DNA from: Nitrososphaerota archaeon
GTDB taxonomy: Archaea > Thermoproteota > Nitrososphaeria > Nitrososphaerales > Nitrosopumilaceae
DNA length: 64,000 nucleotides
Assembly: GCA_028866655.1 (NCBI GenBank)
Contig: JAGWHQ010000001.1
Coordinates: 62,001-126,000, forward strand
Direction: 5' to 3'
The number at the start of each line of letters is the position of its first letter. Positions within the stretch are counted from its first letter, which is position 1. Made by a program: the position numbers and the translations under genes. The notes under the pieces are model-generated. The model was not told where the DNA came from. It saw only the letters and a list, made by a program, of their open reading frames with translations, and made no database searches. This document shows, piece after piece, positions 1 to 64,000 of the stretch.

Positions 1-17
1 TGTGAAGGATTTCGGAA

Positions 18-1103
18 ATGCTAAAGTTTGGAATTCAACAAGGACTCAACGTTGCAAGACTCGGGCTAAACGAGGATCAAATAATTACTGCCTGTGTTTT
101 GGCAGACAAGACAGGTTATGATTCTATATGGTACATGGACCACAGCAATGTTCCACAGTGGGACAAGGCCACAGTAAATGATCCGTGGGTCATGCTTTCT
201 GCAATTGCAGCAGTTACACAAAGAGTGGAACTTGGAACCTGTGTCACAGATGCAGTAAGACGACATCCATCAAACATTGCACTTGCATCAATTACACTGG
301 ATAGAGTATCACATGGAAGAGGAACTTTGGGCATTGGTGCAGGTGAAGCGCAAAACCTCAAGGAATTCAAAATCCAGTGGGATAAACCAGTGGGAAGATT
401 TGAAGAACAATTACAAGTTATCAAACTACTTTACGAATCATCACCTTCTCACAGAGTCAATTTCAAGGGCGAATTTTATCAATTAGAAGAAGCATGTCTG
501 CAAGCAAAGAGCATTCGCAAACCAGCACCACCAATTTACATGGCAGCAGGCGCACCAAGAACACTTGCACTATGTGGCAAGTATGGTGACGGATGGATTC
601 CAATTGGCTATACACCAGAATTGTACGCAGAACATGTAAAATCAATCAAGACATCAATGAAAGAAAATGGAAGGACTGATGAGAACTTTAACTATGCAGT
701 AGATATCGATGTATACTTTTCAGAAGATGCAGAGAGCGCATGGGCAAAGATGAAAAATGCAGTAAAAGTCAGTTTGTTCAAGCCAGAAATTCTCAAGGTT
801 CACGGAATCCAAGATGTTGCAGGTTTTGATTTTAAGAAATACTTTACAGAATATTCCATGTCAAACCAAGAATGGATTGTAAAGATGAGAGAGGCAGCAC
901 AAACAATTCCAGACAATGTTGCACGTTCATCAATTGGAATGGGCACACCAGATGATATCATACCAGTCTTTGAAAAATTCATGAAGGCAGGTGTCAACCA
1001 CTTTATTGTAAGATTCTGGGGTTCAGGATACTTTGGCTCAGTGGATAAATTTGCATCAACTGTAATGCCTTACTTTAAAGAACAGAACAACCCAAGAAAG
1101 TAG
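18..1103 (+). CDS. LLM-class F420-dependent oxidoreductase (methylene-H4MPT reductase-like)
   Basis: The 361-residue protein has the luciferase-like monooxygenase/F420 reductase TIM-barrel pattern: an N-terminal FGIQQGL strand, YDSIWYMDH near residues 34-42, VELGTCVTDAVRRHP near 70-84, GRGTLGIGAGEAQN near 100-113 and KPAPPIYMAAGAPRTLALCGKYGDGW near 165-195. Family members transfer hydride with reduced F420 or FMN. The substrate cannot be told from sequence; the methylenetetrahydromethanopterin reductase label is only the closest named homologue. The ATG at 18 fits the conserved beginning of the family. It stands alone, tail to tail with the next gene. I am sure of the family and unsure of the reaction. 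Confidence 0.85.
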   Translation: MLKFGIQQGLNVARLGLNEDQIITACVLADKTGYDSIWYMDHSNVPQWDKATVNDPWVMLSAIAAVTQRVELGTCVTDAVRRHPSNIALASITLDRVSHGRGTLGIGAGEAQNLKEFKIQWDKPVGRFEEQLQVIKLLYESSPSHRVNFKGEFYQLEEACLQAKSIRKPAPPIYMAAGAPRTLALCGKYGDGWIPIGYTPELYAEHVKSIKTSMKENGRTDENFNYAVDIDVYFSEDAESAWAKMKNAVKVSLFKPEILKVHGIQDVAGFDFKKYFTEYSMSNQEWIVKMREAAQTIPDNVARSSIGMGTPDDIIPVFEKFMKAGVNHFIVRFWGSGYFGSVDKFASTVMPYFKEQNNPRK

Positions 1104-1114
1104 TTTTTCTTGCT

Positions 1115-1522
1115 CTAAAGATAACGAAATATCGTCATTCTTTCAGAATTTGGCAAGTCAGACACTAGAGCAAAATTAAAGAGCGGATATGATTTCTTGT
1201 ACTCTTTCATAAAGCTCCAGGCAACATCATGTGTTTTAAATTCAAGCCTCATGCCATCTATCGAAGTTTCTACCCCGTAGACATCAAACACCTTGACCAA
1301 GTATTTCTGTGGCCTTCTATTTGGTTTGGCCTTCATTAGCCAAGCTATTGCAAATACAAAGACTGCCATCATAATTATCGCAGCACCAATTTCCCTGAAA
1401 TACACTGCAAAAAATGACGGAATTGTATTACCAAACAGAGTGTAAACATAGTTTGCAAATGCCATTACAGAGCCAACTATCAAACCCGCAAACATACCAG
1501 GATAATGTGATCCTTTTAGCAT
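1115..1522 (-). CDS. Small two-helix membrane protein, function unknown
   Basis: The protein has 135 residues. Two hydrophobic segments, about residues 8-30 (GMFAGLIVGSVMAFANYVY) and 44-64 (EIGAAIIMMAVFVFAIAWLM), look transmembrane. They are followed by a soluble basic C-terminal half of mixed strand and helix character ending in RMTIFRYL. I recognise no family. It ends 11 bases after the LLM oxidoreductase gene on the other strand, so the two are convergent. It is probably a lineage-specific membrane protein. Coding status is supported by the open frame, two clean membrane segments and the lack of a competing frame. Confidence 0.6.
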   Translation of the reverse strand: MLKGSHYPGMFAGLIVGSVMAFANYVYTLFGNTIPSFFAVYFREIGAAIIMMAVFVFAIAWLMKAKPNRRPQKYLVKVFDVYGVETSIDGMRLEFKTHDVAWSFMKEYKKSYPLFNFALVSDLPNSERMTIFRYL

Positions 1523-1596
1523 ACTCTACGTTGTAGCCACTTGCATTTATCTATTAAAACCATATGCAGAAATATCATCTCTGATAACAAGGATTT

Positions 1597-2229
1597 GTGC
1601 AACTATTAGGAAGGCTAGAGATCAAGTCAAAGGAAAAGATAATCGAGTTTCTAAACCAACAAGAAACAGGTAGAGTAGCAAGCATAGACAAGGATGGATT
1701 TCCTCAGATAATACCAATGAATTTTGTCTATGTAAATGACGTCATCTACATGCATTCTCATCCTAGAGGAGAGAAATTGGAAAACATCTCAAAGAATTCC
1801 AAAGTTGGCTTTGAAGTTGACCACAGTCTTGAATTTTTGCCATCATATTTTACATCACCAAATGATGCATCACAGGCAGACACACTGTACATCAGTGTAG
1901 TAATCAAGGGAAAGGCAAGCCTTGTTTCTGATCCAAAAGAAAAGACCAAGGCACTAAACGAATTGATGAAAAAATACCAGCCAGAGGGAGGATATGAAAA
2001 GTTGACACATGATATGGCTGTAGTAGAAGAGGTTGCAATAATCAAGGTCGTTCCAGTTACAATGCGAGGCAAATACAAGATAGGTCAGCACTGGGACAAG
2101 AAAACAAGACTAGAGATTGCAAAAAAAATACTAGAGCGCAACAGTCCAACTGCACAAGATACTGTAAAGAAGATGGGCATCACAAAGACAAAAGATGGCC
2201 TACAAATTTCTGAAGAGCACAGTTGGTAA
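1597..2229 (+). CDS. Pyridoxamine 5'-phosphate oxidase-like (FMN-binding split-barrel) protein
   Basis: The 210-residue protein opens with a family-typical helix (KEKIIEFLNQQETGRVASI), then DGFPQIIPMNFVYVNDVIYMHSHPRGEKLENI, the split-barrel signature in which a backbone H-x-x-x-G-x-K segment contacts flavin phosphate. These proteins bind FMN, heme or F420 and include general stress oxidoreductases. The C-terminal part (about 150-210) is longer than the minimal domain. The start is a GTG at 1597; no ATG lies upstream in frame. Substrate unknown. Confidence 0.8.
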   Translation: MQLLGRLEIKSKEKIIEFLNQQETGRVASIDKDGFPQIIPMNFVYVNDVIYMHSHPRGEKLENISKNSKVGFEVDHSLEFLPSYFTSPNDASQADTLYISVVIKGKASLVSDPKEKTKALNELMKKYQPEGGYEKLTHDMAVVEEVAIIKVVPVTMRGKYKIGQHWDKKTRLEIAKKILERNSPTAQDTVKKMGITKTKDGLQISEEHSW

Positions 2230-2283
2230 GTATATCATAATTACCATTTGCTTTAAATTTGAAACAAGACCAATTTGTAATGT

Positions 2284-4224
2284 TTGCTAGAAAATCCAAG
2301 CTTTGAACTTGTTTCAGAATTTGCTCCAACAGGAGATCAACCTCTTGCGATTGAGCAACTAGTACAAGGAATACAAAAGAAAAAGGTACAAACTCTACTT
2401 GGAGTCACAGGCAGTGGCAAGACGTTCACAGTTGCAAATGCAATTGCCAAGACTGGAAAAAAGACACTTGTGATATCTCACAACAAGACACTTGCTGCCC
2501 AGCTTTACGCAGAACTAAAACAGTTTTTCCCAAATAACAATGTAGGATATTTTGTTTCATACTATGACTATTACCAACCTGAAAGCTACATAGCCCAAAC
2601 AGACACCTATATAGAAAAAGATACCCAAATCAACGAAAAAATAGAAAAACTTCGTTTGGAGGCAACTGCGATGTTACTATCAGGAGAGCCTACAATTATC
2701 GTAGCTACTGTATCATGCATCTACTCTCTTGGCTCACCTAGCGAATGGGAAACAATGGCAATTACCATTGAAAAGGATGCAGAAATTGGAAGAGGCGTAC
2801 TAATCAAAAAACTTGTCAATGCAAGATATGAAAGAAATGATATCGAACTTTTAGCAGGCAGATTTCGAATCAAGGGTGATACCATTGATGTCATTCCAGC
2901 ATACTCTGATTCGGTTGTAAGGATTTCATTATTTGGAGATGAAGTTGAAAAGATATCAATCTGTGATCCAGTGTCATTAAAAGAAAAAAAACAAATTTCA
3001 AAGATCAAGATTTATCCAGCAAAACACTATCTTGTTGCAGCAGATGTAAGAAAGGTTGCAGTTCAGCGAATCAGAGACGAATTAAAACAAAGACTAACAG
3101 AATTGCCAGAACTTGAAAGACAGAGACTAGAGATGAGAACCAAGTATGACCTTGAGATGATAGAAGAGCTGGGGTATTGCTCTGGAATTGAAAACTATTC
3201 AAGACATTTTGATGGAAGAAAACCAGGCGAGCCCCCATTTTGTCTTCTAGATTTTTTCGGAGATGATTTTTTGCTTGTAATTGATGAATCCCATGTAACA
3301 CTACCACAACTGCATGGCATGTACAATGGAGACCACACTAGAAAAAAATCTCTAATCGATTATGGTTTTAGATTAACTAGTGCGTTTGACAACCGGCCTC
3401 TAAGATTTGAAGAGTTTGAGCGATATATCAAAAATACAATATTTGTTTCTGCTACACCAAATGATTATGAAAAAAAACATAGCTTCCAAGTAGTAGAGCA
3501 GCTTATCAGACCAACAGGACTTGTTGACCCTACAACGGAAATAAGAAAGACAGAAAATCAGATGGACGACCTAATTTTAGAAATAAAAAAACGGACAGAC
3601 AAGAACCAGCGTGTGCTAGTTACTACACTAACAAAGAGAATGGCAGAAGACTTGGCAGAATATCTCTCAAAACACCAGGTAAAGGTACGCTATCTTCATT
3701 CAGAGATTGAAAACTTGCAGAGAACGGAGATAATCAGGCAGCTCAGACTGGGCGAATTTGACGTCCTTGTTGGAATCAATCTGCTAAGAGAGGGCCTTGA
3801 CATCCCAGAAGTTTCACTTGTAGCCATACTTGATGCAGACAAGGAAGGGTTTTTGAGAAATGTGACTAGCTTGATCCAAACATTTGGAAGGGCTGCAAGA
3901 AATGTAGATGGCGCCGTAATCATGTATGCAGATAAAAAAACTCAATCAATGGCACTTGCAATATCAGAGACAGATAGAAGAAGGAAAAAACAGATAGAAT
4001 ACAATCAAAAAATGGGAATTACTCCAACCAGTATCATAAAGGCAATCCCACAGCAGACAATTGTACTAGATGAAACAAAACACATGTCAAAGCATGATAT
4101 ACAGACCATGGCAATAGAGATAGAGGCAACTATGAAACGTTACGCAGAAGAACTTGACTTTGAGCATGCAATTGAATACCGTGATAAACTGACAAGGATA
4201 CAAAAACAATTACGAAATGAATGA
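2284..4224 (+). CDS. uvrB: Excinuclease ABC subunit B
   Basis: UvrB is the helicase-like damage-verification subunit of bacterial-type nucleotide excision repair. The 646-residue product has a Walker A ([15 protein letters not shown], about 40-54), the beta-hairpin that inserts at lesions ([12 protein letters not shown], about 90-102), a DEAD-like DESH box near residue 337, helicase motifs V/VI ([31 protein letters not shown]) and a C-terminal UVR domain (about 605-640) that binds UvrC. Length matches the family (about 660-680). The start is TTG at 2284. The last 8 bases overlap uvrA, so the genes are translationally coupled. Confidence 0.97.
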
Positions 4225-7036
4225 CAAGCTAATAATCCGCGGTGCAAGGGAGCACAATCTAAAGAACATCAATGTCGACATTCCAAAGAATAAACTTGTA
4301 GTAATCACAGGACTGTCAGGATCTGGAAAATCAACACTTGCATTTGATACAATATATGCAGAAGGCCAGAGAAGATACGTAGAATCACTTTCAGCATATG
4401 CAAGACAATTTCTTGAAATGATGAACAAGCCCGATGTTGATTCAATTGAAGGATTGTCCCCTGCAATATCAATCCAGCAAAAGACTACAAGCAAGAATCC
4501 AAGGTCTACAGTTGGTACCATAACAGAAATTTATGATTATCTCAGATTATTGTATGCAAGAATTGGTACACCTCACTGCCCCAAGTGTTCAAGAAAGATA
4601 TCAAACCAGTCAGTTGAATCAATTTGTGAATCAATTCTAAAAGAATCAGAAGGAAAAAAGATCTTGATCCTTGCATCACTGGTTAGGAGAAAAAAAGGAA
4701 CTTATGAAAAATTATTTGAACAGGTAAAAAAACAAGGATATTCCAGAATTAGAGTCGATGGAGAAATTGTAGAGCTTGATGGAGAATTTCCAGTGCTTGA
4801 CAAGCAAAAATGGCACAATATTGAGATTGTAGTAGACAGGGTCAAGGCATCATGGGAGGAAAAGAGTAGACTGTACGAATCCATCCAGACTGCTCTCAAG
4901 GCAGGCAAGGGAGACGTCATGGTTGTCGACACAGAGGAAAAGATATTTTCTCAAAATAACGCATGTCCGTTCTGTGGAATCTCAATAGGGGAACTAGAAC
5001 CAAGAGGGTTTTCATTCAACTCACCATTTGGCGCATGTAAAACATGCCATGGTCTTGGAGTAAAGATGGAATTTGAACCTGATTTACTAATACCAGACAA
5101 GACAAAGTCGATTCTAGATGGAGCAATAGTTCCATGGTCAGGCAGGTTTTCATCATTTAGGAGACAGACCCTACGAGATGTTGGAAAAAAATACGGTTTT
5201 GATTTAATGACTCCAATCAACAAGATGAGTGCAAAACAACTTCAGGTAATCCTGTATGGGAGTGAAGAGGCAGTCAAGTTTTCTTATGAATCCCAGTCTA
5301 CGGATTCCAGATGGGAGTATACCAATAATTTCCATGGTGTGATACCTAGTCTTCAGAAAAACTTTGCAGAAACTGATTCAGAATCAAAAAGAGAAGAGCT
5401 AAGCAAGTTCATGAGAGAGACGCCATGTAATTTGTGCAAGGGCAGAAGACTCAAGGATGAAGCATTATCAGTTTCAATAAACTCGCTTTCCATCATGGAT
5501 GTCTGTGACTTGTCAATTGATTCGTGCTATGAATTTTTTACAAACCTCAAGTTAAGCGAGACTGAAAAATATATTGCAAAGTCCATCCTAAAAGAAGTAC
5601 TATCAAGACTTGAATTTTTGAAAAATGTCGGACTGAATTATCTTACCCTTAATCGTGTTAGTTCTACATTGTCAGGTGGTGAAGCACAGAGAATTAGACT
5701 TGCAACACAAATAGGATCAAATCTCACAGGAGTTCTCTATGTTCTTGACGAACCAACAATTGGTCTACACCAAAGAGACAATGCAAAACTAATCAAGACT
5801 CTAACAAAACTTCGTGACCTTGGAAATACCATACTTGTTGTAGAGCACGACGAAGAAGTCATGCGAAGCTCAGACTGGATAATTGATCTTGGACCAGATG
5901 CAGGAGTACATGGAGGAAACGTAGTCTTTGAAGGAACAATAAATGATATTCTAAAAAGTGAAAAATCAGTTACTGGAAAATATCTCAAAAACCATGATGC
6001 AATAAAACTTGTAAAAACTAAACACCAACAAAAAGGTAGTTTAATTCTCAAAGGAGCATCAGAAAATAATCTCAAAAACATTGACGTTGAATTCCCACTA
6101 GGCATGATGGTCACAGTAACAGGAGTATCAGGATCTGGAAAATCAACACTTGTAAATGATATACTCTACAAGGCGTTAGCAGCAGACATCTACGGTTCAG
6201 TTGACAGGCCTGGAAGACACAAGAGCATATCAGGAATGGACGAGATTGATAAAGTCATAGGCATAGACCAGTCTCCAATAGGCAGAACTCCACGCTCAAA
6301 TCCTGCTACATATATCGGTGCATTTACCCCAATTCGAGAATTATACGCAGGAACAGAACTCTCAAAGGAGAGAGGATATACACCAGGACAATTTTCATTC
6401 AACGTTGCAGACGGCAGGTGTTTTGCATGCGAAGGAGATGGTGTTAAAAAAATAGAGATGCAATTTCTATCAGATGTGTACGTAGTCTGTGATGAATGCA
6501 AAGGCAAACGTTACAATTCTGAAACACTTGCAATACATTACAAGGACAAGAACATATCAGACATTCTTGCAATGACAGTAGAAGAGGCACTGGAATTTTT
6601 TGTAAACATTCCTTCAATTCAGAGAAAATTGCAAACAGTGTCAGATGTTGGTCTAGGATACATCAAGCTTGGACAAGCTGCTACAACCTTGTCCGGCGGA
6701 GAAGCCCAACGTGTAAAACTTGCATCGGAGTTGTCAAAGCGTGACACAGGTAGAACAGTGTACATTTTAGACGAGCCAACAACAGGACTTCATTTTGCAG
6801 ACGTTCAAAAATTGCTTGAAGTTCTAAACAGACTGGTAAATCTTGGAAATACAATAATCATAATAGAGCACAACATGGATGTAATCAAAAATTCTGATTG
6901 GATAATTGACTTGGGCCCAGAAGGTGGAGACGGTGGTGGAACAATTGTTGCTGCAGGTACACCAGAGCAAGTTGCACAAAACTCACGAAGTTACACTGGC
7001 CAGTACATAAAACGTATTTTAAAAAATGACTCTTGA
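4217..7036 (+). CDS. uvrA: Excinuclease ABC subunit A
   Basis: UvrA is the damage-sensing ABC-type ATPase of nucleotide excision repair. The 939 residues contain two ABC modules: Walker [14 protein letters not shown] (about 32-44) and [13 protein letters not shown] (about 635-647), signature [12 protein letters not shown] and [12 protein letters not shown], and Walker B regions [10 protein letters not shown] and [10 protein letters not shown]. Zinc sites are visible at CPKC near 116, CPFC with CKTC near 250-280, and CFAC with CDEC near 735-765. Length equals that of bacterial UvrA. It overlaps uvrB by 8 bases and uvrC by 11, so the three form one operon. Confidence 0.98.
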
Positions 7037-8609
7037 TATTTCAAAGGTATCAATTCCGTCACACCCTGGCATCTACATTATGAAAGATGAAACAGAAAAA
7101 ATACTATACATCGGCAAGGCAAAAAATCTCAAAAATCGTGTCAAGTCATATTTTTTGAAAAACCAAAATTACAAAACACAAAAATTGGTAGAAAAAATTG
7201 CAGACATCGAATTTATTTTAACAGATAATGAAGAAGAGGCCTTTTTGTTAGAGGCAAACATGATCAAGCGTTACAGGCCACCGTACAATATAGAACTCAA
7301 GGACCAGCAAAGATACACCTACTTGAGAATCACAAATGAAGAATATCCTCGCCTCATGGTGGCACGAAGGACAAGAACAGGGCAATTCCTAGGTGGAGGC
7401 AAAATGTATGGTCCTTTTACGCATGGAAGCTCAAAGATGCTCTCAATTGGTCTTTTACGTAAGACATTCAAGATACGAATATGCAAGAGGCTTCCAAAAG
7501 AGGCATGTCTTGAATATCACCTTGGAAACTGCGAGGCCCCATGCCAGTTCAAGCAAGCCCAAGAAAATTATGGTAAGCACATCTCTGATCTTGAATCAAT
7601 TCTAAAAGGCAAACAACGACTGGAAGATTTTGTCCAAAATTTAGAAAAAGAAATGAACAAAGCATCAGAGAACCGCCAGTATGAAAAAGCAAAAGAGATC
7701 CATGAAACACTGCAGCGACTATCCAATCTGCAAGTCAAGCAAAAAATGGAGTCTCCAAGGATAGGCTCTGATGAAGAATATTTTGGCATTAAAATAAAAG
7801 ATCAGACTGCACATCTGATGAGTTTTCGTTTGTCAAACGGAGTAATAAAAGACAGGAACAAGTTTTCGTTTGATTTGGTAGGTGACAATACATTTTCTAG
7901 TTTTCTGTCCCAGTATTATTCTACAAATCCAATTCCAAGATATGTTATCACAAGTGAGATACCAGACAAAAAAGAAATACTAGAAGAAGTATTTGCACGC
8001 TCTGCAGGATTTTCTGTGCACATCATGGTGCCAACAAGTGGAAAACGACGCGAGATAATTGATCTTATAATGAGAAATATATCACTTGCAATAACAAAGG
8101 GTGCAGACCCTGCACTTGTCGAACTTCAAGAAAGGTTAGGACTGGAGAATATTCCAAGAACAATAGAATGTTTTGACATTTCAAACCATGGTGAAGATTA
8201 TGCAGTAGGTTCCATGTCTTATATGGTTGATGGAAAACCTCACACATCAGGATATAGAAAATTCAAGATAAAGACAGTACAAGGACGAGATGATTTTGCA
8301 ATGATAAATGAGATAGTCAAGAGACGATACCTAAGACTAAAGGAAGAGAAATCAAAGATGCCAGACTTGGTATTAATTGACGGTGGACGTGGACAGCTAA
8401 ATGCAGCACTAGACGCTTTACGTGCAATCGGAGTAGACATACCATGTGTATCCCTTGCAAAAGAGAATGAGGAAGTTTACCAGCCACGAGTAAGCAAACC
8501 ACTAGTCATGGCAAAAACCAATCCTGCACTAAAGGTCTTGCAGCATGCAAGAGACGAGGCACATAGGTTTGGAGTGGCATACAATAGAGCAATCCGCAAA
8601 TTTACATGA
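7026..8609 (+). CDS. uvrC: Excinuclease ABC subunit C (short form)
   Basis: UvrC makes the 3' and 5' incisions after UvrAB recognition. The 527-residue product has an N-terminal GIY-YIG nuclease (PGIYIMKD with [16 protein letters not shown], about 13-45), a UVR domain (about 195-230) and a C-terminal RNase H-like nuclease ([32 protein letters not shown]). The protein stops just after the RNase H region ([15 protein letters not shown]). The tandem helix-hairpin-helix tail of typical 600-residue bacterial UvrC is therefore absent, which in bacteria contributes to DNA binding for the 5' cut. The gene is last in the uvrBAC operon. Confidence 0.96.
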
Positions 8610-8665
8610 CATCAATACATTTTCCGGTATCCCTTGACTAGTTGTCCCACTTTAAATTCTAGGAG

Positions 8666-9655
8666 GTGTCAATAATATCAGGTGTTAAAGTGACAGGACA
8701 ATACGTGCCATTTAATTTTGCAGAAAAAATGATTAAACAAAAAGGATCTGGATATCATGTCATTTTAGGTGTACTGGTGCTCATCATCGGTATTGGCATA
8801 GGTTTGGCAATTAACAATAATTCCATAACACTTGGCGCACTTGCCATAGGAATGGCATTGATAATTTCTTCATTTCTAATGATTATCAATCAATATGAAA
8901 GAGCAGTAATACTCAGACTAGGAAAGTATCAAAGACAAGTAGGTCCAGGCATCCAGACAAGACTGCCTTTTGCAGACAACATTCTAGTTGTGGACATACG
9001 AGAAAAAGTAAGTGAGTTCAAAGCTGAGAGGATGCTAACTAAGGATAATGTTCCAGTAACTATTGATGCAATACTTCGCTACAAAATAATTGATGCTCGT
9101 GCAAAAGATGCAATACTAAATGTAGAAAATTTTAACCAAATGATACAGCAAGTCTCTCAAACAACACTTCGTAATAACATTGGTTCATCACAATTCCAAG
9201 ATGTATTATCAAAAAGAGAAGAGATCAACCAACATGTAAGAACCATAATTGCAACAGAAGCAAGCAATTGGGGAATTGAAGTAACAGGTGTAGAAATCCG
9301 CCAAGTAATAATTCCGCAAGAATTGGAATCTGCCATGTCAATGCAGGCACAAGCCGAGCGTGAAAAAAATGCCAGGGTCACATATGGAGAATCAGAGATA
9401 TTGGTCGCGCAAAAATTTGAAGAGGCGGCAAGAGTATATGCAGACAATCCTGTAGCATATGCATTACGACAATCAAACATGTTATACGAGTCAATTAAAG
9501 TACAAGGAAACACAATTGTCATGATTCCATCAGAATCACTAAATGCAATGGGATTTGGAAATTTGGGAACAACCATAGCATATCTTGAGAGTACCAAAAA
9601 GGCAGTAGCAAATCAGAAATCAAAAGACGATAAAGATAAACAAGAAAAAATCTAA
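8666..9655 (+). CDS. Slipin/stomatin-type SPFH (band 7) membrane protein
   Basis: The 329-residue protein has two hydrophobic segments (HVILGVLVLIIGIGIGLAI, about 31-49, and about 55-74) and then an SPFH domain (QYERAVILRLGKYQRQVGPG to GVEIRQVIIPQELESAMSMQ). A coiled-coil tail contains the typical AQAEREKNARV segment, and the C-terminus is charged. Slipins form membrane-associated oligomers that scaffold proteases or lipid domains; there is no NfeD partner next to it. The start is uncertain: GTG 8666 overlaps an AGGAGG box, while GTG 8690 lies better placed after a TTTAAATT box at 8651. Confidence 0.88.
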   Translation: MSIISGVKVTGQYVPFNFAEKMIKQKGSGYHVILGVLVLIIGIGIGLAINNNSITLGALAIGMALIISSFLMIINQYERAVILRLGKYQRQVGPGIQTRLPFADNILVVDIREKVSEFKAERMLTKDNVPVTIDAILRYKIIDARAKDAILNVENFNQMIQQVSQTTLRNNIGSSQFQDVLSKREEINQHVRTIIATEASNWGIEVTGVEIRQVIIPQELESAMSMQAQAEREKNARVTYGESEILVAQKFEEAARVYADNPVAYALRQSNMLYESIKVQGNTIVMIPSESLNAMGFGNLGTTIAYLESTKKAVANQKSKDDKDKQEKI

Positions 9656-9656
9656 C

Positions 9657-10715
9657 TCAAACATAATTGTCAATAGTACCCTCGCGTAGAGGTTGTGCAT
9701 CATATCCCATTTTGACAAGGTCTGAGGCAAATTCGTCTACAAACCCGTGTACCGTGTATATTTTTTCAGGATTACATCTTTTTACCAAATCAATCAGTTC
9801 AGCATAATCACAATGATCACTTAGTGGAATGGAATAATCATGACCACGTGCAAAAGAAAACCTCGAAGATTGCGCCCATCCGCTAAAACCAATTGTTATT
9901 GCATCATACTTGGACTTCATGTGTTTTACAAAGGCATTCTTCCCACTCATGTTGGGTGCAATCATGAGCCAGGGTTTTTTCGCAAGAAGCCCTTGCGCTT
10001 CGGCTTCAGTATGCCCTATTGATTCATCAAGTGATACACCAAACTGCCTGTACAAATCATTGACTTTTTTTACAGAATCATGATAGTACGGCTGCCAATG
10101 TGAGAACAGGTAGGACAAGATCTGGGCTTTTCCAAGCTCGTACCCCAGCAAAATTACAGGTTTTCCCTTTCCATAAAGGTCGGAAATGATTTCATTTACT
10201 CGTTTTACGGTTTCATCAATTGTAGGAAATACATATTCTGGCATCCCAAATGTACATTCAGTGATTAACGTTTTGCATTTTGGAACAGTTGCACCTTTCA
10301 TAAATCCTCGGTCTCGAATGGAAATATCACCCGTATAAAATACATCATCAAATAAGAGTCCCTTGGCTCCAAGTATGTGGCCTGCATCAATCATTGAAAA
10401 ATTCTCATATTCTTCAACATAGTTTTCAATTGCATAACCTCGAAGTTTTGCAATCTCGCTTGTTTGCTTGGATGCAATGAGTATTCCATGTCCTTTCTGA
10501 TTATGTAGGTGATCAAGATGTGCATGCGATACAAAGCTAATTCCATCCCCTGTTCCACGTTTTGGATCAAGATGAACTGCCTTGTTATCATACATTACTG
10601 CAATTCCATTTGATGTCATCTTTACCTTTGAAGTCAATTTGAAATTTTTGCCACCAGATTGGATATAAATTGCAAGATTAATCCAGCACAACATCTGGTA
10701 TAACGGTTTAAACAC
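9657..10715 (-). CDS. MBL-fold exonuclease / mRNA 3'-end-processing-factor-like protein
   Basis: The metallo-beta-lactamase motif HAHLDHLHNQ (HxHxDH) is followed by DAGHILGAKGLLFDD, TGDISIRDRGFMKG and a C-terminal SDHCDYAELIDLV with VHGFVDEFASDL, as in the archaeal RNA-processing MBL/beta-CASP-like group related to CPSF73 and DNA-crosslink repair nucleases. No KH domains are present, so it is not aCPSF1. The open frame starts with GTG at 10715 (352 residues). An internal ATG at 10619 gives MTSNGIAVMYDNKAVHLDP, a more family-like beginning, and may be the true start. Likely role: RNA or DNA end processing. It is convergent with the slipin gene. Confidence 0.82.
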   Translation of the reverse strand: MFKPLYQMLCWINLAIYIQSGGKNFKLTSKVKMTSNGIAVMYDNKAVHLDPKRGTGDGISFVSHAHLDHLHNQKGHGILIASKQTSEIAKLRGYAIENYVEEYENFSMIDAGHILGAKGLLFDDVFYTGDISIRDRGFMKGATVPKCKTLITECTFGMPEYVFPTIDETVKRVNEIISDLYGKGKPVILLGYELGKAQILSYLFSHWQPYYHDSVKKVNDLYRQFGVSLDESIGHTEAEAQGLLAKKPWLMIAPNMSGKNAFVKHMKSKYDAITIGFSGWAQSSRFSFARGHDYSIPLSDHCDYAELIDLVKRCNPEKIYTVHGFVDEFASDLVKMGYDAQPLREGTIDNYV

Positions 10716-10778
10716 CGATCTGTTGCTTTTTAATTAAAATTAGTAAAGTGTTTATTCACATCAGACCAAAATTAGACC

Positions 10779-11396
10779 ATGCTAAATCTTGCCATCCTGA
10801 TCTCAGGCAGAGGCAGTAACATGGAAAACATCCTAAAGGCTGTTAAAAAAAATAAAATTCCAATCAAACCAACGGTAGTAATTTCAAACAAGTCAGATGC
10901 CAAAGGACTTGGCATAGCCCAAAAGTTAGGAGTAAAAACAGAGATTGTGGAAAGCAACGGACTCAAGGGAGGAAACTGGGAGTATGACTCTAAACTTGTA
11001 TCAGTCCTTGAAAAGTACAATGTGACGCCTCAAAATGGCCTCATCTGTCTTGCAGGATTTATGAGAATAATGAGTCCGGAATTTATCAGGCATTACAAGG
11101 GCAGAATACTGAACATACATCCTGCCATATTACCATCATTTCCAGGATTACATTCACAAAGACAGGCACTTGAATATGGAGTAAAATATTCAGGATGTAC
11201 CGTCCACTTTGTAGACGAAGGTGTAGACACTGGGCCTATTATTTTACAATCAGTTGTAAAGATAAAGGAAGGAGATACAGAAGAAAGCATCTCCAAGAAA
11301 ATTCTCAAACAAGAACATAAGATATACCCAAAGGCAGTAAAGCTCTTTGCCAAGGGGAAGATAAAGATAGTTGGAAGAAAGACTATAATTTCTTAG
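10779..11396 (+). CDS. purN: Phosphoribosylglycinamide formyltransferase (PurN type)
   Basis: This enzyme transfers the formyl group of 10-formyl-THF to GAR, the third step of purine synthesis. The 205-residue protein starts with the phosphate-binding loop LAILISGRGSNMENIL. It has the catalytic Asn/His in ILNIHPAILPSFPG (about 108-121) and the catalytic Asp in VDEGVDTGPIILQ (about 145-157). The length is normal. The start is ATG 10779, preceded by an AT-rich promoter near 10731-10745. folD and a formyl-THF cyclo-ligase gene lie within 2 kb and can supply and recycle the cofactor. Confidence 0.95.
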   Translation: MLNLAILISGRGSNMENILKAVKKNKIPIKPTVVISNKSDAKGLGIAQKLGVKTEIVESNGLKGGNWEYDSKLVSVLEKYNVTPQNGLICLAGFMRIMSPEFIRHYKGRILNIHPAILPSFPGLHSQRQALEYGVKYSGCTVHFVDEGVDTGPIILQSVVKIKEGDTEESISKKILKQEHKIYPKAVKLFAKGKIKIVGRKTIIS

Positions 11397-11719
11397 GTGT
11401 CAGGTCCACCAAAAAAATACATTACAACAAGTTCTTTTTTGTTTCCGTGAAACTTGTGTGGTACTTTTCTAGCTACAAAATATGACATGCCTTCTGAAAT
11501 TGGATAATCTTTTCCATTGATTTGAAGAAATCCGTCACCTTTAACAACATAGTAGACTTCATCACTTTCATGCGGCTCTTGTGTATCTTCATCACCAAGC
11601 CCAAGTCGTAAAATCCCGGCTGCAATGTTTTCATTGTTTAGAAACGTGTGAAAGTATGTATCACTTTTTGTAATTTTTTCCACATATTCATTTGTATCAA
11701 ACGCTATTTTCAATGACAT
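11393..11719 (-). CDS. Single-domain cupin protein
   Basis: A compact cupin barrel has both motifs: motif 1 PHESDEVYYVVKGDGFLQING (metal ligands H, E) and motif 2 GMSYFVARKVPHKFHGN (final His). I use ATG 11719 (MSLKIAFD, 108 residues). The frame continues to a TTG-type start at 11764, but the extra residues look like random sequence and a TATA-like box (GATTTTAAC on the minus strand) lies in that stretch. It is tail to tail with purN, overlapping by 4 bases. Substrate unknown; small cupins like this are sugar isomerases, dioxygenases or metal-binding regulators. Confidence 0.75.
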   Translation of the reverse strand: MSLKIAFDTNEYVEKITKSDTYFHTFLNNENIAAGILRLGLGDEDTQEPHESDEVYYVVKGDGFLQINGKDYPISEGMSYFVARKVPHKFHGNKKELVVMYFFGGPDT

Positions 11720-11817
11720 TTTTACAACCGAGTTCTTAATGATTTTAACTAAATCCCTCCCCACATGGTAGATAAAATTTCCAAAGATTAAATATCCAAA
11801 AAATCATTCAAGGTTGT

Positions 11818-12687
11818 TTGACTGGACAGAAAATAGATGGTATTGCAGTAGCAACATCTGTTAAGGACAGAGTGCGATTAGCTGTAAAAGAACTGTCAGA
11901 GGACGGCATAGTACCATGCCTTGCAACAGTTCTAGTAGGTGACGATCCAGCTTCTGCCACATACGTAAAAAATAAGCAAAAGGCCTGTGCCGATGTGGGC
12001 ATCATTACAAAAGACCACAAACTTCCTGCTTCGTTTTCTCAAAAAGAGATGAATTCCTTGATAAATCTACTAAACAATGATGAGACAGTTCATGGAATCC
12101 TAGTTCAACTCCCACTACCAAGTCAATTAGACGACTTTACAACAACTTCGAGGATATCACCCATAAAAGATGTGGATGGACTAACACCATACAACATCGG
12201 CCTTTTGACATCAGGTAGATCAATTCTCAAACCTTGCACTCCTTCTGGAATAATGGAGTTGTTTGAATATTACAAAATAGACCTAGAAGGAAAAAATGTG
12301 GTCATAATAAACCGAAGTAATCTAGTAGGAAAACCACTCTACAATCTCATGCTTGAAAAAAATGCCACTGTGACAACATGTCACTCTAGAACAAAGAATC
12401 TCAAAGAACATTGCCTTGGTGCAGATATCATAGTTACTGCAATAGGAGATAGATCAAAGTTCATCTTGACAGAAGACATGGTAAAAGAAGGTGCAGTGGT
12501 AATAGATGTTGGTACTGCAAGATTGGAAGGAAAACTAGTGGGCGATGTAGATTACGATAATGTCATCAAAAAGGCATCACATGTTACGCCAGTACCAGGC
12601 GGAGTAGGACCAATGACAATAGCGATGCTTTTAAAAAACACTGTAACAGCTGCATCAATTAGTAAAGAATTTGTCCAACCCAGTTGA
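11818..12687 (+). CDS. folD: Bifunctional methylene-THF dehydrogenase / methenyl-THF cyclohydrolase
   Basis: FolD interconverts 5,10-methylene-THF, methenyl-THF and 10-formyl-THF with NADP. The 289 residues carry the catalytic Tyr/Lys segment (SATYVKNKQKACADVGI), the LVQLPLPSQLDD signature, DVDGLTPYNIG, the Rossmann loop NRSNLVGKPLYNLML and the C-terminal signature THVTPVPGGVGPMTIAML-like stretch (here SHVTPVPGGVGPMT). The start is TTG 11818, with a GATTAAATATCC promoter about 25-30 bases upstream at 11786-11797. The end overlaps the next gene by 17 bases, so the two are coupled. Confidence 0.96.
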   Translation: MTGQKIDGIAVATSVKDRVRLAVKELSEDGIVPCLATVLVGDDPASATYVKNKQKACADVGIITKDHKLPASFSQKEMNSLINLLNNDETVHGILVQLPLPSQLDDFTTTSRISPIKDVDGLTPYNIGLLTSGRSILKPCTPSGIMELFEYYKIDLEGKNVVIINRSNLVGKPLYNLMLEKNATVTTCHSRTKNLKEHCLGADIIVTAIGDRSKFILTEDMVKEGAVVIDVGTARLEGKLVGDVDYDNVIKKASHVTPVPGGVGPMTIAMLLKNTVTAASISKEFVQPS

Positions 12688-13231
12688 AAAAGCAAGATTG
12701 CGCAAGCAGATGTTAGACGCTCGAGATGAACTCTCACTTGATTTTATAAAAATTGCAAGCAACAAGATCCGGGACAATCTAAGAAAGATTGACTTTTACA
12801 GACAGGCCCAGTCAATTGGCACGTATTATTCAATAGGAAGTGAGGTTCAGACACATGATCTGTTGCACGAGTTTTTCAGCCAAGGAAAAGAAGTTGCTCT
12901 ACCAAGAGTCGATAAAAACGATATAGTCTTTAAAAAAATCTCTAGCGTATCAGATCTTGAGCTTGGTAATTTTTCAGTAATGGAGCCCAAGGAAAAATGT
13001 GAGACAATCAAAAAACTTGATGTTATCATAGTCCCAGCAATTGCACTCACTCGAGACGGATACAGACTAGGATATGGTTTTGGGTTCTATGACAGGTATC
13101 TGCACGGCAAAAAATCAAAGAAAATTGGCTTGACATATTCAAAACACGTACTAAAGTCGTTTCCTCAAGATGACCATGATGTAAAGATGGATTGTGTAGT
13201 GACAGAAGATTCTGTTATTTACGTCAAGTAA
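12671..13231 (+). CDS. 5-formyltetrahydrofolate cyclo-ligase family protein
   Basis: The 186-residue protein ends with the diagnostic cyclo-ligase motif LGYGFGFYDRYLHGKKSKKIGLTYSKH and has an N-terminal EKARLRKQMLDARDEL helix. YYSIGSEVQTHDLLHEF and ALPRVDKNDIVF follow the family fold. The enzyme uses ATP to convert 5-formyl-THF to methenyl-THF, the substrate of FolD, which is encoded just upstream with a 17-base overlap. The start is TTG 12671. Archaeal relatives also include proteins reported to bind RNA, so the enzyme role is likely rather than certain. Confidence 0.88.
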   Translation: MSNPVEKARLRKQMLDARDELSLDFIKIASNKIRDNLRKIDFYRQAQSIGTYYSIGSEVQTHDLLHEFFSQGKEVALPRVDKNDIVFKKISSVSDLELGNFSVMEPKEKCETIKKLDVIIVPAIALTRDGYRLGYGFGFYDRYLHGKKSKKIGLTYSKHVLKSFPQDDHDVKMDCVVTEDSVIYVK

Positions 13232-13461
13232 AAATAGAAATAATTCCATTTCACATGTGGAACTGATTCCATTCCAGGTTGTAAACAATGTAAAATGTTT
13301 TGTTGTGGCACATGTGGAATCATGGGTAAAATTATCACATGAATCACAATCACCATCCAATTATTGCAAAAATTACAGATATCACAATAACTGCTTTGCC
13401 CACTACATGACTACGTCAGCATTAATCTAAAGCTCTTTCTGGTGATTTACAAAGTCATTCT
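13232..13461. other. Intergenic region with a repeated CACATGTGGAA motif
   Basis: This 230-base stretch lies between two convergent genes. It holds two direct copies of CACATGTGGAA, at about 13252-13262 and 13310-13320. The first lies in the inverted pair TTCCA/TGGAA (13244-13262). A 57-codon frame from GTG 13257 to TAA 13430 exists but its second half looks non-coding. I assign no gene. Confidence 0.3.
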
Positions 13462-14727
13462 TTATTTATGCCACATGAGACCTTTTTTGCCAATGTCTGT
13501 TCTATAGTATTTTGAGGGCCAACTTATTTTTCCTACTCTCAAGTATACATTTGTAATTGCAGCCTCTAATGTTTCCCCAATTGCAGTTACGCCAAGCACT
13601 CTACCACCACTTGTCAGAATTTTTCCATTCTCATTTCTTGTTCCAGAATGAAAGACTTGGGAGTTTGGAGTGACATCATCAAGGCCAAGTATCTCTTCAT
13701 CTTTAGGATATGACTCTGGATATCCTTTTGATGCAAGTATTACACACACTGCACTGTGTTTTTTCCAAGACATCAGAGGCAACGAAGACAGAGTGCCATC
13801 TATGCATGCTTGAATATACTCGAACAAGTCAGAATCCAAGCGCATCATTATTGGTTGACATTCAGGGTCTCCCATTCTTGCGTTAAACTCCAAGACATAG
13901 GGCTTGCCGTCTTTTAGCATTATTCCAGCATACAAAAATCCCTTGAATACAATTCCTTCTTTTTTCATGCATGAAATTGTTCTTTCAATAACATTTTTTT
14001 GAATTTCATTTGCAGTAGAATCATCAATTACAGGAGTCGGAGAATATGTTCCCATCCCACCAGTGTTTGGTCCCTTGTCACCATCATAGATTCTTTTGTG
14101 ATCTTGACTTGTGGCCATCGAGTAGGCTGTGTTTCCATCAGAAAGCGCAATAAAAGAGGCCTCTACTCCATCAATTCGTTCTTCCAAGATAATTTTTGAG
14201 CCTGCACTGCCAAAATTTTTCTGGACAAGCATCTTGTTGATTGCATCAACTGCTTCAACAGAATCATTGCAAACAATCACACCTTTTCCAGCGGCAAGAC
14301 CGTCTGCTTTTACAACTAGTGGATAATCAACAGATTTTGCAAATTCAATTGCTTTTGTAGGATCGTCAAAGACTTCAAATCGTGCAGTTAGGATATCGTT
14401 TCTTCTCATGAAATTTTTTGCCCAAATCTTGCTTGATTCAAGCTGTGCTGCGTTCTTTGTAGGACCAAATACCCTCAATCCCTTTTTTACAAACTCGTCA
14501 ACTATGCCATTTGACAGAGGAACCTCAGGACCTACAACTGTAACACAGTTGTTCTCTTTAGCAAATTTGGCAAGGCCCTCAATATCATCAGATGATATAT
14601 TCACATTATTTTGTGTGCCTCCGTTTCCAGGGGCAAAGTAAACTTTGTCCACTTTGGGACTCTGTGCAAGCTTCCAACCCATGGCATGCTCACGTCCGCC
14701 AGAACCCACAACCAAAACGTTGACCAA
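13462..14727 (-). CDS. purD: Phosphoribosylamine-glycine ligase
   Basis: PurD joins glycine to phosphoribosylamine with ATP, the second step of purine synthesis. The 421 residues open with NVLVVGSGGREHAMGWKLAQ. They carry the ATP-grasp core YPLVVKADGLAAGKGVIV (about 135-152), the GNTAYSMATSQDHKRIYDGDKGPNTGGMGTYSP region, and metal-binding ARMGDPECQPIM (about 283-294), with a C-terminal barrel GRVLGVTAIGETLEAA. Length is normal. The start is TTG 14727 on the minus strand. It is divergent from the next gene, sharing a short AT-rich region. Confidence 0.97.
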   Translation of the reverse strand: MVNVLVVGSGGREHAMGWKLAQSPKVDKVYFAPGNGGTQNNVNISSDDIEGLAKFAKENNCVTVVGPEVPLSNGIVDEFVKKGLRVFGPTKNAAQLESSKIWAKNFMRRNDILTARFEVFDDPTKAIEFAKSVDYPLVVKADGLAAGKGVIVCNDSVEAVDAINKMLVQKNFGSAGSKIILEERIDGVEASFIALSDGNTAYSMATSQDHKRIYDGDKGPNTGGMGTYSPTPVIDDSTANEIQKNVIERTISCMKKEGIVFKGFLYAGIMLKDGKPYVLEFNARMGDPECQPIMMRLDSDLFEYIQACIDGTLSSLPLMSWKKHSAVCVILASKGYPESYPKDEEILGLDDVTPNSQVFHSGTRNENGKILTSGGRVLGVTAIGETLEAAITNVYLRVGKISWPSKYYRTDIGKKGLMWHK

Positions 14728-14744
14728 CGCTTTCGGCTTGAATC

Positions 14745-15110
14745 ATGAGGTATATAATCCAAAGATCGATTTTAGAAATATTCATTAAAGCACAAGACAG
14801 ATGGATTTCATTGACTCAAGTAGATTCAACAAAATCAGTCTATCTTTTCACACATGGTAGAAGAGATTTGGAAACAGCTGCAACAGATGCACTTGTTGCA
14901 AACGGTTTTACAAAAGAAAAGATAGTTTCTGCAAAGGCAGACGCAGTAGGAAACATAGGTGATTACATGGCAATGCTTTGGATGCCACCGACTCCTGATC
15001 AAATAAAGATCCAAAAGATAACAAAGGTAGAACAAGTCAAGGCAGAAGGCATGATTGGACTCTGGAAAGGAGTCTCAAAAGAAGACTTGTTTACAATACC
15101 TCTAAAATAA
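14745..15110 (+). CDS. Conserved-looking small protein, function unknown
   Basis: The frame from ATG 14745 encodes 121 residues. The first 22 look artificial, and a TATA-like box (AAATATTCATTAAAG, about 14777-14791) lies inside them, so the real start is probably TTG 14811, giving 99 residues beginning MTQVDSTKSVYLF. The rest is a compact alpha/beta protein: SVYLFTHGRRDLETAATDALVANGF, a predicted helix-strand unit, then GDYMAMLWMPPTPDQIKIQK and EGMIGLWKGVSKEDLF. I recognise no family. It is divergent from purD. Confidence 0.6.
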   Translation: MRYIIQRSILEIFIKAQDRWISLTQVDSTKSVYLFTHGRRDLETAATDALVANGFTKEKIVSAKADAVGNIGDYMAMLWMPPTPDQIKIQKITKVEQVKAEGMIGLWKGVSKEDLFTIPLK

Positions 15111-15157
15111 ACTGCAAATCATTTTTCCACATTTAGATTTATTTTTATTAAATCAAG

Positions 15158-15460
15158 TTACAGCATGTCTTGCACAAGTGCAGATATGAAACTCTCAAAT
15201 TCAGAGTCTTGAAATTTTACCATTTCAACCTTGTCTTGTTTTATTGCAGATTCAACTGCTTGCAAGTGATAACATTTCCTTCCCTTTTCCATTGCATTAT
15301 AGTAATAGTCTTCACATGAACAGTATTCCAGGTCAGAGTCAAGCCAGTGTTCATTATCTTTTCCAACTACTGTCCAAATCTTTCTGTTGCTTGGCTCAAA
15401 CAAGTGAAGTTTCACACCATTTGATGATACAATGGAATCTACATTTCCAGACTCTTTCAC
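15158..15460 (-). CDS. Small SWIM zinc-finger protein
   Basis: About 100 residues contain the SWIM pattern CxCx(n)CxH in YCSCEDYYYNAMEKGRKCYHL, preceded by two short strands (KLHLFEPSNRKIWTVVGKDNEHWLD) that form the typical SWIM beta-hairpin. SWIM domains bind DNA or proteins; archaeal stand-alone forms have been linked to Shu-complex-like recombination factors. Its role here is unknown. The start is GTG 15460; a TTAAATTC box lies close upstream, so an inner GTG at 15415 is also possible. It is divergent from the phosphoesterase gene, 35 bases away. Confidence 0.72.
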   Translation of the reverse strand: MKESGNVDSIVSSNGVKLHLFEPSNRKIWTVVGKDNEHWLDSDLEYCSCEDYYYNAMEKGRKCYHLQAVESAIKQDKVEMVKFQDSEFESFISALVQDML

Positions 15461-15495
15461 AAGAATTTAATTGAAAAAAGAGAGGTATATCTTTG

Positions 15496-16242
15496 ATGGT
15501 CAAGACAAGAATTGTTCCTTCACAACCAGCATTGATTTTAGAAGATACACAACGTTTTCTTGTTGTTACAGACTTGCATATCGGATTTGAGATTGGCATG
15601 ATCTCAAATGACATAAACGTAAGACCAGAAGGCATGATTGAAGAAATCCATTCCACTCTTGATTCTCTGATAAAATCAGAAAAACCTGACAGCCTCATCA
15701 TACTGGGCGATATCAAGTCAGGCATAGATTCCATCTCAAAGATAGAATGGCAAGCAGTGCCAATGTTTTTTGAGATTGGAAAGAGGATCAATACACTAGT
15801 TATTCCAGGGAATCATGATGGAAACTTGGCCAAATTGATTCCAGATTATGTATCCATGACTGGCCCATCAGGTCTAGTCATAGGAGACACATTACTGACA
15901 CATGGTCATGTGATGCCATCTGAGAATTTTTCTCAGGTAGACAGAATAGTTATGGGTCATCTTCATCCAGTATATTTTCAAGAGGGTTCTGTACTTGATG
16001 GACAACGACTGTGGGTGTCAATCAAGACAAAAAAGCAAAATATTTTTCCATCAACCAAAGGAGATTTGGAGATAATAATTGTGCCATCTTTTAACAAATA
16101 TTTTTACGCCACACACAAGCGATATCACAAAAAATCAATCTCACCAATACTTGAGAGAATCAGAAAAGATAATTCTGCAAAAATTGTGACACTGGATGGT
16201 TCCATAATTGGAGACGAGTCAATACTTGAAAATATAATCTAG
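15496..16242 (+). CDS. Metallophosphoesterase (ICC/YfcE-like, archaeal DNA-repair-associated type)
   Basis: The calcineurin-like dimetal motifs are all present: VVTDLHIGFE (about 22-31), LIILGDIKSG (71-80), VIPGNHDGN (100-108), LLTHGHVMP and VMGHLHPVY. ATG 15496 gives 248 residues; a TTG lies directly before it. In other archaea such PF00149 proteins often sit beside DNA-repair helicase genes, but that neighbour is not seen here. The next gene on this side is the SWIM zinc-finger gene, divergently oriented. Substrate unknown: DNA, RNA or nucleotides are all possible. Confidence 0.85.
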   Translation: MVKTRIVPSQPALILEDTQRFLVVTDLHIGFEIGMISNDINVRPEGMIEEIHSTLDSLIKSEKPDSLIILGDIKSGIDSISKIEWQAVPMFFEIGKRINTLVIPGNHDGNLAKLIPDYVSMTGPSGLVIGDTLLTHGHVMPSENFSQVDRIVMGHLHPVYFQEGSVLDGQRLWVSIKTKKQNIFPSTKGDLEIIIVPSFNKYFYATHKRYHKKSISPILERIRKDNSAKIVTLDGSIIGDESILENII

Positions 16243-19200
16243 TCCACTTTTTCGTATGACTCTAGCGGTTTTTTTGTAGTATCATTGTGTTGTAGCCATT
16301 CTAGTGTCTTTGCAAAAGAATCTGCAAGCTCTGTTGTTATCAGCACCGGAATTCCAAGCTCAACTGCCTTTCTTCTTATTTGATATTCATCATAAAGCAT
16401 GCCAACATATTTTTCAAGTGTCGAAGTACTTGGTACATTTATGATAAAGTCAATCTTTTTCTCATATAGCAAATCTGCAATGTTTGGTTTTCTCTGAGGC
16501 TCACTGATTTTGTAGACAACTTCAACATCGCCTATTCTTTTATCTGACAAAAATTCTGCAGTGTGTTCAGTTGCAAGTAACTTGTATCCAAGACTTTTGA
16601 GTAACAATGCAGTCTGGAGTAGTTTTTCCTTGTTCTCAGAGCCACCTGCACTAATGAGCACCGAGCCTTGTTTTGGCAATGAATATCCAACAGATGTCAA
16701 GCCTTTTGCAAGTGCATCATAGAAACTATCTCCAAAGCAAGCAGCCTCTCCAGTAGATTGCATCTCTACTCCCAGTATGACATCAGCACCATCAAGTTGC
16801 ATAAAGGAAAACTGGGGAACTTTTATTCCATAATGATGTATCTTGCGCCATCTGTCTTTTGCAACAATCGGCAATGGTTTTCCAAGCACTGCGCGTGCTG
16901 CCAGGTTGATAAGATTCATCCTGACAAATTTTGAGACAAATGGCATAGAGCGAGAGGCCCTGATGTTAAGTTCTATCACATAGACCTGGTCTTGGTTAAT
17001 CAAAAACTGGAGGTTAAATGGTCCCTTGATTTTAAACGCAATTCCAACTTTTTTTGCATAGTCAAGTATAGTATCAACTACCTTGTTGTTCAGTGTCCAA
17101 GGCGGAATGCACATCATAGAATCACCAGAATGAACACCAGCACCTTCAATGTGTTCAATGACTGCACCAATGACCACATTTTTTCCATCTCCCACACCAT
17201 CAACTTCGGCTTCAAGTGAGTTTAGCATGAATTTTGTTATGACAACAGGATAATCAGGGGAGACATTTGTTGCTTCGGCAAGATATTTTTTTAATTGTGT
17301 CTCAGACCAGACAACTTTCATCGCAGCCCCACTCAATACATAAGATGGTCTTACAAGAACTGGATAACCAACTTTGGTCGCAAATTTTTTGGCATCAACA
17401 AGACTTGAAAATGCTTGCCATGGTGGCTGTCTAATATTTAGCTCATCCAATACCTTGCTAAAGATTGAACGGTTCTCAGCTCTGTCAATGTCTTCAAATG
17501 ATGTTCCGATTATTTTTATTCCGTTTTGTGCAAGTTTCGGAGTAAGGTTGTTTGCAGTCTGTCCTCCCACTGCTGTAACAATGCCATCTGGTTTTTCAAA
17601 ATCTGCAATGTCTAGTACTCGCTCCAGTGTCAACTCTTCAAAGTATAGCCTATCACAGATATCATAATCAGTTGATACTGTTTCAGGGTTACAATTTATC
17701 ACAGATACTTCTTTTACTCCATTTTCTTTTAGGCCCCACACCATGTTTACAGTACCCCAGTCAAACTCGACACTGCTTCCAATTCTATATGGACCTGCAC
17801 CAAGCACTGCAATTTTTTGAGCGTCAGATGTTACCTCAAAATCATTGACTTTACCACCATAAGTTAGATACAGATAGTTTGTTTTTGCAGGCCATTCTGC
17901 TGCCAGGGTATCAATTCGCTTTACCACAGGCGTTATGCCTGCTGCTTTTCTTATTTTTCTAACCTCAAGATCTTCTTTTCCAACCAATCTTCCAATCTGT
18001 TTGTCAGAGAATCCAAGCTGCTTTGCTTCACGCAGTAACGTATCATCAAGTGTAGTAGATTCTTTGAGACGCTTTTCCATTTTTACAATATTTTCAATTT
18101 TTTCAATAAACCATGGGTCAATTACAGACAGTTTATAGATTTGCTCAATCGACATTCCCTGTCGGAGTGCTTCTGCTACATAGTACAAGACATGGTCATC
18201 AGATTTTTGTAGCTTGTTTTCAATCTCTTCGATGTCGTATTTTTTATCAGAATTACGGTTTGCAACTAGTCCATCATTTCCAATCTCAAGCATTCGGATT
18301 GCTTTTTGTAGAGACTCTTCAAAGCACCTGCCAACTCCCATGACTTCGCCAACTGATTTCATTGTTGGACCCAAGTTGCGATTTGCAAGCTCAAACTTGC
18401 TAAAGTCCCACCTTGGATGTTTACACACAATATAATCAAGAGACGGCTCAAAGCACGCAGTTGTAGTCTTGGTTATCCTGTTTACAAGTTCTGGCAAGGT
18501 ATGACCCATGACAATTTTTGCAGCCATGTATGCTATAGGATACCCGGTTGCTTTGCTTGCAAGTGCAGAAGAGCGAGATAGTCTTGGATTCATTTCTATT
18601 GCAACATACTTGTCAGAATATGGATCTAATGCAAACTGGACATTGCATTCTCCAACAATTCCAACATGTTTTGCAGCACGAAGTGATGCAGAGCGCAGCA
18701 TTTGGTATTCATAATTGTCTAGTGTTTGAGATGGTGCAACTACAATGTTATCACCAGTATGTACTCGCATTGATAGAACATTTTCCATGTTGCATATGAT
18801 TACATTATTTCCAGTATAATCTGCCATGACTTCGTATTCAATTTGTTTCCAGTGTCCAATGTATTCTTCAATTAACACCTGTCCTACAAGGCTTGCATTA
18901 AGACCCCTTGTTACAATTTCATGGAGTTCAATTTCGTTGTGTGCAACTCCTCCACCTTTTCCTCCAAGAGTATATGCGACACGTATGATTACAGGATAAC
19001 CAATATCTTTTGCAACTTTTTTTGCCTCTTCAAAGTTATAGACAGTCCTGCTTTTCAGTACAGGAACGTTGCATGCAATCATGGAATCCTTGAAGAGTTG
19101 TCTGTCTTCAGTTGCCTGGATTCCAGTTACTTGTGTTCCAAGTACCTTTACTCCATATTTTTTTAGAATATCAAGTTCAGCCAACTTTACTCCACAGTTG

Positions 19201-19507
19201 AGCGCGGTTTGGCCTCCAAAGCCAAGCATTAGACCATCAGGCCTCTCTGCTTCTATGATAGATTCTACATATTTTGGATTGACTGGAATAGAGTAAACCT
19301 TGTCTGCAAATCTTGTATCAGTCTGTATTGTTGCAATGTTTGGATTTACAAGAACACTCTTGATTCCTTCTTCCTGGATGGCTTTGAGGCATTGGCTACC
19401 GGAGTAGTCGAATTGACGGTCATTTTATGACTTTCGCCTGCTTCTCCGATTTTAATGGCCCCACTGCCAAGAACTAGAATCTTCTTTAACGACTCATCTT
19501 TTGGCAT
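16239..19507 (-). CDS. carB: Carbamoyl-phosphate synthase large subunit, gene interrupted by a 20-nt intron-like insert
   Basis: CarB makes carbamoyl phosphate from ammonia, bicarbonate and two ATP, for pyrimidines and arginine. Exon 1 is 19507-19433 (ATG, 25 codons, MPKDESLKKILVLGSGAIKI then GEAGE). Exon 2 is 19412-16239 (1057 codons plus stop, beginning FDYSGSQCLKAIQEEG). Joined, they give 1082 residues, the normal length, with two ATP-grasp halves (GYPVIIRVAYTLGGKGGG; GYPVLVRPSYVLSGAAMKVV), VEFDWGTVNMVWGLKENGV at the start of the second half and a C-terminal allosteric domain. Unspliced, the frame from ATG 19507 ends at TAA 19348-19346 after 53 residues, and the downstream frame has no start before 19229. 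The start overlaps carA by 14 bases. Automatic annotation would call this a frameshifted pseudogene or a truncated gene from 19229. Confidence 0.93.
19413..19432 (-). other. Putative 20-nt archaeal bulge-helix-bulge (BHB) intron in carB
   Basis: On the coding strand the insert is AGTCATAAAATGACCGTCAA. The fold around it is: central helix GGCG (19438-19435) with CGTC (19418-19415), G-C, G-U, C-G, G-C; bulge 1 AAA (19434-19432); inner 5-bp helix GTCAT/ATGAC closed by loop AAA; bulge 2 AAT (19414-19412). Archaeal splicing endonuclease cuts after the second base of each 3-nt bulge. That rule removes exactly these 20 bases and joins GGC GAA to TTC GAC, restoring the CarB motif GEFDYSG. A further 7-bp pairing, ATCGGAG (19450-19444) with CTCCGGT (19404-19398, one G-U), may clamp the exons across a 5x7 internal loop. 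The sequence pattern is seen directly; splicing is inferred. Confidence 0.85.
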
Positions 19508-20666
19508 TGTCCTCCCCTATGAGTTTCTTGAGCTCTTCAAAAATAAACATGCAATCAAAAGGTCCAGGTGATGCTTCTGGATGAAATTGTACGGCAATTA
19601 TTTTCTTTTGTTTGTGTTTTATTCCTTCTACTGTTTTATCATCAGTGTTTGTAAACCATAATTTAAAATCAGTATTTTTTAGCGAGTCAGGGTCTATGCA
19701 GTATCCATGATTTTGACTTGTCACATAGACTTGGTCATTGTCAAGATTAATACAAGACTTGTTTTGTCCGCGATGGCCATACTTTAGCTTGTATGTACTT
19801 GCACCACCTGCTAGTCCCAGTATCTGTGCACCAAGACAAATTCCAAGTGTTGGAATATTTTTCTCAATTGCTTGTTTTGCAGTAGTCATTGTTTCAGCAC
19901 ACTTGGTTGGATCACCCGGTCCATTTGAAAATATTATTCCCTTTGGATTGTATGCCATTATTTTTTCAAGCGAATAATTCCATGGAACTTTGATTACCTT
20001 GTATCCAAGACTTCGTACATTTCGTAGTATGGAATTTTTCACTCCAGTATCAATTACCACAATTGACTCGGTTCCAGAACCAAACGTCTGTGGTTCTTTT
20101 ATTGATACAGTATTCATAAATTCCTCGTCGTTGTATTTTTTAGCAGACTCTAATTTCTTTTTGATTTCTGGCACGTTAATTGGAGTATCTGATACCACTA
20201 ACGCTGCCATCATCACTCCACTTGTTCGAAGTTTTATTGTAAGTTCCCTTGTATCAATTCCTGAAATTCCAGGGATTTTTTCATTGTAAAGCCATTCATC
20301 CAGAGTCATGGACAGGTTCCAGTGGCTCGCAGTAAGGGATAATTCATGTACCACAAGACCTCGTGCCTGAATTATCTCAGACTCTAGATTCTTTCGTATG
20401 CCATCAGGGTCTTTTACGGCAGGGTCAGGAACACCATAATTTCCAACAAGAGGATAGGTAAGCGTCAGAATTTGGCCGCTGTAGGATGGATCGGTTAGTG
20501 CCTCCACATACCCAGTCATACCAGTATTGAATACTGCCTCACCAAACGCTACAGTAGAATATCCAAAACCCATCCCCTCAAAAACAGTCCCATCTTCTAA
20601 AATCAACATACCAAACTTGTTTGCATGTTTGGCTTTTTTTATTGGAATCCTTGAAACCCTCTGCAT
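19494..20666 (-). CDS. carA: Carbamoyl-phosphate synthase small (glutaminase) subunit
   Basis: CarA hydrolyses glutamine and passes ammonia to CarB. The 390 residues include the N-terminal CPSase domain (LILEDGTVFEGMGFGY; FNTGMTGYVEALTDPSYSGQ; TYPLVGNYGVPD) and a class I amidotransferase domain with the nucleophile Cys in TLGICLGAQILGLAGG, followed by KYGHRGQNKSC and the His-Glu pair in QFHPEASPGP. The start at 20666 lies about 20-25 bases after an AATTTAAATC box on the minus strand. An internal Met at residue 20 is also possible. It overlaps carB by 14 bases, so both are co-transcribed. Confidence 0.96.
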   Translation of the reverse strand: MQRVSRIPIKKAKHANKFGMLILEDGTVFEGMGFGYSTVAFGEAVFNTGMTGYVEALTDPSYSGQILTLTYPLVGNYGVPDPAVKDPDGIRKNLESEIIQARGLVVHELSLTASHWNLSMTLDEWLYNEKIPGISGIDTRELTIKLRTSGVMMAALVVSDTPINVPEIKKKLESAKKYNDEEFMNTVSIKEPQTFGSGTESIVVIDTGVKNSILRNVRSLGYKVIKVPWNYSLEKIMAYNPKGIIFSNGPGDPTKCAETMTTAKQAIEKNIPTLGICLGAQILGLAGGASTYKLKYGHRGQNKSCINLDNDQVYVTSQNHGYCIDPDSLKNTDFKLWFTNTDDKTVEGIKHKQKKIIAVQFHPEASPGPFDCMFIFEELKKLIGEDNAKR

Positions 20667-20749
20667 GTGGATTTTAATAGAGATTTAAATTTTATGGCGA
20701 TCTAAAGCTCAAGTCTGCAAGAAAAATATGAAACTAGAGAAAAATAAAT

Positions 20750-21934
20750 CTAGAGTGCTTTGAACTGCTCGGTCCATTTGTAGTATGCTCGTATCATTTC
20801 CATACTTACACTTGGTTTTCTTCTTGAAATTATTTCCTTAAAGTCTGCAGTTGTCAATACACGGGGTTGTGATTTTGGCTCACCCAATACTTCTTCTCCA
20901 AAGTGTGGTGAGTGGAATAAATCATTTACAACCATCAACTGGGCAGACTGGCAAATGTCTTTTACATCAGATGCACTGTATCCATCTGCCATCTTTGCAA
21001 GCTCCATTGATTTTACCTTATCATCTTTGTGTAATTGTGATGTATAGAGTTCAAAAAGACTCTCTCTTGCCTCAACAGATGGAAGGGATACATAGACTCT
21101 CTTGGTGAATCTTCTAAGAAATGGCCAGTCAAGACTCCATGGTTTGTTTGTAGCACCAATGACATAGAGTTTCAAATCTTTTCCTTTACCATTTATTCCG
21201 TCCATCTCAGTCAAGAATTGGTTTTTGACCCGAATCTCTCCACCAATCTCACTGTTACGGTTACCAAGAAGTGAATCCACTTCGTCAATGAATAATATTA
21301 CTGGCAGTCCTTCTTTTTCTGCCAATCCTCTTGCCATCTGGAAGAGTTTGGAGACATTTTTCTCTGCTTCTCCTAGCCACTTGCTCATCATAGATGCTGC
21401 ATCTACGTTGATAAAGTAACCATCAATCTCATTTGCAGTAGCTGCTGCAATGACTGTCTTTCCACATCCCGGAGGACCATAAAGCAAGATTCCTCTTGGC
21501 CATCCAAGTGGAAACAGGTCAGGCCTTTTTGCAGGATACACAATTGATTCTCGTAAAGCATTTTTAGCATCATCTAGACCAATAACTTCCTCCCATGTTA
21601 CATTTGGTTTCTCTTTCATGATGAGCGAGTCCATCTCATTTTTAGTAAGAGACTGTTTTTGTTCTTCAGGAGTTGCCTTTGGATCTACTGCTGGTTCGAG
21701 TTCCACATTATTCATCTGTAAAGCCTTGATACGATTCTGGTATGCTGCAGTTCGTTCTTGGTATACGCGATTTAGTTTGTTTTCAGGATAAAGTTGGATT
21801 AGTTTTACAAGAGATTCAATTGCTCTCTGATAGTTTGCAATTGCCATTCCACGGGCGCCTTGGGAATCAAGTTTTATTGCTTCTGCCGCAAATTTGCTGG
21901 CACTGTTTTCTAATTCTTGCGGGGCTAGACTCAT
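20750..21934 (-). CDS. cdvC: CdvC / Vps4-like AAA ATPase of the archaeal cell-division (ESCRT) machinery
   Basis: CdvC remodels ESCRT-III-like CdvB polymers at division. The 394 residues start with an MIT-like three-helix domain (about 5-75: SKFAAEAIKLDSQGARGMAI, then NYQRAIESLVKLIQLYPE). A linker precedes one AAA module: Walker A GPPGCGKTVIAAATA (about 153-167), pore loop MMSKWLGEAEK, Walker B VILFIDEVDSLLGNRNSEIGG, sensor 1 VIGATNKPW and arginine-finger region PFLRRFTKRVYV. A Vps4-type C-terminal helix (SMEMIRAYYKWTEQF) is present. Two coiled-coil genes lie upstream in the same direction, 11 and 10 bases apart, suggesting an operon. Confidence 0.93.
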   Translation of the reverse strand: MSLAPQELENSASKFAAEAIKLDSQGARGMAIANYQRAIESLVKLIQLYPENKLNRVYQERTAAYQNRIKALQMNNVELEPAVDPKATPEEQKQSLTKNEMDSLIMKEKPNVTWEEVIGLDDAKNALRESIVYPAKRPDLFPLGWPRGILLYGPPGCGKTVIAAATANEIDGYFINVDAASMMSKWLGEAEKNVSKLFQMARGLAEKEGLPVILFIDEVDSLLGNRNSEIGGEIRVKNQFLTEMDGINGKGKDLKLYVIGATNKPWSLDWPFLRRFTKRVYVSLPSVEARESLFELYTSQLHKDDKVKSMELAKMADGYSASDVKDICQSAQLMVVNDLFHSPHFGEEVLGEPKSQPRVLTTADFKEIISRRKPSVSMEMIRAYYKWTEQFKAL

Positions 21935-21945
21935 GGTATCATCAA

Positions 21946-22524
21946 CTATATCTCGACTGCAGTTCTTTCAAGGTAATCACCGGTGTTAACTCGTCTAGAA
22001 GAATTTGTTAAATTAATTGCACCAACGCTTTGTTTTGGAATTTGGGCCTCTGCATACACCATTTTGGCAGGTGCTACAATTGGGTCCAGTGTATCTAAAA
22101 GCGATGGAATTTTGAAATCATCAATCTTGGTCTGGGACCCTTTTTCAAATACCAGATTTTCAATCATATCACCATGTAGTGTCTGAATCTGGGAAAGTGC
22201 AAACTCTGCAGACATGACCAAGTCTTCAAGCTCGTCTTTCATGCCATTAACAGAATTTGCAGCATGCAATACAATTCCAACAAATTCCTGCAAAAACGAC
22301 TTTATCTCTTTTTTATCTTGATATTTTGTGAGTAAATATTCAGCAGCATGCATGATTTGCCTAATGTCTTTTAGTTCCTCAACAGAGAGGGTCTCAATAA
22401 AGACGTCATTTTCGTCCTTGTCTTTTTGAGATATCTTAAGTTCAACCTTGGAAGAAAGTGTTCGTATCTTATCCAGATGCTCAGTCAAGTTAGATTGACC
22501 ATCACTCTTTGTGAAATGAAGCAT
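21946..22524 (-). CDS. Helical coiled-coil protein in the cdvC operon, candidate ESCRT-III-like factor
   Basis: The 192-residue protein is mostly alpha-helical and charged: LTEHLDKIRTLSSKVELKIS, SVEELKDIRQIMHAAEYLLT and LEDLVMSAEFALSQIQTLHG are amphipathic. The C-terminal 40 residues are less helical and contain YAEAQIPKQSVG, a proline-bearing stretch of the kind that could serve as an MIT-interacting motif. I cannot show Snf7 homology by eye. Position 11 bases upstream of cdvC on the same strand is the main argument for a role with it. It could instead be a lineage-specific cytoskeletal or regulatory protein. Confidence 0.6.
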   Translation of the reverse strand: MLHFTKSDGQSNLTEHLDKIRTLSSKVELKISQKDKDENDVFIETLSVEELKDIRQIMHAAEYLLTKYQDKKEIKSFLQEFVGIVLHAANSVNGMKDELEDLVMSAEFALSQIQTLHGDMIENLVFEKGSQTKIDDFKIPSLLDTLDPIVAPAKMVYAEAQIPKQSVGAINLTNSSRRVNTGDYLERTAVEI

Positions 22525-22534
22525 GTCCCAAGCC

Positions 22535-23098
22535 TTACCAGAAATCTAGATTAGGGAACTGCTTGCATATTTTAGAGTCAGCGATTAATTTAGCTTCATC
22601 TAAGAGCCTGCTTGAGACTTCGTTTGCTTTGGCAAAGTCTAGAGTTGTACTTCCCAAGTGTGCTGCATCTATAATAATTCCGCCGAGTAACAGAGACAAC
22701 TCACCCAACTGGAAATCCATTGCAGGCATTAATGCCAATAATTTGGACCTAATTGTTCTAACAATGGATATTGTAGGCGACAGGACAGTTGGTACATTTC
22801 CTAATCCGACTATACAGTCAAGGCTTCGTCTTATCTGCCTGAGAGATTCTATAGTGTATGAGAGTTCTTGTTCATATCTGACCTGTTTTTCAAGTGTGGC
22901 AAGCGATGCACAGTCAGCATCAAGTCTATTGTACAAGTCGATGTTATTTTTATTAACATCATGACGATGCTGTGTGAGAATATCAAGTAGACCGTCTACA
23001 ATCTCTGTTGCATAGTCAATTCTTGGCTTTATCGTACTTGCACGTACGAGTTGGCTTTTGCTTTCCTGCTCTATTACCCATTTTGATTGATTTATCAT
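22535..23098 (-). CDS. Helical protein, candidate CdvB/Snf7-like paralogue in the cdvC operon
   Basis: The 187 residues form long helices. YEQELSYTIESLRQIRRSLD followed by VGLGNVPTVLSPTISIVRTI and GELSLLLGGIIIDAAHLGST resembles the CdvB/Snf7 pattern, in which a helix pair is followed by a V-L-x-P-x-I-x-V-V-R segment and a hydrophobic G-rich helix. A start at ATG 23098 gives a basic N-terminus. It heads the three-gene set ending with cdvC, with 10 bases to the next gene. The Snf7 assignment is inference from the pattern and context; thaumarchaea are known to carry several CdvB paralogues. Confidence 0.6.
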   Translation of the reverse strand: MINQSKWVIEQESKSQLVRASTIKPRIDYATEIVDGLLDILTQHRHDVNKNNIDLYNRLDADCASLATLEKQVRYEQELSYTIESLRQIRRSLDCIVGLGNVPTVLSPTISIVRTIRSKLLALMPAMDFQLGELSLLLGGIIIDAAHLGSTTLDFAKANEVSSRLLDEAKLIADSKICKQFPNLDFW

Positions 23099-23256
23099 CC
23101 CAGCATGGAACCTGACTTTGTACTTATACGGTGCTTGTTACATCATGGGGTGTCACTATGGTAACACAGGCGACAGATACAGCTTAGTATTTTTTCGAAT
23201 CTTTGTTCAATGAATTTAGCTATTCAGCTTACCTTTCAACTTGATAATTCCACTCA

Positions 23257-24432
23257 ATGGTCAAAGGTCAAGATCTAGCTGTAAGCCTTGAAGAGTTTGG
23301 GCTAAGCAAATACGAAGCTCAAGCCTATGTAACCCTCATCACAAAAGGTACAATCTCAGCAGGGGAGCTTGCATACTATTCCAACCTGCCAAGAACCAAG
23401 GTTTATCCAACGCTGCTAAAACTTGAACGAAAAAAGATAGCAATAATATCAAAAAGTAAACCAATCATGTGCACAGCCATTGCACCAGAAGATGCTTTTG
23501 ATGAAATTATCCAAGAGCAGATTAATCGCGTAAATGCAATGAACAGCCTAATTACAAAATTAAAACAGCTAAGTGAGGATAGCAAAAAAGCAAGAGGCTC
23601 AGAAGAGCAACGATATTTCCACTTGACTGCAAATTATGTATTCAAACAACTACAAACAATGATTGAAGGCTCCAAGACATCAATCCATGTTGTAATTGAT
23701 TCATGGGGCCTTAATTTATTGTCCCAGTGCAAAGAAGTTCTTCTCCATGCTTTACGAAAAGATATTGATATCAAAATGGTTATTCCAACAGGCCTTGTAG
23801 GCTCTGAAACATTCCATGGATTGCCAGCAGGAATCAAGATAAAGACATCAGACATTGCACAAAATATTTTCATTTTCGATGATTCTGAAATTCTTATGAT
23901 AAATGCCAATAATGGAAAAGGTGCAATATTTCACTCAAATGATGTATTAGGGACAAATCAAGTCAAGTCATTTGATCAAATATGGAAAAACGGAATCAGA
24001 ATTAGCAATCTAGGTGACATGACAAAAAGTGATGCTCAAGAGACACTAAAGGCAATCCAGTTGATAACACAAAATGGATTGGGTTATGTTTTAAATTCCA
24101 TGATAAACTCAAAAAATAAAGCAGTGGACATTTTGAATTTTTTGAATAAAAACGGAATTGATCTTGAATCAAAGACATTCGATGAAATAATATCTTTGGT
24201 AGATTCTACACTTGACATAACATGTTCTGGTCATCTACGTTACGAACCTAACGCAAATCATTTTGTAATTGAATCCAAGCTCAACAGCGGTCATTCTATA
24301 CCATGGGCATTATTGCTTGAAGGATATCTAAACAAAAAAGGAATCAAGACCAAGATGATTTACAATGACCACGTACACAGTGGTGAGCGAATTCACATCA
24401 AGGTGGATTCTAAAATCAGTGTGACTTCATAG
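23257..24432 (+). CDS. TrmB-family transcriptional regulator
   Basis: The 391-residue protein starts with a TrmB winged helix (EEFGLSKYEAQAYVTLITKG, TISAGELAYYSNLPRTKVYP, LLKLERKKIAIISKSKP, about 11-75) and a short coiled-coil linker (QEQINRVNAMNSLITKLKQL). A PLD-like effector domain follows (about 125-235: FKQLQTMIEGSKTSIHVVID; HALRKDIDIKMVIPTGL; NIFIFDDSEILMI). The C-terminal 150 residues are an extra domain I do not recognise. TrmB proteins usually sense sugars or metabolites. It is divergent from the cdvC operon with 158 bases between the starts, so it could regulate either side; that is inference. Confidence 0.85.
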   Translation: MVKGQDLAVSLEEFGLSKYEAQAYVTLITKGTISAGELAYYSNLPRTKVYPTLLKLERKKIAIISKSKPIMCTAIAPEDAFDEIIQEQINRVNAMNSLITKLKQLSEDSKKARGSEEQRYFHLTANYVFKQLQTMIEGSKTSIHVVIDSWGLNLLSQCKEVLLHALRKDIDIKMVIPTGLVGSETFHGLPAGIKIKTSDIAQNIFIFDDSEILMINANNGKGAIFHSNDVLGTNQVKSFDQIWKNGIRISNLGDMTKSDAQETLKAIQLITQNGLGYVLNSMINSKNKAVDILNFLNKNGIDLESKTFDEIISLVDSTLDITCSGHLRYEPNANHFVIESKLNSGHSIPWALLLEGYLNKKGIKTKMIYNDHVHSGERIHIKVDSKISVTS

Positions 24433-24503
24433 ACAATAGAAATCACATTACACGCACTATAAGACGCATACCTATATAGCATACCTACGTAGTTTATGAA
24501 AAT

Positions 24504-25109
24504 ATGACTAGCACAACAGTCAAAGCGTTAAGCGCTACAACTCTGTTTGCTCTAATTGCTACAGTGTTAGTGTCGAGTACACCAGCATATGCAATTAATG
24601 GACACGGTATATCGTATGGTCCAGAATTTGGAGGAGGAAGTCTTGTGCAATATTCAGATGGTCTGAAGATAAACGGAAATTCAATAGACATATCCAAATA
24701 TTCACAAACAATTTCGACCCAAACACTATACGTAAATGATGTGTCAGATATCGTTTTGAAGATCTATCATCACGATGGACCACAAAATATCCAACATGTG
24801 ATAGTATTCATGAATCTAAACGGTAACAACCCACAATCATACCAGAGCAATACAAGAATAGAATTCGATAAAACAAATGGCGTATCTGTAGTAGATCCAA
24901 ACAACATATTCAAGAGCGTAACTGCAAAAGCTACTTACGACAAGACCTTCATGTATCTTGACTTTAAGGTAGTTCCAAAGACTACAATGAACACAACTGA
25001 CTTGATAGTAAGAGCATGGGACCACAACTTGTCATCAGGACAGGTAGTACTTCTCAATGCAATCAAGATTGGGTACATACCGACAACATTTGCAAGTATT
25101 CCACAATAA
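24504..25109 (+). CDS. Secreted or cell-surface protein, function unknown
   Basis: The 201-residue protein starts with a Sec signal peptide: a basic MTSTTVKALS, a hydrophobic ATTLFALIATVLVSS core and a TPAYA/INGHG cleavage site near residue 30. The mature part is beta-rich (TQTLYVNDVSDIVLKIYHHD; QHVIVFMNLNGNNP; TFMYLDFKVVPKTTMNTTDL), like an immunoglobulin- or cupredoxin-like sandwich, but without a clear Cys or metal cluster. A CTATATAG box at 24473-24480 lies about 25-30 bases before the ATG. Exported proteins of this size are common in ammonia-oxidising archaea; no function is claimed. Confidence 0.72.
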   Translation: MTSTTVKALSATTLFALIATVLVSSTPAYAINGHGISYGPEFGGGSLVQYSDGLKINGNSIDISKYSQTISTQTLYVNDVSDIVLKIYHHDGPQNIQHVIVFMNLNGNNPQSYQSNTRIEFDKTNGVSVVDPNNIFKSVTAKATYDKTFMYLDFKVVPKTTMNTTDLIVRAWDHNLSSGQVVLLNAIKIGYIPTTFASIPQ

Positions 25110-25196
25110 ACAGTCAAAATACAGATAAATCATTTTTATTTTTCATTTTTTAACGATTGTACCTTTATAATATGATGTAGTCCACTCCACCCTTGA

Positions 25197-28100
25197 ATGT
25201 CGTTATCAACGGATTTTAATCCAAAAAAAATAGAGGAGGAAGTAAAAAACAACCTGTCACAGATTGATCTAGAAAAATTAATTTTTGAATCAAGCAACAA
25301 GACCAAGAAAACTGCATTCATAGAAGGACCACCCACCATGAATGGAACTCCACATGCTGGACATCTCCGTGGAAGAATAATGAAGGATTTGTGGTACAGA
25401 TACATGACATTGCGAGGTTACAAGGTAATCTTCAATGCAGGATGGGATACACAAGGACTTCCCGTTGAATTGCAGGCAGAAAAAGAACTAGGAATATCAG
25501 GCGGCAAATCCCAGGTTATCGAGTCAATAGGAATTGAAAACATAGTTGCAGAATGCAAAAAAATTGTTTACAGATTTAATGAAAAATGGGTAGCACTAGA
25601 CAAGGTTTTGGGCATGTCATTTAACCAACAAAAGGCATACTGGACATACAAAGACGAATACATTGAGAGAGAGTGGAAGTATCTCAAAAAGGCCCATGAG
25701 ATTGGAATTCTCTCCGAGTCGTACAAGGTAGTTGCATATTGTCCTAGCTGCCAGACATCACTGAGTCATGCCGAAGTAAACCAAGGATATGATACTGTAA
25801 CAGATCCATCCCTTTACTACAAAGTAAAACTACTCGATGAAGATCTTTATCTGATTGTCTGGACTACAATGCCATTTACTTTGGTTACAGACACAATGGT
25901 TGGTCTAAACCCAGATGAAAATTATGTTCATGTCAAAGTTGGAAATGAAACATGGCTTGTTGGAGAAAAAAGATTAGAAGAATTTGCAAAAGAAGCAAGA
26001 ATTGAAGAGTATACAGTAACCAAGACTGTAAAGGGCTCTACCCTTGAAGGAAAAAAATACATCCATCCGCTATTGTCTGAAATTTCAGGACTGGAAGAAT
26101 TTTCAAAATCACCCAAGTTTCATATTGCAGTTGCAGAAAATTTTGTTGACATTCAAACAGGAAGTGGTTTGGTTCACTTGTCTCCTGCAAACGGAGAAGA
26201 AGATTTTGAGATTGCATCAAAGAGAGCAATACCAATTTTTAATCCAATAAATGATGAAGCCAAATTCACAGAGCAGGCCGGAGTATATGCAGGATTGTTT
26301 GTAAGAGATGCTGATGAAAAAATAGTCAACTCCCTAAAAGAAAAAGGTGCACTGGTACGAATTGGCAAGATAAAACACCAATATCCATTGTGCTGGAGAT
26401 CACAGCACAAGTTACTATGGCTTGCAAGAAGAGGCTTTTTCTATTTTCTAGATAGACTAGGTGACAAGGCAGTAAAAGCAGCAGAAAATGTCGAGTATTT
26501 CTTTGAGCCTCCAAGAAACAGGTTTTTGGAGATAATAAAAGACAAGCATCCCTGGTGCATCTCAAGGGAACGCATCTGGGGATGTCCTTTACCCATGTGG
26601 AACTGCAAAAACTGCAAACATACCAAGTGGTTCTTCTCAAGAGACGAGATAGTAAAAGCAGCATCTGATCTTCCAGATGGACCTAATTTTGAGTTACACA
26701 GACCATGGATAGATAATGTATCTATACCATGTGAAAAGTGTGGAAACAAGATGGAACGAGAACAATTTGTTTTGGATACATGGCACAACAGTGGTGCTGC
26801 ACCATATGCATCACTATCTGATGCAGATTACAAGGAAAATATTCCAGCACTCTTTTTGACAGAAGGAATAGACCAGACAAGAGGATGGGCATACACATTA
26901 CTAATTGAAAATGTAATTTTCAACAATGCACCAATTGCACCATTCAAGTCATTTTTGTTCCAAGGTCATGTGCTTGACAAAAACGGCAACAAGATGAGCA
27001 AGAGTAAAGGAAACGTAATGGATGCAATGGAATTGCTTGGAGAATATTCTGTTGATTTGATAAGATTGTATTTCATGTGGAAATCAAGTCCGATTGAGCC
27101 AATTAATTTTAGCACAGACGAGCTTGTATCAAGACCATACCAGATACTAAGCACTCTATATCATCTTCATTTGTATTTTAAACAAAATAGCGAATATGAC
27201 AAGTATGATAAAACACACAACATACAGTGGGCAAAAGACAAGAACCTGCTAAAAGAGCCAGAGATTTGGGTTTTATCAAAACTTCAAAAACTAATTTTGT
27301 CCGTGACAGAATCACAAGACAAGTGCAGATTCCACGAGGCAGCAAGAGCAATTGATGACTATCTGATAAACTCAGTCAGCCAGGTATACATTCCAATCAC
27401 ACGTGAAGAACTATGGGCAGAAGATGACTCCCAAAAGGAACGAAGGTTTGCAATCTATGCAACTCTTTCAAAGATATTATTGACACTTGACATACTGTTG
27501 CATCCAATCTGTCCATTTACAACCCAATACCTGTATGGTACCATGTTTGTAGAGAAAAAGAACATACTGTTAGAGGACCACCCAGTTGCGCAATCTTCTC
27601 TTACAAATGACAAGGTAGAAGAGGCATTTGACTTGATGAAAGAATCAGTCTCTGTTTCTGCTGCAGCAAGAATGAAGGGCAAACTCAAGAGAAGATGGCC
27701 CCTTGACAAGGCAATAATTTGTGTCGAGCCAGGACAAAAGGAAAAATTAGAATCACTCTCAGAGTTGTTACTTTCCCAGCTCAATGTAGAAAAGTACGAG
27801 ATTATCGAACTACAAAAATCAGATGGGTTAGAACTTGTATCAGACTTGATACAAAAACAAATTCCAATTGTTCCAAAGGTAGAACTTGAGAGAAAGAAGA
27901 TAGGACCAAAAGCAAAACAAGACATGGGAAGACTGTTAGACAAGTTTGCACAGACAGACCCAAGTGTGATTGTAAACAATCTTTTGAAAAGCGATTCCCA
28001 TACATTTGATCTTGGAGACAATAAAATCGAATTATTAAAAGAAGATTTCATTGTAGGATATTCTGAAAAAGAAGGATTTGCCATGTCAAACCGTGATTCC

Positions 28101-28394
28101 TTGATTGTATTTATCAGCACAACTAGAAACCGTGAGATGCTAGCAAAGGGCCTGATAAGAGACATTGCAAGAAGACTCCAAGTACTAAGAAAAGAGAGAG
28201 GATATACTCCAACTGATGTTTTAGAATCAGCATACATTTTGGGCCTTGATGAAGAATCATTAGAGATGGCAAAAGAAAAACAATCAGATCTTGCGTACCT
28301 GGTGAGAGTTAAAAAAATAACATTTGAAGACAGTGCGAAAAACTACAAGGATGAAGATTTGGATGGTCAAAAGATTCGAATCTCTGTTGAGTAG
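25197..28394 (+). CDS. ileS: Isoleucyl-tRNA synthetase
   Basis: IleRS charges tRNA-Ile and edits valine. The 1065-residue class I synthetase has the HIGH-type motif in PPTMNGTPHAGHLRGRIMKD (HAGH, about 43-62), the AGWDTQGLPVELQAEKELG segment typical of the Ile/Val/Leu group, a CP1 editing domain (about 200-400: IVWTTMPFTLVTDTMVGLNP), GIDQTRGWAYTLL and the KMSKSKGN loop near residue 600. A C-terminal anticodon-binding and zinc region follows. Length matches archaeal and eukaryotic-type IleRS. A TTTATAATAT box (25164-25173) precedes the ATG by about 25-30 bases. Confidence 0.97.
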   Translation: MSLSTDFNPKKIEEEVKNNLSQIDLEKLIFESSNKTKKTAFIEGPPTMNGTPHAGHLRGRIMKDLWYRYMTLRGYKVIFNAGWDTQGLPVELQAEKELGISGGKSQVIESIGIENIVAECKKIVYRFNEKWVALDKVLGMSFNQQKAYWTYKDEYIEREWKYLKKAHEIGILSESYKVVAYCPSCQTSLSHAEVNQGYDTVTDPSLYYKVKLLDEDLYLIVWTTMPFTLVTDTMVGLNPDENYVHVKVGNETWLVGEKRLEEFAKEARIEEYTVTKTVKGSTLEGKKYIHPLLSEISGLEEFSKSPKFHIAVAENFVDIQTGSGLVHLSPANGEEDFEIASKRAIPIFNPINDEAKFTEQAGVYAGLFVRDADEKIVNSLKEKGALVRIGKIKHQYPLCWRSQHKLLWLARRGFFYFLDRLGDKAVKAAENVEYFFEPPRNRFLEIIKDKHPWCISRERIWGCPLPMWNCKNCKHTKWFFSRDEIVKAASDLPDGPNFELHRPWIDNVSIPCEKCGNKMEREQFVLDTWHNSGAAPYASLSDADYKENIPALFLTEGIDQTRGWAYTLLIENVIFNNAPIAPFKSFLFQGHVLDKNGNKMSKSKGNVMDAMELLGEYSVDLIRLYFMWKSSPIEPINFSTDELVSRPYQILSTLYHLHLYFKQNSEYDKYDKTHNIQWAKDKNLLKEPEIWVLSKLQKLILSVTESQDKCRFHEAARAIDDYLINSVSQVYIPITREELWAEDDSQKERRFAIYATLSKILLTLDILLHPICPFTTQYLYGTMFVEKKNILLEDHPVAQSSLTNDKVEEAFDLMKESVSVSAAARMKGKLKRRWPLDKAIICVEPGQKEKLESLSELLLSQLNVEKYEIIELQKSDGLELVSDLIQKQIPIVPKVELERKKIGPKAKQDMGRLLDKFAQTDPSVIVNNLLKSDSHTFDLGDNKIELLKEDFIVGYSEKEGFAMSNRDSLIVFISTTRNREMLAKGLIRDIARRLQVLRKERGYTPTDVLESAYILGLDEESLEMAKEKQSDLAYLVRVKKITFEDSAKNYKDEDLDGQKIRISVE

Positions 28395-28439
28395 TGCTTC
28401 ATCCATTGCATTAAATAATAAAAAAATACATCAGAACCC

Positions 28440-28769
28440 ATGCCAAAACAGATAACCCTAGACGGTTGGCTCATATCACATCTTGCCATTTTGCTAAAAA
28501 AGGCATCATCGCATGTTGCAAAGACCAAGACCCCTCTAGTATTGTATAGAAATACGTTAGAAGAGGAGGAAGAGGCATACCAAGAGACAGTCTGCACCAT
28601 TACAGAGGGCTACATCATAGTACAGGTAATCACATCGGGAGGAGGAGTAGTTCCAAGTTTTCAGCAGCAATTTGTCTTTACACTAGACGAGTTTCCAAGC
28701 TGGCTTATGCGAAAAAGCAAGGATTTGTTCTTACAATCTACAGATACTCTAGAAGAGCAATTCAGCTAG
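28440..28769 (+). CDS. Small hypothetical protein
   Basis: The 109-residue protein has a helical N-terminus (DGWLISHLAILLKKASSHVA), an acidic stretch (NTLEEEEEAYQETVCTI) and two strands (GYIIVQVITSGGG; QQQFVFTLDEFPSWLM). No motif is recognised. The start ATG 28440 is clear, 45 bases after ileS in the same direction, so it may be read from the ileS transcript or from an AATAATAAAAAAATAC box at about 28414-28429. The frame is clean and the residue composition protein-like, so I regard it as a real gene of unknown function. Confidence 0.65.
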   Translation: MPKQITLDGWLISHLAILLKKASSHVAKTKTPLVLYRNTLEEEEEAYQETVCTITEGYIIVQVITSGGGVVPSFQQQFVFTLDEFPSWLMRKSKDLFLQSTDTLEEQFS

Positions 28770-28852
28770 AACGCCCACACTAATTTCTATATCATAAAAT
28801 TTCAATTTCATGATAATGAGGCTTAAAAATACCTTTATGAAAAATAAACATA

Positions 28853-28912
28853 GTTTTGGGGGCCGGACCAGGCAAGAGGGTGTCATTTGACACTCGGTAC
28901 CGACCCCAAAAC
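28853..28912 (+). ncRNA. Putative structured RNA: about 60-nt compound hairpin upstream of sucC
   Basis: GTTTTGGGG (28853-28861) pairs perfectly with CCCCAAAAC (28904-28912). Inside, CGG-ACC (28864-28869) pairs with GGT-A-CCG (28896-28902, one bulged A). The tip is a 7-bp GGGTGTC/GACACTC stem (one G-U) with loop ATTT. An 8-nt one-sided bulge AGGCAAGA (28870-28877) separates the two inner stems. A TTAAAAATACC box at 28823-28833 lies about 25 bases before the hairpin, and a CGTTTTCTG T-tract follows. Much more elaborate than a plain terminator. It could be a small RNA or a leader element; strand is inferred from the upstream box. It matches no RNA family I know. Confidence 0.5.
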
Positions 28913-29127
28913 GTTTTCTGTATATCATAATGTGTTTACACTATGAAACCTTAGATGAGGTCGGCATTCTGGTATAATTACATTATGCAAAATATCAAAC
29001 ACAGTATTTGACTGTCAACAACAGATTTTGATCGAGTAAATTCATTTCACGCCAATTATCAAACTTCATTTTAGATCTTGACAACGTTGTTGATTCCTAG
29101 TTTGTGTAGAACCACAACATCAAACAG
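28913..29127. other. Intergenic stretch between the hairpin RNA and the sucC promoter
   Basis: Apart from the T-tract just after the hairpin, I see no open frame above about 30 codons, no tRNA-like cloverleaf and no clear C/D or H/ACA box pairs in these 215 bases. The sequence is AT-rich, and only the sucC TATA box at its end can be assigned. Confidence 0.4.
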
Positions 29128-29136
29128 ATTATAAAG
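29128..29136 (+). promoter_or_regulatory. TATA box of sucCD
   Basis: ATTATAAAG lies 23-31 bases before the sucC ATG at 29159. This spacing means a leaderless or near-leaderless mRNA. Confidence 0.6.
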
Positions 29137-29158
29137 ACCATAAAAATGAAAAATCACA

Positions 29159-30271
29159 ATGCGACTATTAGAGTATCAAGCAAAGTCTTTGTTTGCAGAG
29201 TACAACATTCCAATTCCAAATGGATTGACATCTACTGATATTACACAAGGCAGAAAAGATGCAGCAGTACTTGGATTTCCATTTGTAATCAAGGCACAGA
29301 TGGCAGTAGGAGGAAGAGGCAAGGCTGGTGCAATCCAGAAATGCCAAAACGCAGACGAGTTTGAACTAAAATATCCAGATATCATGCAAAAAGTGGTCAA
29401 AGGCGAAAAGACCAAAGCAATCTTACTTGAAAAGATGGCAGATATCAAAAAAGAACTTTACATTTCACTATTTTTGAACCGAGGTAAAAGATGCTATACA
29501 ATAATTGCATCAGGAGAAGGTGGTGTTGAAATTGAATCAGTTAAAAATCAGATAATTCGCGAAGTTGGACTGGGCAATGTTGATGCCAAGACTGCTGAAG
29601 ATGTAGGAAAACAGATGGGACTAAAGGACAAACCATTAACCCAGTTTGTTGATATTTTACAAAAATTAGCAAAAATTACAATCGACAAAGAAGCAGAGCT
29701 TGCAGAGATCAATCCACTTGCAGTATTGGGAGACGAATCAGTTGTTGCACTTGATGGCAAGGTCATCATAGATGACAATGCGATGTTCAGACATGATGAA
29801 TTACGTAAATTCCAAGAAGTCTCTGAACTTGAAGAGAGGGCAGAAAAGAGCGGATTTTCACTTGTAGAACTTGACGGAAACATCGCAGTAGTAGGAAACG
29901 GTGCAGGTTTGGTCATGTCCACACTTGACATGTTATCAGATAATGGTGGCAAGCCTGCTTGCTTTTTGGATGTTGGTGGCGGTGCAACCACTGAAACAGT
30001 ATACGAAGCACTTACTTTGATTAGCAAAATGAAAAAGGTGAAAGGAATTCTAGTAAATCTTTACGGTGGAATTGTCAAGACTACAACAGTTGCAACAGCA
30101 TTCATCAAGGCATATGAAGACAAAGTAATTGATCTTCCAGTCTTTGCAAGAATGTCTGGTGCAGAAGCAGACAAGTCAAAAGAAATGCTCAAGGGTTCAA
30201 GAACAAAAATGTTTGACACCATCGAAGAAGCAATAAATGCAGCAGTAATTGAGATGAATAAAAATGGTTGA
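29159..30271 (+). CDS. sucC: Succinyl-CoA synthetase (ADP-forming) beta subunit
   Basis: The beta subunit binds nucleotide in an ATP-grasp domain and succinate in the C-terminal domain. The 370 residues begin with the family signature LLEYQAKSLFAEYNIPIPNG. They carry PFVIKAQMAVGGRGKAGAIQ (about 41-60), EINPLAV near 183 and the C-terminal NGAGLVMSTLDMLSDNGGKP with DVGGGATTETVYEAL and NLYGGIVKTTTVA. It overlaps sucD by 8 bases. In this phylum the enzyme can act in the partial TCA route and in supplying or draining succinyl-CoA at the junction of the carbon-fixation cycle. Confidence 0.96.
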   Translation: MRLLEYQAKSLFAEYNIPIPNGLTSTDITQGRKDAAVLGFPFVIKAQMAVGGRGKAGAIQKCQNADEFELKYPDIMQKVVKGEKTKAILLEKMADIKKELYISLFLNRGKRCYTIIASGEGGVEIESVKNQIIREVGLGNVDAKTAEDVGKQMGLKDKPLTQFVDILQKLAKITIDKEAELAEINPLAVLGDESVVALDGKVIIDDNAMFRHDELRKFQEVSELEERAEKSGFSLVELDGNIAVVGNGAGLVMSTLDMLSDNGGKPACFLDVGGGATTETVYEALTLISKMKKVKGILVNLYGGIVKTTTVATAFIKAYEDKVIDLPVFARMSGAEADKSKEMLKGSRTKMFDTIEEAINAAVIEMNKNG

Positions 30272-31184
30272 TCTTTTCGAATTATTAATTGGCAAAGAGG
30301 GTGACAAGGATTACAAGAAAAAGCCTGTCATAGTGCAAGGAATCACAGGCAAGTTTGGCGCATTCCATACACAACAGATGCTAGCATATGGAACAAACAT
30401 TGTAGCAGGTGTAACACCAGGCAAGGGCGGACAAAAACAGGAAGGTGTCCCAATCTACGAAACAATGCAACAAGCAGTTGGTGCAACAGGTGCCAAGATT
30501 TCAATCATATTTGTTCCAGCAAAATTCTTCTTGTCTGCAGCAGTTGAAGCATTAGAATCTGGAATAAAATTACTAATTGCAATACCAGAACATGTCCCAG
30601 TAAAAGACGCAATGACAATTGTAGAATTGGCAAAGAAAAAAGATGCAATTGTTGTAGGTCCAAACACTCCAGGAATCATAATTCCCGGAATAATCAAGAT
30701 TGGAATCATGCCAGCAATGCCTTTCAAGGAAGGAAGAATTGCAGTAATCTCTAGAAGTGGAACTTTGATGTACGAAGTCTCACATAATTTATCCATTGCA
30801 AACTTTGGTCAGAGCGTATGTTTTGGAATTGGTGGAGATCCAATCAACGGAACACCACTAATCCAAGCATTTGACACCATAAGAGACGGGGCAAACATTG
30901 ACGGTATTGTTGTAGTAGGTGAAATTGGAGGAGATGCAGAAGAGATGCTTGCACAACATATCATTGACACTAAATTTGACAAACCAGTAGTTGCATACAT
31001 TGCAGGGAGAGCTGCTCCAAAAGAAAAGAGAATGGGCCATGCAGGTGCAATCGTTTATGGAAACTATGGCTCTGCAGAATCAAAGGTATCCATGTATGCC
31101 AAGGCAAACGTACCAGTAGCCAAGAGACCTGCCGAAGTACCTATGCTTCTTGCAGGAAAGTTCGAAAAAGGTAGAATCAAATAG
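30264..31184 (+). CDS. sucD: Succinyl-CoA synthetase (ADP-forming) alpha subunit
   Basis: The alpha subunit binds CoA and carries the phosphohistidine. The 306 residues include [17 protein letters not shown] (CoA-binding Rossmann loop, about 24-40), [21 protein letters not shown], the [17 protein letters not shown] segment and the catalytic His in [16 protein letters not shown] (about 254-269). The length is slightly above the bacterial 290. The start ATG 30264 overlaps the sucC end, so the two are coupled. The L40e gene follows 22 bases later in the same direction. Confidence 0.96.
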
Positions 31185-31206
31185 CAGGAAATTGGAGAAA
31201 TAGAAA

Positions 31207-31374
31207 ATGCCTATAACAGATCCACTGAAAAAATCAATAGCACAAAAGGCCAGACTTCACTTTAAAGTATGTTTTTCATGTGGAGCAAAAAATCCTATAA
31301 GCGCATCAAGATGTCGCAAGTGCCACAACATCTATCTTAGACTAAAGAACAGAACATTAGGAATTAAAAAGTAG
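31207..31374 (+). CDS. Ribosomal protein L40e (55 residues)
   Basis: This short gene encodes 55 residues. It has the archaeal/eukaryotic L40 zinc ribbon: HFKVCFSCGAKNPISASRCR followed by KCHNIYLRLKNR, four cysteines as CxxC...CxxC, with the conserved basic tail. The start MPITDPLKKSIAQKA is typical of archaeal L40e. It lies 22 bases after sucD and probably shares its transcript. Its stop codon is directly adjacent to the end of the convergent gene. It is small enough to be lost by length filters. Confidence 0.93.
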   Translation: MPITDPLKKSIAQKARLHFKVCFSCGAKNPISASRCRKCHNIYLRLKNRTLGIKK

Positions 31375-31674
31375 TTAACAGTCTCCGCCGCATCCACAAC
31401 TATCATCATGTGCCATTTTTAATGGATTTTTAGCATCATGTTTTGCTTTTTGATAGTGTGCCACGTTTAGAATTCTTTCAGATAGAACAGTGCTTGTTAC
31501 GTGATTTGCGCCAAGCCACTTTTCAATATCATCAATTTTGTACATGTCACCATTTGATAGAACTTGGGCAAATGTATCTCGTATAAGATCATCTTGTTCC
31601 CTATCAAGTGTTCCGTTGCAATCAATTGATACCAAACGATGTAGTAAACCAAGTGACTTGTCTGAGAGCGGCAT
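31375..31674 (-). CDS. Small protein with C-terminal CGCGGDC cluster, function unknown
   Basis: The 99-residue protein starts with a helical region (MPLSDKSLGLLHRLVSIDCN), has an EQDDLIRDTFAQVLSNGDMY helix and a KIDDIEKWLGANHVTSTVLSERI unit resembling a small helical domain. It ends in HDDSCGCGGDC, a metal-binding-like Cys cluster at the very C-terminus. I know no name for it. It is convergent with L40e, with no bases between them. The start is ATG 31674, with AT-rich sequence (TTATACTATATTCC on the minus strand) 16-30 bases upstream. Confidence 0.68.
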   Translation of the reverse strand: MPLSDKSLGLLHRLVSIDCNGTLDREQDDLIRDTFAQVLSNGDMYKIDDIEKWLGANHVTSTVLSERILNVAHYQKAKHDAKNPLKMAHDDSCGCGGDC

Positions 31675-31757
31675 AAATTACCAAATGGAATATAGTATAA
31701 GAATTTTCCAAGATCTCTTGATATATGGGCAACTGTAATATTTTTTAGAAAAGACAA

Positions 31758-32423
31758 ATGTTTGTTATCAATTTTAAAAATTACGACGAGATTGCAACCA
31801 GTACAAAGTCAACAAGATTGACAAAGAGTGCTGCCAAGATTGCAAAAAAACATGGTGTAAAAATTGTTGTTTGCCCTCCCCAGCACATGATGTCAGAGAT
31901 GACTCATGTTTCAGCCAACGTGTTTGCTCAACATCTTGACAGTTCCAAGGCAGGCAGTACGACAGGCTTTGTTGTACCAGAGATTGTAAAAAAATCTCGA
32001 GTTGCAGGCTCTCTGATAAACCACAGTGAGCACAGGATACCGTCAAATGAAATCGAAGACATGGTAAACAGACTCAGAGAGTTGGGTATGACATCAATTG
32101 TATGTGTTCAAGATGTAAACGAAGCATGGATGTATTCAAAATTTAATCCAGATTATATTGCAATAGAGCCTCCAGAGCTAATAGGTAGTGGCAAGGCAGT
32201 CTCTAAAGAAAAACCAGAGGTCATAACAGAAGCAGTCAAGGCAGTAAAGAATGCAAACAACTCTACCCAGTTGCTATGTGGTGCAGGAATTGTTTCAGGA
32301 GAAGATGTGTACCAAGCATTAAAGCTTGGAGCAAAGGGAATACTTGTTGCAAGCGGCATTGTAAAAGCAATGGACTGGGAAAAAGCAATAGAAGAGTTTG
32401 CGTTGGCATTTACCAAAAAATAA
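31758..32423 (+). CDS. tpiA: Triosephosphate isomerase (archaeal type)
   Basis: The enzyme interconverts dihydroxyacetone phosphate and glyceraldehyde 3-phosphate in gluconeogenesis and glycolysis. The 221 residues are typical of the short archaeal form. Catalytic Lys is in FVINFKNYDE (about 2-11), catalytic His in LINHSEHR (about 92-99), catalytic Glu in YIAIEPPELIGSG (about 135-147), and the phosphate loops are LLCGAGIVSGEDV and GILVASGIVKAMD. The start ATG 31758 is divergent from the CGCGGDC gene. Confidence 0.96.
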   Translation: MFVINFKNYDEIATSTKSTRLTKSAAKIAKKHGVKIVVCPPQHMMSEMTHVSANVFAQHLDSSKAGSTTGFVVPEIVKKSRVAGSLINHSEHRIPSNEIEDMVNRLRELGMTSIVCVQDVNEAWMYSKFNPDYIAIEPPELIGSGKAVSKEKPEVITEAVKAVKNANNSTQLLCGAGIVSGEDVYQALKLGAKGILVASGIVKAMDWEKAIEEFALAFTKK

Positions 32424-32479
32424 TTTAGATCTCTTGTTTTAAAATAGATTGATAAATACAGGTTCAGAGTTTTTATCAC

Positions 32480-32872
32480 ATGGTATTAGAAAACGAAATA
32501 CTTGAAGAACTAAAAAAGATTAGAGAAGCTGTCACACCAAAACCTACACCTCCAGTTCCTGAACCAAAAGGAGTAATTGCAGAATTCAAAGAATTCATTG
32601 GCAAGGCAGGAGTTTTAGGACTAGCAATCGGTTTCATCATGGGAACCGTAATTGGCAGAGTAGTAACTGCCCTAGTGCAAGATCTCATCATGCCAATTCC
32701 TAGTGCATTCATAGAGGGAGGAGACTGGCGAACTGCTGTTGTCAACATCCCAGTAGGAAATGGAATAAAGTTTGGAATAGGAGACTTTGTAGGAGTTGTG
32801 ATTGATTTTCTCATAATCTCAATTGTTATCTTTGTGATAGCAAAATTCGGACGTAAAGTAGGCCTCAAATAG
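32480..32872 (+). CDS. mscL: Large-conductance mechanosensitive channel
   Basis: MscL opens under membrane tension to release solutes in hypo-osmotic shock. The 130 residues have a charged N-terminal helix, then EFKEFIGKAGVLGLAIGFIM with GTVIGRVVTALVQDLIMPI as TM1 and pore helix (about 34-72), a short periplasmic-side loop and TM2 (VGVVIDFLIISIVIFVIAKF, about 102-122). The C-terminus is very short (GRKVGLK), lacking the usual cytoplasmic helix bundle, while the N-terminus is longer (proline-rich PKPTPPVPEPKG). Start ATG 32480. Confidence 0.93.
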   Translation: MVLENEILEELKKIREAVTPKPTPPVPEPKGVIAEFKEFIGKAGVLGLAIGFIMGTVIGRVVTALVQDLIMPIPSAFIEGGDWRTAVVNIPVGNGIKFGIGDFVGVVIDFLIISIVIFVIAKFGRKVGLK

Positions 32873-32950
32873 GCTTTATCTAATTTTTTTATATTTTTAT
32901 TACAAAAACATAAGGAGACTTGAAATATTGAATCAGGTCTTTATCTCTCA

Positions 32951-33505
32951 ATGCTGCCAAGACTTGAATCAATTAAACAGGCAAGGATGAAGATAGGCCT
33001 GACCCAGCAAAAACTTGCATCACTTACAGGGGTTAGTACATCAATGATCAACCAAATTGAATCAGGAAGATGTCAGCCAAGTTATTCCACTGCAAGAAAA
33101 ATATTTGAAATACTATGGTCTTTAGAGAGCCAATCATCAACCAAGGCAGGAGACATTTGTAGTAAAGAGATTGCCAAGCTCAAGGCAAACGATTCACTTC
33201 ATGATGCAATAAAAAAAATGCAGGAACTTTCAATCAGCCAGATGCCAATATTTGAGGGCCAAGATGTGGTAGGTGTCATAACAGAAGACGGCATCGTAAA
33301 ACACATTCTAGACAGTGACGAGACTGAACGAAAAAGGATCAAGATATCACAGATAATGGACCCGCGACCACCAGTTGTTGATTACAACACCCCAGTCAAG
33401 ACGTTAGTGTCCCTGATAAGATACTCAAAGTGTGTTCTGGTATCAAAGCAAGGCAAGATAGTCGGGATAATTACTGCGTCAGACGCACTCAAGCTAGTTG
33501 ACTAG
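32951..33505 (+). CDS. XRE-type HTH protein with paired CBS domains
   Basis: The 184-residue protein has an N-terminal helix-turn-helix (QARMKIGLTQQKLASLTGVS, then TSMINQIESGRCQPSYSTAR, about 10-50) and two CBS repeats (about 70-125: LKANDSLHDAIKKMQELSIS, GVITEDGIVKHIL; and about 132-184: IMDPRPPVVDYNTPVKTLVS, GKIVGIITASDALKLVD). CBS pairs bind adenine nucleotides, so this is probably a DNA-binding regulator sensing AMP/ATP or a related ligand. Such HTH-CBS proteins are common in archaea. Targets unknown. Confidence 0.87.
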   Translation: MLPRLESIKQARMKIGLTQQKLASLTGVSTSMINQIESGRCQPSYSTARKIFEILWSLESQSSTKAGDICSKEIAKLKANDSLHDAIKKMQELSISQMPIFEGQDVVGVITEDGIVKHILDSDETERKRIKISQIMDPRPPVVDYNTPVKTLVSLIRYSKCVLVSKQGKIVGIITASDALKLVD

Positions 33506-33535
33506 ATTAAAATTCAATTTTGTTCAGCATCACAC

Positions 33536-33934
33536 TTAGGATTTTGGATGAGAGCACAGCTCTGCAAGTACTCCATGCAATGATTTTGGGTGCATGAATA
33601 TTATTTTTGTTCCACGTGAGCCAGGTCTTATCTCACCAAGAAACCTAATTCCACACACTTTCATCCTGTCAACTTCTTTTTCAATTCCTTCTGTTTCAAG
33701 TGCTATATGATGTAGCCCCTCACCTTTTGTTGTCAAGAATTTTTTAATCGGACTTTCATCCTTTGTAGCCTCCATGAGTTCTATTCTAGAATTATTTAGA
33801 TGAAGTATTGCAACACGAACTCCTTCTGATTCCACGGTTTCAAATTCAACTTCATGAACACCCAGTGCTTCTTTGTATTGTTTTACTGCGTCATCCAAGT
33901 TATTTACTGCAATTGCAACATGGTCTAGTCGCAT
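33536..33934 (-). CDS. mce: Methylmalonyl-CoA epimerase
   Basis: This glyoxalase-fold enzyme converts (S)- to (R)-methylmalonyl-CoA. From ATG 33934 (132 residues) it opens with the family signature LDHVAIAVNNLDDAVKQYKE and has metal ligands His in DHVAIAV, His in GLHHIALET and Glu in HGVLAELCS near the end. The frame extends to 33967, but 33934 lies just after the mcmA stop and matches the family. Order on this strand is meaB, mcmA, mce, so the enzyme and its partner mutase are co-transcribed for the 3-hydroxypropionate branch of carbon fixation. Confidence 0.94.
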   Translation of the reverse strand: MRLDHVAIAVNNLDDAVKQYKEALGVHEVEFETVESEGVRVAILHLNNSRIELMEATKDESPIKKFLTTKGEGLHHIALETEGIEKEVDRMKVCGIRFLGEIRPGSRGTKIIFMHPKSLHGVLAELCSHPKS

Positions 33935-33935
33935 C

Positions 33936-35513
33936 TTAGAATGTCTCCTTTGGCTGGTAAATTCCAAAGACTTCTCTGAATGTATTGCTTATCTCACCCA
34001 ATGTAGCATAGTTGTTTACTGCATCCAAGATAAACGGCATGAGATTTTCATCCTTGTCTGCTGCGCTTTTCATTTTTTCTAGTGCATGCATTGCTTTAAC
34101 ATTATCACGAGTACTGCGTAGATCTTTGAGATTTGCAATTTGCTGTGTCTGTATGCTATCATCAATTTTCATGATATCTGGCTTGTCCTTTGTAGTATCA
34201 GTGAACTTGTTGACGCCAACTATAACTCGCTCTCCGCCATCAATCTCAGTCTTTAGTCGATAGGCATTTTGTCTAATCTCAGACTGGAAAAAGCCTCGCT
34301 CTATTCCAGCAAGTGAGCCTCCCATCCTGTCTATTTTCTTGAGATACTTGTTTGCCTCTGCTTCGATAGTATCAGTTAGATTCTCCACATAATACGAGCC
34401 AGCAAGAGGATCAACTGTCTTTGTAATTCCACTTTCATGGCCCACAATCTGCTGTGTTCGCAATGCAATCTTGACTGCTGCCTCTGTTGGCAAGGCAAGT
34501 GCCTCATCTTTTGAATTGGTATGCAACGACTGACATCCTCCAAGAACTGCAGCCATTGATTGTATTGCAACACGAACAATGTTATTGTCAGGCTGCTGGG
34601 CAGTGAGGGATTCTCCACTTGTCTGCACATGGAATTTTAACTGAATTGATCTCTTGTCTTTTGCATGGAATCTGTCTTTTAGTATCTTGGCATAGATTCT
34701 TCTTGCAGCACGGAATTTTGCAATCTCTTCCAAAAACTCACTGGTACAGCAAAAGAAGAATGAAAGTCTCGGTGCAAAGCTGTCAATTTTCAATCCCCTG
34801 TCAACACATGTCTCGATGTATTCTATTGCATTTGCAAGTGTAAACGCAACTTCTTGCACTGCATTACATCCGGCTTCTCTCATGTGATAACCCGATATTG
34901 ATATTGGGTACCATTGGGGAACTTTTTTTGAGCAATATTCAATCATATCACCAATCAATCTCATCGACGGACGCGGTGGATAGATGTACGTGTTTCTTGC
35001 AATGTATTCTTTTAGGATATCATTTTGTGTAGTTCCTCGCAATTGTTTGCTGTCCACTCCTTGTTTTGCCCCTGTTGCGATATACAATGCAAGTAATGTA
35101 GATGCAGTAGAATTGATTGTCATCGAGGTGCTAACCTTGTCAAGTGGGATTCCATTAAAGCACTTCATCATGTCTTTGAGTGAAGTAATGGACACACCAA
35201 CTTTGCCCACTTCACCTTCTGCATGGGAATCATCAGCATCATAGCCAATTTGTGTTGGCAAGTCAAATGCCATTGAAAGACCCGTCTGGCCCCTCTCAAG
35301 TAGATACTTGAATCTTTGATTTGTTTGCTCGGCAGTACCAAAACCAGTGTACTGTCTCATTGTCCAGAGTCTATCTCTGTACATTCCAGGATGTATCCCT
35401 CTTGTGTACGGATGTTTTCCTGGCTCCTCTGTCTTGCTTTTTGGTTTTACCTTTGAATCATAAAATCGTTTTACTGGAATATTAGAATCAGTCTTGATAG
35501 ATTTTGTAGCTAT
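33936..35513 (-). CDS. mcmA: Methylmalonyl-CoA mutase large (catalytic) subunit, apparent ATA start
   Basis: This subunit isomerises methylmalonyl-CoA to succinyl-CoA with B12 bound on the separate small subunit. The catalytic barrel motifs are clear: [20 protein letters not shown] (about 32-51), [38 protein letters not shown] and [16 protein letters not shown]. The first canonical start is ATG 35384, but that cuts off [13 protein letters not shown] and the preceding 30 residues, which are family-conserved. The frame runs upstream to a TAG with no ATG, GTG or TTG; the codon where an ATG would be expected, one base after the meaB stop, is ATA at 35513-35511. ATA gives 525 residues. Confidence 0.9.
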
Positions 35514-35514
35514 G

Positions 35515-36429
35515 TCACACTAACCCCTTTGATATTTTATCTGCAGCTTCGAATGGATCGATTTTTCTTGATTGTACTTTTTTCAAATACGCAGCATACG
35601 ATTTGCTTGAATCAAGCATGGTTGTCACTTTACTTTTGACATTATTTAAAACAATATCTCGCAGTTCCAGATCAAGTTTCAAGGCCTCCTCTTTTGCCTT
35701 GGTTTTTTGCCTTGATTTCATCAGATCTTCTAATTTTTTTGCAAACTCGACAACTCCCTTGTTTGATTTTGCCGATGCCATAAGCACGACTGGGTTTTTC
35801 TCAGACATGCCAATGAAATCTCGTACAGAGTCAAAGAGTTGATTCGAGCCAGGCAAGTCGCTCTTGTTTATCAGATAGATATCTCCAATCTCGGTCAGAC
35901 CTGCCTTTATTGTCTGGATGCTATCTCCAGTATTTGGATTAAAAACAACAACTGTTACATCTACAACTTTTTGAATATCAACTTCAGTCTGTCCTGCCCC
36001 AACACTTTCAATTATTATCGGATCAAATCCTGCATACTCTAAAATTCTGATGCTGTTTCTAAGTGATGTAGATATAGCACCTGTTGCCCCCCTTGATGCC
36101 ATACTCCGAATATACGTGCCAGAATCTGTTGATTCTGTCATTCGCACCCTGTCTCCAAGTATTGCACCACCGGTGATGTGACTTGTCGGGTCTATTGCAA
36201 GAACTGCAGTCTTGTAACCAAGTTTGTGTAGCTCGAGGCTTGTTCTATTTATCAAAGTGCTCTTACCTGCTCCTGCAGGTCCAGTGATACCAATCTTTAT
36301 GGATTTTCCAGAATTTTTAAAGATCTTTTTTATTATGGCTTTTGCCTCTTTCTCATTATTTTCAACTACAGATATGGCCCGTGCAATTGCCCGTCGATTT
36401 CCTTTTTTTATCTCAGCCACAATATCCAT
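35515..36429 (-). CDS. meaB: Methylmalonyl-CoA mutase-associated G3E GTPase (MeaB/ArgK)
   Basis: MeaB protects and reloads the B12 of methylmalonyl-CoA mutase. The 304 residues have Walker [21 protein letters not shown] (about 48-67), the MeaB segment [20 protein letters not shown] with [18 protein letters not shown], Walker B-like [16 protein letters not shown] and the GTP-specific NKSDLPGSN. The C-terminal helical dimerisation domain is present. Its stop overlaps the position just before mcmA, and meaB, mcmA and mce lie head to tail with 1-base spacings. Confidence 0.95.
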
Positions 36430-36600
36430 AGAAAAGTCACATAAAGAATCAACAATAAATCTTCTTGTTACACCAAGGAATCAAGAGATCCCAGACTTGT
36501 GATCCCAAACAACTTGCATGTCAAAAACAAGCCTGTGCCTGAAAAGTGCTGCTTTTTGTTATGTCGGAAATAATTTAAACGCAGTTTAAAGTAAAATATC

Positions 36601-36969
36601 ATGAAGTATTGGTACATCTACATAGGAGTAGGCATTGCAGCTGTCATAGTTGGATCTTTCCTTATCTTCCAATTAGAATTCAAGCGGGCAGACCAAAAAT
36701 ATGACATACCTCCATCTGTAGCAAACTTGCAGACTCCTACAAATGACATAGCCAAAACGGTGGCAGAAAAATCCCTCCTAATCAAGACAATTTTATCAAG
36801 TGGCGATTACCAGTATGAAGGCATATTTTACTCTGGGAACCACGGTGTGACGTTTGTAAACGTGGTGTATCAATCAGGCCATAATATCACAGGACCTCTC
36901 ATTGTCACAGAGGATGCAAATTCAACTAAAATCCTTAGTGTTGAAATCCAACCCAAACATCATAAATGA
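36601..36969 (+). CDS. Small membrane-anchored extracytoplasmic protein, unknown
   Basis: The 122-residue protein has one N-terminal hydrophobic segment (YWYIYIGVGIAAVIVGSFLI, about 3-24) serving as anchor or uncleaved signal, and a soluble domain of about 95 residues with GDYQYEGIFYSGNHGVTFVN and GHNITGPLIVTEDANSTKIL. No family is recognised. Two TTTAAA-type boxes (36573-36580 and 36586-36593) precede the ATG. The soluble part is probably outside the cell. It is divergent from meaB. Confidence 0.65.
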   Translation: MKYWYIYIGVGIAAVIVGSFLIFQLEFKRADQKYDIPPSVANLQTPTNDIAKTVAEKSLLIKTILSSGDYQYEGIFYSGNHGVTFVNVVYQSGHNITGPLIVTEDANSTKILSVEIQPKHHK

Positions 36970-37119
36970 TACAGTGCAAGAAACTAGCACCTACAAAGAA
37001 GGCAAAATTTGAAAGAATGTAAAGACCACTTTCGTAAAGATAGTACACGGATTAAAAACATGTCCCGTACTATTTGTATTTGTACCGTATATCTTCATTT
37101 CATAATTGTGTGACACAAA

Positions 37120-37437
37120 ATGTTATATGATACCACACTAATTTCTGGCATGCATGTAATTGACCATGACAATAAAGTGGCCTTTGCGACGTGTATTGAA
37201 CTGGTATTGATGAAACATGGAAATACCAAGTATAATTCAGCTTTATCCAAGCTCCAAGCATTATACAATTGCGGGATTCAAGAATCACTTGATCATCCAG
37301 AATATTTGCAAGACGTATTCAAAGAGGTATACACCAAAGAGTACTACTCCATGATAGACGAAATCAAGATAGAATCAGAAAGACTAGTGGATATGGATGA
37401 ATTCAAAGATAATTTTTTCAAAATCATGTCAAGATGA
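37120..37437 (+). CDS. Small helical protein, function unknown
   Basis: The 105 residues are helical (NKVAFATCIELVLMKHGNTK; YNSALSKLQALYNCGIQESL; VDMDEFKDNFFKIM). There is an acidic middle (KEVYTKEYYSMIDEIKIESE). No motif is recognised. The compact helical layout resembles small regulators with NitrOD5-like domains found widely in ammonia-oxidising archaea, but this is only a resemblance. It is convergent with the zinc-ribbon membrane protein gene, with 19 bases between. Confidence 0.6.
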   Translation: MLYDTTLISGMHVIDHDNKVAFATCIELVLMKHGNTKYNSALSKLQALYNCGIQESLDHPEYLQDVFKEVYTKEYYSMIDEIKIESERLVDMDEFKDNFFKIMSR

Positions 37438-37456
37438 TATTACAAGTTTGATAAAA

Positions 37457-37957
37457 TCAGGGTTGTTCTGCGGCCTGCAGGGTATTTCCAGTATAGTTTG
37501 AGACAGGTATCACCGACAAGACATCACATGACCAAGCAGTGTCTGTTGATTGCGGGTTTTCATTCATACCTACTCGATAACAATATGTATCATTTCCATA
37601 GGACATGCATTCTTGTGTGGCATTTCCTTCAATTTGTGATTTTGTTAAAGTCAAGTTTGCATCTAAAATTGGCATTGTACCATTTTCTACAAATTTCTTA
37701 CATTCCATAGAATATTGGTAAAATGAAGGAGTTGACAAGTAACTATACAGGCCTATTGTGGCCACAATCAAAGAGCCAGCAGCAATTGCAACCACTATGG
37801 CATACTTTTGTTTTCGTTTCTTTGCATCTTCAGCTGTTGCATGCTTGATGGACTCGGTATCAATATGTGTAACTTTGCCACAGTTTGAACAAAAAATCCC
37901 TTCCACTTCTGATTTTGAGAGTCTCTTATCACATTTGGGGCAATAGTACTTTGTCAA
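37457..37957 (-). CDS. Zinc-ribbon membrane protein
   Basis: The 166-residue protein starts with a zinc ribbon (YYCPKCDKRLSKSEVEGIFC, SNCGK, two CxxC pairs, about 5-27), then a basic KKRKQK stretch, one transmembrane helix (YAIVVAIAAGSLIVATIGLY, about 53-72) and an extracytoplasmic domain with cysteines in YSMECKKF, TQECMSYGNDTYCYR and WSCDVLSV, likely disulfide-bonded. Zinc ribbon inside and Cys-rich domain outside suggest a membrane sensor or assembly factor. Function unknown. Confidence 0.7.
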   Translation of the reverse strand: MTKYYCPKCDKRLSKSEVEGIFCSNCGKVTHIDTESIKHATAEDAKKRKQKYAIVVAIAAGSLIVATIGLYSYLSTPSFYQYSMECKKFVENGTMPILDANLTLTKSQIEGNATQECMSYGNDTYCYRVGMNENPQSTDTAWSCDVLSVIPVSNYTGNTLQAAEQP

Positions 37958-38115
37958 GTTATCATTCCATTTGTTTTCGACATTTCAAATAACTAGTAGA
38001 AATAGATACCGCATAATCAAAACAAGTACAGACTATATTATCCACGGTATGATATGTCGTTACGAAATAAAAAGAGTTTGAAAAAACATTACAATGAAAA
38101 AAATATTAGACCTAG

Positions 38116-38379
38116 ATGAAACTAGAAAGGGGAGAGATACAAGTCATGACCATGAAAAGAGCCATAGAAATGCTAGAAAGACTAGCCAACAGTCCAAAAA
38201 AGAAAATATCTCACGAGGTACTAGCAAAGTTTGAGCAGGATTACAAGGATGGAAAGCCTGACACATTTAACAATCTCATAAAACTGCTCAGAGACAATGA
38301 AGGTTCAGACCGTGCATACATACAAGACATACTAGAAGAATTACAGCCAAGAAAGTACACCCAGCAAAAGAGAAAATAA
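38116..38379 (+). CDS. Small helical protein, function unknown
   Basis: The frame gives 87 residues. The reliable part begins MTMKRAIEMLERLANSPKKK, followed by HEVLAKFEQDYKDGKPDTFN and EGSDRAYIQDILEELQPRKY, all amphipathic helices. Start choice is open: ATG 38116, ATG 38146 (preceded by a GGGGAGAG purine run, 38130-38137) or ATG 38152. I favour 38146. An ACTATATTATCC box lies near 38032. No family recognised. Confidence 0.6.
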   Translation: MKLERGEIQVMTMKRAIEMLERLANSPKKKISHEVLAKFEQDYKDGKPDTFNNLIKLLRDNEGSDRAYIQDILEELQPRKYTQQKRK

Positions 38380-38801
38380 TTACCAAAAACATGTTTTCAT
38401 CCAAGCCTATAGATTGAAAAAAGAGGATTAATTTTACCAAAAATCAGGCCATCGTGGTAACAATTAAGATCTTAGGATTTTGAATCTTTTTCAGCAGTTT
38501 TTACAGATTCCTTGAATGCATTTACATCATTAGATGATGACTTGCAACAAGAGCAAGATTTCAGTTTTGCAATCAGTTCTTTTAACATGACTACTAGGAG
38601 TTTTGTGTACATATAAGTCAGGAATTGTCAGAATTTTGTTGATTTTTCCAATTTAATTCGCATAACGAAGGATTATCGATTATAAGATCTTTGATACTGT
38701 ATCCTTTAGATCAGTAGCTGCTTTCTTACCTTATCAATAATTTAAAAACGAAAAGCATTGTCAAATAAAGCTTTTAAAACAGAAAATTTACTTCAAAGTG
38801 T
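38380..38801. other. Long intergenic stretch holding one micro-gene
   Basis: It contains the 38-codon Cys-rich minus-strand frame at 38472-38588, described separately. Between it and mcmB lies an inverted repeat AAGGAT...ATCCTT (about 38669-38707) with a TTCGCATAACGAA mini-hairpin before it, and an ATAATTTAAAAACG promoter-like box at about 38739-38752. I see no tRNA or other recognisable RNA. Confidence 0.4.
38472..38588 (-). CDS. Micro-protein with SCSCC cysteine cluster (38 residues)
   Basis: The ATG at 38588 begins MLKELIAKLKSCSCCKSSSN followed by DVNAFKESVKTAEKDSKS and a TAA stop. It has an amphipathic basic helix, a SCSCCK metal-thiolate-like cluster and a charged helix. A TTATAT box (minus strand, 38611-38616) lies about 23-28 bases before the ATG, the leaderless promoter geometry seen elsewhere here. 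The protein may bind metal or serve as a small regulator; no family known. The promoter and the lysine/serine-rich composition support it as a real gene, but length limits certainty. Confidence 0.5.
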   Translation of the reverse strand: MLKELIAKLKSCSCCKSSSNDVNAFKESVKTAEKDSKS

Positions 38802-39221
38802 ATGTCTCAAAAGGCCCAAACAAAGAGAATCAGGATTCTAGTTTCAAAACTAGGACTAGATGGCCATGACAGAGGGGCATTAGTACTATGCAGGGCATTT
38901 AGAGACGCAGGAATGGAAGTAATCTATTCAGGATTGTTTGCAACACCTGAAAGAATAGCCCAGATAGTTGAAGACGAAGATATCGACGTAGTTGCACTTA
39001 GTTTGTTAAACGGCGCGCATCTTACACTATTTCCCAGAGTTGCAAAGGCAATCAAGGACAAGGGAATCAATGATGTGTTAGTGATAGGTGGAGGAGTCAT
39101 ACCAGAAGATGATAAGCCAGACCTTGAAAAATCAGGAGTCTTAGGAAATTTTGGTCCAGGAACACCGCTTGCAGCAATAATTGATTTTATCCAGACAAAT
39201 ATTTCAAAGACAAGAAAATAA
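38802..39221 (+). CDS. mcmB: Methylmalonyl-CoA mutase small (cobalamin-binding) subunit
   Basis: The 139-residue protein is the B12-binding half that pairs with the mcmA product. It has the lower-ligand signature LGLDGHDRGALVL (DxHxxG, about 18-30), VIYSGLFATPERIAQIVEDE, VVALSLLNGAHLTLFP and the IGGGVIPEDDKPDLEKSGV loop that binds the B12 tail. Unlike many archaeal clusters it is detached from mcmA (3.3 kb away, opposite strand) with its own promoter box near 38739-38752. Start ATG 38802. Confidence 0.96.
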   Translation: MSQKAQTKRIRILVSKLGLDGHDRGALVLCRAFRDAGMEVIYSGLFATPERIAQIVEDEDIDVVALSLLNGAHLTLFPRVAKAIKDKGINDVLVIGGGVIPEDDKPDLEKSGVLGNFGPGTPLAAIIDFIQTNISKTRK

Positions 39222-39225
39222 TTCT

Positions 39226-40224
39226 CTATTCTGTAGAACCAGGCCACATCATCTTTCGCATGTTTCTGCCCACTGATTCTATTTGATGCTCATCAATTTC
39301 TTTCATGAATCTATCAAAAGAGTTTTTGCCATTCTTTTGATAATCAGAAACCCATTCTCGGTTGAATGTTCCGTCTTGAATCATCTTTAATGCTTTTTTC
39401 ATCTTTTCTTTTACGTCTTTATCCATAACCATTGGACCTCTTGTCAGTCCACCATATCTTGCAGTCTCACTTACTCTACGGTACATTCCTGCAATTCCAT
39501 ATCGCTGGATCATGTCTACAATTAATTTTAGTTCGTGCAAGACTTCAAAGTATGCAATCTCTGGTTGATATCCTGCTTCAACTAGCGTCTCAAATGCTGC
39601 CATAACCATCGAGGCAGAACCACCACAAAGGTCAACTTGTTCTCCAAACCAGTCAGTTTCTACTTCTTCTTTGAATGTAGTTTCAATTACACCTGCCCTT
39701 GTACTTCCCAAACCTTTTGCAATGCCAAGCGTCCTGTCCCAAGCTTTCTTGGTATAGTCTTGGTATACTGCAACAATTGATGGAGTACCAAATCCTTGCT
39801 GGTATGTTTCACGTACCTTTGAGCCAGGACCTTTTGGTGCAACCATGATGATATCTACATCTTTTGGAGCTTGTATCCAACCCCAGTGAATTGCAGCTGC
39901 ATGTGAAAATGAAAGTGCCTTGCCTGCCTTGAGATGTGGTCCAATCATTTCTTTGTAGACTGAAGCCTGGAGCATGTCTGGAATCAAAATGTGAATGATG
40001 TCAGCAGTCTGACAAGCCTGTGGTACTGACATTACCTTGTGTCCATCTTGTTGAGCCTTTTTCCAGCTGACACCAGACTCTTGTAAACCAACTATAACGT
40101 TAAGACCAGAATCTTTAAGATTATTTGCCTGTGCATGACCTTGTATTCCATAGCCAATTACTGCTATTGTTTGATTTTTGATTAGATCTAAATTAACATC
40201 TGCGTCTTTCCAACTTTTAGTCAT
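39226..40224 (-). CDS. ilvC: Ketol-acid reductoisomerase
   Basis: This enzyme makes dihydroxy-acids in valine and isoleucine synthesis with NAD(P)H and Mg. From ATG 40224 (332 residues) it begins MTKSWKDADVNLDLIKNQTI. It has the Rossmann loop IGYGIQGHAQANNLKDSG, PKGPGSKVRETYQQGFGTPS, and the metal-binding TTFKEEVETDWFGEQVDLCG segment; the C-terminal knotted domain is present. The frame extends three codons to a GTG at 40233, but ATG 40224 suits the family. It is convergent with mcmB, 4 bases apart. Confidence 0.96.
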   Translation of the reverse strand: MTKSWKDADVNLDLIKNQTIAVIGYGIQGHAQANNLKDSGLNVIVGLQESGVSWKKAQQDGHKVMSVPQACQTADIIHILIPDMLQASVYKEMIGPHLKAGKALSFSHAAAIHWGWIQAPKDVDIIMVAPKGPGSKVRETYQQGFGTPSIVAVYQDYTKKAWDRTLGIAKGLGSTRAGVIETTFKEEVETDWFGEQVDLCGGSASMVMAAFETLVEAGYQPEIAYFEVLHELKLIVDMIQRYGIAGMYRRVSETARYGGLTRGPMVMDKDVKEKMKKALKMIQDGTFNREWVSDYQKNGKNSFDRFMKEIDEHQIESVGRNMRKMMWPGSTE

Positions 40225-40303
40225 ACCTAACACTAAAAATCAAGGAAATAAAAACTTACGACTGGACCCAAAACTGTGCCTAGATAAAACTTGCACGAGA
40301 AAA

Positions 40304-40423
40304 TCAGAGTGTGATCTCTTTTCCACAGACCACGCACTTGACAATTGTTTTCTCTAAAGATATTCTATCAAATTTTTTGGAACCGCACCCTGGACATATT
40401 GGGCAAGCCCTGACTTTATCCAC
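40304..40423 (-). CDS. Zinc-ribbon mini-protein (39 residues)
   Basis: A minus-strand frame from GTG 40423 reads VDKVRACPICPGCGSKKFDR, then ISLEKTIVKCVVCGKEITL and TGA. CPICPGC with KCVVCG gives two zinc-knuckle pairs 17 residues apart, a standard zinc-ribbon spacing. No ATG lies in frame; a TAA sits 14 codons upstream. It occupies the gap between ilvC and the TPR gene and is divergent from the latter. It may be a transcription-factor-like zinc ribbon or a modular partner. Clear cysteine pairs support it; start and expression are uncertain. Confidence 0.55.
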   Translation of the reverse strand: MDKVRACPICPGCGSKKFDRISLEKTIVKCVVCGKEITL

Positions 40424-40461
40424 ATGATACAGTGGTACTATGCCAAGATATTACTTGTGTT

Positions 40462-41043
40462 ATGATACCACAAGAAAATAGAGTTTATCTAAGAGATTTT
40501 TCAAATGTTACCAGTTTGAGCAGTTTCATAAATTTTTCATCAGATGACGAAGATACAAATCTAGAGTACTTGTACAATATCGGATTATCACATGCCAAGC
40601 GAGGCAATCCACGTGATGCAATATTTTATTTTGACAAGGTCTTGGATGTAGAGCCAAATCATTTTGATGCACTGGCAAACAAGGGAAATGCATTAGGAAA
40701 ACTTGGAAGATATGACCAGGCAATTACATGCTATGATGTAATCCTCAAAGCCAAGCCAGAGCATACGGTATGTCTTATCAACAAGGGTCTTGCGCTACAC
40801 TATCTCAAAAGATATGACCAGGCAATTACATGCTATGACAAAATTTTGAGCCTTGACCCAGACAATCCAAGTGTATCGTACCACAAGGCTTGCACAAGGT
40901 GTCTTCAAAATAAGAGTGAAGAGTCTTTAGCATTATTAGAAAAAGCAATACTGCTTGATTCAGAATATGCAAAAAAAGCCTCGATGGACAAGGATTTTTC
41001 AAGTCTTTATGATGATTTCCGATTCAAGGCCCTGATATCATAG
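40462..41043 (+). CDS. TPR-repeat protein
   Basis: From ATG 40462 the protein has 193 residues (the frame opens at GTG 40432). Three TPR units are visible: LEYLYNIGLSHAKRGNPRDA, FDALANKGNALGKLGRYDQA and VCLINKGLALHYLKRYDQA, with the usual 34-residue period (W/Y-LG-Y-A-P pattern); a partial unit follows. The segment KRYDQAITCYD occurs nearly twice (GRYDQAITCYD and KRYDQAITCYD), showing recent repeat duplication. TPRs mediate protein contacts; partner unknown. Confidence 0.85.
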   Translation: MIPQENRVYLRDFSNVTSLSSFINFSSDDEDTNLEYLYNIGLSHAKRGNPRDAIFYFDKVLDVEPNHFDALANKGNALGKLGRYDQAITCYDVILKAKPEHTVCLINKGLALHYLKRYDQAITCYDKILSLDPDNPSVSYHKACTRCLQNKSEESLALLEKAILLDSEYAKKASMDKDFSSLYDDFRFKALIS

Positions 41044-41085
41044 AACGCCAATAGAAAAAAATACAGTAACAAAAATCATCAAAGT

Positions 41086-41949
41086 ATGAATGTTGGAATC
41101 ATAGGTACCGGCCTTCTTGGAAGCGCAATTGCAAGACGCATTGCAACAGAGCACAAGGTACACGTGTACAACAGGACAAGATCAAAGGCAGAACTATTAA
41201 AAAAATCAGGAATTCAAGTTGAAGACTCGCCAATGGCTTTGGCAAAAAAATGTGATATCATCATAACCATAGTTAAAGACGCTCAAGCGATAGAAGAGAT
41301 ATCATTTGGCAAAAATGGAATCATCCACGGAAAACACGATAGTCTAATAGTTGCAGACATGAGTACAATTAGTCCAATATCATCAAGAAAGATTGCTAAA
41401 AAATTTTCAGACAATGGAATTTCCATGATTGACACTCCAGTAATGGGAGGTCCAAGTTTTGCAGAAAAAGGCCAGATGGTACTAATGGTTGGCGGAAAAA
41501 AAGAGACCTATCAAAAATGCAAGCAAGTCTTGGACTTGATTGGAGAGAAAACATTTCATCTTGGAGAAAATGGTGCAGGTCATGCAATGAAGCTTGCAAT
41601 GAATTCCCAGATAGCAATTCTTGCACTATCAATATCTGAGGGAATCATACTTGCAAAAAAATCAGGTCTTGACCCAATGACATTTCTTGAGGTGCTAAAT
41701 TCCACATATTTCAAGACAGGAATGAGTGTAAACAAGGGACCCAAGATGGCAAAGGGTCAATTTGAGCCAAGCTTTTTTTTGAAAATGATGCAAAAGGATC
41801 TTGATGAGATAGACTATACTGCAAAAGAATTTGGTGCAAACATGCCCATGTCAAAGATTGCAAATCAAATCTACAAAAAAGCAATCAACGAGGGTTTGGG
41901 AGAGATGGACTATACTGCAATTCTTGCACATTTGGAACAGTCAAACTAG
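41086..41949 (+). CDS. Beta-hydroxyacid dehydrogenase (3-hydroxyisobutyrate dehydrogenase family)
   Basis: The 287 residues begin with a Rossmann loop IIGTGLLGSAIARRI and NRTRSK (Arg pair favouring NADP). They have the substrate motif DTPVMGGPSFAEKGQMVLMV (about 118-137), the catalytic Lys region GAGHAMKLAMNSQIAILALS (K near 173) and a C-terminal all-helix domain. Members act on 3-hydroxyisobutyrate, tartronate semialdehyde, succinic semialdehyde (GLYR type) or 6-phosphogluconate. A role with succinic semialdehyde or 3-hydroxypropionate would fit the carbon-fixation cycle, but substrate cannot be told here. Confidence 0.9.
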   Translation: MNVGIIGTGLLGSAIARRIATEHKVHVYNRTRSKAELLKKSGIQVEDSPMALAKKCDIIITIVKDAQAIEEISFGKNGIIHGKHDSLIVADMSTISPISSRKIAKKFSDNGISMIDTPVMGGPSFAEKGQMVLMVGGKKETYQKCKQVLDLIGEKTFHLGENGAGHAMKLAMNSQIAILALSISEGIILAKKSGLDPMTFLEVLNSTYFKTGMSVNKGPKMAKGQFEPSFFLKMMQKDLDEIDYTAKEFGANMPMSKIANQIYKKAINEGLGEMDYTAILAHLEQSN

Positions 41950-43176
41950 TCAAAGCTCTTCCGGAGGTTTTATCCTTCTAAAACTGAAAAAAATTCCAAC
42001 ATCATATGCAATCTTTAACACGCCTCCAACTACAAAGGGTGCAGAAAGTGAAAGTGTCGATATTATAATCCCAGTAAGCGATGGGCTAATTGCCTGAGAT
42101 ATGTTCCTCGAGGTATTTGTAAGAACTGCAGCATGCACCCTTTCATTTTCGTGTACGACACCCATCAGATATGACTGTCTGGTTGGCACATCCATCTGGG
42201 ATAAGCTCATCCTTGCAAAGTACAGTGCCACTGCAATAGAAAGCGAGGGGGCAAATGCAAGAATGATCAACAAGACATTTGATGGAATGTGTGTAAAGAC
42301 CATCGTATTTACCAGCCCTATCTTTGACGCGATTCTTGTAGAGGCCATGTAAGATATTGCAGTAAGCACTCCAGCAATTGCAAAGATATACGATAATGAT
42401 GACAGGTCTGCACCAAACCTGGTGTAAAACCAGAACGAGATTATACTTTGAATCACAAAGCCCCCTCCAAAAGAATCAACTGCAAAGAGTGCAGACATTT
42501 TTGCAATAATGCCTTGTGATTTTTTAGAAACATGTTTCATCCCTAGTCCAGATTTTGGTGCATTCTCTTTTGCCTCAATATTTTTAGAGAGCACCAGATA
42601 AATTGCAAGAACTGCTACAGCACATGCTGCATAAACCAGAAACAATAACTTGATTGCACTGATTTGATCAATTCCATAGTTGTGCAATAGTGATGGTAGA
42701 CCAGCTAGTAGAACACCTGCCGACAAGGCAAAAGTTCCAACTGCATTATAGATTGCAAATATTGAATTTCTTTTTTTTATATCATGTACAGTCTGCGGCA
42801 GCAGGGCTTGCTCTAGTGACAAGAATGCTCCAACTTCTGAGCCTGTGACGTTTATTGTTCCAATAAGGGCTGCAATGACTAGTGCTACATAGTTGTCTGT
42901 TACAAAAAATATTATAGATGAAATTATCATCAAGGCAGCATAAATTATCAGAGTCTTTCTTCGTCCTATTTTGTCAGCATACGCACTAGAAAAGAGATTG
43001 AAAAATACACTGTTGACAAGTGTAGCAGTTAGCACAAGTCCAATTAGAATATCATTGAAACCAATGAGATGTAAATAGATTGCAAGAATTACACTAAGAA
43101 ACCCATATGAAAAAGTCCTGACAATTCTTGCTCCAAGCAAGAGTTTTCCATCCTGAGATATCCAGTGTAAATTCAT
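41950..43176 (-). CDS. Major facilitator superfamily transporter
   Basis: The 408 residues have about 12 hydrophobic segments in two halves. The conserved loop between TM2 and TM3 reads SSAYADKIGRRKTLIIYAAL (D-x-x-GRRK, MFS motif A). A charged central loop (LSKNIEAKENAPKSGLGMKH) separates the halves. MFS carriers move small solutes or drugs with ions; substrate unknown. The gene stops directly after the dehydrogenase stop (convergent) and starts next to the end of metG, with which it may be co-transcribed. Confidence 0.88.
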   Translation of the reverse strand: MNLHWISQDGKLLLGARIVRTFSYGFLSVILAIYLHLIGFNDILIGLVLTATLVNSVFFNLFSSAYADKIGRRKTLIIYAALMIISSIIFFVTDNYVALVIAALIGTINVTGSEVGAFLSLEQALLPQTVHDIKKRNSIFAIYNAVGTFALSAGVLLAGLPSLLHNYGIDQISAIKLLFLVYAACAVAVLAIYLVLSKNIEAKENAPKSGLGMKHVSKKSQGIIAKMSALFAVDSFGGGFVIQSIISFWFYTRFGADLSSLSYIFAIAGVLTAISYMASTRIASKIGLVNTMVFTHIPSNVLLIILAFAPSLSIAVALYFARMSLSQMDVPTRQSYLMGVVHENERVHAAVLTNTSRNISQAISPSLTGIIISTLSLSAPFVVGGVLKIAYDVGIFFSFRRIKPPEEL

Positions 43177-44820
43177 TTACTTGCCGAGTTTTGCCTTGTT
43201 TGCCTCTATATCAGAGGCTTCGATTTTTTTAAACAGAGGCGAAGAGATACCAATCTTGTGACCTTCTTTTATGGCAAGCTCAGACATGGAATTCCACGGT
43301 GTTGCAGACACTAAACCATCCATGCCAACCTGTACCCATATTTTCTGGGATGATTCTGGCAAAAATGGGTAAAGCGATATTGCCAAACTACGGACAGCAT
43401 TGACTGAAATCAATATACAATTGTTTGAACCTGCGCCACCTTTCCATGGTTCCTTTTTCTGGAAATATTGGTTAAAGTGTGCAGAAAATTCAATGATTTT
43501 TTTTAACGCCTTGTCAAGACTGTTGTCTTGCATCAGCACCGCAAGTTCACTTGAAAATTTGCTTATTTTTTCTTGTGCATCCTTGTCGCTTTGATCAAAC
43601 TCTGTTGTACCCGGTACAACTCCTGCCATGCTTTTTTGTGTAAAACCAAGCGCCCTATTTACAAAGTTTCCAATGTTGCCAATCAATTCAGAGTTTATTC
43701 TTGATGCAAACTCTTCCCAGTCAAAATTAAGATCATCTTGGCTGTATGGAGTTATCAGTGCTAGATAAAATCTCAGATAATCTGCAGGATAAATTCCAAG
43801 AAAGTCTTTTAGGCCAATGTACCAATTTCGACTCTTTGATATTTTTTTAGACTGGAGCATGAGGTGGCCACGAGTTGGGATGTAATCAGGAAGTTTGAAC
43901 TCGTTTCCAATTCCAATCCTCATTGCAGGCAAGAACAGATAGTGGTGATATACAATATCTTTTCCAATGAAATGGTAAATGTCAGCATCATTCCAGAAAT
44001 CTTTTCCATTTATCCCCCTGTCATTTAAGAATTTTAATGCAGTTGAGATGTACGCCAAGTGGTTGTCAAACCACCCATAGAATACCTGTCCTGTTGTACT
44101 GGCAGGTATTGGGACACCCCAGTTCATATCTCGTGTGATATCCCAATCAACAAGGCCCTCTTTTATCCAGTTTTGCACATATTTTTTGACGTCTCGTTGA
44201 AGGTATGAATCAGCTTCCAACCATTTGTTCAAATCATCTGCAAAGTTTGTTAGTTTGAAAAAATAGTGTCTTGTTTTTTCTTTGGTAGGCGGGTTTTTGC
44301 ATATTGAGCATTTTGGGTCCTCTATTTCTTCTGGCACTCTGCCACACTTTTCACACAAGTCAGAATACTGCTCTTCTGCCTTGCAGTATGGACATCGTCC
44401 AAGAACATATCTATCAGGCAAGAACTTTTTGTCTATTGTACAATAAAATTGGATTATCTCTTTTTCATAGATATGTCCATTTTCTTGCAATTTTTTGAAC
44501 ACTTGCTGTACAAAGGATATGTTTTCAGGCGAGCTAGTCCTGTAAAAAAAATCAAACCCAATGCCAAATGATGTAAAGTCTTCAAGGTCTCGCTTGTTCC
44601 AGACCTTGACATACTCTTCTGGAGTCTTGTTCTCTTTTTCAGATTGGATTAAAATCGGCGTACCAAAATCATCAGATGCACAAAAATAATATGCCTCAGT
44701 TCCATTTACTTTGAGAAATCGTGTTGTTATATCAGCAGGAAGATAAGTAGATGCAACATGTCCAAGATGTATCTCACCATTTGCATATGGTAGTGCGCTA
44801 GTAATGATTGCCTTTTTCAT
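43177..44820 (-). CDS. metG: Methionyl-tRNA synthetase
   Basis: MetRS charges initiator and elongator tRNA-Met. The 547 residues begin with the HIGH region ITSALPYANGEIHLGHVAST (about 6-25), carry zinc knuckles CPYC and CEKC, CSIC (about 138-180, four pairs in this type), a KISKSRN loop (variant of KMSKS, near 328) and a C-terminal anticodon-binding helix domain. The fused C-terminal tRNA-binding (EMAP-like) domain of some MetRS is absent. It shares the minus strand with MFS (adjacent) and ahcY (upstream, 30 bases). Confidence 0.96.
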   Translation of the reverse strand: MKKAIITSALPYANGEIHLGHVASTYLPADITTRFLKVNGTEAYYFCASDDFGTPILIQSEKENKTPEEYVKVWNKRDLEDFTSFGIGFDFFYRTSSPENISFVQQVFKKLQENGHIYEKEIIQFYCTIDKKFLPDRYVLGRCPYCKAEEQYSDLCEKCGRVPEEIEDPKCSICKNPPTKEKTRHYFFKLTNFADDLNKWLEADSYLQRDVKKYVQNWIKEGLVDWDITRDMNWGVPIPASTTGQVFYGWFDNHLAYISTALKFLNDRGINGKDFWNDADIYHFIGKDIVYHHYLFLPAMRIGIGNEFKLPDYIPTRGHLMLQSKKISKSRNWYIGLKDFLGIYPADYLRFYLALITPYSQDDLNFDWEEFASRINSELIGNIGNFVNRALGFTQKSMAGVVPGTTEFDQSDKDAQEKISKFSSELAVLMQDNSLDKALKKIIEFSAHFNQYFQKKEPWKGGAGSNNCILISVNAVRSLAISLYPFLPESSQKIWVQVGMDGLVSATPWNSMSELAIKEGHKIGISSPLFKKIEASDIEANKAKLGK

Positions 44821-44850
44821 TATCAGGATAAAGTTTGTGTGTGATTTAAG

Positions 44851-46092
44851 CTATGCCCAGCTCTGACCGTATTTTATTTGGGCTGCAGTTGGCTTGTCCA
44901 TGTTTACATTCATTGCCTTGAGTGCATCTATTGCAATCTGGATATCAATCTCTTGTGGAACTGTAATCACGTTCTTTCCAATTTTTTTGTGATTCTTTGC
45001 AATGTATATCATGGATAGTAATTGGTTTGAAAATGATTGTGCCATAACTTCTGGAGGATGTCCTTCTGCTGCAACCAAGTTTGCAATCCTTCCCTTTCCA
45101 ATCAGGTATACCTTCTTGTCATTTTTCAAGACACATTCGTCAAGATTTGGTCTTACTTCTCTTACAGATTTTGATTCAGTTAACAAGAATTTGGCATCAA
45201 CTTCAACATCAAAGTGGCCTACGTTGCCCATGATTGCACCATCCCTCATTGTCAATATGTGCTCTTTTCGAATAATCCCAGTCTGTCCTGTTGCAGTGAT
45301 AAATATCTCACCAGTCTTGGCAGCTTCAGCCATTGGAGCAACTTCAAAACCGTCCATGTGAGCCTCTAATGCTCGTACAGGATCAACTTCAGTAACACAA
45401 ACTTTGGCACCCATTCCACGGCATCTTGATGCAACACCTCTTCCTACCCAGCCATACCCTGCAACAACAACACGTTTTCCTGCAATCAACAAGTTCATGG
45501 AACGCAGATAGCCATCAATTGTACTCTGGCCTGTTCCATATCGATTGTCAAACATGTGTTTTGTATATGCATCATTTACTGCAATTACTGGATATTTCAA
45601 TTTCTTTTCTTTTGCAAGTGCCTTTAGCCTTATGACACCGGTTGTGGTCTCTTCAGTTCCACCCAATACATTCATTGAAGCAAATTTTTTGTTTCCATGT
45701 ATCTTGCTGTGGCTGTCAGAACCATCATCAGTTAAAATCTGTGGCTTGTGGCTGAGCATCTGATCAATACACCAGTCATACTCTTCTGTAGTCTGGCCTG
45801 TCCATGCATAGATGTGAATTCCGTTTTCAGCCAAGAATGCTGCAATGTCATCCTGTGTTGAAAGAGGATTTGCAGCACATGCGCTTACATCTGCACCAAG
45901 TTCTTTTGCAGCCATAATCAAGACAGATGTCTCTTTTGTGATGTGCAGGCATATTCCTATGCGCAAGCCCTTGAGTGGTTGGGATTTTTTTAATCTAGAT
46001 ACAGTATTAGTTAGAATTTGCATGTGATCGCGAGCCCATTCATATGACATTTTTCCCTTTTCTGAAAGACTAGGATCTTTTACTTGGCTCAT
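44851..46092 (-). CDS. ahcY: S-adenosylhomocysteine hydrolase
   Basis: The enzyme hydrolyses SAH to adenosine and homocysteine, relieving product inhibition of methyltransferases. The 413 residues include CLHITKETSVLIMAAKELGA, AWTGQTTEEYDWCIDQML, NDAYTKHMFDNRYGTGQS (substrate and NAD residues), the NAD loop VVAGYGWVGRGVASRCRGMG and NVGHFDVEVD. The short archaeal form lacks the 40-residue insert of animal enzymes. Start ATG 46092 on the minus strand, divergent from the Rieske gene. Confidence 0.96.
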   Translation of the reverse strand: MSQVKDPSLSEKGKMSYEWARDHMQILTNTVSRLKKSQPLKGLRIGICLHITKETSVLIMAAKELGADVSACAANPLSTQDDIAAFLAENGIHIYAWTGQTTEEYDWCIDQMLSHKPQILTDDGSDSHSKIHGNKKFASMNVLGGTEETTTGVIRLKALAKEKKLKYPVIAVNDAYTKHMFDNRYGTGQSTIDGYLRSMNLLIAGKRVVVAGYGWVGRGVASRCRGMGAKVCVTEVDPVRALEAHMDGFEVAPMAEAAKTGEIFITATGQTGIIRKEHILTMRDGAIMGNVGHFDVEVDAKFLLTESKSVREVRPNLDECVLKNDKKVYLIGKGRIANLVAAEGHPPEVMAQSFSNQLLSMIYIAKNHKKIGKNVITVPQEIDIQIAIDALKAMNVNMDKPTAAQIKYGQSWA

Positions 46093-46172
46093 ATCAAATC
46101 ACAATTTCATGGGGTATAAAACAGTATCAGAAATGGCAATCTAAATATTGGATAGATTTGGTTTTACAAAAC

Positions 46173-46475
46173 ATGGCGTGGAAAAAAGTAGCAGAAAAAG
46201 ATGCAGTTGCCCCAGGCAAGGGAAGAGAGTTTACTGTAGACGGTAAAAGAATTGCAATATTCAACCAAGACGGTTTTCATGCACTAGATTCAGTCTGTGT
46301 CCACCAAGATGGCTCACTTGCACCAGGCAAACTTGAAGGCGACATAGTAGAGTGCCCACTTCACTTTTGGCACTATAATATCAAGACTGGAGAATTGCAA
46401 GATTACATCAAGGGTGTAAAACTGCAAACATACAAGGTCGAAGTAAAAAAAGACGGAATTTACCTAGACGTTTGA
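46173..46475 (+). CDS. Rieske [2Fe-2S] ferredoxin
   Basis: From ATG 46173 (100 residues; the frame opens earlier at 46158). Both cluster motifs are visible: CVHQDGSL (C-x-H) and CPLHFWHYNIKTGEL (C-x-x-H), about 17 residues apart, as in soluble NirD- or dioxygenase-ferredoxin-type Rieske proteins. There is no membrane anchor. It probably transfers electrons to an oxygenase or reductase encoded elsewhere. A CTAAATATTGG box (46141-46151) lies 22-32 bases before the ATG. nadE follows 34 bases later. Confidence 0.9.
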   Translation: MAWKKVAEKDAVAPGKGREFTVDGKRIAIFNQDGFHALDSVCVHQDGSLAPGKLEGDIVECPLHFWHYNIKTGELQDYIKGVKLQTYKVEVKKDGIYLDV

Positions 46476-46509
46476 TAAGTTTAATTTCTTATAGACATTT
46501 TAAAAAACA

Positions 46510-47298
46510 TTGAATCGCAAAATCATAGAAGAGATAGTCAAGAAAGATTATGATTCAATCCAAAACAACATTGGTAATTTTTTAAAACAAGAAACAGAAC
46601 AAAGAAAATCTAATGGCCTAGTCTTTGGCCTAAGCGGTGGAATAGATTCTGCAGTAATTGCAGCACTATGCGCTAAATTTGTCAAGGAAAAAACACTTGC
46701 ATTGATCATGCCAAACTCAAAGATTACCCCAAAGAGTGAAACCGAAGATGCAATCAAGATAGTTGATAGTTATGCAATAGAATACAAACTAATTGATATT
46801 GAATTTATCCACAAAGAGTACGCCAAGTACTTGGAATCAAATCCACTCTCGTTTGCAAATCTTGGAGCAAGAATACGGGCAAACATGTTATACTATTATG
46901 CAAACGCACGAAACTCTCTTGTGCTAGGCTCATCTGACAGGAGTGAGTTTCTGATTGGATATTTTACAAAATTCGGAGACGGTGCAGCTGACTTGCTTCC
47001 AATTGTATCGCTATACAAAACCCAGATACGCGAGCTTGCAAAGAGTCTAGGATTGTCACAAAATATCATCTCAAAACCAAGCGGTCCACATTTGTGGGAA
47101 GGTCATACTGCAGAAGCAGAGATTGGTCTAAACTATGAGGAAGTTGATTCCATACTACATTGTATTATTGACAAGGGTCTTGCAGTTGATGAGACAGCAA
47201 AGATTACAGAGGTACCAATCTCAGATGTAGACAAGATCTATAGAATGCACAAAAAAAGCGAACATAAAAGAGTCATGGCTACTCCATGCATGCTGTAA
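46510..47298 (+). CDS. nadE: NH3-dependent NAD+ synthetase
   Basis: NadE amidates nicotinate-adenine dinucleotide with ATP and ammonia. The 262-residue protein has the PP-loop FGLSGGIDSAVIAAL (about 39-53), an NSLVLGSSDRSEFLIGYFTK signature with FGDGAADLLPI, and KPSGPHLWEGHTAEAE near 190. No glutaminase domain is attached, so ammonia is used directly, fitting an ammonia oxidiser. Start TTG 46510; no nearby ATG. cysS begins 12 bases after its stop. Confidence 0.96.
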   Translation: MNRKIIEEIVKKDYDSIQNNIGNFLKQETEQRKSNGLVFGLSGGIDSAVIAALCAKFVKEKTLALIMPNSKITPKSETEDAIKIVDSYAIEYKLIDIEFIHKEYAKYLESNPLSFANLGARIRANMLYYYANARNSLVLGSSDRSEFLIGYFTKFGDGAADLLPIVSLYKTQIRELAKSLGLSQNIISKPSGPHLWEGHTAEAEIGLNYEEVDSILHCIIDKGLAVDETAKITEVPISDVDKIYRMHKKSEHKRVMATPCML

Positions 47299-47310
47299 GG
47301 ATGAAAGATT

Positions 47311-48711
47311 TTGAGAATTTTTGACACGTTATCGGTAGCAGAAAAAAATGTAGATACTACAAACTCTGTGAGAATTTACCTGTGTGGTGTTACAGTATAT
47401 GACGAAAGTCACATAGGTCATGCAAGAACAATTATCGTATTTGACACACTACGAAGATATCTAGAATCAAAAGGAGTCAAGGTGAACCTTGTGCAAAATT
47501 TCACAGATGTTGATGATAAAATCATCAATCGTGCAATAAAAGAAAACACGTCAGCAGATATCATATCTACAAGATACATAAAAAATTATTTTAATGATTT
47601 TGATAAATTAAATGTAAAAAGAGCCGACCTGTACCCCAAGGCCACAGAACACATCGCAGACATGATTTCCCTGATTAGCGGTTTGATTGACAAGGGATTT
47701 GCATATGTATCCAAAAATGGAGTGTATTTTGCAGTTTTAAAATTCAAGGAATATGGAAAACTATCAAAGAAAAAAACAGATGAATTAATCTCAGGTGCAC
47801 GAGTTGAAGTTGACGAGACAAAAAAAGATCCATTAGACTTTGCTCTCTGGAAATTTTCAGAGGATTCCCCCACATGGGACAGTCCATGGGGCAAGGGAAG
47901 ACCTGGGTGGCACATTGAATGCTCTGCAATGAGTTTGAAATATCTTGGAAGTGATTTTGAGATTCACGGTGGAGGACGCGATCTAATATTTCCCCACCAT
48001 GAAAATGAGATAGCCCAGTCAGAGTCTTTTTCCGGAGTCAACTTTGCCAAGATTTGGATGCATGTGGGAATGGTTACAATAAATGGAGAGAAAATGTCAA
48101 AGTCACTAGGAAATACAAAATCGATTGACCACGTTCTAAAGACATGGGGTCCAAACATAGTCAGACTGTTTTGCCTGTCAGGCCACTATACAAAACCAAT
48201 TGATTATTCTGAAGAGATTCTCAAGGAGACCATAATAAAATGGCGCCAAGTGGAAAATTGCTATTTTGAGATGATTTTATCAGATGATTCCAAGGCAACA
48301 GAAGATTTGGACCAAATCAAAGATATTATGCAAGAATCAAAGACAGAGTTTGACAATGCACTAGATTCTGACTTTAATACACCACTTGCACTGTCGGCAT
48401 TTTTCAAACTGGTAAAATACATCAATCAACTGGCATCATCAGAAAAGATTACAAGAAAAATATCAGACATGGTCTTTCCAACATTTCAAGCCATGTCATC
48501 AATTCTTGGCCTACAAATAGTCCAAGTCACAGAAGATGAAAAAAATCAAATCTCAAATCTAATCAAGCAGAGAAATGAATTACGTAGTCAGAAAAAATTC
48601 CAAGAAGCAGATGAGATCAGAAAACAAATTTCAGACATGAACATAACCTTGATTGATCACAAGACCAAGACACTCTGGATGAAACAAGAAAAAATAGGTA
48701 TAGAAAACTAG
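47311..48711 (+). CDS. cysS: Cysteinyl-tRNA synthetase
   Basis: CysRS charges tRNA-Cys. The 466 residues have the zinc and HIGH region YLCGVTVYDESHIGHARTII (about 24-43), FTDVDDKI, zinc ligands in GWHIECSAMS and HHENEIAQSES, the KMSKSLGN loop near 272 and a C-terminal helical domain. Start TTG 47311; an ATG three codons upstream belongs to another frame. Its end overlaps the convergent ychF gene by 4 bases. Confidence 0.96.
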   Translation: MRIFDTLSVAEKNVDTTNSVRIYLCGVTVYDESHIGHARTIIVFDTLRRYLESKGVKVNLVQNFTDVDDKIINRAIKENTSADIISTRYIKNYFNDFDKLNVKRADLYPKATEHIADMISLISGLIDKGFAYVSKNGVYFAVLKFKEYGKLSKKKTDELISGARVEVDETKKDPLDFALWKFSEDSPTWDSPWGKGRPGWHIECSAMSLKYLGSDFEIHGGGRDLIFPHHENEIAQSESFSGVNFAKIWMHVGMVTINGEKMSKSLGNTKSIDHVLKTWGPNIVRLFCLSGHYTKPIDYSEEILKETIIKWRQVENCYFEMILSDDSKATEDLDQIKDIMQESKTEFDNALDSDFNTPLALSAFFKLVKYINQLASSEKITRKISDMVFPTFQAMSSILGLQIVQVTEDEKNQISNLIKQRNELRSQKKFQEADEIRKQISDMNITLIDHKTKTLWMKQEKIGIEN

Positions 48712-49925
48712 GATTTTTTGGTTTGTGCACTGACTAACGATACAATATCTCGGTCTCGTAGCTGATAGTTCACAGGAAGTCTTACTCCATATCGTACATC
48801 TTTTGCATAGAGCAGACCTTTTGTAAGATCTGTGTGTATCTCTTTTGCAAGGTCTTCAACTGTTGCACCGTCTTTTAGCAAAAGCAAGTCAGGAAGAACT
48901 CGTCCCTTTTTGTCAGTAAAGTTTTCAGGATTTGCTACTGGATATATCGAATTCATCTTTAACAATTTGAATACTGTAACATTGATTGCAAACTGGACAC
49001 CAGTTCTCATGTATTCTCCCAATATGCCTTGTGTGATAAAATCAAGTGCCTCTAGTTGTTTCTTAGTTAGTTGTTCCTTGTGTAAGATATCAAACTGTTC
49101 TGATCCTGGAACATATTTGATGAGGCCCTTTTTCTCTGCCTTTCTCAGCGAGAGCTCACTGTCTGTACTTGCAGGAATTACTATGGTATCAATGTACTTT
49201 TCCCGCAGTCTGTCAAAGTTCTTCTCAGCACCAGGAACATCAATCTTGTTGGCAACAATAAGTGTGGGCTTTGATATCTTTCGTAGATATGCCGCAAATT
49301 TTTTGCTGTCATGCATGTCAAAGTTTTCAAAGTGCTTGTCTTCAAGACCTGTTATCTTTAATGCCTCCTTGACATGTGCTTCCTTGACACCTATTCCACG
49401 AAACACATCAGTTATTGCAATAATTGGTTCTGTCTCAGATTGAATAAGTTTTGATATTTTATCACGGTTCCCTTCTAATAATTTAAGATACCACATGATG
49501 AGTTCTTCTTCAATATCAGATACATCAGCAATTGGGTCACCACTTCCAACTTCTGCGATTCGCCCTGCAGCATCAATGCTTCCCGATACATCAACAACAT
49601 GCAATATTGCATCAGATTGTGTTGCCACTGAAAGAAATTGATTTCCTAGTCCTTTTCCGGCCCATGCATCTTTTATCAGTCCTGGAAGATCAATTAGCTC
49701 AATTGGAATAAACCTCCAGCCATCTGTGCATTTTGAGTTTTGAGGATTGTCCTTGATGTTAAACTCTGTATGGACACATGGTGTGATTGCATTTCCAAGG
49801 GCGCGCTCGGGTTTTTTTGTTGTAAATGGATAAGTTGAGACTTCGCCTCCTGCAAGTGTTGCGGCATTGAAAAAAGTGGTCTTACCAGTATTTGTCTTAC
49901 CTAAAAGGCCAATCTTTATTGGCAT
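48708..49925 (-). CDS. OBG-family GTPase/ATPase (YchF type, archaeal)
   Basis: The 405 residues carry G1 IGLLGKTNTGKTTFFNAATL (about 4-23), G3 ELIDLPGLIKDAWAGKGLGN (about 74-93), G4 VANKIDVPG (NKxD, near 213), a helical insert and a C-terminal TGS domain (about 330-400: GRVLPDLLLLKDGATVEDLA; RLPVNYQLRDRDIVSLVSA). Such proteins associate with ribosomes or translation factors. The NKxD motif keeps GTP specificity, unlike bacterial YchF that uses ATP. Start ATG 49925. Confidence 0.92.
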   Translation of the reverse strand: MPIKIGLLGKTNTGKTTFFNAATLAGGEVSTYPFTTKKPERALGNAITPCVHTEFNIKDNPQNSKCTDGWRFIPIELIDLPGLIKDAWAGKGLGNQFLSVATQSDAILHVVDVSGSIDAAGRIAEVGSGDPIADVSDIEEELIMWYLKLLEGNRDKISKLIQSETEPIIAITDVFRGIGVKEAHVKEALKITGLEDKHFENFDMHDSKKFAAYLRKISKPTLIVANKIDVPGAEKNFDRLREKYIDTIVIPASTDSELSLRKAEKKGLIKYVPGSEQFDILHKEQLTKKQLEALDFITQGILGEYMRTGVQFAINVTVFKLLKMNSIYPVANPENFTDKKGRVLPDLLLLKDGATVEDLAKEIHTDLTKGLLYAKDVRYGVRLPVNYQLRDRDIVSLVSAQTKKS

Positions 49926-49966
49926 GTCCTCATCTGATGTTGCTTGCTATTTATCTTTGCTGCAGA

Positions 49967-50332
49967 TTACTCATCATGGCTGTGAGAATTTGTATTGCCA
50001 GACGAATTTTTTATCTCATCGGCATGCCACTTGATTTGTATTATCTCATCGTCTGTCAGAGCACCATTCCATTTTTCAAGCACGATTTTTAGAATTTGTG
50101 AGCCATTATACAGCAATCCCCAGTATGGATGGTGCTCTGCAGTTATTAGAGCAAGCTCTTCAACTTCTTCTAGCCCCGTTTTTGCAAGTCCCAGTCCATC
50201 AGAGCGCTCTCCATAGATTCGAATAATATTAGAATCAGGATCAGAGTTTATTTTCACCAAGACATTTTTTTGCTCAAAAGACTTGACCAAATCCAAGAGT
50301 GCTTTGTGAAATGCCTCAAAATCGTCTGACAT
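49967..50332 (-). CDS. Small acidic protein, function unknown
   Basis: The 121-residue acidic protein is alpha/beta: helix DDFEAFHKALLDLVKSFEQK, strand VLVKINSDPDSNIIRIYGER, then ALITAEHHPYWGLLYNGSQI and KWNGALTDDEIIQIKWHADE. The end is His/Ser-rich (NTNSHSHDE). No family recognised. It follows the CoA-binding gene by 3 bases in the same direction, so both share a transcript. Confidence 0.65.
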   Translation of the reverse strand: MSDDFEAFHKALLDLVKSFEQKNVLVKINSDPDSNIIRIYGERSDGLGLAKTGLEEVEELALITAEHHPYWGLLYNGSQILKIVLEKWNGALTDDEIIQIKWHADEIKNSSGNTNSHSHDE

Positions 50333-50335
50333 GTC

Positions 50336-50767
50336 TTAGAACAACCTTTGATGTTCTGCAAGCATGCATCGATTAAAGACAACTAATGGTATTCCTGCTT
50401 TTCTTGCAACATCTTCTGCTTCAGAATTGTGTATTCCTTCTTGCAACCATATGACTTTAGGTTTTATCTTCACAGATTCTTCTACAACTGGCAAGACCTG
50501 ATCAGAGGGTCGAAAGACATCAACCACATCCACGGTACTTGGAATATCAAGTAGTGTTGGATAACATTTTCTTCCAAGAATTTCTGTTGCAGTTGGATTT
50601 ACAGGGATTACATTAAATCCATTATCAATCAAATATTTTGGAACATAGTATGCGGCCTTGTCCGGATTTTTTGACATGCCCACCACTGCAATATTTTTTA
50701 GAGAATAAATTTTTCGAATGTCGTCATCAGTGTAAGAATCTTTTTCCATGTTTTCTACATGTGTCAT
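50336..50767 (-). CDS. CoA-binding (YccU-like) Rossmann protein
   Basis: The 143-residue protein has the CoA_binding fold: KNIAVVGMSKNPDKAAYYVP (loop GMSxxPxKxxxxV, about 23-42), GFNVIPVNPTATEILGRKCY, VDVVDVFRPSDQVLPVVEES and VIWLQEGIHNSEAEDVARKA with the C-terminal Cys NRCMLAEHQRL. The molecular role of single-domain family members is unclear. Start ATG 50767, with a second Met at residue 7 (50749) also possible. Confidence 0.88.
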   Translation of the reverse strand: MTHVENMEKDSYTDDDIRKIYSLKNIAVVGMSKNPDKAAYYVPKYLIDNGFNVIPVNPTATEILGRKCYPTLLDIPSTVDVVDVFRPSDQVLPVVEESVKIKPKVIWLQEGIHNSEAEDVARKAGIPLVVFNRCMLAEHQRLF

Positions 50768-50824
50768 GCGGGCTTAATGTCTTGCGGAATAACCGATTTA
50801 TAGGGCAATTGCAATAATGGTACC

Positions 50825-51391
50825 GTGGAACAAGAACCAAATGATGTGATAGTGCTTAGTGCAATAAGTCAGGGTGCAAAAAAGTTTGAAAAGATCTTGG
50901 GAAAGACAAAGATTGACAGTCAGGAATTGACCAGTCTGCTAGCACGCCTTGAAGAAAAAGGTTTTACCATAATAGTTGAAAAAAAAGGCTGGTTTGGCCC
51001 CAAGAAAGAAATCACACTAACTGAGAAGGGCAACAAGGAACTAGAAGAGAGAAGATTTGAATTACAACAAAACTGGGATCAAATGGTGACCATGTGGAAG
51101 AATGGCGATAAGCAAAAACTCGAACAGCACATGGAAGCAAACAAGTCAATTATGCCATCAATGATGTTCATGGGAATAATGGACATGATGATGTTTTCAT
51201 CAATGATGGGTTTCATGGGCATGGCAATGACAAGTTTCATACCAGACCAGTACATTGATACCAGTCATGACATGAGTGGAGGACAAGATATGAGCGGTCA
51301 CGATGCAGGCTCAGGACAAGACTTTAGCGGCGGGGATTTTCATGGTGACGGAGGACCAGGAGACATGGGCGGCTTTGACGTTAATTTCTAA
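50825..51391 (+). CDS. Winged-helix protein with Met-rich segment and Gly/Asp/His tail
   Basis: Residues 1-75 look like a winged helix (DVIVLSAISQGAKKFEKILG; ELTSLLARLEEKGFTIIVEK; KKEITLTEKGNKELEERRFE). A coiled-coil linker follows. Then comes a segment with 15 or more methionines (SIMPSMMFMGIMDMMMFSSM, about 115-140) and a tail of repeats (SHDMSGGQDMSGHDAGSGQD, about 150-185) rich in Gly, Asp and His. Met/His-rich tails suit Cu(I)/Ag(I) or membrane association. Two secreted Met-rich proteins are encoded next to it. A copper-responsive role is inference only. GTG 50825 is the start. Confidence 0.68.
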   Translation: MEQEPNDVIVLSAISQGAKKFEKILGKTKIDSQELTSLLARLEEKGFTIIVEKKGWFGPKKEITLTEKGNKELEERRFELQQNWDQMVTMWKNGDKQKLEQHMEANKSIMPSMMFMGIMDMMMFSSMMGFMGMAMTSFIPDQYIDTSHDMSGGQDMSGHDAGSGQDFSGGDFHGDGGPGDMGGFDVNF

Positions 51392-51459
51392 AATCATACC
51401 TTTAAAGAATAGAAATTAAAAAACGGTTTTTATTTCCAACAAATGGAAATTATTTTTTG

Positions 51460-51840
51460 TTACTTGTATTGCATTGGCATTGAGGATGTCATGTTGTTCA
51501 TAGTACCGTTCATTGTAGCCATGTTACCATTCATGGTACTATTTGTATGAAATGCAGAATCACCTGCAAGTGCAGCCATAACATCTTCTCCATGTGGAGC
51601 AGAACCAATTTTACCAGAACTTACTTTTTGTGACGCCCATATTGCATTTACCCATGCAGTGTGTTCACCAGGAACACATACATGATCACCGCAAACTACA
51701 CTGTGGCCAAAGCTTGCAGTTGTGATGGTGTCAAATTTAGTACTTTGTGTCAGAGCATTAGCTTGTGGAACAAATACTGCGATGACTGATGTCAAAAGCA
51801 CAGATGTTGTAAACAAAAGTAATGCCAATTTTTTAGACAT
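51460..51840 (-). CDS. Secreted Met-rich protein A, paralogue of the next gene
   Basis: The 126-residue protein has a signal peptide (MSKKLALLLFTTSVLLTSVI, ending in QANA/LTQ near residue 29). The core contains VVCGDHVCVPGEHTAWVNAI (C-G-x-H-x-C...GEH..W) and the tail is Met/Asn/Thr-rich (STMNGNMATMNGTMNNMTSS, about 100-121). The core and signal match the protein encoded 86 bases away, so the pair arose by duplication. Cys, His and Met suggest extracytoplasmic copper binding, which matters to archaeal ammonia oxidation enzymes; function is inferred. Confidence 0.72.
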   Translation of the reverse strand: MSKKLALLLFTTSVLLTSVIAVFVPQANALTQSTKFDTITTASFGHSVVCGDHVCVPGEHTAWVNAIWASQKVSSGKIGSAPHGEDVMAALAGDSAFHTNSTMNGNMATMNGTMNNMTSSMPMQYK

Positions 51841-51860
51841 GTTTTAGTTTGACGGGCGGG

Positions 51861-51870
51861 CATATAAAAG
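51861..51870 (-). promoter_or_regulatory. TATA box of secreted Met-rich gene A
   Basis: CTTTTATATG (minus strand), 21-30 bases upstream of ATG 51840. The wider motif TCATAATTCTTTTATATGCC closely matches that of the paralogue. Confidence 0.6.
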
Positions 51871-51925
51871 AATTATGATGAATTGATTCATTCGATAAAA
51901 AGAGATAGTGGTAAATCCACTAGAA

Positions 51926-52234
51926 TTATTTCATACCATTCATGGTGTGCATGGTCATGTTGTTCATGTTCATACCATTTGTACCACTTGTACTTCCGAT
52001 CATACCTGCTCTTTGTGACTGCCATAATGTGTTTATCCACTGTGCATGTTCACCTACTGCGCAAAGGTGGTTACCACATACTTTGCTAAAACCATGACTT
52101 GCTGTTAATGGAGTGTCGTTCAGTATTGAAAAGTCTCTTTGGATCAAAGCATTTGCTTGCGGTAAACTTGATACTAACACAGATGTCATCATAACAGATA
52201 CAGTAAGCAAGAGTAATGCTATTTTGTTAGACAT
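51926..52234 (-). CDS. Secreted Met-rich protein B, paralogue of the previous gene
   Basis: The 102 residues have a signal peptide (MSNKIALLLLTVSVMMTSVL, then SSLPQANA/LIQ near residue 29). The core KVCGNHLCAVGEHAQWINTL matches VVCGDHVCVPGEHTAWVNAI of the paralogue in 11 of 20 positions. A shorter Met-rich tail follows (NGMNMNNMTMHTMNGMK, 7 Met in 17). The tandem copy lies downstream on the same strand. Probably an exported metal-binding protein; no characterised homologue known to me. Confidence 0.72.
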   Translation of the reverse strand: MSNKIALLLLTVSVMMTSVLVSSLPQANALIQRDFSILNDTPLTASHGFSKVCGNHLCAVGEHAQWINTLWQSQRAGMIGSTSGTNGMNMNNMTMHTMNGMK

Positions 52235-52253
52235 CGGTTTCGCTTCGCTTACG

Positions 52254-52264
52254 GCATATAAAAG
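52254..52264 (-). promoter_or_regulatory. TATA box of secreted Met-rich gene B
   Basis: CTTTTATATGC (minus strand), 20-30 bases upstream of ATG 52234. The wider motif TCATAAATCTTTTATATGCC differs at one position from that of paralogue A, so the promoter was duplicated or conserved with the gene. Confidence 0.6.
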
Positions 52265-52347
52265 ATTTATGAATCAAAGATTAGTGCAAAATCCAAGATC
52301 AGCGCCATAAAGAAACAGATATCAATAATTCGTAAGATGGATTTGGC

Positions 52348-53010
52348 ATGACAGCACAAATAGGCACAAAGAGTCCAGATCTCCAAGTATCAGAATGGAT
52401 TCAAGGTTTACCAACTAACATTGACAAAGAAAAAGACAATGTCATTCTAATCGAGGTTTTTCAGGTCAATTGTCCCGGTTGCTTTATGTATGGAATTCCA
52501 CAAGCAATTGACATTTACCAAAAATACAGAAAAGAAGGTGTTACAGTTTTAGGAATAGCAACAGCGTTTGAAGATTTTGATAAAAATACAGTAGAAAATT
52601 TAAGATTGTTACTCACAGAAGGTAAGGTGATAGGTGAGACCCTAAAGGCACTTGGCCAATACAATCAGCTAGTTGATGGAAACAAGATTCCATACAAGAT
52701 ACCGTTTCCAGTTGCAATGGACTTGCTCAAAAAAGAAGATGGTCCAATTAGCCAATCCAAGATAGATGAAATCATCCAAGCAAACGTTCCAGGTTATGAA
52801 TCATATAGTCAAAGTCAGAAATTAGAAATAATTGAACGTGTTAAACAATATCTAAAGAGCAAGGAATATTCTGCATACATCTTTGACAAATTTGCACTGC
52901 GCGGTACACCATCAACAATATTAATTGACAAAAAAGGAATACTGCGAGATGTTGCATTTGGAACTAATGATTTTTTAGAAGAGAACATCAAAAAATTATT
53001 GAGTGAATGA
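52348..53010 (+). CDS. Thioredoxin-fold (TlpA/AhpC-like) redox protein
   Basis: The 220-residue protein has a thioredoxin-like fold with an NCPGCFMYGIPQAIDIYQKY active site (CPGC, about 45-49), GVTVLGIATAFEDF, an inserted helical region (about 85-180) and FALRGTPSTILIDKKGILRD (cis-Pro loop, about 187-206). There is no signal peptide, so it is cytoplasmic. It may act as thiol reductase or peroxidase-like protein. Start ATG 52348. Its neighbour birA follows 33 bases later; no functional link is evident. Confidence 0.82.
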   Translation: MTAQIGTKSPDLQVSEWIQGLPTNIDKEKDNVILIEVFQVNCPGCFMYGIPQAIDIYQKYRKEGVTVLGIATAFEDFDKNTVENLRLLLTEGKVIGETLKALGQYNQLVDGNKIPYKIPFPVAMDLLKKEDGPISQSKIDEIIQANVPGYESYSQSQKLEIIERVKQYLKSKEYSAYIFDKFALRGTPSTILIDKKGILRDVAFGTNDFLEENIKKLLSE

Positions 53011-53043
53011 TTTTCATCAATTTAGAATGGCAATTGTTTTCAC

Positions 53044-54042
53044 ATGTACACGTCCTTTGATGAAACAACCTTTGACAAAATAATCACACTACTCAAGTCA
53101 CACCAACCAGAATTTGTATCAGGAGAAAAACTTAGTCATACTCTATCTTTAAGCAGAGCTGCAGTTTGGAAAAATATCAAAAAATTACGATTACTAGGAT
53201 ACAAGATAGAATCAAAACCAAAGATAGGCTACAGATTACAAACACATACCAATCTTCTTTTACCATGGGAAATCTCAGATGGACTCCAGACAGACATTAT
53301 TGGTAGAAAAATATATTATTTTGACAAGATTGATTCAACGCAAAATTTTGCATTAGAGCTTGCTCAAAAACCCCATGAAAACGGCTCTCTAGTCATAGCA
53401 GAGAGACAAACACATGGACGGGGTAGACTAAATCGACGATGGGCGTCACCAAAGGGAGGCATATGGATATCTATACTTTTAAAACCAAATTTCGAGTCGT
53501 CATATACATCACTATTTCCAATGGTCACATCTCTTGCTCTAGCAGTTTCAATTGAAAAGACTCTAAAGATAAAAACAGAGCTAAAGTGGCCAAATGACCT
53601 TACCATAAAAGGGAAAAAAATTGCAGGCATACTAATTGATGCATCCATAGAATCAAACAAGATAGATTACATCATAATTGGAATAGGAATTAATTTTAAA
53701 ATTAAACCTGAGATAGTAACAAAATCAATCAAAAGTCAAAGAAATTACGGTATTACAACTTTGATAAAAAAAGATCAAAATGCAAATCCGATTGAGCTTG
53801 TACAGCAATTCCTGTTTGAACTTGAACAAAGCTATAACAGAGTAGTATCAGACTCCATCGGACAAATTAGAAAAGAATGGTCCAAGAGATCATCGACAAT
53901 TGGAAAAAATATCACTGCAACTACAACTACGGGAATTCTAAAAGGCAAAGCAATAGGAATAGACAAGACAGGTGCATTACTCTTGTCAAACAAAGGCAAA
54001 GTACAACGCTTGTTGGCTGGAGATATCACTTACAAAAACTAG
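53044..54042 (+). CDS. birA: Biotin-protein ligase with N-terminal HTH (bifunctional BirA)
   Basis: BirA attaches biotin to carboxyl carrier proteins via biotinyl-AMP. The 332 residues have an N-terminal winged helix (FVSGEKLSHTLSLSRAAVWK with NIKKLRLLGYKIESKPKIGY, about 22-61). The catalytic domain has ERQTHGRGRLNRRWASPKGG (GRGRxxRxWxSP, about 119-138), LKWPNDLTIKGKKIAGILID and an SH3-like C-terminus GKAIGIDKTGALLL. The HTH suggests it also represses biotin genes. In this group biotin is needed for acetyl-CoA/propionyl-CoA carboxylase, the fixing enzyme of the 3HP/4HB cycle. Confidence 0.95.
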   Translation: MYTSFDETTFDKIITLLKSHQPEFVSGEKLSHTLSLSRAAVWKNIKKLRLLGYKIESKPKIGYRLQTHTNLLLPWEISDGLQTDIIGRKIYYFDKIDSTQNFALELAQKPHENGSLVIAERQTHGRGRLNRRWASPKGGIWISILLKPNFESSYTSLFPMVTSLALAVSIEKTLKIKTELKWPNDLTIKGKKIAGILIDASIESNKIDYIIIGIGINFKIKPEIVTKSIKSQRNYGITTLIKKDQNANPIELVQQFLFELEQSYNRVVSDSIGQIRKEWSKRSSTIGKNITATTTTGILKGKAIGIDKTGALLLSNKGKVQRLLAGDITYKN

Positions 54043-54046
54043 AACT

Positions 54047-54160
54047 TTACTTGTGAGAGATCACAATAAGACTGGCACCTATGAGAATTCCTGCCATTAT
54101 CTCCATCCAGTGTGGAAGAAGCAGTCGTCTCACAATAGTTTCACCTGCTCCTTGTATCAT
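54047..54160 (-). CDS. Small membrane protein (37 residues)
   Basis: A minus-strand frame from ATG 54160 reads MIQGAGETIVRRLLLPHWME then IMAGILIGASLIVISHK. After an amphipathic basic start it forms one transmembrane helix (about 19-35). A TATTATAAC box at 54189-54181 lies 21-29 bases before the ATG, the geometry of leaderless promoters in this window. It is convergent with birA, 4 bases apart. Similar tiny membrane proteins are common in this phylum and usually unannotated; function unknown. Confidence 0.6.
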   Translation of the reverse strand: MIQGAGETIVRRLLLPHWMEIMAGILIGASLIVISHK

Positions 54161-54234
54161 ATGACAACGGTTTGAAATTCGTTATAATAGTGTTTTATCA
54201 GCTAAAATCATTAAAACTCAGCTAATTTGTTTAT

Positions 54235-54254
54235 TGGATCTGCAAACAGATCCA
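54235..54254. repeat. Perfect 8-bp inverted repeat (hairpin)
   Basis: TGGATCTG and CAGATCCA are separated by CAAA. It lies 60 bases before the ureohydrolase start and upstream of its TTTTTAATAATT box, so it is outside a leaderless transcript of that gene. It could be an operator or a structured element. Confidence 0.5.
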
Positions 54255-54313
54255 TATTAGATGCTGCACCAATCTGCGCGCATTTTTAATAATTGCAAGA
54301 TCTCAACTATGTG

Positions 54314-55153
54314 ATGAATATTTGCTGGACAAACACAGATAATTTTGATGATGCCGAGATTGTCATCGTCGGAATTCCTGATGAATCAAAGTCTCATGCA
54401 CTTCGCAAGGGAACATCAGAGGCACCACATAAGATAAGAGAAATTTCGTCAATAAGGGATACATACAAGAGAGGAGATGAGATATCTCTTGGCTTGCCAC
54501 TTGGTGGAATTACAAAAAAAGTTTATGATTATGGAAACATAGAACGAACTCAGATCGAAGATGCAATAGACAAGATTGTTTCAAGTTCCAAGATTCCAAT
54601 ATCAATTGGAGGAGACCATTCAATATCAATTGAAATAATTAAATCGGTCTCAAAAAAATACGGCCCCTTGTCTCTAGTATACTTTGATGCACACCCAGAT
54701 TTCATTAGTTCAATTCGTGGATACTATGGCTCGGTCTTCAACGATGTCTTGCCATACATCGATGTAAACACCAGCATCCAGATAGGAATCAGGACTCCTG
54801 AGAAAGAAGAAATCGACAATATTAAAAAATACGGTCTAAAGGTTATCACCCCATTTGACATCATTCGAGACGGTATACAAAAAACAGAAGAGACGATTCT
54901 AAATAAAATAGGCAAAAATGTGTACGTGTCACTTGACATGGATGCAATCGATCCAGCATTTGCACCCGGAGTTTCAGTTCCCGTTCCCCTAGGACTTGGA
55001 AATACCGAAATGACTTTGTTGCTCAAGTCTATTACAAAAAGAGGTATGTGTGGATTTGACATCATGGAGGTATGCCCCAACTATGACATCAAAGACAGAA
55101 CATCGCATCTTGCATCAAGAATTATCGGTGAAACAATATCATCCATTGTATAA
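54314..55153 (+). CDS. Ureohydrolase (agmatinase/arginase family)
   Basis: From ATG 54314 the protein has 279 residues (the frame opens at TTG 54293, but a TTTTTAATAATT box at 54283-54294 implies the later start). All Mn-binding motifs are present: PISIGGDHSIS (about 102-112), SLVYFDAHPDF (DAHxD, about 125-135) and VSLDMDAIDPAFAPG (DxD, about 207-221). The family contains agmatinase, arginase, formiminoglutamase and guanidinobutyrase. Agmatinase for polyamine synthesis is the most likely role in an archaeon, but specificity is not decided by these motifs. Confidence 0.9.
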   Translation: MNICWTNTDNFDDAEIVIVGIPDESKSHALRKGTSEAPHKIREISSIRDTYKRGDEISLGLPLGGITKKVYDYGNIERTQIEDAIDKIVSSSKIPISIGGDHSISIEIIKSVSKKYGPLSLVYFDAHPDFISSIRGYYGSVFNDVLPYIDVNTSIQIGIRTPEKEEIDNIKKYGLKVITPFDIIRDGIQKTEETILNKIGKNVYVSLDMDAIDPAFAPGVSVPVPLGLGNTEMTLLLKSITKRGMCGFDIMEVCPNYDIKDRTSHLASRIIGETISSIV

Positions 55154-55197
55154 TGCCACGCTAATACTTTTAACTGCCCCACAATTGTTAAAAAATA

Positions 55198-55602
55198 ATG
55201 TTTTCCCATTTTACACTAGAGCAAGCAAACAAAATGCTTCCAAGCATAATAGAAAAATTCAACAATGTAGTTGCAATGAAAGACCAAGTTGTAAAAATAC
55301 AATCTGACTTCGAAACAAATCCAAAATACATGGCAAACTTTAAGGATTCAATCATAAAAAAACAAGAACTCAATTCTGCAATAACTAGTTTTTACAAATC
55401 AATTGAAGATCTAGAAGCAACTGGTGTATCGATCAAAAGTATTGACCAAGGATTGATGGATTTTCCATCACTCATGTTCAACGAAGAGATATGGCTTTGC
55501 TGGAAACAGGGAGAGACTGAAATAAAATTCTGGCATGGAAAAGATGAAGGGTTTAACGGCAGAAAGCCCATAGAAAGTGTCGACTTGGAAAAACTACGTT
55601 AA
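55198..55602 (+). CDS. DUF2203 family protein
   Basis: The 134-residue protein has the DUF2203 signature: MFSHFTLEQANKMLPSIIEK at the start, a central coiled-coil, GVSIKSIDQGLMDFPSLMFN and EIWLCWKQGETEIKFWHGKD with EGFNGRKPI at the end. The family is found in many archaea and bacteria; no function is known. Start ATG 55198. Confidence 0.9.
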   Translation: MFSHFTLEQANKMLPSIIEKFNNVVAMKDQVVKIQSDFETNPKYMANFKDSIIKKQELNSAITSFYKSIEDLEATGVSIKSIDQGLMDFPSLMFNEEIWLCWKQGETEIKFWHGKDEGFNGRKPIESVDLEKLR

Positions 55603-55646
55603 CAATCCAAGCATATATCAAAATAATCCATATTTGCAACAATATC

Positions 55647-56549
55647 ATGCTAAAAGTTTGGCTTCGAGCTGTTAGGATAAGATTTCTTCTTGCATCAATC
55701 ATTTCTGTATGTCTTGGTCTTGCAATAAATGGTTGGCAGAACAAGACAATTGATATCGGATTTGCAGCACTAACATTTGTAGGAGTAGCCGCACTGCATG
55801 CAAGTGTAGATTTACTCAATGATTATTGGGACTATAAACGACAGATAGACACAGATACAAAAAGAACAAAGTTCAGTGGCGGAACAGGAGTTCTACCAGA
55901 AGGACTACTCAAACCAAAACAGGTGTACCGAGCAGGTGTATTGATGTTGATACTAGGCTCTGCAGTTGGGGCATTTTTCATATTTGAAAGAGGAATAACA
56001 ATAGCAGTGATTCTTGGATTTGCAATTGTTTCAATTTATTTTTATTCTACACGAATAGTAGATTCTGGCCTTGGCGAAATATTTGTCGCAATAAAGGGTT
56101 CCACGATAGTACTTGGCACATATTTTGTACAAAGTTCACACATAACACTAGAACCAGTTATTGCAGGAATTGTGTCAGGCATATTATCATCAACTGTTCT
56201 CTTTGTAAATTCATTTCCTGATTTTGATGCAGACAAGAAACACGGTAGAAAGACACTTGTTATAATACTTGGAAAACAAAAAGCCGCTGCTGCAGTATGG
56301 GTTTTTCCAAGTATTATTTATGGAATCATCGTGATTGCTGCCATACTGGGAATATTTCCAATGATATCTCTAATCACACTAGGAACAATCCCCATGGCAA
56401 TAAAATCAGCAAAGTCATTGAAGAAAAATTATGAAAATGTAGAAGAACTTGTCCCAGTGATGCAAGGATTTGTCACATATAGCAGGATAACAGGTGCATT
56501 GTTTGTCATTTCGTTTCTAATTGATATTTTGTTAAAGATTCCACAGTAG
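55647..56549 (+). CDS. UbiA-family prenyltransferase (MenA-like)
   Basis: The 300-residue integral membrane protein has 8-9 hydrophobic helices. Asp-rich motif 1 is LLNDYWDYKRQIDTDTK (NDxxDxxxD, about 58-74) and motif 2 is NSFPDFDADKKHGRKTL (about 190-206). The family transfers a polyprenyl group to aromatic or lipid acceptors. FSGGTGVLPEGLL after motif 1 resembles 1,4-dihydroxy-2-naphthoate prenyltransferase, used to make menaquinone-type quinones, but archaeal members also prenylate lipids or heme. Start ATG 55647. Confidence 0.88.
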   Translation: MLKVWLRAVRIRFLLASIISVCLGLAINGWQNKTIDIGFAALTFVGVAALHASVDLLNDYWDYKRQIDTDTKRTKFSGGTGVLPEGLLKPKQVYRAGVLMLILGSAVGAFFIFERGITIAVILGFAIVSIYFYSTRIVDSGLGEIFVAIKGSTIVLGTYFVQSSHITLEPVIAGIVSGILSSTVLFVNSFPDFDADKKHGRKTLVIILGKQKAAAAVWVFPSIIYGIIVIAAILGIFPMISLITLGTIPMAIKSAKSLKKNYENVEELVPVMQGFVTYSRITGALFVISFLIDILLKIPQ

Positions 56550-56580
56550 GATTAAATCGTCCACATTCTAATCTAGACAC

Positions 56581-57681
56581 ATGATCCCAGGTCATGCAAC
56601 ACAAGAGGGTACCGCAGGTTTTGCAAAGAGGCAATCAAAGGTATCAAATAATCATTTCAAGCAATTTGCAGGCCTTACATTATCATCGGTTGGAATTGGG
56701 ACATATCTTGGCAATCTAGATGATTCAACAGACGGTCTAGTCTCAAATGCAATAAAAACATCTGTCAAATCAGGAATTAACGTAATTGATACTGCAATCA
56801 ATTACAGAGCACAAAAAGCAGAAAGGTCAGTTGGAAAAGCAATTGCAGAATTTGTACAATCAGGTGATGCAAGAAGAGAAGAGATCTTCATCAGTACAAA
56901 AAATGGATATGTTACAAACGATGGTGACATCAATGAAGAATTTTGGGTCAACATACAAAATACACTAGTAAAGCCAGGCGTGATAAAATCAGGAGATATC
57001 TCATCAGGGTATCACTGTATGACAGTACCATATCTTCAGGACCAACTAAATCGCAGCATGAAAAATCTTGGACTAGATTGCATAGACCTCATGTACATAC
57101 ATAATGCTGCAGAAGGTCAGCTTCAAGACATTTCAAAAGAAGAATTTGCAAAAAAACTAAAAGATGTTTTCGAGTTTTATGAAACTCAAAGAAAGAAGGG
57201 CACGATAAAATATTACGGAATGGCCACATGGGAGTGTTTCAGAGTTCCAGATAATCATGCACAATATCTTTCAATCATAGACATTGTAAATATTGCAAAG
57301 CAAGTTGGCGGACAAGACAATGGGTTTAGGTTTATCCAGTTGCCATACAACATGTATCTTGATCAAGCACTAACTCTAAAGAGTCAAAACTCCAACCAGA
57401 ATACAATATTAGAATCATGCATGCAACTTGGCATAGGAGTATTTGCAAGTGTTCCACTCATGCAAGCCAAATTGCTTGCACCAAACATTTTGCCAGAGTT
57501 TGGAAATTTATCAAAGCCATCACATAGAGCAATGCAGTTTGTCAGGTCCACTCCAGGAATTATCGCTCCACTTGTAGGTCAAAAATCACAAGAACATGTG
57601 AAAGAAAATCTTGAATTTTTGGAAACTCCAGTTCTAAGTGAGACTGAATTTACAGATTTGGTAAAAAAATTGTCATCGTGA
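56581..57681 (+). CDS. Aldo/keto reductase
   Basis: The 366-residue TIM-barrel oxidoreductase has catalytic Asp and Tyr in NVIDTAINYRAQKAERSVGK (about 64-83), Lys in ISTKNGY, and His in LMYIHNAAEG (about 173-182). The C-terminal NADPH-binding segment is VRSTPGIIAPLVGQKSQEHV. About 30 extra N-terminal residues precede the barrel start (LTLSSVGIGTYLGNLDDST). A middle insert (residues 115-160, VTNDGDINEEFWVNIQNTLV) is longer than usual. Substrate unknown. Confidence 0.9.
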   Translation: MIPGHATQEGTAGFAKRQSKVSNNHFKQFAGLTLSSVGIGTYLGNLDDSTDGLVSNAIKTSVKSGINVIDTAINYRAQKAERSVGKAIAEFVQSGDARREEIFISTKNGYVTNDGDINEEFWVNIQNTLVKPGVIKSGDISSGYHCMTVPYLQDQLNRSMKNLGLDCIDLMYIHNAAEGQLQDISKEEFAKKLKDVFEFYETQRKKGTIKYYGMATWECFRVPDNHAQYLSIIDIVNIAKQVGGQDNGFRFIQLPYNMYLDQALTLKSQNSNQNTILESCMQLGIGVFASVPLMQAKLLAPNILPEFGNLSKPSHRAMQFVRSTPGIIAPLVGQKSQEHVKENLEFLETPVLSETEFTDLVKKLSS

Positions 57682-57778
57682 TTACCAAATTTTCTTATTT
57701 GTAGACCCAAAACACCATCGGAAGCATATGGCATATTTTATAAGATCTTGTTTTCCATCAGAGCATGAAGAGAAGAAA

Positions 57779-59329
57779 ATGGAACAAAATACAATAGATA
57801 ATGTGTTGCTAGAGCGCTTTGAAAATGAGATATTGAGTAAGGTTCCACACCTAGAAAAGTCAGGTGGAACAACGGTTGTAAATTCAACACCCATGATCGA
57901 CATTACGAAAGATCTGAAAGAGTGTGCAAAAAAAGAGTTTGGCCTAAATCTAGATGATAAAGACATTCAAGTTTTTGGCAAGTTTGATTCAAACTTGTTA
58001 GCAGGCTCTATCAAAGTAAGACCGGCAGTAAACATAATTCATGACGCCATTACCACAGGAAAACTTGCAAGTGGACAGACAATATTTGAAGCAACTTCAG
58101 GTAACTTTGGCATAGCACTAGGGCAGTTATCCAAAATTGGATTAGATGTAGTTGCCCTTGTTTCAAGAAAACTTCAGGAAGGAGTATTTGAAGAATTAAG
58201 AAATGAAAAAATTCGCATCATAAATTTGGACATGGATATATGTCCTGCTCCAGGAATGAAAGATAGTCCAAATGTTTTGGCAGCAAGAGCAACAGCTGCA
58301 AACATTAGATCACAATTATCTGAACTTGGTTTTGACCCAACTGTTTTTGACAATGCAAGTACGGAAGCACATGCTTTGTTAGCAAAACAAGACATCATAA
58401 ACCTGGCAAAACTATTAGCAAAGATCTACAATTGTTTTTGTCCAGAACAGTATGATAATGAAATGAATGTTGACGTGCACAGAAAAGTTACAGCCGCAGA
58501 GATAGACCAGAAACTATATGAAAAAGGACAATCACTAGAAAACTTTAGAATTGCATGCACTTTTGGCACAGGTGGTACATCTGGAGGCCTAAGTAGATAC
58601 GTGTCCGAAAAATATGGAAAAAAATCAGTACATGTAGTATTTCCACTTGGTGGACAAGATGTTGCAGGAATTAGAACAAAAGACAAAGCATCTGGTTTAA
58701 AGTTTTACGAGCCTGATCAATATGCAGGACAGCATGAAGTAGACTTTGAAGATGCAAAACGTTTGCTAAAGTTTTTTGTAGGCAAGGGCCACGACATGGG
58801 CGAAAGCAGTGCACTTGCACTATATGCAGTAATGCAAATGGCAAACTTTGGAGGTTTTGGAGGCAAGTTTGTTGTAATTGTTGCTGATGGAATACAAAAA
58901 TACAAAAAGAATCTTGTAGATGTAGGAAAGAAACAAAGTCGTATTCAGGTTTCACTTCAAGAAGCAGTATCAAGTGTAGGCGACTATGATAAGGTAATTT
59001 GGGTTCATCCTCAATATACTCCACGTGAAGAAGGAATAGAGTTACTTGCACAAACTCTTGGCATTGATAAAAGCAAAGTCTTTGTGCCAAAAGCAAGAGA
59101 TGTTGAAAGAATGCTTGCAACACAACAAATTCCAGACGAGTTGAATAAAGCTCTAGAAGGCTCTCGCAAATCATTACTTGTGTGTATGGCAGGATACACT
59201 TCTCTAAATGCAGTCAAAGTACTTGGAGGTAAAGGCATTGCAACTGAAAGTTTGACCGGAGGAATATCTGCACTTGCTCAAGGAAAAGGTAAACAAATGC
59301 CTGAAATCATACGGGTGGCCACAGAATAG
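57779..59329 (+). CDS. PLP-dependent cysteine synthase/threonine synthase-like protein with long C-terminal extension
   Basis: From ATG 57779 (516 residues) the protein has a fold-type II PLP domain. The PLP lysine is likely in LLAGSIKVRPAVNIIHDAI (SxKxR), the phosphate-side loop is EATSGNFGIALGQL (near 108), and CTFGTGGTSGGLSRYV lies at the C-terminal side. The last 120 residues (SRIQVSLQEAVSSVGDYDKV; VFVPKARDVERMLATQQI; SLLVCMAGYTSLNAVKVLGG) form an extra domain. The frame opens at 57728, but a TTTTATAAG box there makes 57779 the likely start. Substrate is not determined. Confidence 0.8.
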   Translation: MEQNTIDNVLLERFENEILSKVPHLEKSGGTTVVNSTPMIDITKDLKECAKKEFGLNLDDKDIQVFGKFDSNLLAGSIKVRPAVNIIHDAITTGKLASGQTIFEATSGNFGIALGQLSKIGLDVVALVSRKLQEGVFEELRNEKIRIINLDMDICPAPGMKDSPNVLAARATAANIRSQLSELGFDPTVFDNASTEAHALLAKQDIINLAKLLAKIYNCFCPEQYDNEMNVDVHRKVTAAEIDQKLYEKGQSLENFRIACTFGTGGTSGGLSRYVSEKYGKKSVHVVFPLGGQDVAGIRTKDKASGLKFYEPDQYAGQHEVDFEDAKRLLKFFVGKGHDMGESSALALYAVMQMANFGGFGGKFVVIVADGIQKYKKNLVDVGKKQSRIQVSLQEAVSSVGDYDKVIWVHPQYTPREEGIELLAQTLGIDKSKVFVPKARDVERMLATQQIPDELNKALEGSRKSLLVCMAGYTSLNAVKVLGGKGIATESLTGGISALAQGKGKQMPEIIRVATE

Positions 59330-59331
59330 AC

Positions 59332-59718
59332 ATGCACTCTGAGAAAATAGTTAGTTTTCAAAACAAGAACAAGGATTTGAATCAGTTAGCACAACAAATA
59401 GTAACAATGCTAGATGCGGACGGATACAAGACCCAGTTGACAACAAATTCCCCAATTGGAATAATAATCCAAGCACAGAAAGCAGGCATTCTTAGAGATA
59501 TAATCACAGCAGATCGAGCATTTACAATAATGATTACTGGAAATCAAGACAACTTTGCAATACACATTGGAATAGGCAAGTGGGTGCAAAACATTGCTGT
59601 TGCAGTTGCAGAGACATTACTCTTGTCAGTATTGTTTCTAGCAATAGATATTCCAGAGATGTTGTGGACACGACATGTAGAAAATGAGATATTACAGAAA
59701 ATAATCCAGTTAGTATAA
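59332..59718 (+). CDS. Small protein, function unknown, next to the PLP gene
   Basis: The 128 residues form an alpha/beta protein: helix NQLAQQIVTMLDADGYKTQL, strands SPIGIIIQAQKAG and RAFTIMITGNQDNFAIHIGI, then a hydrophobic helix (IAVAVAETLLLSVLFLAIDI, about 89-108) that may contact membrane. The layout (basic helix, two-strand hairpin, one membrane-like helix) resembles small archaeal proteins of unknown role. It begins 2 bases after the PLP stop, so both share a transcript. No family recognised. Confidence 0.66.
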   Translation: MHSEKIVSFQNKNKDLNQLAQQIVTMLDADGYKTQLTTNSPIGIIIQAQKAGILRDIITADRAFTIMITGNQDNFAIHIGIGKWVQNIAVAVAETLLLSVLFLAIDIPEMLWTRHVENEILQKIIQLV

Positions 59719-59874
59719 TCTAGTTTTTACCATCAAAATTATTATTTCAGACATGCAAAATGCATTTTAGGCATAATACAACCTAATTCCAAGTTATGAA
59801 GGTCGCATCTTTTTGTAGCCAGATCATGGTTTTAAGATGTAAGTTTTAAATACAAACGTCAGACGAGTCTCAAT

Positions 59875-60021
59875 ATGCCAGTTGATCCAGTATGTGGAAT
59901 TGAACTAGATGAAAGTCTTGCCCTGGTTCATGAATATGAAGGCAAAAAATATTATTTTTGCTGCCATGGATGCAAGAGGATTTTTACTAGAAAGCCAAAC
60001 AAGTGGAAGAAATCTAAATAG
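59875..60021 (+). CDS. YHS-domain mini-protein (48 residues)
   Basis: The ATG at 59875 begins MPVDPVCGIELDESLALVHE then YEGKKYYFCCHGCKRIFTRK. DPVCGIEL, YYFCCHGC and F..KP form the complete YHS metal-binding signature, as found fused to P-type copper ATPases and heavy-metal proteins. The basic end is KPNKWKKSK. A TTTAAATA box (59845-59852) lies 23-30 bases before the ATG. It overlaps the end of the next (convergent) gene by 8 bases. It probably binds or carries Cu or other soft metals. Confidence 0.85.
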   Translation: MPVDPVCGIELDESLALVHEYEGKKYYFCCHGCKRIFTRKPNKWKKSK

Positions 60022-60961
60022 GAAAACTTCCACACATGCGACAAAAGTGGGAACCAGGTTTTAGAGAATAATTACAATTTGGACATTTAAAGTCAGACTT
60101 GCCCAGAGTGTGAGGCATGTCAAAGTACTTGCGGTATATTTCGTAATAGTATAACGATTCCTTGGAAGACAAGGTCACTTTTTCTTTTTCTGCACAATGT
60201 CTTGATTTGGCAGCAAATACAGAGTCAGTTATGACACCATCAAGAAAAGATGTCAGGCCACTTGTGCCAGAACCGTCCTGCATCGCAGATTTATCTCTCC
60301 AAGCAATTGATTTAGGTAGATCATTTTCAAAAGCCTTGCGAAGTATCCATTTTCCGTATTTTTTACCATTCTCTTCATGCACCTTGAGATCTGGTGCGAT
60401 CTTTTTTACATACTCGGATACTGCATCATCCAAAAACGGAGTGTGCAATGTAATTCCAATTGATTTTGATATAGCCTTTGATGGAAAATGCATTACACTC
60501 CAAATACGTTCTAGATCTTTTTCAAGTTCCATCGGAGACATTTTCTTGAAGAAATTATATCCTGCAAAAAGCTCATCTGCCCCATCACCAGTCATAATGG
60601 ATTGAAATCCATGTTCCTTTGCAGTCTTCATTGTAAGATATACAACAATATTATTTCTGATCTCAATTGGGTTGAACACCTCTAGTATTTTGATCGTATC
60701 TTCTGCAGCCAAAAGAAGGGAATTCACATCAGCAGTTATGACATCAAGTTTTAGACCATACAGTTTTGCCACAAGCTGAGCATGTACCAGATCTGTTGAA
60801 GGAAAATCTTTGGCAACCATTGCAAATGCTCTAGTTTCCTTGTTTACGCATGAAGCAAGAATTGAACTGTCAAGCCCTCCAGAGAGTGCGATAGAATCAC
60901 ACTTGTGGTTTTGTACAGATTTAGTTACAAGAGTATTGATCTTTTGTAAAATTTCTTCCAA
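60014..60961 (-). CDS. Asparagine-synthetase-like PP-loop protein with C-terminal zinc ribbon
   Basis: The 315-residue protein is the C-terminal (synthetase) half of AsnB. It has the PP-loop DSIALSGGLDSSILASCVNK (about 22-41), DVITADVNSLLL, MTGDGADELFAGYNFFKKMS (about 120-139), HTPFLDDAVSEYV and KWILRKAFENDLP. The N-terminal glutaminase domain (Cys-1) is missing. A CPNCNYSLKPGSHFCRMCGS zinc ribbon is fused to the C-terminus (about 292-315). It may amidate with free ammonia or belong to a modification pathway (archaeal AsnB-like, DUF7411-type). Start TTG near 60961. Confidence 0.82.
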   Translation of the reverse strand: MEEILQKINTLVTKSVQNHKCDSIALSGGLDSSILASCVNKETRAFAMVAKDFPSTDLVHAQLVAKLYGLKLDVITADVNSLLLAAEDTIKILEVFNPIEIRNNIVVYLTMKTAKEHGFQSIMTGDGADELFAGYNFFKKMSPMELEKDLERIWSVMHFPSKAISKSIGITLHTPFLDDAVSEYVKKIAPDLKVHEENGKKYGKWILRKAFENDLPKSIAWRDKSAMQDGSGTSGLTSFLDGVITDSVFAAKSRHCAEKEKVTLSSKESLYYYEIYRKYFDMPHTLGKSDFKCPNCNYSLKPGSHFCRMCGSFPI

Positions 60962-61016
60962 TTAACAGATCTTTTCACACCCTCTAAAAAAAGTCATCAT
61001 GAAAAATATGACTAGG

Positions 61017-61033
61017 TTTAAATATTTTATAAC
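61017..61033 (+). promoter_or_regulatory. Promoter of the HTH regulator gene
   Basis: TTTAAATATTTTATAAC lies 14-30 bases before ATG 61047. It argues against the earlier in-frame ATG at 60999. Confidence 0.55.
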
Positions 61034-61046
61034 AACATTTTTGCAT

Positions 61047-61463
61047 ATGCTTCTCCCGTCAGAGATAGAAACCAAGACTCTCATACCCGCACTCAGAGCA
61101 ATACTTGCAAAAAAACTGATTGAAGAACACAAGATAAGAGAAGAAGAGGTTTCAAAATTATTGGGAGTGACCCAGGCAGCTATTAGCAATTACGTAAGGG
61201 GGACAAGGGGCGATCCAGTCTTGATAAACAAGTTATTATCCGTAAAAGAAGTATCAGATATGATAAACGACATTTCAAACAATCTTGCATCAAAGATGGC
61301 ATACACCCCAGCAAGTCTTTCAAAGTTCATTGGTCTTTGCAATTACATCAAGTCAAGCTTGTTGATATGTGACATTCATCACAAACTTGAATCAAACATA
61401 GATGAGGCAGTCTGTAAAGAATGTGAAAACATGCTCTTGAAAGGACCAGGTAGTTCTTTCTAG
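61047..61463 (+). CDS. HTH transcriptional regulator (archaeal XRE-like) with C-terminal zinc-like motif
   Basis: From ATG 61047 the protein has 138 residues and starts MLLPSEIETKTLIPALRAIL. The HTH is REEEVSKLLGVTQAAISNYV, followed by RGTRGDPVL (about 30-60), as in archaeal PyrR-/Tfx-like and CRO-type regulators often encoded near purine genes. A C-terminal helical part ends with the motif LLICDIHHKLESNIDEAVCK and ECENM (C-x2-H-H ... C-x2-C), a probable zinc or Fe-S site. Target unknown. Confidence 0.82.
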   Translation: MLLPSEIETKTLIPALRAILAKKLIEEHKIREEEVSKLLGVTQAAISNYVRGTRGDPVLINKLLSVKEVSDMINDISNNLASKMAYTPASLSKFIGLCNYIKSSLLICDIHHKLESNIDEAVCKECENMLLKGPGSSF

Positions 61464-61816
61464 TTTGTTTTTGTTACAGTAATTTTAATAATGGATACCA
61501 GCGGTCTATCTTTTTCTTCTTCACTATCTACAACAATATCAACAATTTTTGAATTTCCCTTCATCATGTTTTCAGTCACAATGTTTGCAACTGCTACTGC
61601 AGTAGGTATTGCCTGACCACGAGCTAAAAGCGTGACTGTCTTGTATTTTACAAGTTCAGATAAAAGATCGAGTGCACATGGTACAATATCTTGTTGATAA
61701 ATTGTTATTGTACGGCCTTCAGGATTGGCAGGATCATTTAACTGGATTTTTTCTACACCGCTCAACAAAACTCTACCACCACCATTTATGCATTCTATTA
61801 AAGTCTTATCGACCAA
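61460..61816 (-). CDS. alba: Alba chromatin protein
   Basis: Alba dimers bind DNA and RNA and shape archaeal chromatin. The 118 residues are longer than the usual 90. The diagnostic segment KYKTVTLLARGQAIPTAVAV with ANIVTENM (about 57-84) is typical, and YQQDIVPCALDLLSELVKYK precedes it. The N-terminal strand region (TLIECINGGGRVLLSGVEKI) differs from the standard NIVYIGKKP start, and an acidic stretch (VVDSEEEKDRP) is inserted in the beta-hairpin. It is convergent with the HTH gene (4-base overlap) and follows rpoK by 7 bases. Confidence 0.85.
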   Translation of the reverse strand: MVDKTLIECINGGGRVLLSGVEKIQLNDPANPEGRTITIYQQDIVPCALDLLSELVKYKTVTLLARGQAIPTAVAVANIVTENMMKGNSKIVDIVVDSEEEKDRPLVSIIKITVTKTN

Positions 61817-61823
61817 TCATCCA

Positions 61824-62327
61824 TTAGTCGAAAAGATCGATTGGAATATTTTGAAAGTCGCCGTTTGGTAAAACTCGTCTAATTGTAATTGGAATAACAC
61901 GTTTTTCAAGTTCAGCATATGCAAGATCAAGTGATGTTGCAACATCTTTTGGTACAGATATGAACGGGGGTGCGCCAAGAGACAATTGTAGTGCACGTGC
62001 ACCAAGTATTCTTGCTTTCTCGAATCTTGTGAGTGTTGGAGGACCAATCATTACTTTGCCCTTGCCTGTAGTTTCATACTCTACTACTTCATGTACTGGA
62101 TCAATGTCAATAATTTCACGAGCATCAATTATCTTTCGCAATCTCTCTTGTTCTGCAATCTCTTCTGCACTAAGCTCTTTCTTGCCTTTCTTGCCAGGCT
62201 TGACCTCTTCCTCTTCTTCAGATTGAGCTTCAGTTGTTTCAACTACAATAGGAGCTATTGGTTCTTCTTCTTCTACTGGCTGAACCTCTTCGGTATCTAC
62301 ACTTACTTCCTCAGGTTCATCCGACAT
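61824..62327 (-). CDS. rpoK: DNA-directed RNA polymerase subunit K (Rpb6) with acidic N-terminal extension
   Basis: The 167 residues end with the universal RpoK/omega domain: PPTLTRFEKARILGARALQL, SLGAPPFISVPKDVATSLDL, AYAELEKRVIPITIRRVLPN (about 98-160). The first 60 residues are very acidic (EVSVDTEEVQPVEEEEPIAP; ETTEAQSEEEEEVKPGKKGK) and are not found in most archaeal RpoK, which are near 60-90 residues. Such a tail could bind basic partners. ATG 62327 lies 22-31 bases after a TATATAA box on the minus strand (62350-62357). alba follows 7 bases later. Confidence 0.94.
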   Translation of the reverse strand: MSDEPEEVSVDTEEVQPVEEEEPIAPIVVETTEAQSEEEEEVKPGKKGKKELSAEEIAEQERLRKIIDAREIIDIDPVHEVVEYETTGKGKVMIGPPTLTRFEKARILGARALQLSLGAPPFISVPKDVATSLDLAYAELEKRVIPITIRRVLPNGDFQNIPIDLFD

Positions 62328-62349
62328 TGAGAACTTGGATAAAGAAACG

Positions 62350-62360
62350 TTATATATTCA
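62350..62360. promoter_or_regulatory. Shared divergent TATA region of rpoK and the cyclophilin-like gene
   Basis: GTTATATATTC holds a near-palindromic TATATA that can be read on both strands. It lies 23-33 bases before ATG 62327 (minus) and upstream of the plus-strand gene. Confidence 0.5.
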
Positions 62361-62366
62361 TAATCC

Positions 62367-62765
62367 TTGTCCTCAAAAGTGAGTGCAGGCTCTGTTTCCA
62401 AGCTTGATTTTGCTCTATCTTTGAAAGGCAAGGTAACTCTTAATTTAGAATTAAAGCGTCACTTGGCCCCAAAAACAGTTGGTGGTATAGCTCGATCAAT
62501 TCCAATTGAAGGCAATGCCCACATGATGGGAAACAGCATAGCATATGTTGATACAAACATCAAGACAGGTGGAGAAAAACTCAAAACCCAATTCAAAAAG
62601 GGAGACGTGGGATTTCTTGCTGCAAATGGTTCCATCTGTTTTTTCATAGAAGATACAACTGGTGCAAAACCAATGACGCTAGTGGGAAAGATAACCGAAA
62701 ATATCGAATCGTTGAAAAACGTAAAACCCGGAGATATATTTTCAATAACTCAAGCTGGGACGTAA
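62367..62765 (+). CDS. Cyclophilin-like fold protein (PF04126/TM1367-like)
   Basis: The 132-residue frame has the pattern of the archaeal cyclophilin-like family: LNLELKRHLAPKTVGGIARS (helix in a beta barrel), IPIEGNAHMMGNSIAYVDTN, QFKKGDVGFLAANGSICFFI and LVGKITENIESLKNVKPGDI. These proteins resemble peptidyl-prolyl isomerases but lack the catalytic arginine set; function is unknown. Start: TTG 62367, or the GTG four codons later, which is better spaced (about 25) from the shared TATA box. It overlaps the convergent S25e gene by 16 bases. Confidence 0.8.
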   Translation: MSSKVSAGSVSKLDFALSLKGKVTLNLELKRHLAPKTVGGIARSIPIEGNAHMMGNSIAYVDTNIKTGGEKLKTQFKKGDVGFLAANGSICFFIEDTTGAKPMTLVGKITENIESLKNVKPGDIFSITQAGT

Positions 62766-63061
62766 ACGTGGTGTCCACTATAGCCACCAATTCTTTTTAC
62801 AGCACCTTTCTTAAGCAGAGTTTGCAATAATGCATTTGCTGCAGAGATCTTGACATTTGTTTGTCTTGATAATTCTTGAACTGTAAAGACTTTGGCACCC
62901 TTGATAAAGTTCATTGCCTGTCCTTCATCAATTATTACAGATATGTTAGTTCGTGGCTTTTGATCTTTTCTATCTCCCTTCTTCTGTCCTTCCTTCTTTG
63001 TAGCCTCGGCAGTCTGTGATTTTTCTGCCTGTGCTGGAGATTGTTTTTTACCGCCGCCCAT
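62750..63061 (-). CDS. Ribosomal protein S25e
   Basis: The 103 residues have a Lys/Gln-rich N-terminal tail (GGGKKQSPAQAEKSQTAEAT; KKEGQKKGDRKDQKP) and the S25e winged-helix core (MNFIKGAKVFTVQELSRQTN; VKISAANALLQTLLKKGAVK; RIGGYSGHHVYVPA). S25e is a small-subunit protein shared with eukaryotes, present in Crenarchaeota and Thaumarchaeota. Start ATG 63061; an AT-rich box (TTATAAATAG on the minus strand) lies about 22-30 bases upstream. Confidence 0.94.
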   Translation of the reverse strand: MGGGKKQSPAQAEKSQTAEATKKEGQKKGDRKDQKPRTNISVIIDEGQAMNFIKGAKVFTVQELSRQTNVKISAANALLQTLLKKGAVKRIGGYSGHHVYVPA

Positions 63062-63130
63062 GTGGAATTCTTTTCCCCCCCTATTTATAAACGAACAAAA
63101 AATTTGAGAAATTCTAAATACTACAAAAAG

Positions 63131-63430
63131 ATGCTTTGTATCATGGGCCTAGATGTCATTGAAGAAAAGAACCTAAACGATGTGATAACATATGCCCTTG
63201 ACTATCCAACAATGGTCATATCAGAGGCAAAGACTTGGCCAATCACAAACATGGAAGATTTTGCCACAGGCCTCTATGTTGGACACATTGGCGGAGTATT
63301 CTTTGACGGATTCTTGAAGAGAAACAAGAGATTTCTTGATTCAGAAGAATATACAGACTTTCATACAATAATAACCAAAAGATCTACTGAAATCAAATTA
63401 AAAATCCAGGCTCACCTGCACAAGAAATAA
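63131..63430 (+). CDS. Small conserved-type hypothetical protein
   Basis: From ATG 63131 (99 residues) or ATG 63143 (95). The protein is compact alpha/beta: LDVIEEKNLNDVITYALDYP, TMVISEAKTWPITNMEDFAT, GLYVGHIGGVFFDGFLKRNK and DFHTIITKRSTEIKLKIQAH. A CCTATTTATAAACG box (63080-63093, shared with S25e) is divergent. The frame extends upstream to 63041 but crosses that promoter, so I use the later start. No known family; the DNA ligase gene follows 39 bases later. Confidence 0.65.
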   Translation: MLCIMGLDVIEEKNLNDVITYALDYPTMVISEAKTWPITNMEDFATGLYVGHIGGVFFDGFLKRNKRFLDSEEYTDFHTIITKRSTEIKLKIQAHLHKK

Positions 63431-63469
63431 CTTTATCCATTTATCCTTGTATATTGTGAGAATTCCCAG

Positions 63470-64000
63470 ATGAAATTTTCCCTTATTGCTGACACTCTAG
63501 GCTATATGGAAAATACAACAAAGAGACTAGAGCTTACACAACATCTTGTGGATTTGTTTAAAATTACACCACCAGATATTATATCAAAAGTCATCTACCT
63601 TTTGCAAGGAAAACTAAGGCCTGACCACGAGGGAGTAGAGATTGGCATTGCAGAAAAAATTGCAATCAAAGCACTATCAAAATCATCGGCAATATCAATC
63701 AAAAAAATAGAAGACGAATACAGAGATACAGGTGATTTTGGTCAAGTTGCTTCAAAGATACTAGAGCAGAAAACCCAGACAACTTTTCTGAGCCAAAACA
63801 TCACAGTTGAACGAGTCTACGATACACTATACAAAATTGCAGAGCTTAAAGGAGCAAGATCACAAGATATGAAGATGAAATACATCTCTAGTCTTCTAAA
63901 TGATGCAACTCCAACAGAAGGAGGATTTATTGCAAAAATAATAACATCAAATCTCAGACTAGGAATTGCAGATTATACAATACTTGATGCATTAGCTGTG
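63470..64000 (+). CDS. ATP-dependent DNA ligase, 5' part (cut by window end)
   Basis: The ATG at 63470 begins MKFSLIADTLGYMENTTKRL. The 177 codons present cover the N-terminal DNA-binding domain of archaeal ligase I: ELTQHLVDLFKITPPDIISK, VIYLLQGKLRPDHEGVEIGI, EKIAIKALSKSS, a DTGDFGQVASKILE segment and YISSLLNDATPTEGGFIAKI with ITSNLRLGIADYTILDALAV. The catalytic lysine motif KxDG would lie just beyond the window end. The product joins Okazaki fragments and nicks. Length expected near 590 residues. Confidence 0.93.
   Translation, partial: MKFSLIADTLGYMENTTKRLELTQHLVDLFKITPPDIISKVIYLLQGKLRPDHEGVEIGIAEKIAIKALSKSSAISIKKIEDEYRDTGDFGQVASKILEQKTQTTFLSQNITVERVYDTLYKIAELKGARSQDMKMKYISSLLNDATPTEGGFIAKIITSNLRLGIADYTILDALAV

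What the first reader, a model, noticed from the sequence alone, without database searches (positions are those of the whole stretch)
19398..19450. A 20-nt bulge-helix-bulge intron inside carB: pre-mRNA splicing of a metabolic gene
carB has a net 20-base insert inside its conserved GEFDYSG motif. Without removal the ribosome stops after 53 residues. The insert is flanked by a near-ideal archaeal splicing substrate: 4-bp helix GGCG/CGTC, 3-nt bulges AAA and AAT, inner hairpin GTCAT/ATGAC. Cutting after the second base of each bulge and ligating gives GAA-TTC and restores the frame and protein exactly. Frame restoration, protein homology, helix geometry and bulge rule all agree on the same bases. 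From memory, BHB introns in protein genes are known in only a few cases such as cbf5 of Crenarchaeota; at 20 nt this one would be near the lower size limit for archaeal introns. I know of no described carB intron.
Basis: partly seen in the sequence, partly recalled or inferred. Interest (0 to 1): 0.95.

Follow-up and report, generated by a model that had tools for sequence, protein, structure and literature searches.

The report
Hidden mRNA intron in archaeal carB
In this archaeon, a relative of ammonia oxidizers, the gene for the large subunit of carbamoyl-phosphate synthase is broken by a 20-letter insert that also sits at the same spot in many related species and is predicted to be an intron that the cell's tRNA-splicing enzyme would cut out of the messenger RNA, a kind of messenger RNA splicing reported before for essentially one archaeal gene.

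Summary
In detail: carB (minus strand, 19507-16239) is interrupted by 20 nt at 19432-19413; removing exactly these restores a 1082-residue protein. It is not a private error. The same site carries a 20-40 nt insert across the order: in the family, 138 of 223 classifiable genomes and at least one carrier in each of 22 genera; seven families in all; named carriers include Nitrosotalea devanaterra and Nitrosopumilus salaria. Sequences change while the bulge-helix-bulge stays: 4 of 5 inner-helix pairs show compensatory changes. Exon bases beside the insert are frozen in carriers at just those silent positions that pair, forming further helices. All 44 distinct inserts whose length is a multiple of three contain an in-frame stop (27% in shuffles). 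The genome encodes two splicing-endonuclease subunits. I therefore read it as a bulge-helix-bulge pre-mRNA intron, probably ancient in the order and lost repeatedly. Splicing itself was not observed. No spliced N-terminus was among the 120 best protein-database hits, and the papers seen describe such introns inside coding mRNA only for cbf5, plus unproven predictions.

The parts
16239..19507 (-). carB, large subunit of carbamoyl-phosphate synthase (interrupted gene)
   Evidence: NCBIfam TIGR01369 on the downstream ORF; spliced 1082 aa
19433..19507 (-). exon 1, 25 codons, MPKDESLKKILVLGSGAIKIGEAGE
19413..19432 (-). 20-nt intron AGTCATAAAATGACCGTCAA
   Evidence: frame restoration; same-site inserts in relatives
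16239..19412 (-). exon 2, begins FDYSG, ends with stop
19435..19438 (-). central helix, 5' strand GGCG (exon)
   Evidence: pairs counted; RNAalifold
19432..19434 (-). 5' bulge AA|A; predicted cut between 19433 and 19432
19427..19431 (-). inner helix 5' strand GTCAT
   Evidence: compensatory changes at 4 of 5 pairs
19419..19423 (-). inner helix 3' strand ATGAC
19415..19418 (-). central helix, 3' strand CGTC (intron)
19412..19414 (-). 3' bulge AA|T; predicted cut between 19413 and 19412
19444..19448 (-). outer exon helix, 5' strand CGGAG
   Evidence: all 5 pairs in 147 of 149 carriers vs 8 of 42 non-carriers
19400..19404 (-). outer exon helix, 3' strand CTCCG
19458..19463 (-). distal exon clamp helix, 5' strand TGGGGC
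19385..19390 (-). distal exon clamp helix, 3' strand GCCTCA
19494..20666 (-). carA, small subunit, overlaps the carB start by 14 nt
   Evidence: NCBIfam TIGR01368; coordinates

Best explanation
The 20-nt insert in carB is predicted to be a bulge-helix-bulge (BHB) pre-mRNA intron that the cell's heteromeric tRNA-splicing endonuclease would cut out after the second base of each 3-nt bulge, after which an RtcB-type ligase would likely join GAA to TTC and so restore the GEFDYSG motif. Shown by sequence: the break in the gene, its exact repair by removal of 19432-19413, the same-site inserts of 20-40 nt in many relatives, compensatory changes that keep the inner helix, silent-site freezing of exon bases that form the outer helices, and genes for two endonuclease subunits. 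Inferred: the cutting, the ligation, and that the spliced message is what is translated. Also inferred: the intron arose once within the order and was lost several times; unspliced messages are translated until a stop codon in or behind the intron ends translation, so full-length CarB is made only after splicing.
For: Frame repair. Same site in all 30 same-genus genomes with a full match, of 37 searched; in the family 138 with, 85 without, 5 undetermined of 228 with a match, of 250 searched (tally from the printed rows). Carriers in 7 of the 17 families sampled in the order, one family unreadable. A1, 104 distinct sites: 96.8% of cells paired, 127 cells with changes on both sides against a shuffled mean of 40.7 (0 of 500 as high), slides of the partner 20-56% paired; RNAalifold finds the same BHB unaided. 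Silent sites in the family (57 carriers, 30 non-carriers): ATC 100% where non-carriers have ATT 73%; GGC 100% where they have GGA 47%; TAC 100% against TAT 83%; TCC 96% against TCT 80%. Outer helix fully paired in 147 of 149 carriers and 8 of 42 non-carriers; distal clamp with at least 6 of 7 pairs in 114 of 149 and 13 of 42, and in 0-1 of 149 when slid. 44 of 44 distinct multiple-of-three introns hold an in-frame stop (letter shuffles 27%; other frames 2 and 10 of 44; other lengths 41 of 69, Fisher p = 7e-8). Two PF01974 proteins in the genome, one keeping the GIDHAP histidine of the A. pernix catalytic chain 3p1z_B (E 8e-42), the other without it. An RtcB piece at a contig end.
Against: No RNA or protein evidence was available. 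The window's own lowest-energy fold is not the exact BHB (1.5 kcal/mol below it); the full BHB is the computed optimum in 70 of 127 distinct sites, and within 1 kcal/mol of it in 87. Compensatory changes in A1 are confined to the inner helix: the central and outer helices vary on one side only (G-C to G-U) or not at all; the number of pairs with a double change is no higher than in shuffles (296 of 500 as high; 205 of 500), nor is the number of pair types in A2 (338 of 500). The first central pair is broken in 11 of 104 sites and the fifth inner pair in 38 of 104. The 3' bulge is not closed by a helix directly next to it (relaxed motif). The distal clamp's end pairs are broken in 23 and 11 of 60 sites. 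RtcB was seen only as a fragment. Related sequences are not independent in any of these counts.
Confidence: 0.94

Rival explanations
1. Translational bypassing or programmed frameshifting: ribosomes hop over or shift past the insert, the hairpin being the recoding signal.
For: A hairpin sits inside the gap and the insert is short, as in phage T4 gene 60 (recalled).
Against: Take-off codon and the last three gap bases are identical in 0 of 113 distinct inserts. Lengths of all three phases occur, and the 21-nt forms would need no shift yet all carry a stop. Exon bases on both sides are conserved as helices, and the cut rule of the splicing endonuclease fits without adjustment.
Confidence: 0.03
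2. carB is read from an internal start (ATG 19229), making a CarB without its first 86 residues; the upstream part is a decayed or leader segment.
For: This is the longest uninterrupted ORF, and no near-identical full N-terminus is among the 120 best database hits, which fits proteins annotated from a downstream start.
Against: Exon 1 remains a coding segment that ends in KIGEAGE: it is 25 codons from the farthest in-frame ATG in 84 of 143 carrier rows and 18 of 20 non-carrier rows, and 43 codons in 50 carrier rows that have an earlier in-frame ATG (rows not made unique). The family model requires the missing 86 positions. Structure conservation across the insert would be unexplained.
Confidence: 0.02
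3. Assembly error or pseudogene.
For: Many of the genomes are metagenome bins.
Against: Same site in many separate assemblies, including single-contig genomes and named species; 93.6-96.8% of pair cells kept; the remaining 1057 codons are open.
Confidence: 0.01

Closest known systems
cbf5 (dyskerin homologue) BHB pre-mRNA intron of Desulfurococcales and Sulfolobales
   Same: Short intron (16-44 bp) in a coding sequence, BHB or relaxed BHB motif, heteromeric splicing endonuclease, presence and absence among relatives, ignored or misread by gene annotation (PMC2738675: passages, conclusion and reference list seen).
   Different: Different gene (carbamoyl-phosphate synthase instead of an RNA-modification enzyme) and different lineage; cbf5 of Cenarchaeum symbiosum and Nitrosopumilus maritimus is listed there with intron size 0. 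That paper reports splicing of cbf5 messages; carB splicing is unproven. Exon clamp and stop-codon rule were not tested for cbf5.
Archaeal tRNA and rRNA BHB introns
   Same: Same motif, same predicted cut positions and enzymes; Thaumarchaeota are described as having the alpha2-beta2 endonuclease (PMC4090602, passages).
   Different: Here the host RNA is a coding message in which removal must also restore the reading frame.
HVO_1309 BHB sites in a Haloferax volcanii mRNA 5' UTR
   Same: An mRNA substrate of the archaeal splicing endonuclease (PMC7714728, passages).
   Different: Lies in the untranslated leader; not an intron inside a coding sequence.
Putative 12-bp introns in genes of the rudivirus SIRV1
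   Same: Short inserts proposed as introns in archaeal coding genes (as described in PMC2738675, passage; the original paper was not seen).
   Different: Splicing not shown there; virus genes.

Membership tests
Archaeal BHB pre-mRNA intron | Insert interrupts a conserved ORF and its removal restores the protein exactly | tested here: met
   GEFDYSG restored; uninterrupted in 85 non-carrier genomes of the family
Archaeal BHB pre-mRNA intron | Two 3-nt bulges on opposite strands separated by a 4-bp helix, with an inner helix | tested here: met
   with the caveat that the outer helix is not adjacent (relaxed form) and the exact BHB is the computed optimum in 70 of 127 sites
Archaeal BHB pre-mRNA intron | Cut after the second base of each bulge coincides with the frame-restoring cut | tested here: met
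   sequence; bulge 1 AAA or AGA in 109 of 113 distinct introns
Archaeal BHB pre-mRNA intron | Heteromeric splicing endonuclease encoded | tested here: met
   two PF01974/PF02778 proteins, one with and one without the catalytic histidine
Archaeal BHB pre-mRNA intron | RtcB-type ligase encoded | tested here: inconclusive
   one fragment at a contig end, positions 1-53 of 426
Archaeal BHB pre-mRNA intron | Spliced RNA and excised intron present in cells | not testable with these tools
   no RNA data
Group I or II self-splicing intron | Catalytic core, Rfam match | tested here: not met
   20 nt long; no Rfam match up to E 1 in 19200-19700
Translational bypassing | Matching take-off and landing codons | tested here: not met
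   0 of 113 distinct inserts

The most novel reading that the evidence does not exclude
carB of this order carries the second known family of archaeal pre-mRNA introns, dating back to an early ancestor of the ammonia-oxidizing archaea. Its exons have been recruited into the splicing substrate: two exon-exon helices clamp the BHB and freeze silent codon positions. Translation and splicing act as a checkpoint: ribosomes on unspliced message stop at codons in or behind the intron, so that arginine and pyrimidine synthesis depend on the tRNA-splicing endonuclease.
Probability: 0.45. Interest if true: 0.93.

Novelty: new member of a known kind. Interest (0 to 1): 0.88.

Why it matters
If true, it extends archaeal pre-mRNA splicing from one RNA-modification gene in Crenarchaeota to a core metabolic gene in ammonia-oxidizing archaea, a globally abundant group with cultured members (recalled), so splicing of a coding message could be studied in living mesophilic archaea. 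It would mean that carB start sites in carriers need re-annotation. The stop-codon rule and the frozen silent exon sites give two signatures by which further archaeal mRNA introns can be searched for, and the pairs of close species with and without the intron give natural replicates for asking how such introns are lost and what they cost.

Tried and rejected
Translational bypassing, frameshifting, internal start, pseudogene and self-splicing intron were considered and rejected for the reasons under rivals and membership. Intron outside the order: model R1 hit 58 of 398 genomes of the phylum (with stricter filters that lose weak matches); the seven hits outside the order are 32 nt long, i.e. 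the uninterrupted junction, as are four of the hits in the family (G128, G131, G152, G159). tRNA introns of the window as in-house examples: no tRNA gene found in the window. First structure string for alignment A2 was shifted by mistake (31.9% paired); the corrected one is. Most out-of-family genomes were chosen because the uninterrupted motif was absent, so carrier fractions outside the family are not estimates. A1 left out ten of the 114 distinct sites then in hand, those with introns of 27 nt or more. Literature: ten searches, of which named carB or carbamoyl phosphate and concerned eukaryotic tiny introns; in their listings and in the passages read I saw no report of a carB intron. I saw passages of five papers (PMC2738675, PMC12397907, PMC4090602, PMC7714728, PMC13149111), for the first also the conclusion and references. 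The C. symbiosum genome paper is not held, and subscription papers are mostly outside the library.

Full report
What was checked. The window lies on contig C11 of a 1.42-Mb, 94.6%-complete genome. The same genus in the genome set contains a genome whose contig length equals that of Candidatus Nitrosotalea devanaterra LN890280.1 (G002:C1, 1,805,304 bases), so the window comes from a Nitrosotalea-like archaeon. carB lies on the minus strand directly behind carA, whose end it overlaps by 14 nt. The claimed insert is present at the claimed bases. With the insert, translation from ATG 19507 stops after 53 residues; without 19432-19413 it runs for 1082 residues. A DNA search of the genome with the region gave one match, the region itself.

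The structure. Around the insert: exon GGCG pairs with intron CGTC (4 bp, one G-U); on either side stand the bulges AAA (19434-19432) and AAT (19414-19412); inside is GTCAT/ATGAC with a 3-nt loop. Cutting after the second base of each bulge gives exactly the frame-restoring intron. The window's own minimum-energy fold keeps the inner and outer helices but shifts the central pairs, 1.5 kcal/mol below the BHB. Over 127 distinct sites the optimum has at least 3 of 4 inner pairs in 124, at least 3 of 4 central pairs in 90, and the complete BHB with open bulges in 70; the BHB lies within 1 kcal/mol of the optimum in 87 and at most 2.8 above it. So the single-sequence case is good but not decisive; the comparison decides.

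Distribution. Of 37 same-genus genomes 30 gave a match, and all 30 carry an insert at this site. Of 250 family genomes 228 matched the CarB N-terminus; 138 carry the insert, 85 do not, 5 could not be classified (the tally from the printed rows, plus for the genus, is). Each of the 22 genera has at least one carrier; non-carriers are concentrated in two large genera (g14: 4 with, 21 without; g15: 24 with, 61 without), with one each in g5, g13 and g16. Outside the family, carriers were found in families f3, f5, f8, f10, f11 and f12; in f2, f4, f6, f7, f9, f14, f15 and f17 the genomes read had none, and f13 showed the uninterrupted motif; f16 gave no match. Altogether the site was read by one strict pattern in fetched DNA of 208 genomes: 166 with an insert of 20 to 40 nt, 42 without. 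In the phylum-wide model search the true inserts are all in this order, which by the named records is the Nitrososphaerales of GTDB (order name recalled). Named carriers include Nitrosotalea devanaterra, N. bavarica, Nitrosopumilus salaria BD31, and Nitrosocosmicus, Nitrososphaera, Nitrosopolaris, Nitrosarchaeum, Nitrosotenuis and Cenarchaeum records.

Evidence that the RNA structure is under selection. In alignment A1 (104 of the 114 distinct sites then in hand; the ten with introns of 27 nt or more were left out) 96.8% of pair cells are standard pairs; 127 cells have both sides changed against 40.7 in shuffles (0 of 500 as high); sliding the partner drops pairing to 20-56%. Four of the five inner pairs show compensatory change. 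RNAalifold finds the same inner, central and outer helices without being told. Against this: the double changes are all in the inner helix; the central and outer helices change on one side only, and the number of pairs with a double change is not above the shuffles (296 of 500 as high). One left-out site, L087, has GGTG/CACC as its central helix, a double change read by eye. The shuffle control ignores relatedness, so its number is not a probability; but the inner-helix changes occur in different genera and families.

Evidence in the exons. Within the family, 57 carriers and 30 non-carriers with distinct 144-nt exon flanks were compared codon by codon. Of the eleven codons around the site, seven are fixed at 95% or more in carriers (ATC, GGA, GAA, GGC, GAC, TAC, TCC), and the third base of each of these seven is paired in the model; the four others (Ala -3, Glu -1, Phe +1, Gly +5) are free, and their third bases are unpaired in it or lie beyond it. 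Non-carriers mostly use other codons at these places (ATT 73%, GGT 63%, GGA 47% for GGC, GAT 100%, TAT 83%, TCT 80%); GAA is common to both. Mean silent-site entropy over the eleven is 0.48 bits in carriers and 0.70 in non-carriers; outside them the order is reversed (1.15 and 0.98). The frozen bases make the outer helix CGGAG/CTCCG, complete in 147 of 149 carriers and 8 of 42 non-carriers. A further helix, TGGGGCA/TGCCTCA in the consensus, has at least 6 of 7 pairs in 114 of 149 carriers and 13 of 42 non-carriers (in the family 78 of 83 and 13 of 30), and in at most 1 of 149 when slid. In one search (60 sites) one of its pairs has five double changes, but its two end pairs are broken in 23 and 11 sites. 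Thus some 80 nt of message, mostly coding, seem to fold as one splicing substrate. The Woesearchaeota locus was left out.

Evidence from stop codons. Of 113 distinct introns, 44 have a length divisible by three. All 44 contain a stop in the upstream reading frame; whole-letter shuffles, which do not keep the structure, give 27%; the other two frames of the same introns 2 and 10 of 44; introns of other lengths 41 of 69. Stops lie at codons 2, 3, 4, 6, 7 or 9 and use all three stop codons, so this is not one inherited triplet, although most share a TAA at codon 3 and are not independent. The simplest reading is that unspliced message is translated and that an in-frame read-through product is selected against.

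Machinery. The genome has two endonuclease genes. One protein (177 aa, L032) matches the catalytic chain of the Aeropyrum pernix enzyme (3p1z_B, E 8e-42) and keeps the histidine in GIDHAP that is alanine in 3ajv_B; the other (186 aa, L033) is of the same family but has no histidine there (that the histidine is catalytic is recalled). That is the two-subunit type which PMC4090602 assigns to Thaumarchaeota (passage) and which PMC2738675 links to relaxed motifs in messages (passages). RtcB is seen as a fragment at a contig edge.

History. A tree of 116 CarB proteins (quick search, exon 2 only) needs 9 changes of intron state, at least 7 on well-supported branches. Close pairs differ (L070/L089 in f12, L079/L213 in and near f10, L064/L071 in f8, L063/L163 in g15; the last two on branches below the star). 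This fits one origin inside the order and repeated loss, but gain, loss and gene transfer are not separated; an intron-less g13 copy (L057) sits among g15 copies, which looks like transfer.

Known or not. PMC7714728 states that to date only the cbf5 mRNA of Crenarchaeota had an additional BHB intron (passage); PMC2738675 says there was no confirmation for genes other than cbf5, with other introns predicted (conclusion). The literature searches, listed under tried and rejected, showed no carB intron. In the protein search with the spliced N-terminus none of the 120 best hits (of 7999 scored) exceeds 87% identity; a correctly spliced Nitrosotalea protein should have ranked first, so the database appears to lack it. 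I file it as a new member of a known kind.

Limits. Nothing here shows RNA being cut or joined. Carrier fractions outside the family are biased by how genomes were chosen. The regulatory reading (a splicing checkpoint on carbamoyl-phosphate synthesis) is inference.

Noticed in passing
L303 (JAGVZX010000036.1), minus strand around 2135-2284: A contig titled Woesearchaeota carries the same-site carB insert (21 nt) and a second 32-nt insert 24 bases upstream; removing both gives VVILGSGAVKIGEAGEFDYSG. The second insert folds BHB-like, but its canonical cut is one base off the frame-restoring one.
   Followed up: partly
L303:2258-3604 (-): A 448-aa gene with homing-endonuclease-associated HNH repeats (PF18780) lies between a carA-like ORF and the twice-interrupted carB of that contig, a possible hint at how such introns move.
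   Followed up: partly
L135 and G072:C35: Genome G072 shows two carB copies on different contigs; L135 has a 21-nt insert and the other gives a split match, so it looks interrupted too. Possibly a mixed bin.
   Followed up: no
L057 (G079, genus g13): Intron-less carB that groups with intron-less g15 copies in the CarB tree: possible gene transfer replacing an intron-bearing allele.
   Followed up: no
exon flanks of carB in the family: Codons -10 (GGG 96%) and +9 (CTC 93%) are also frozen in carriers; they belong to the distal clamp helix.
   Followed up: yes
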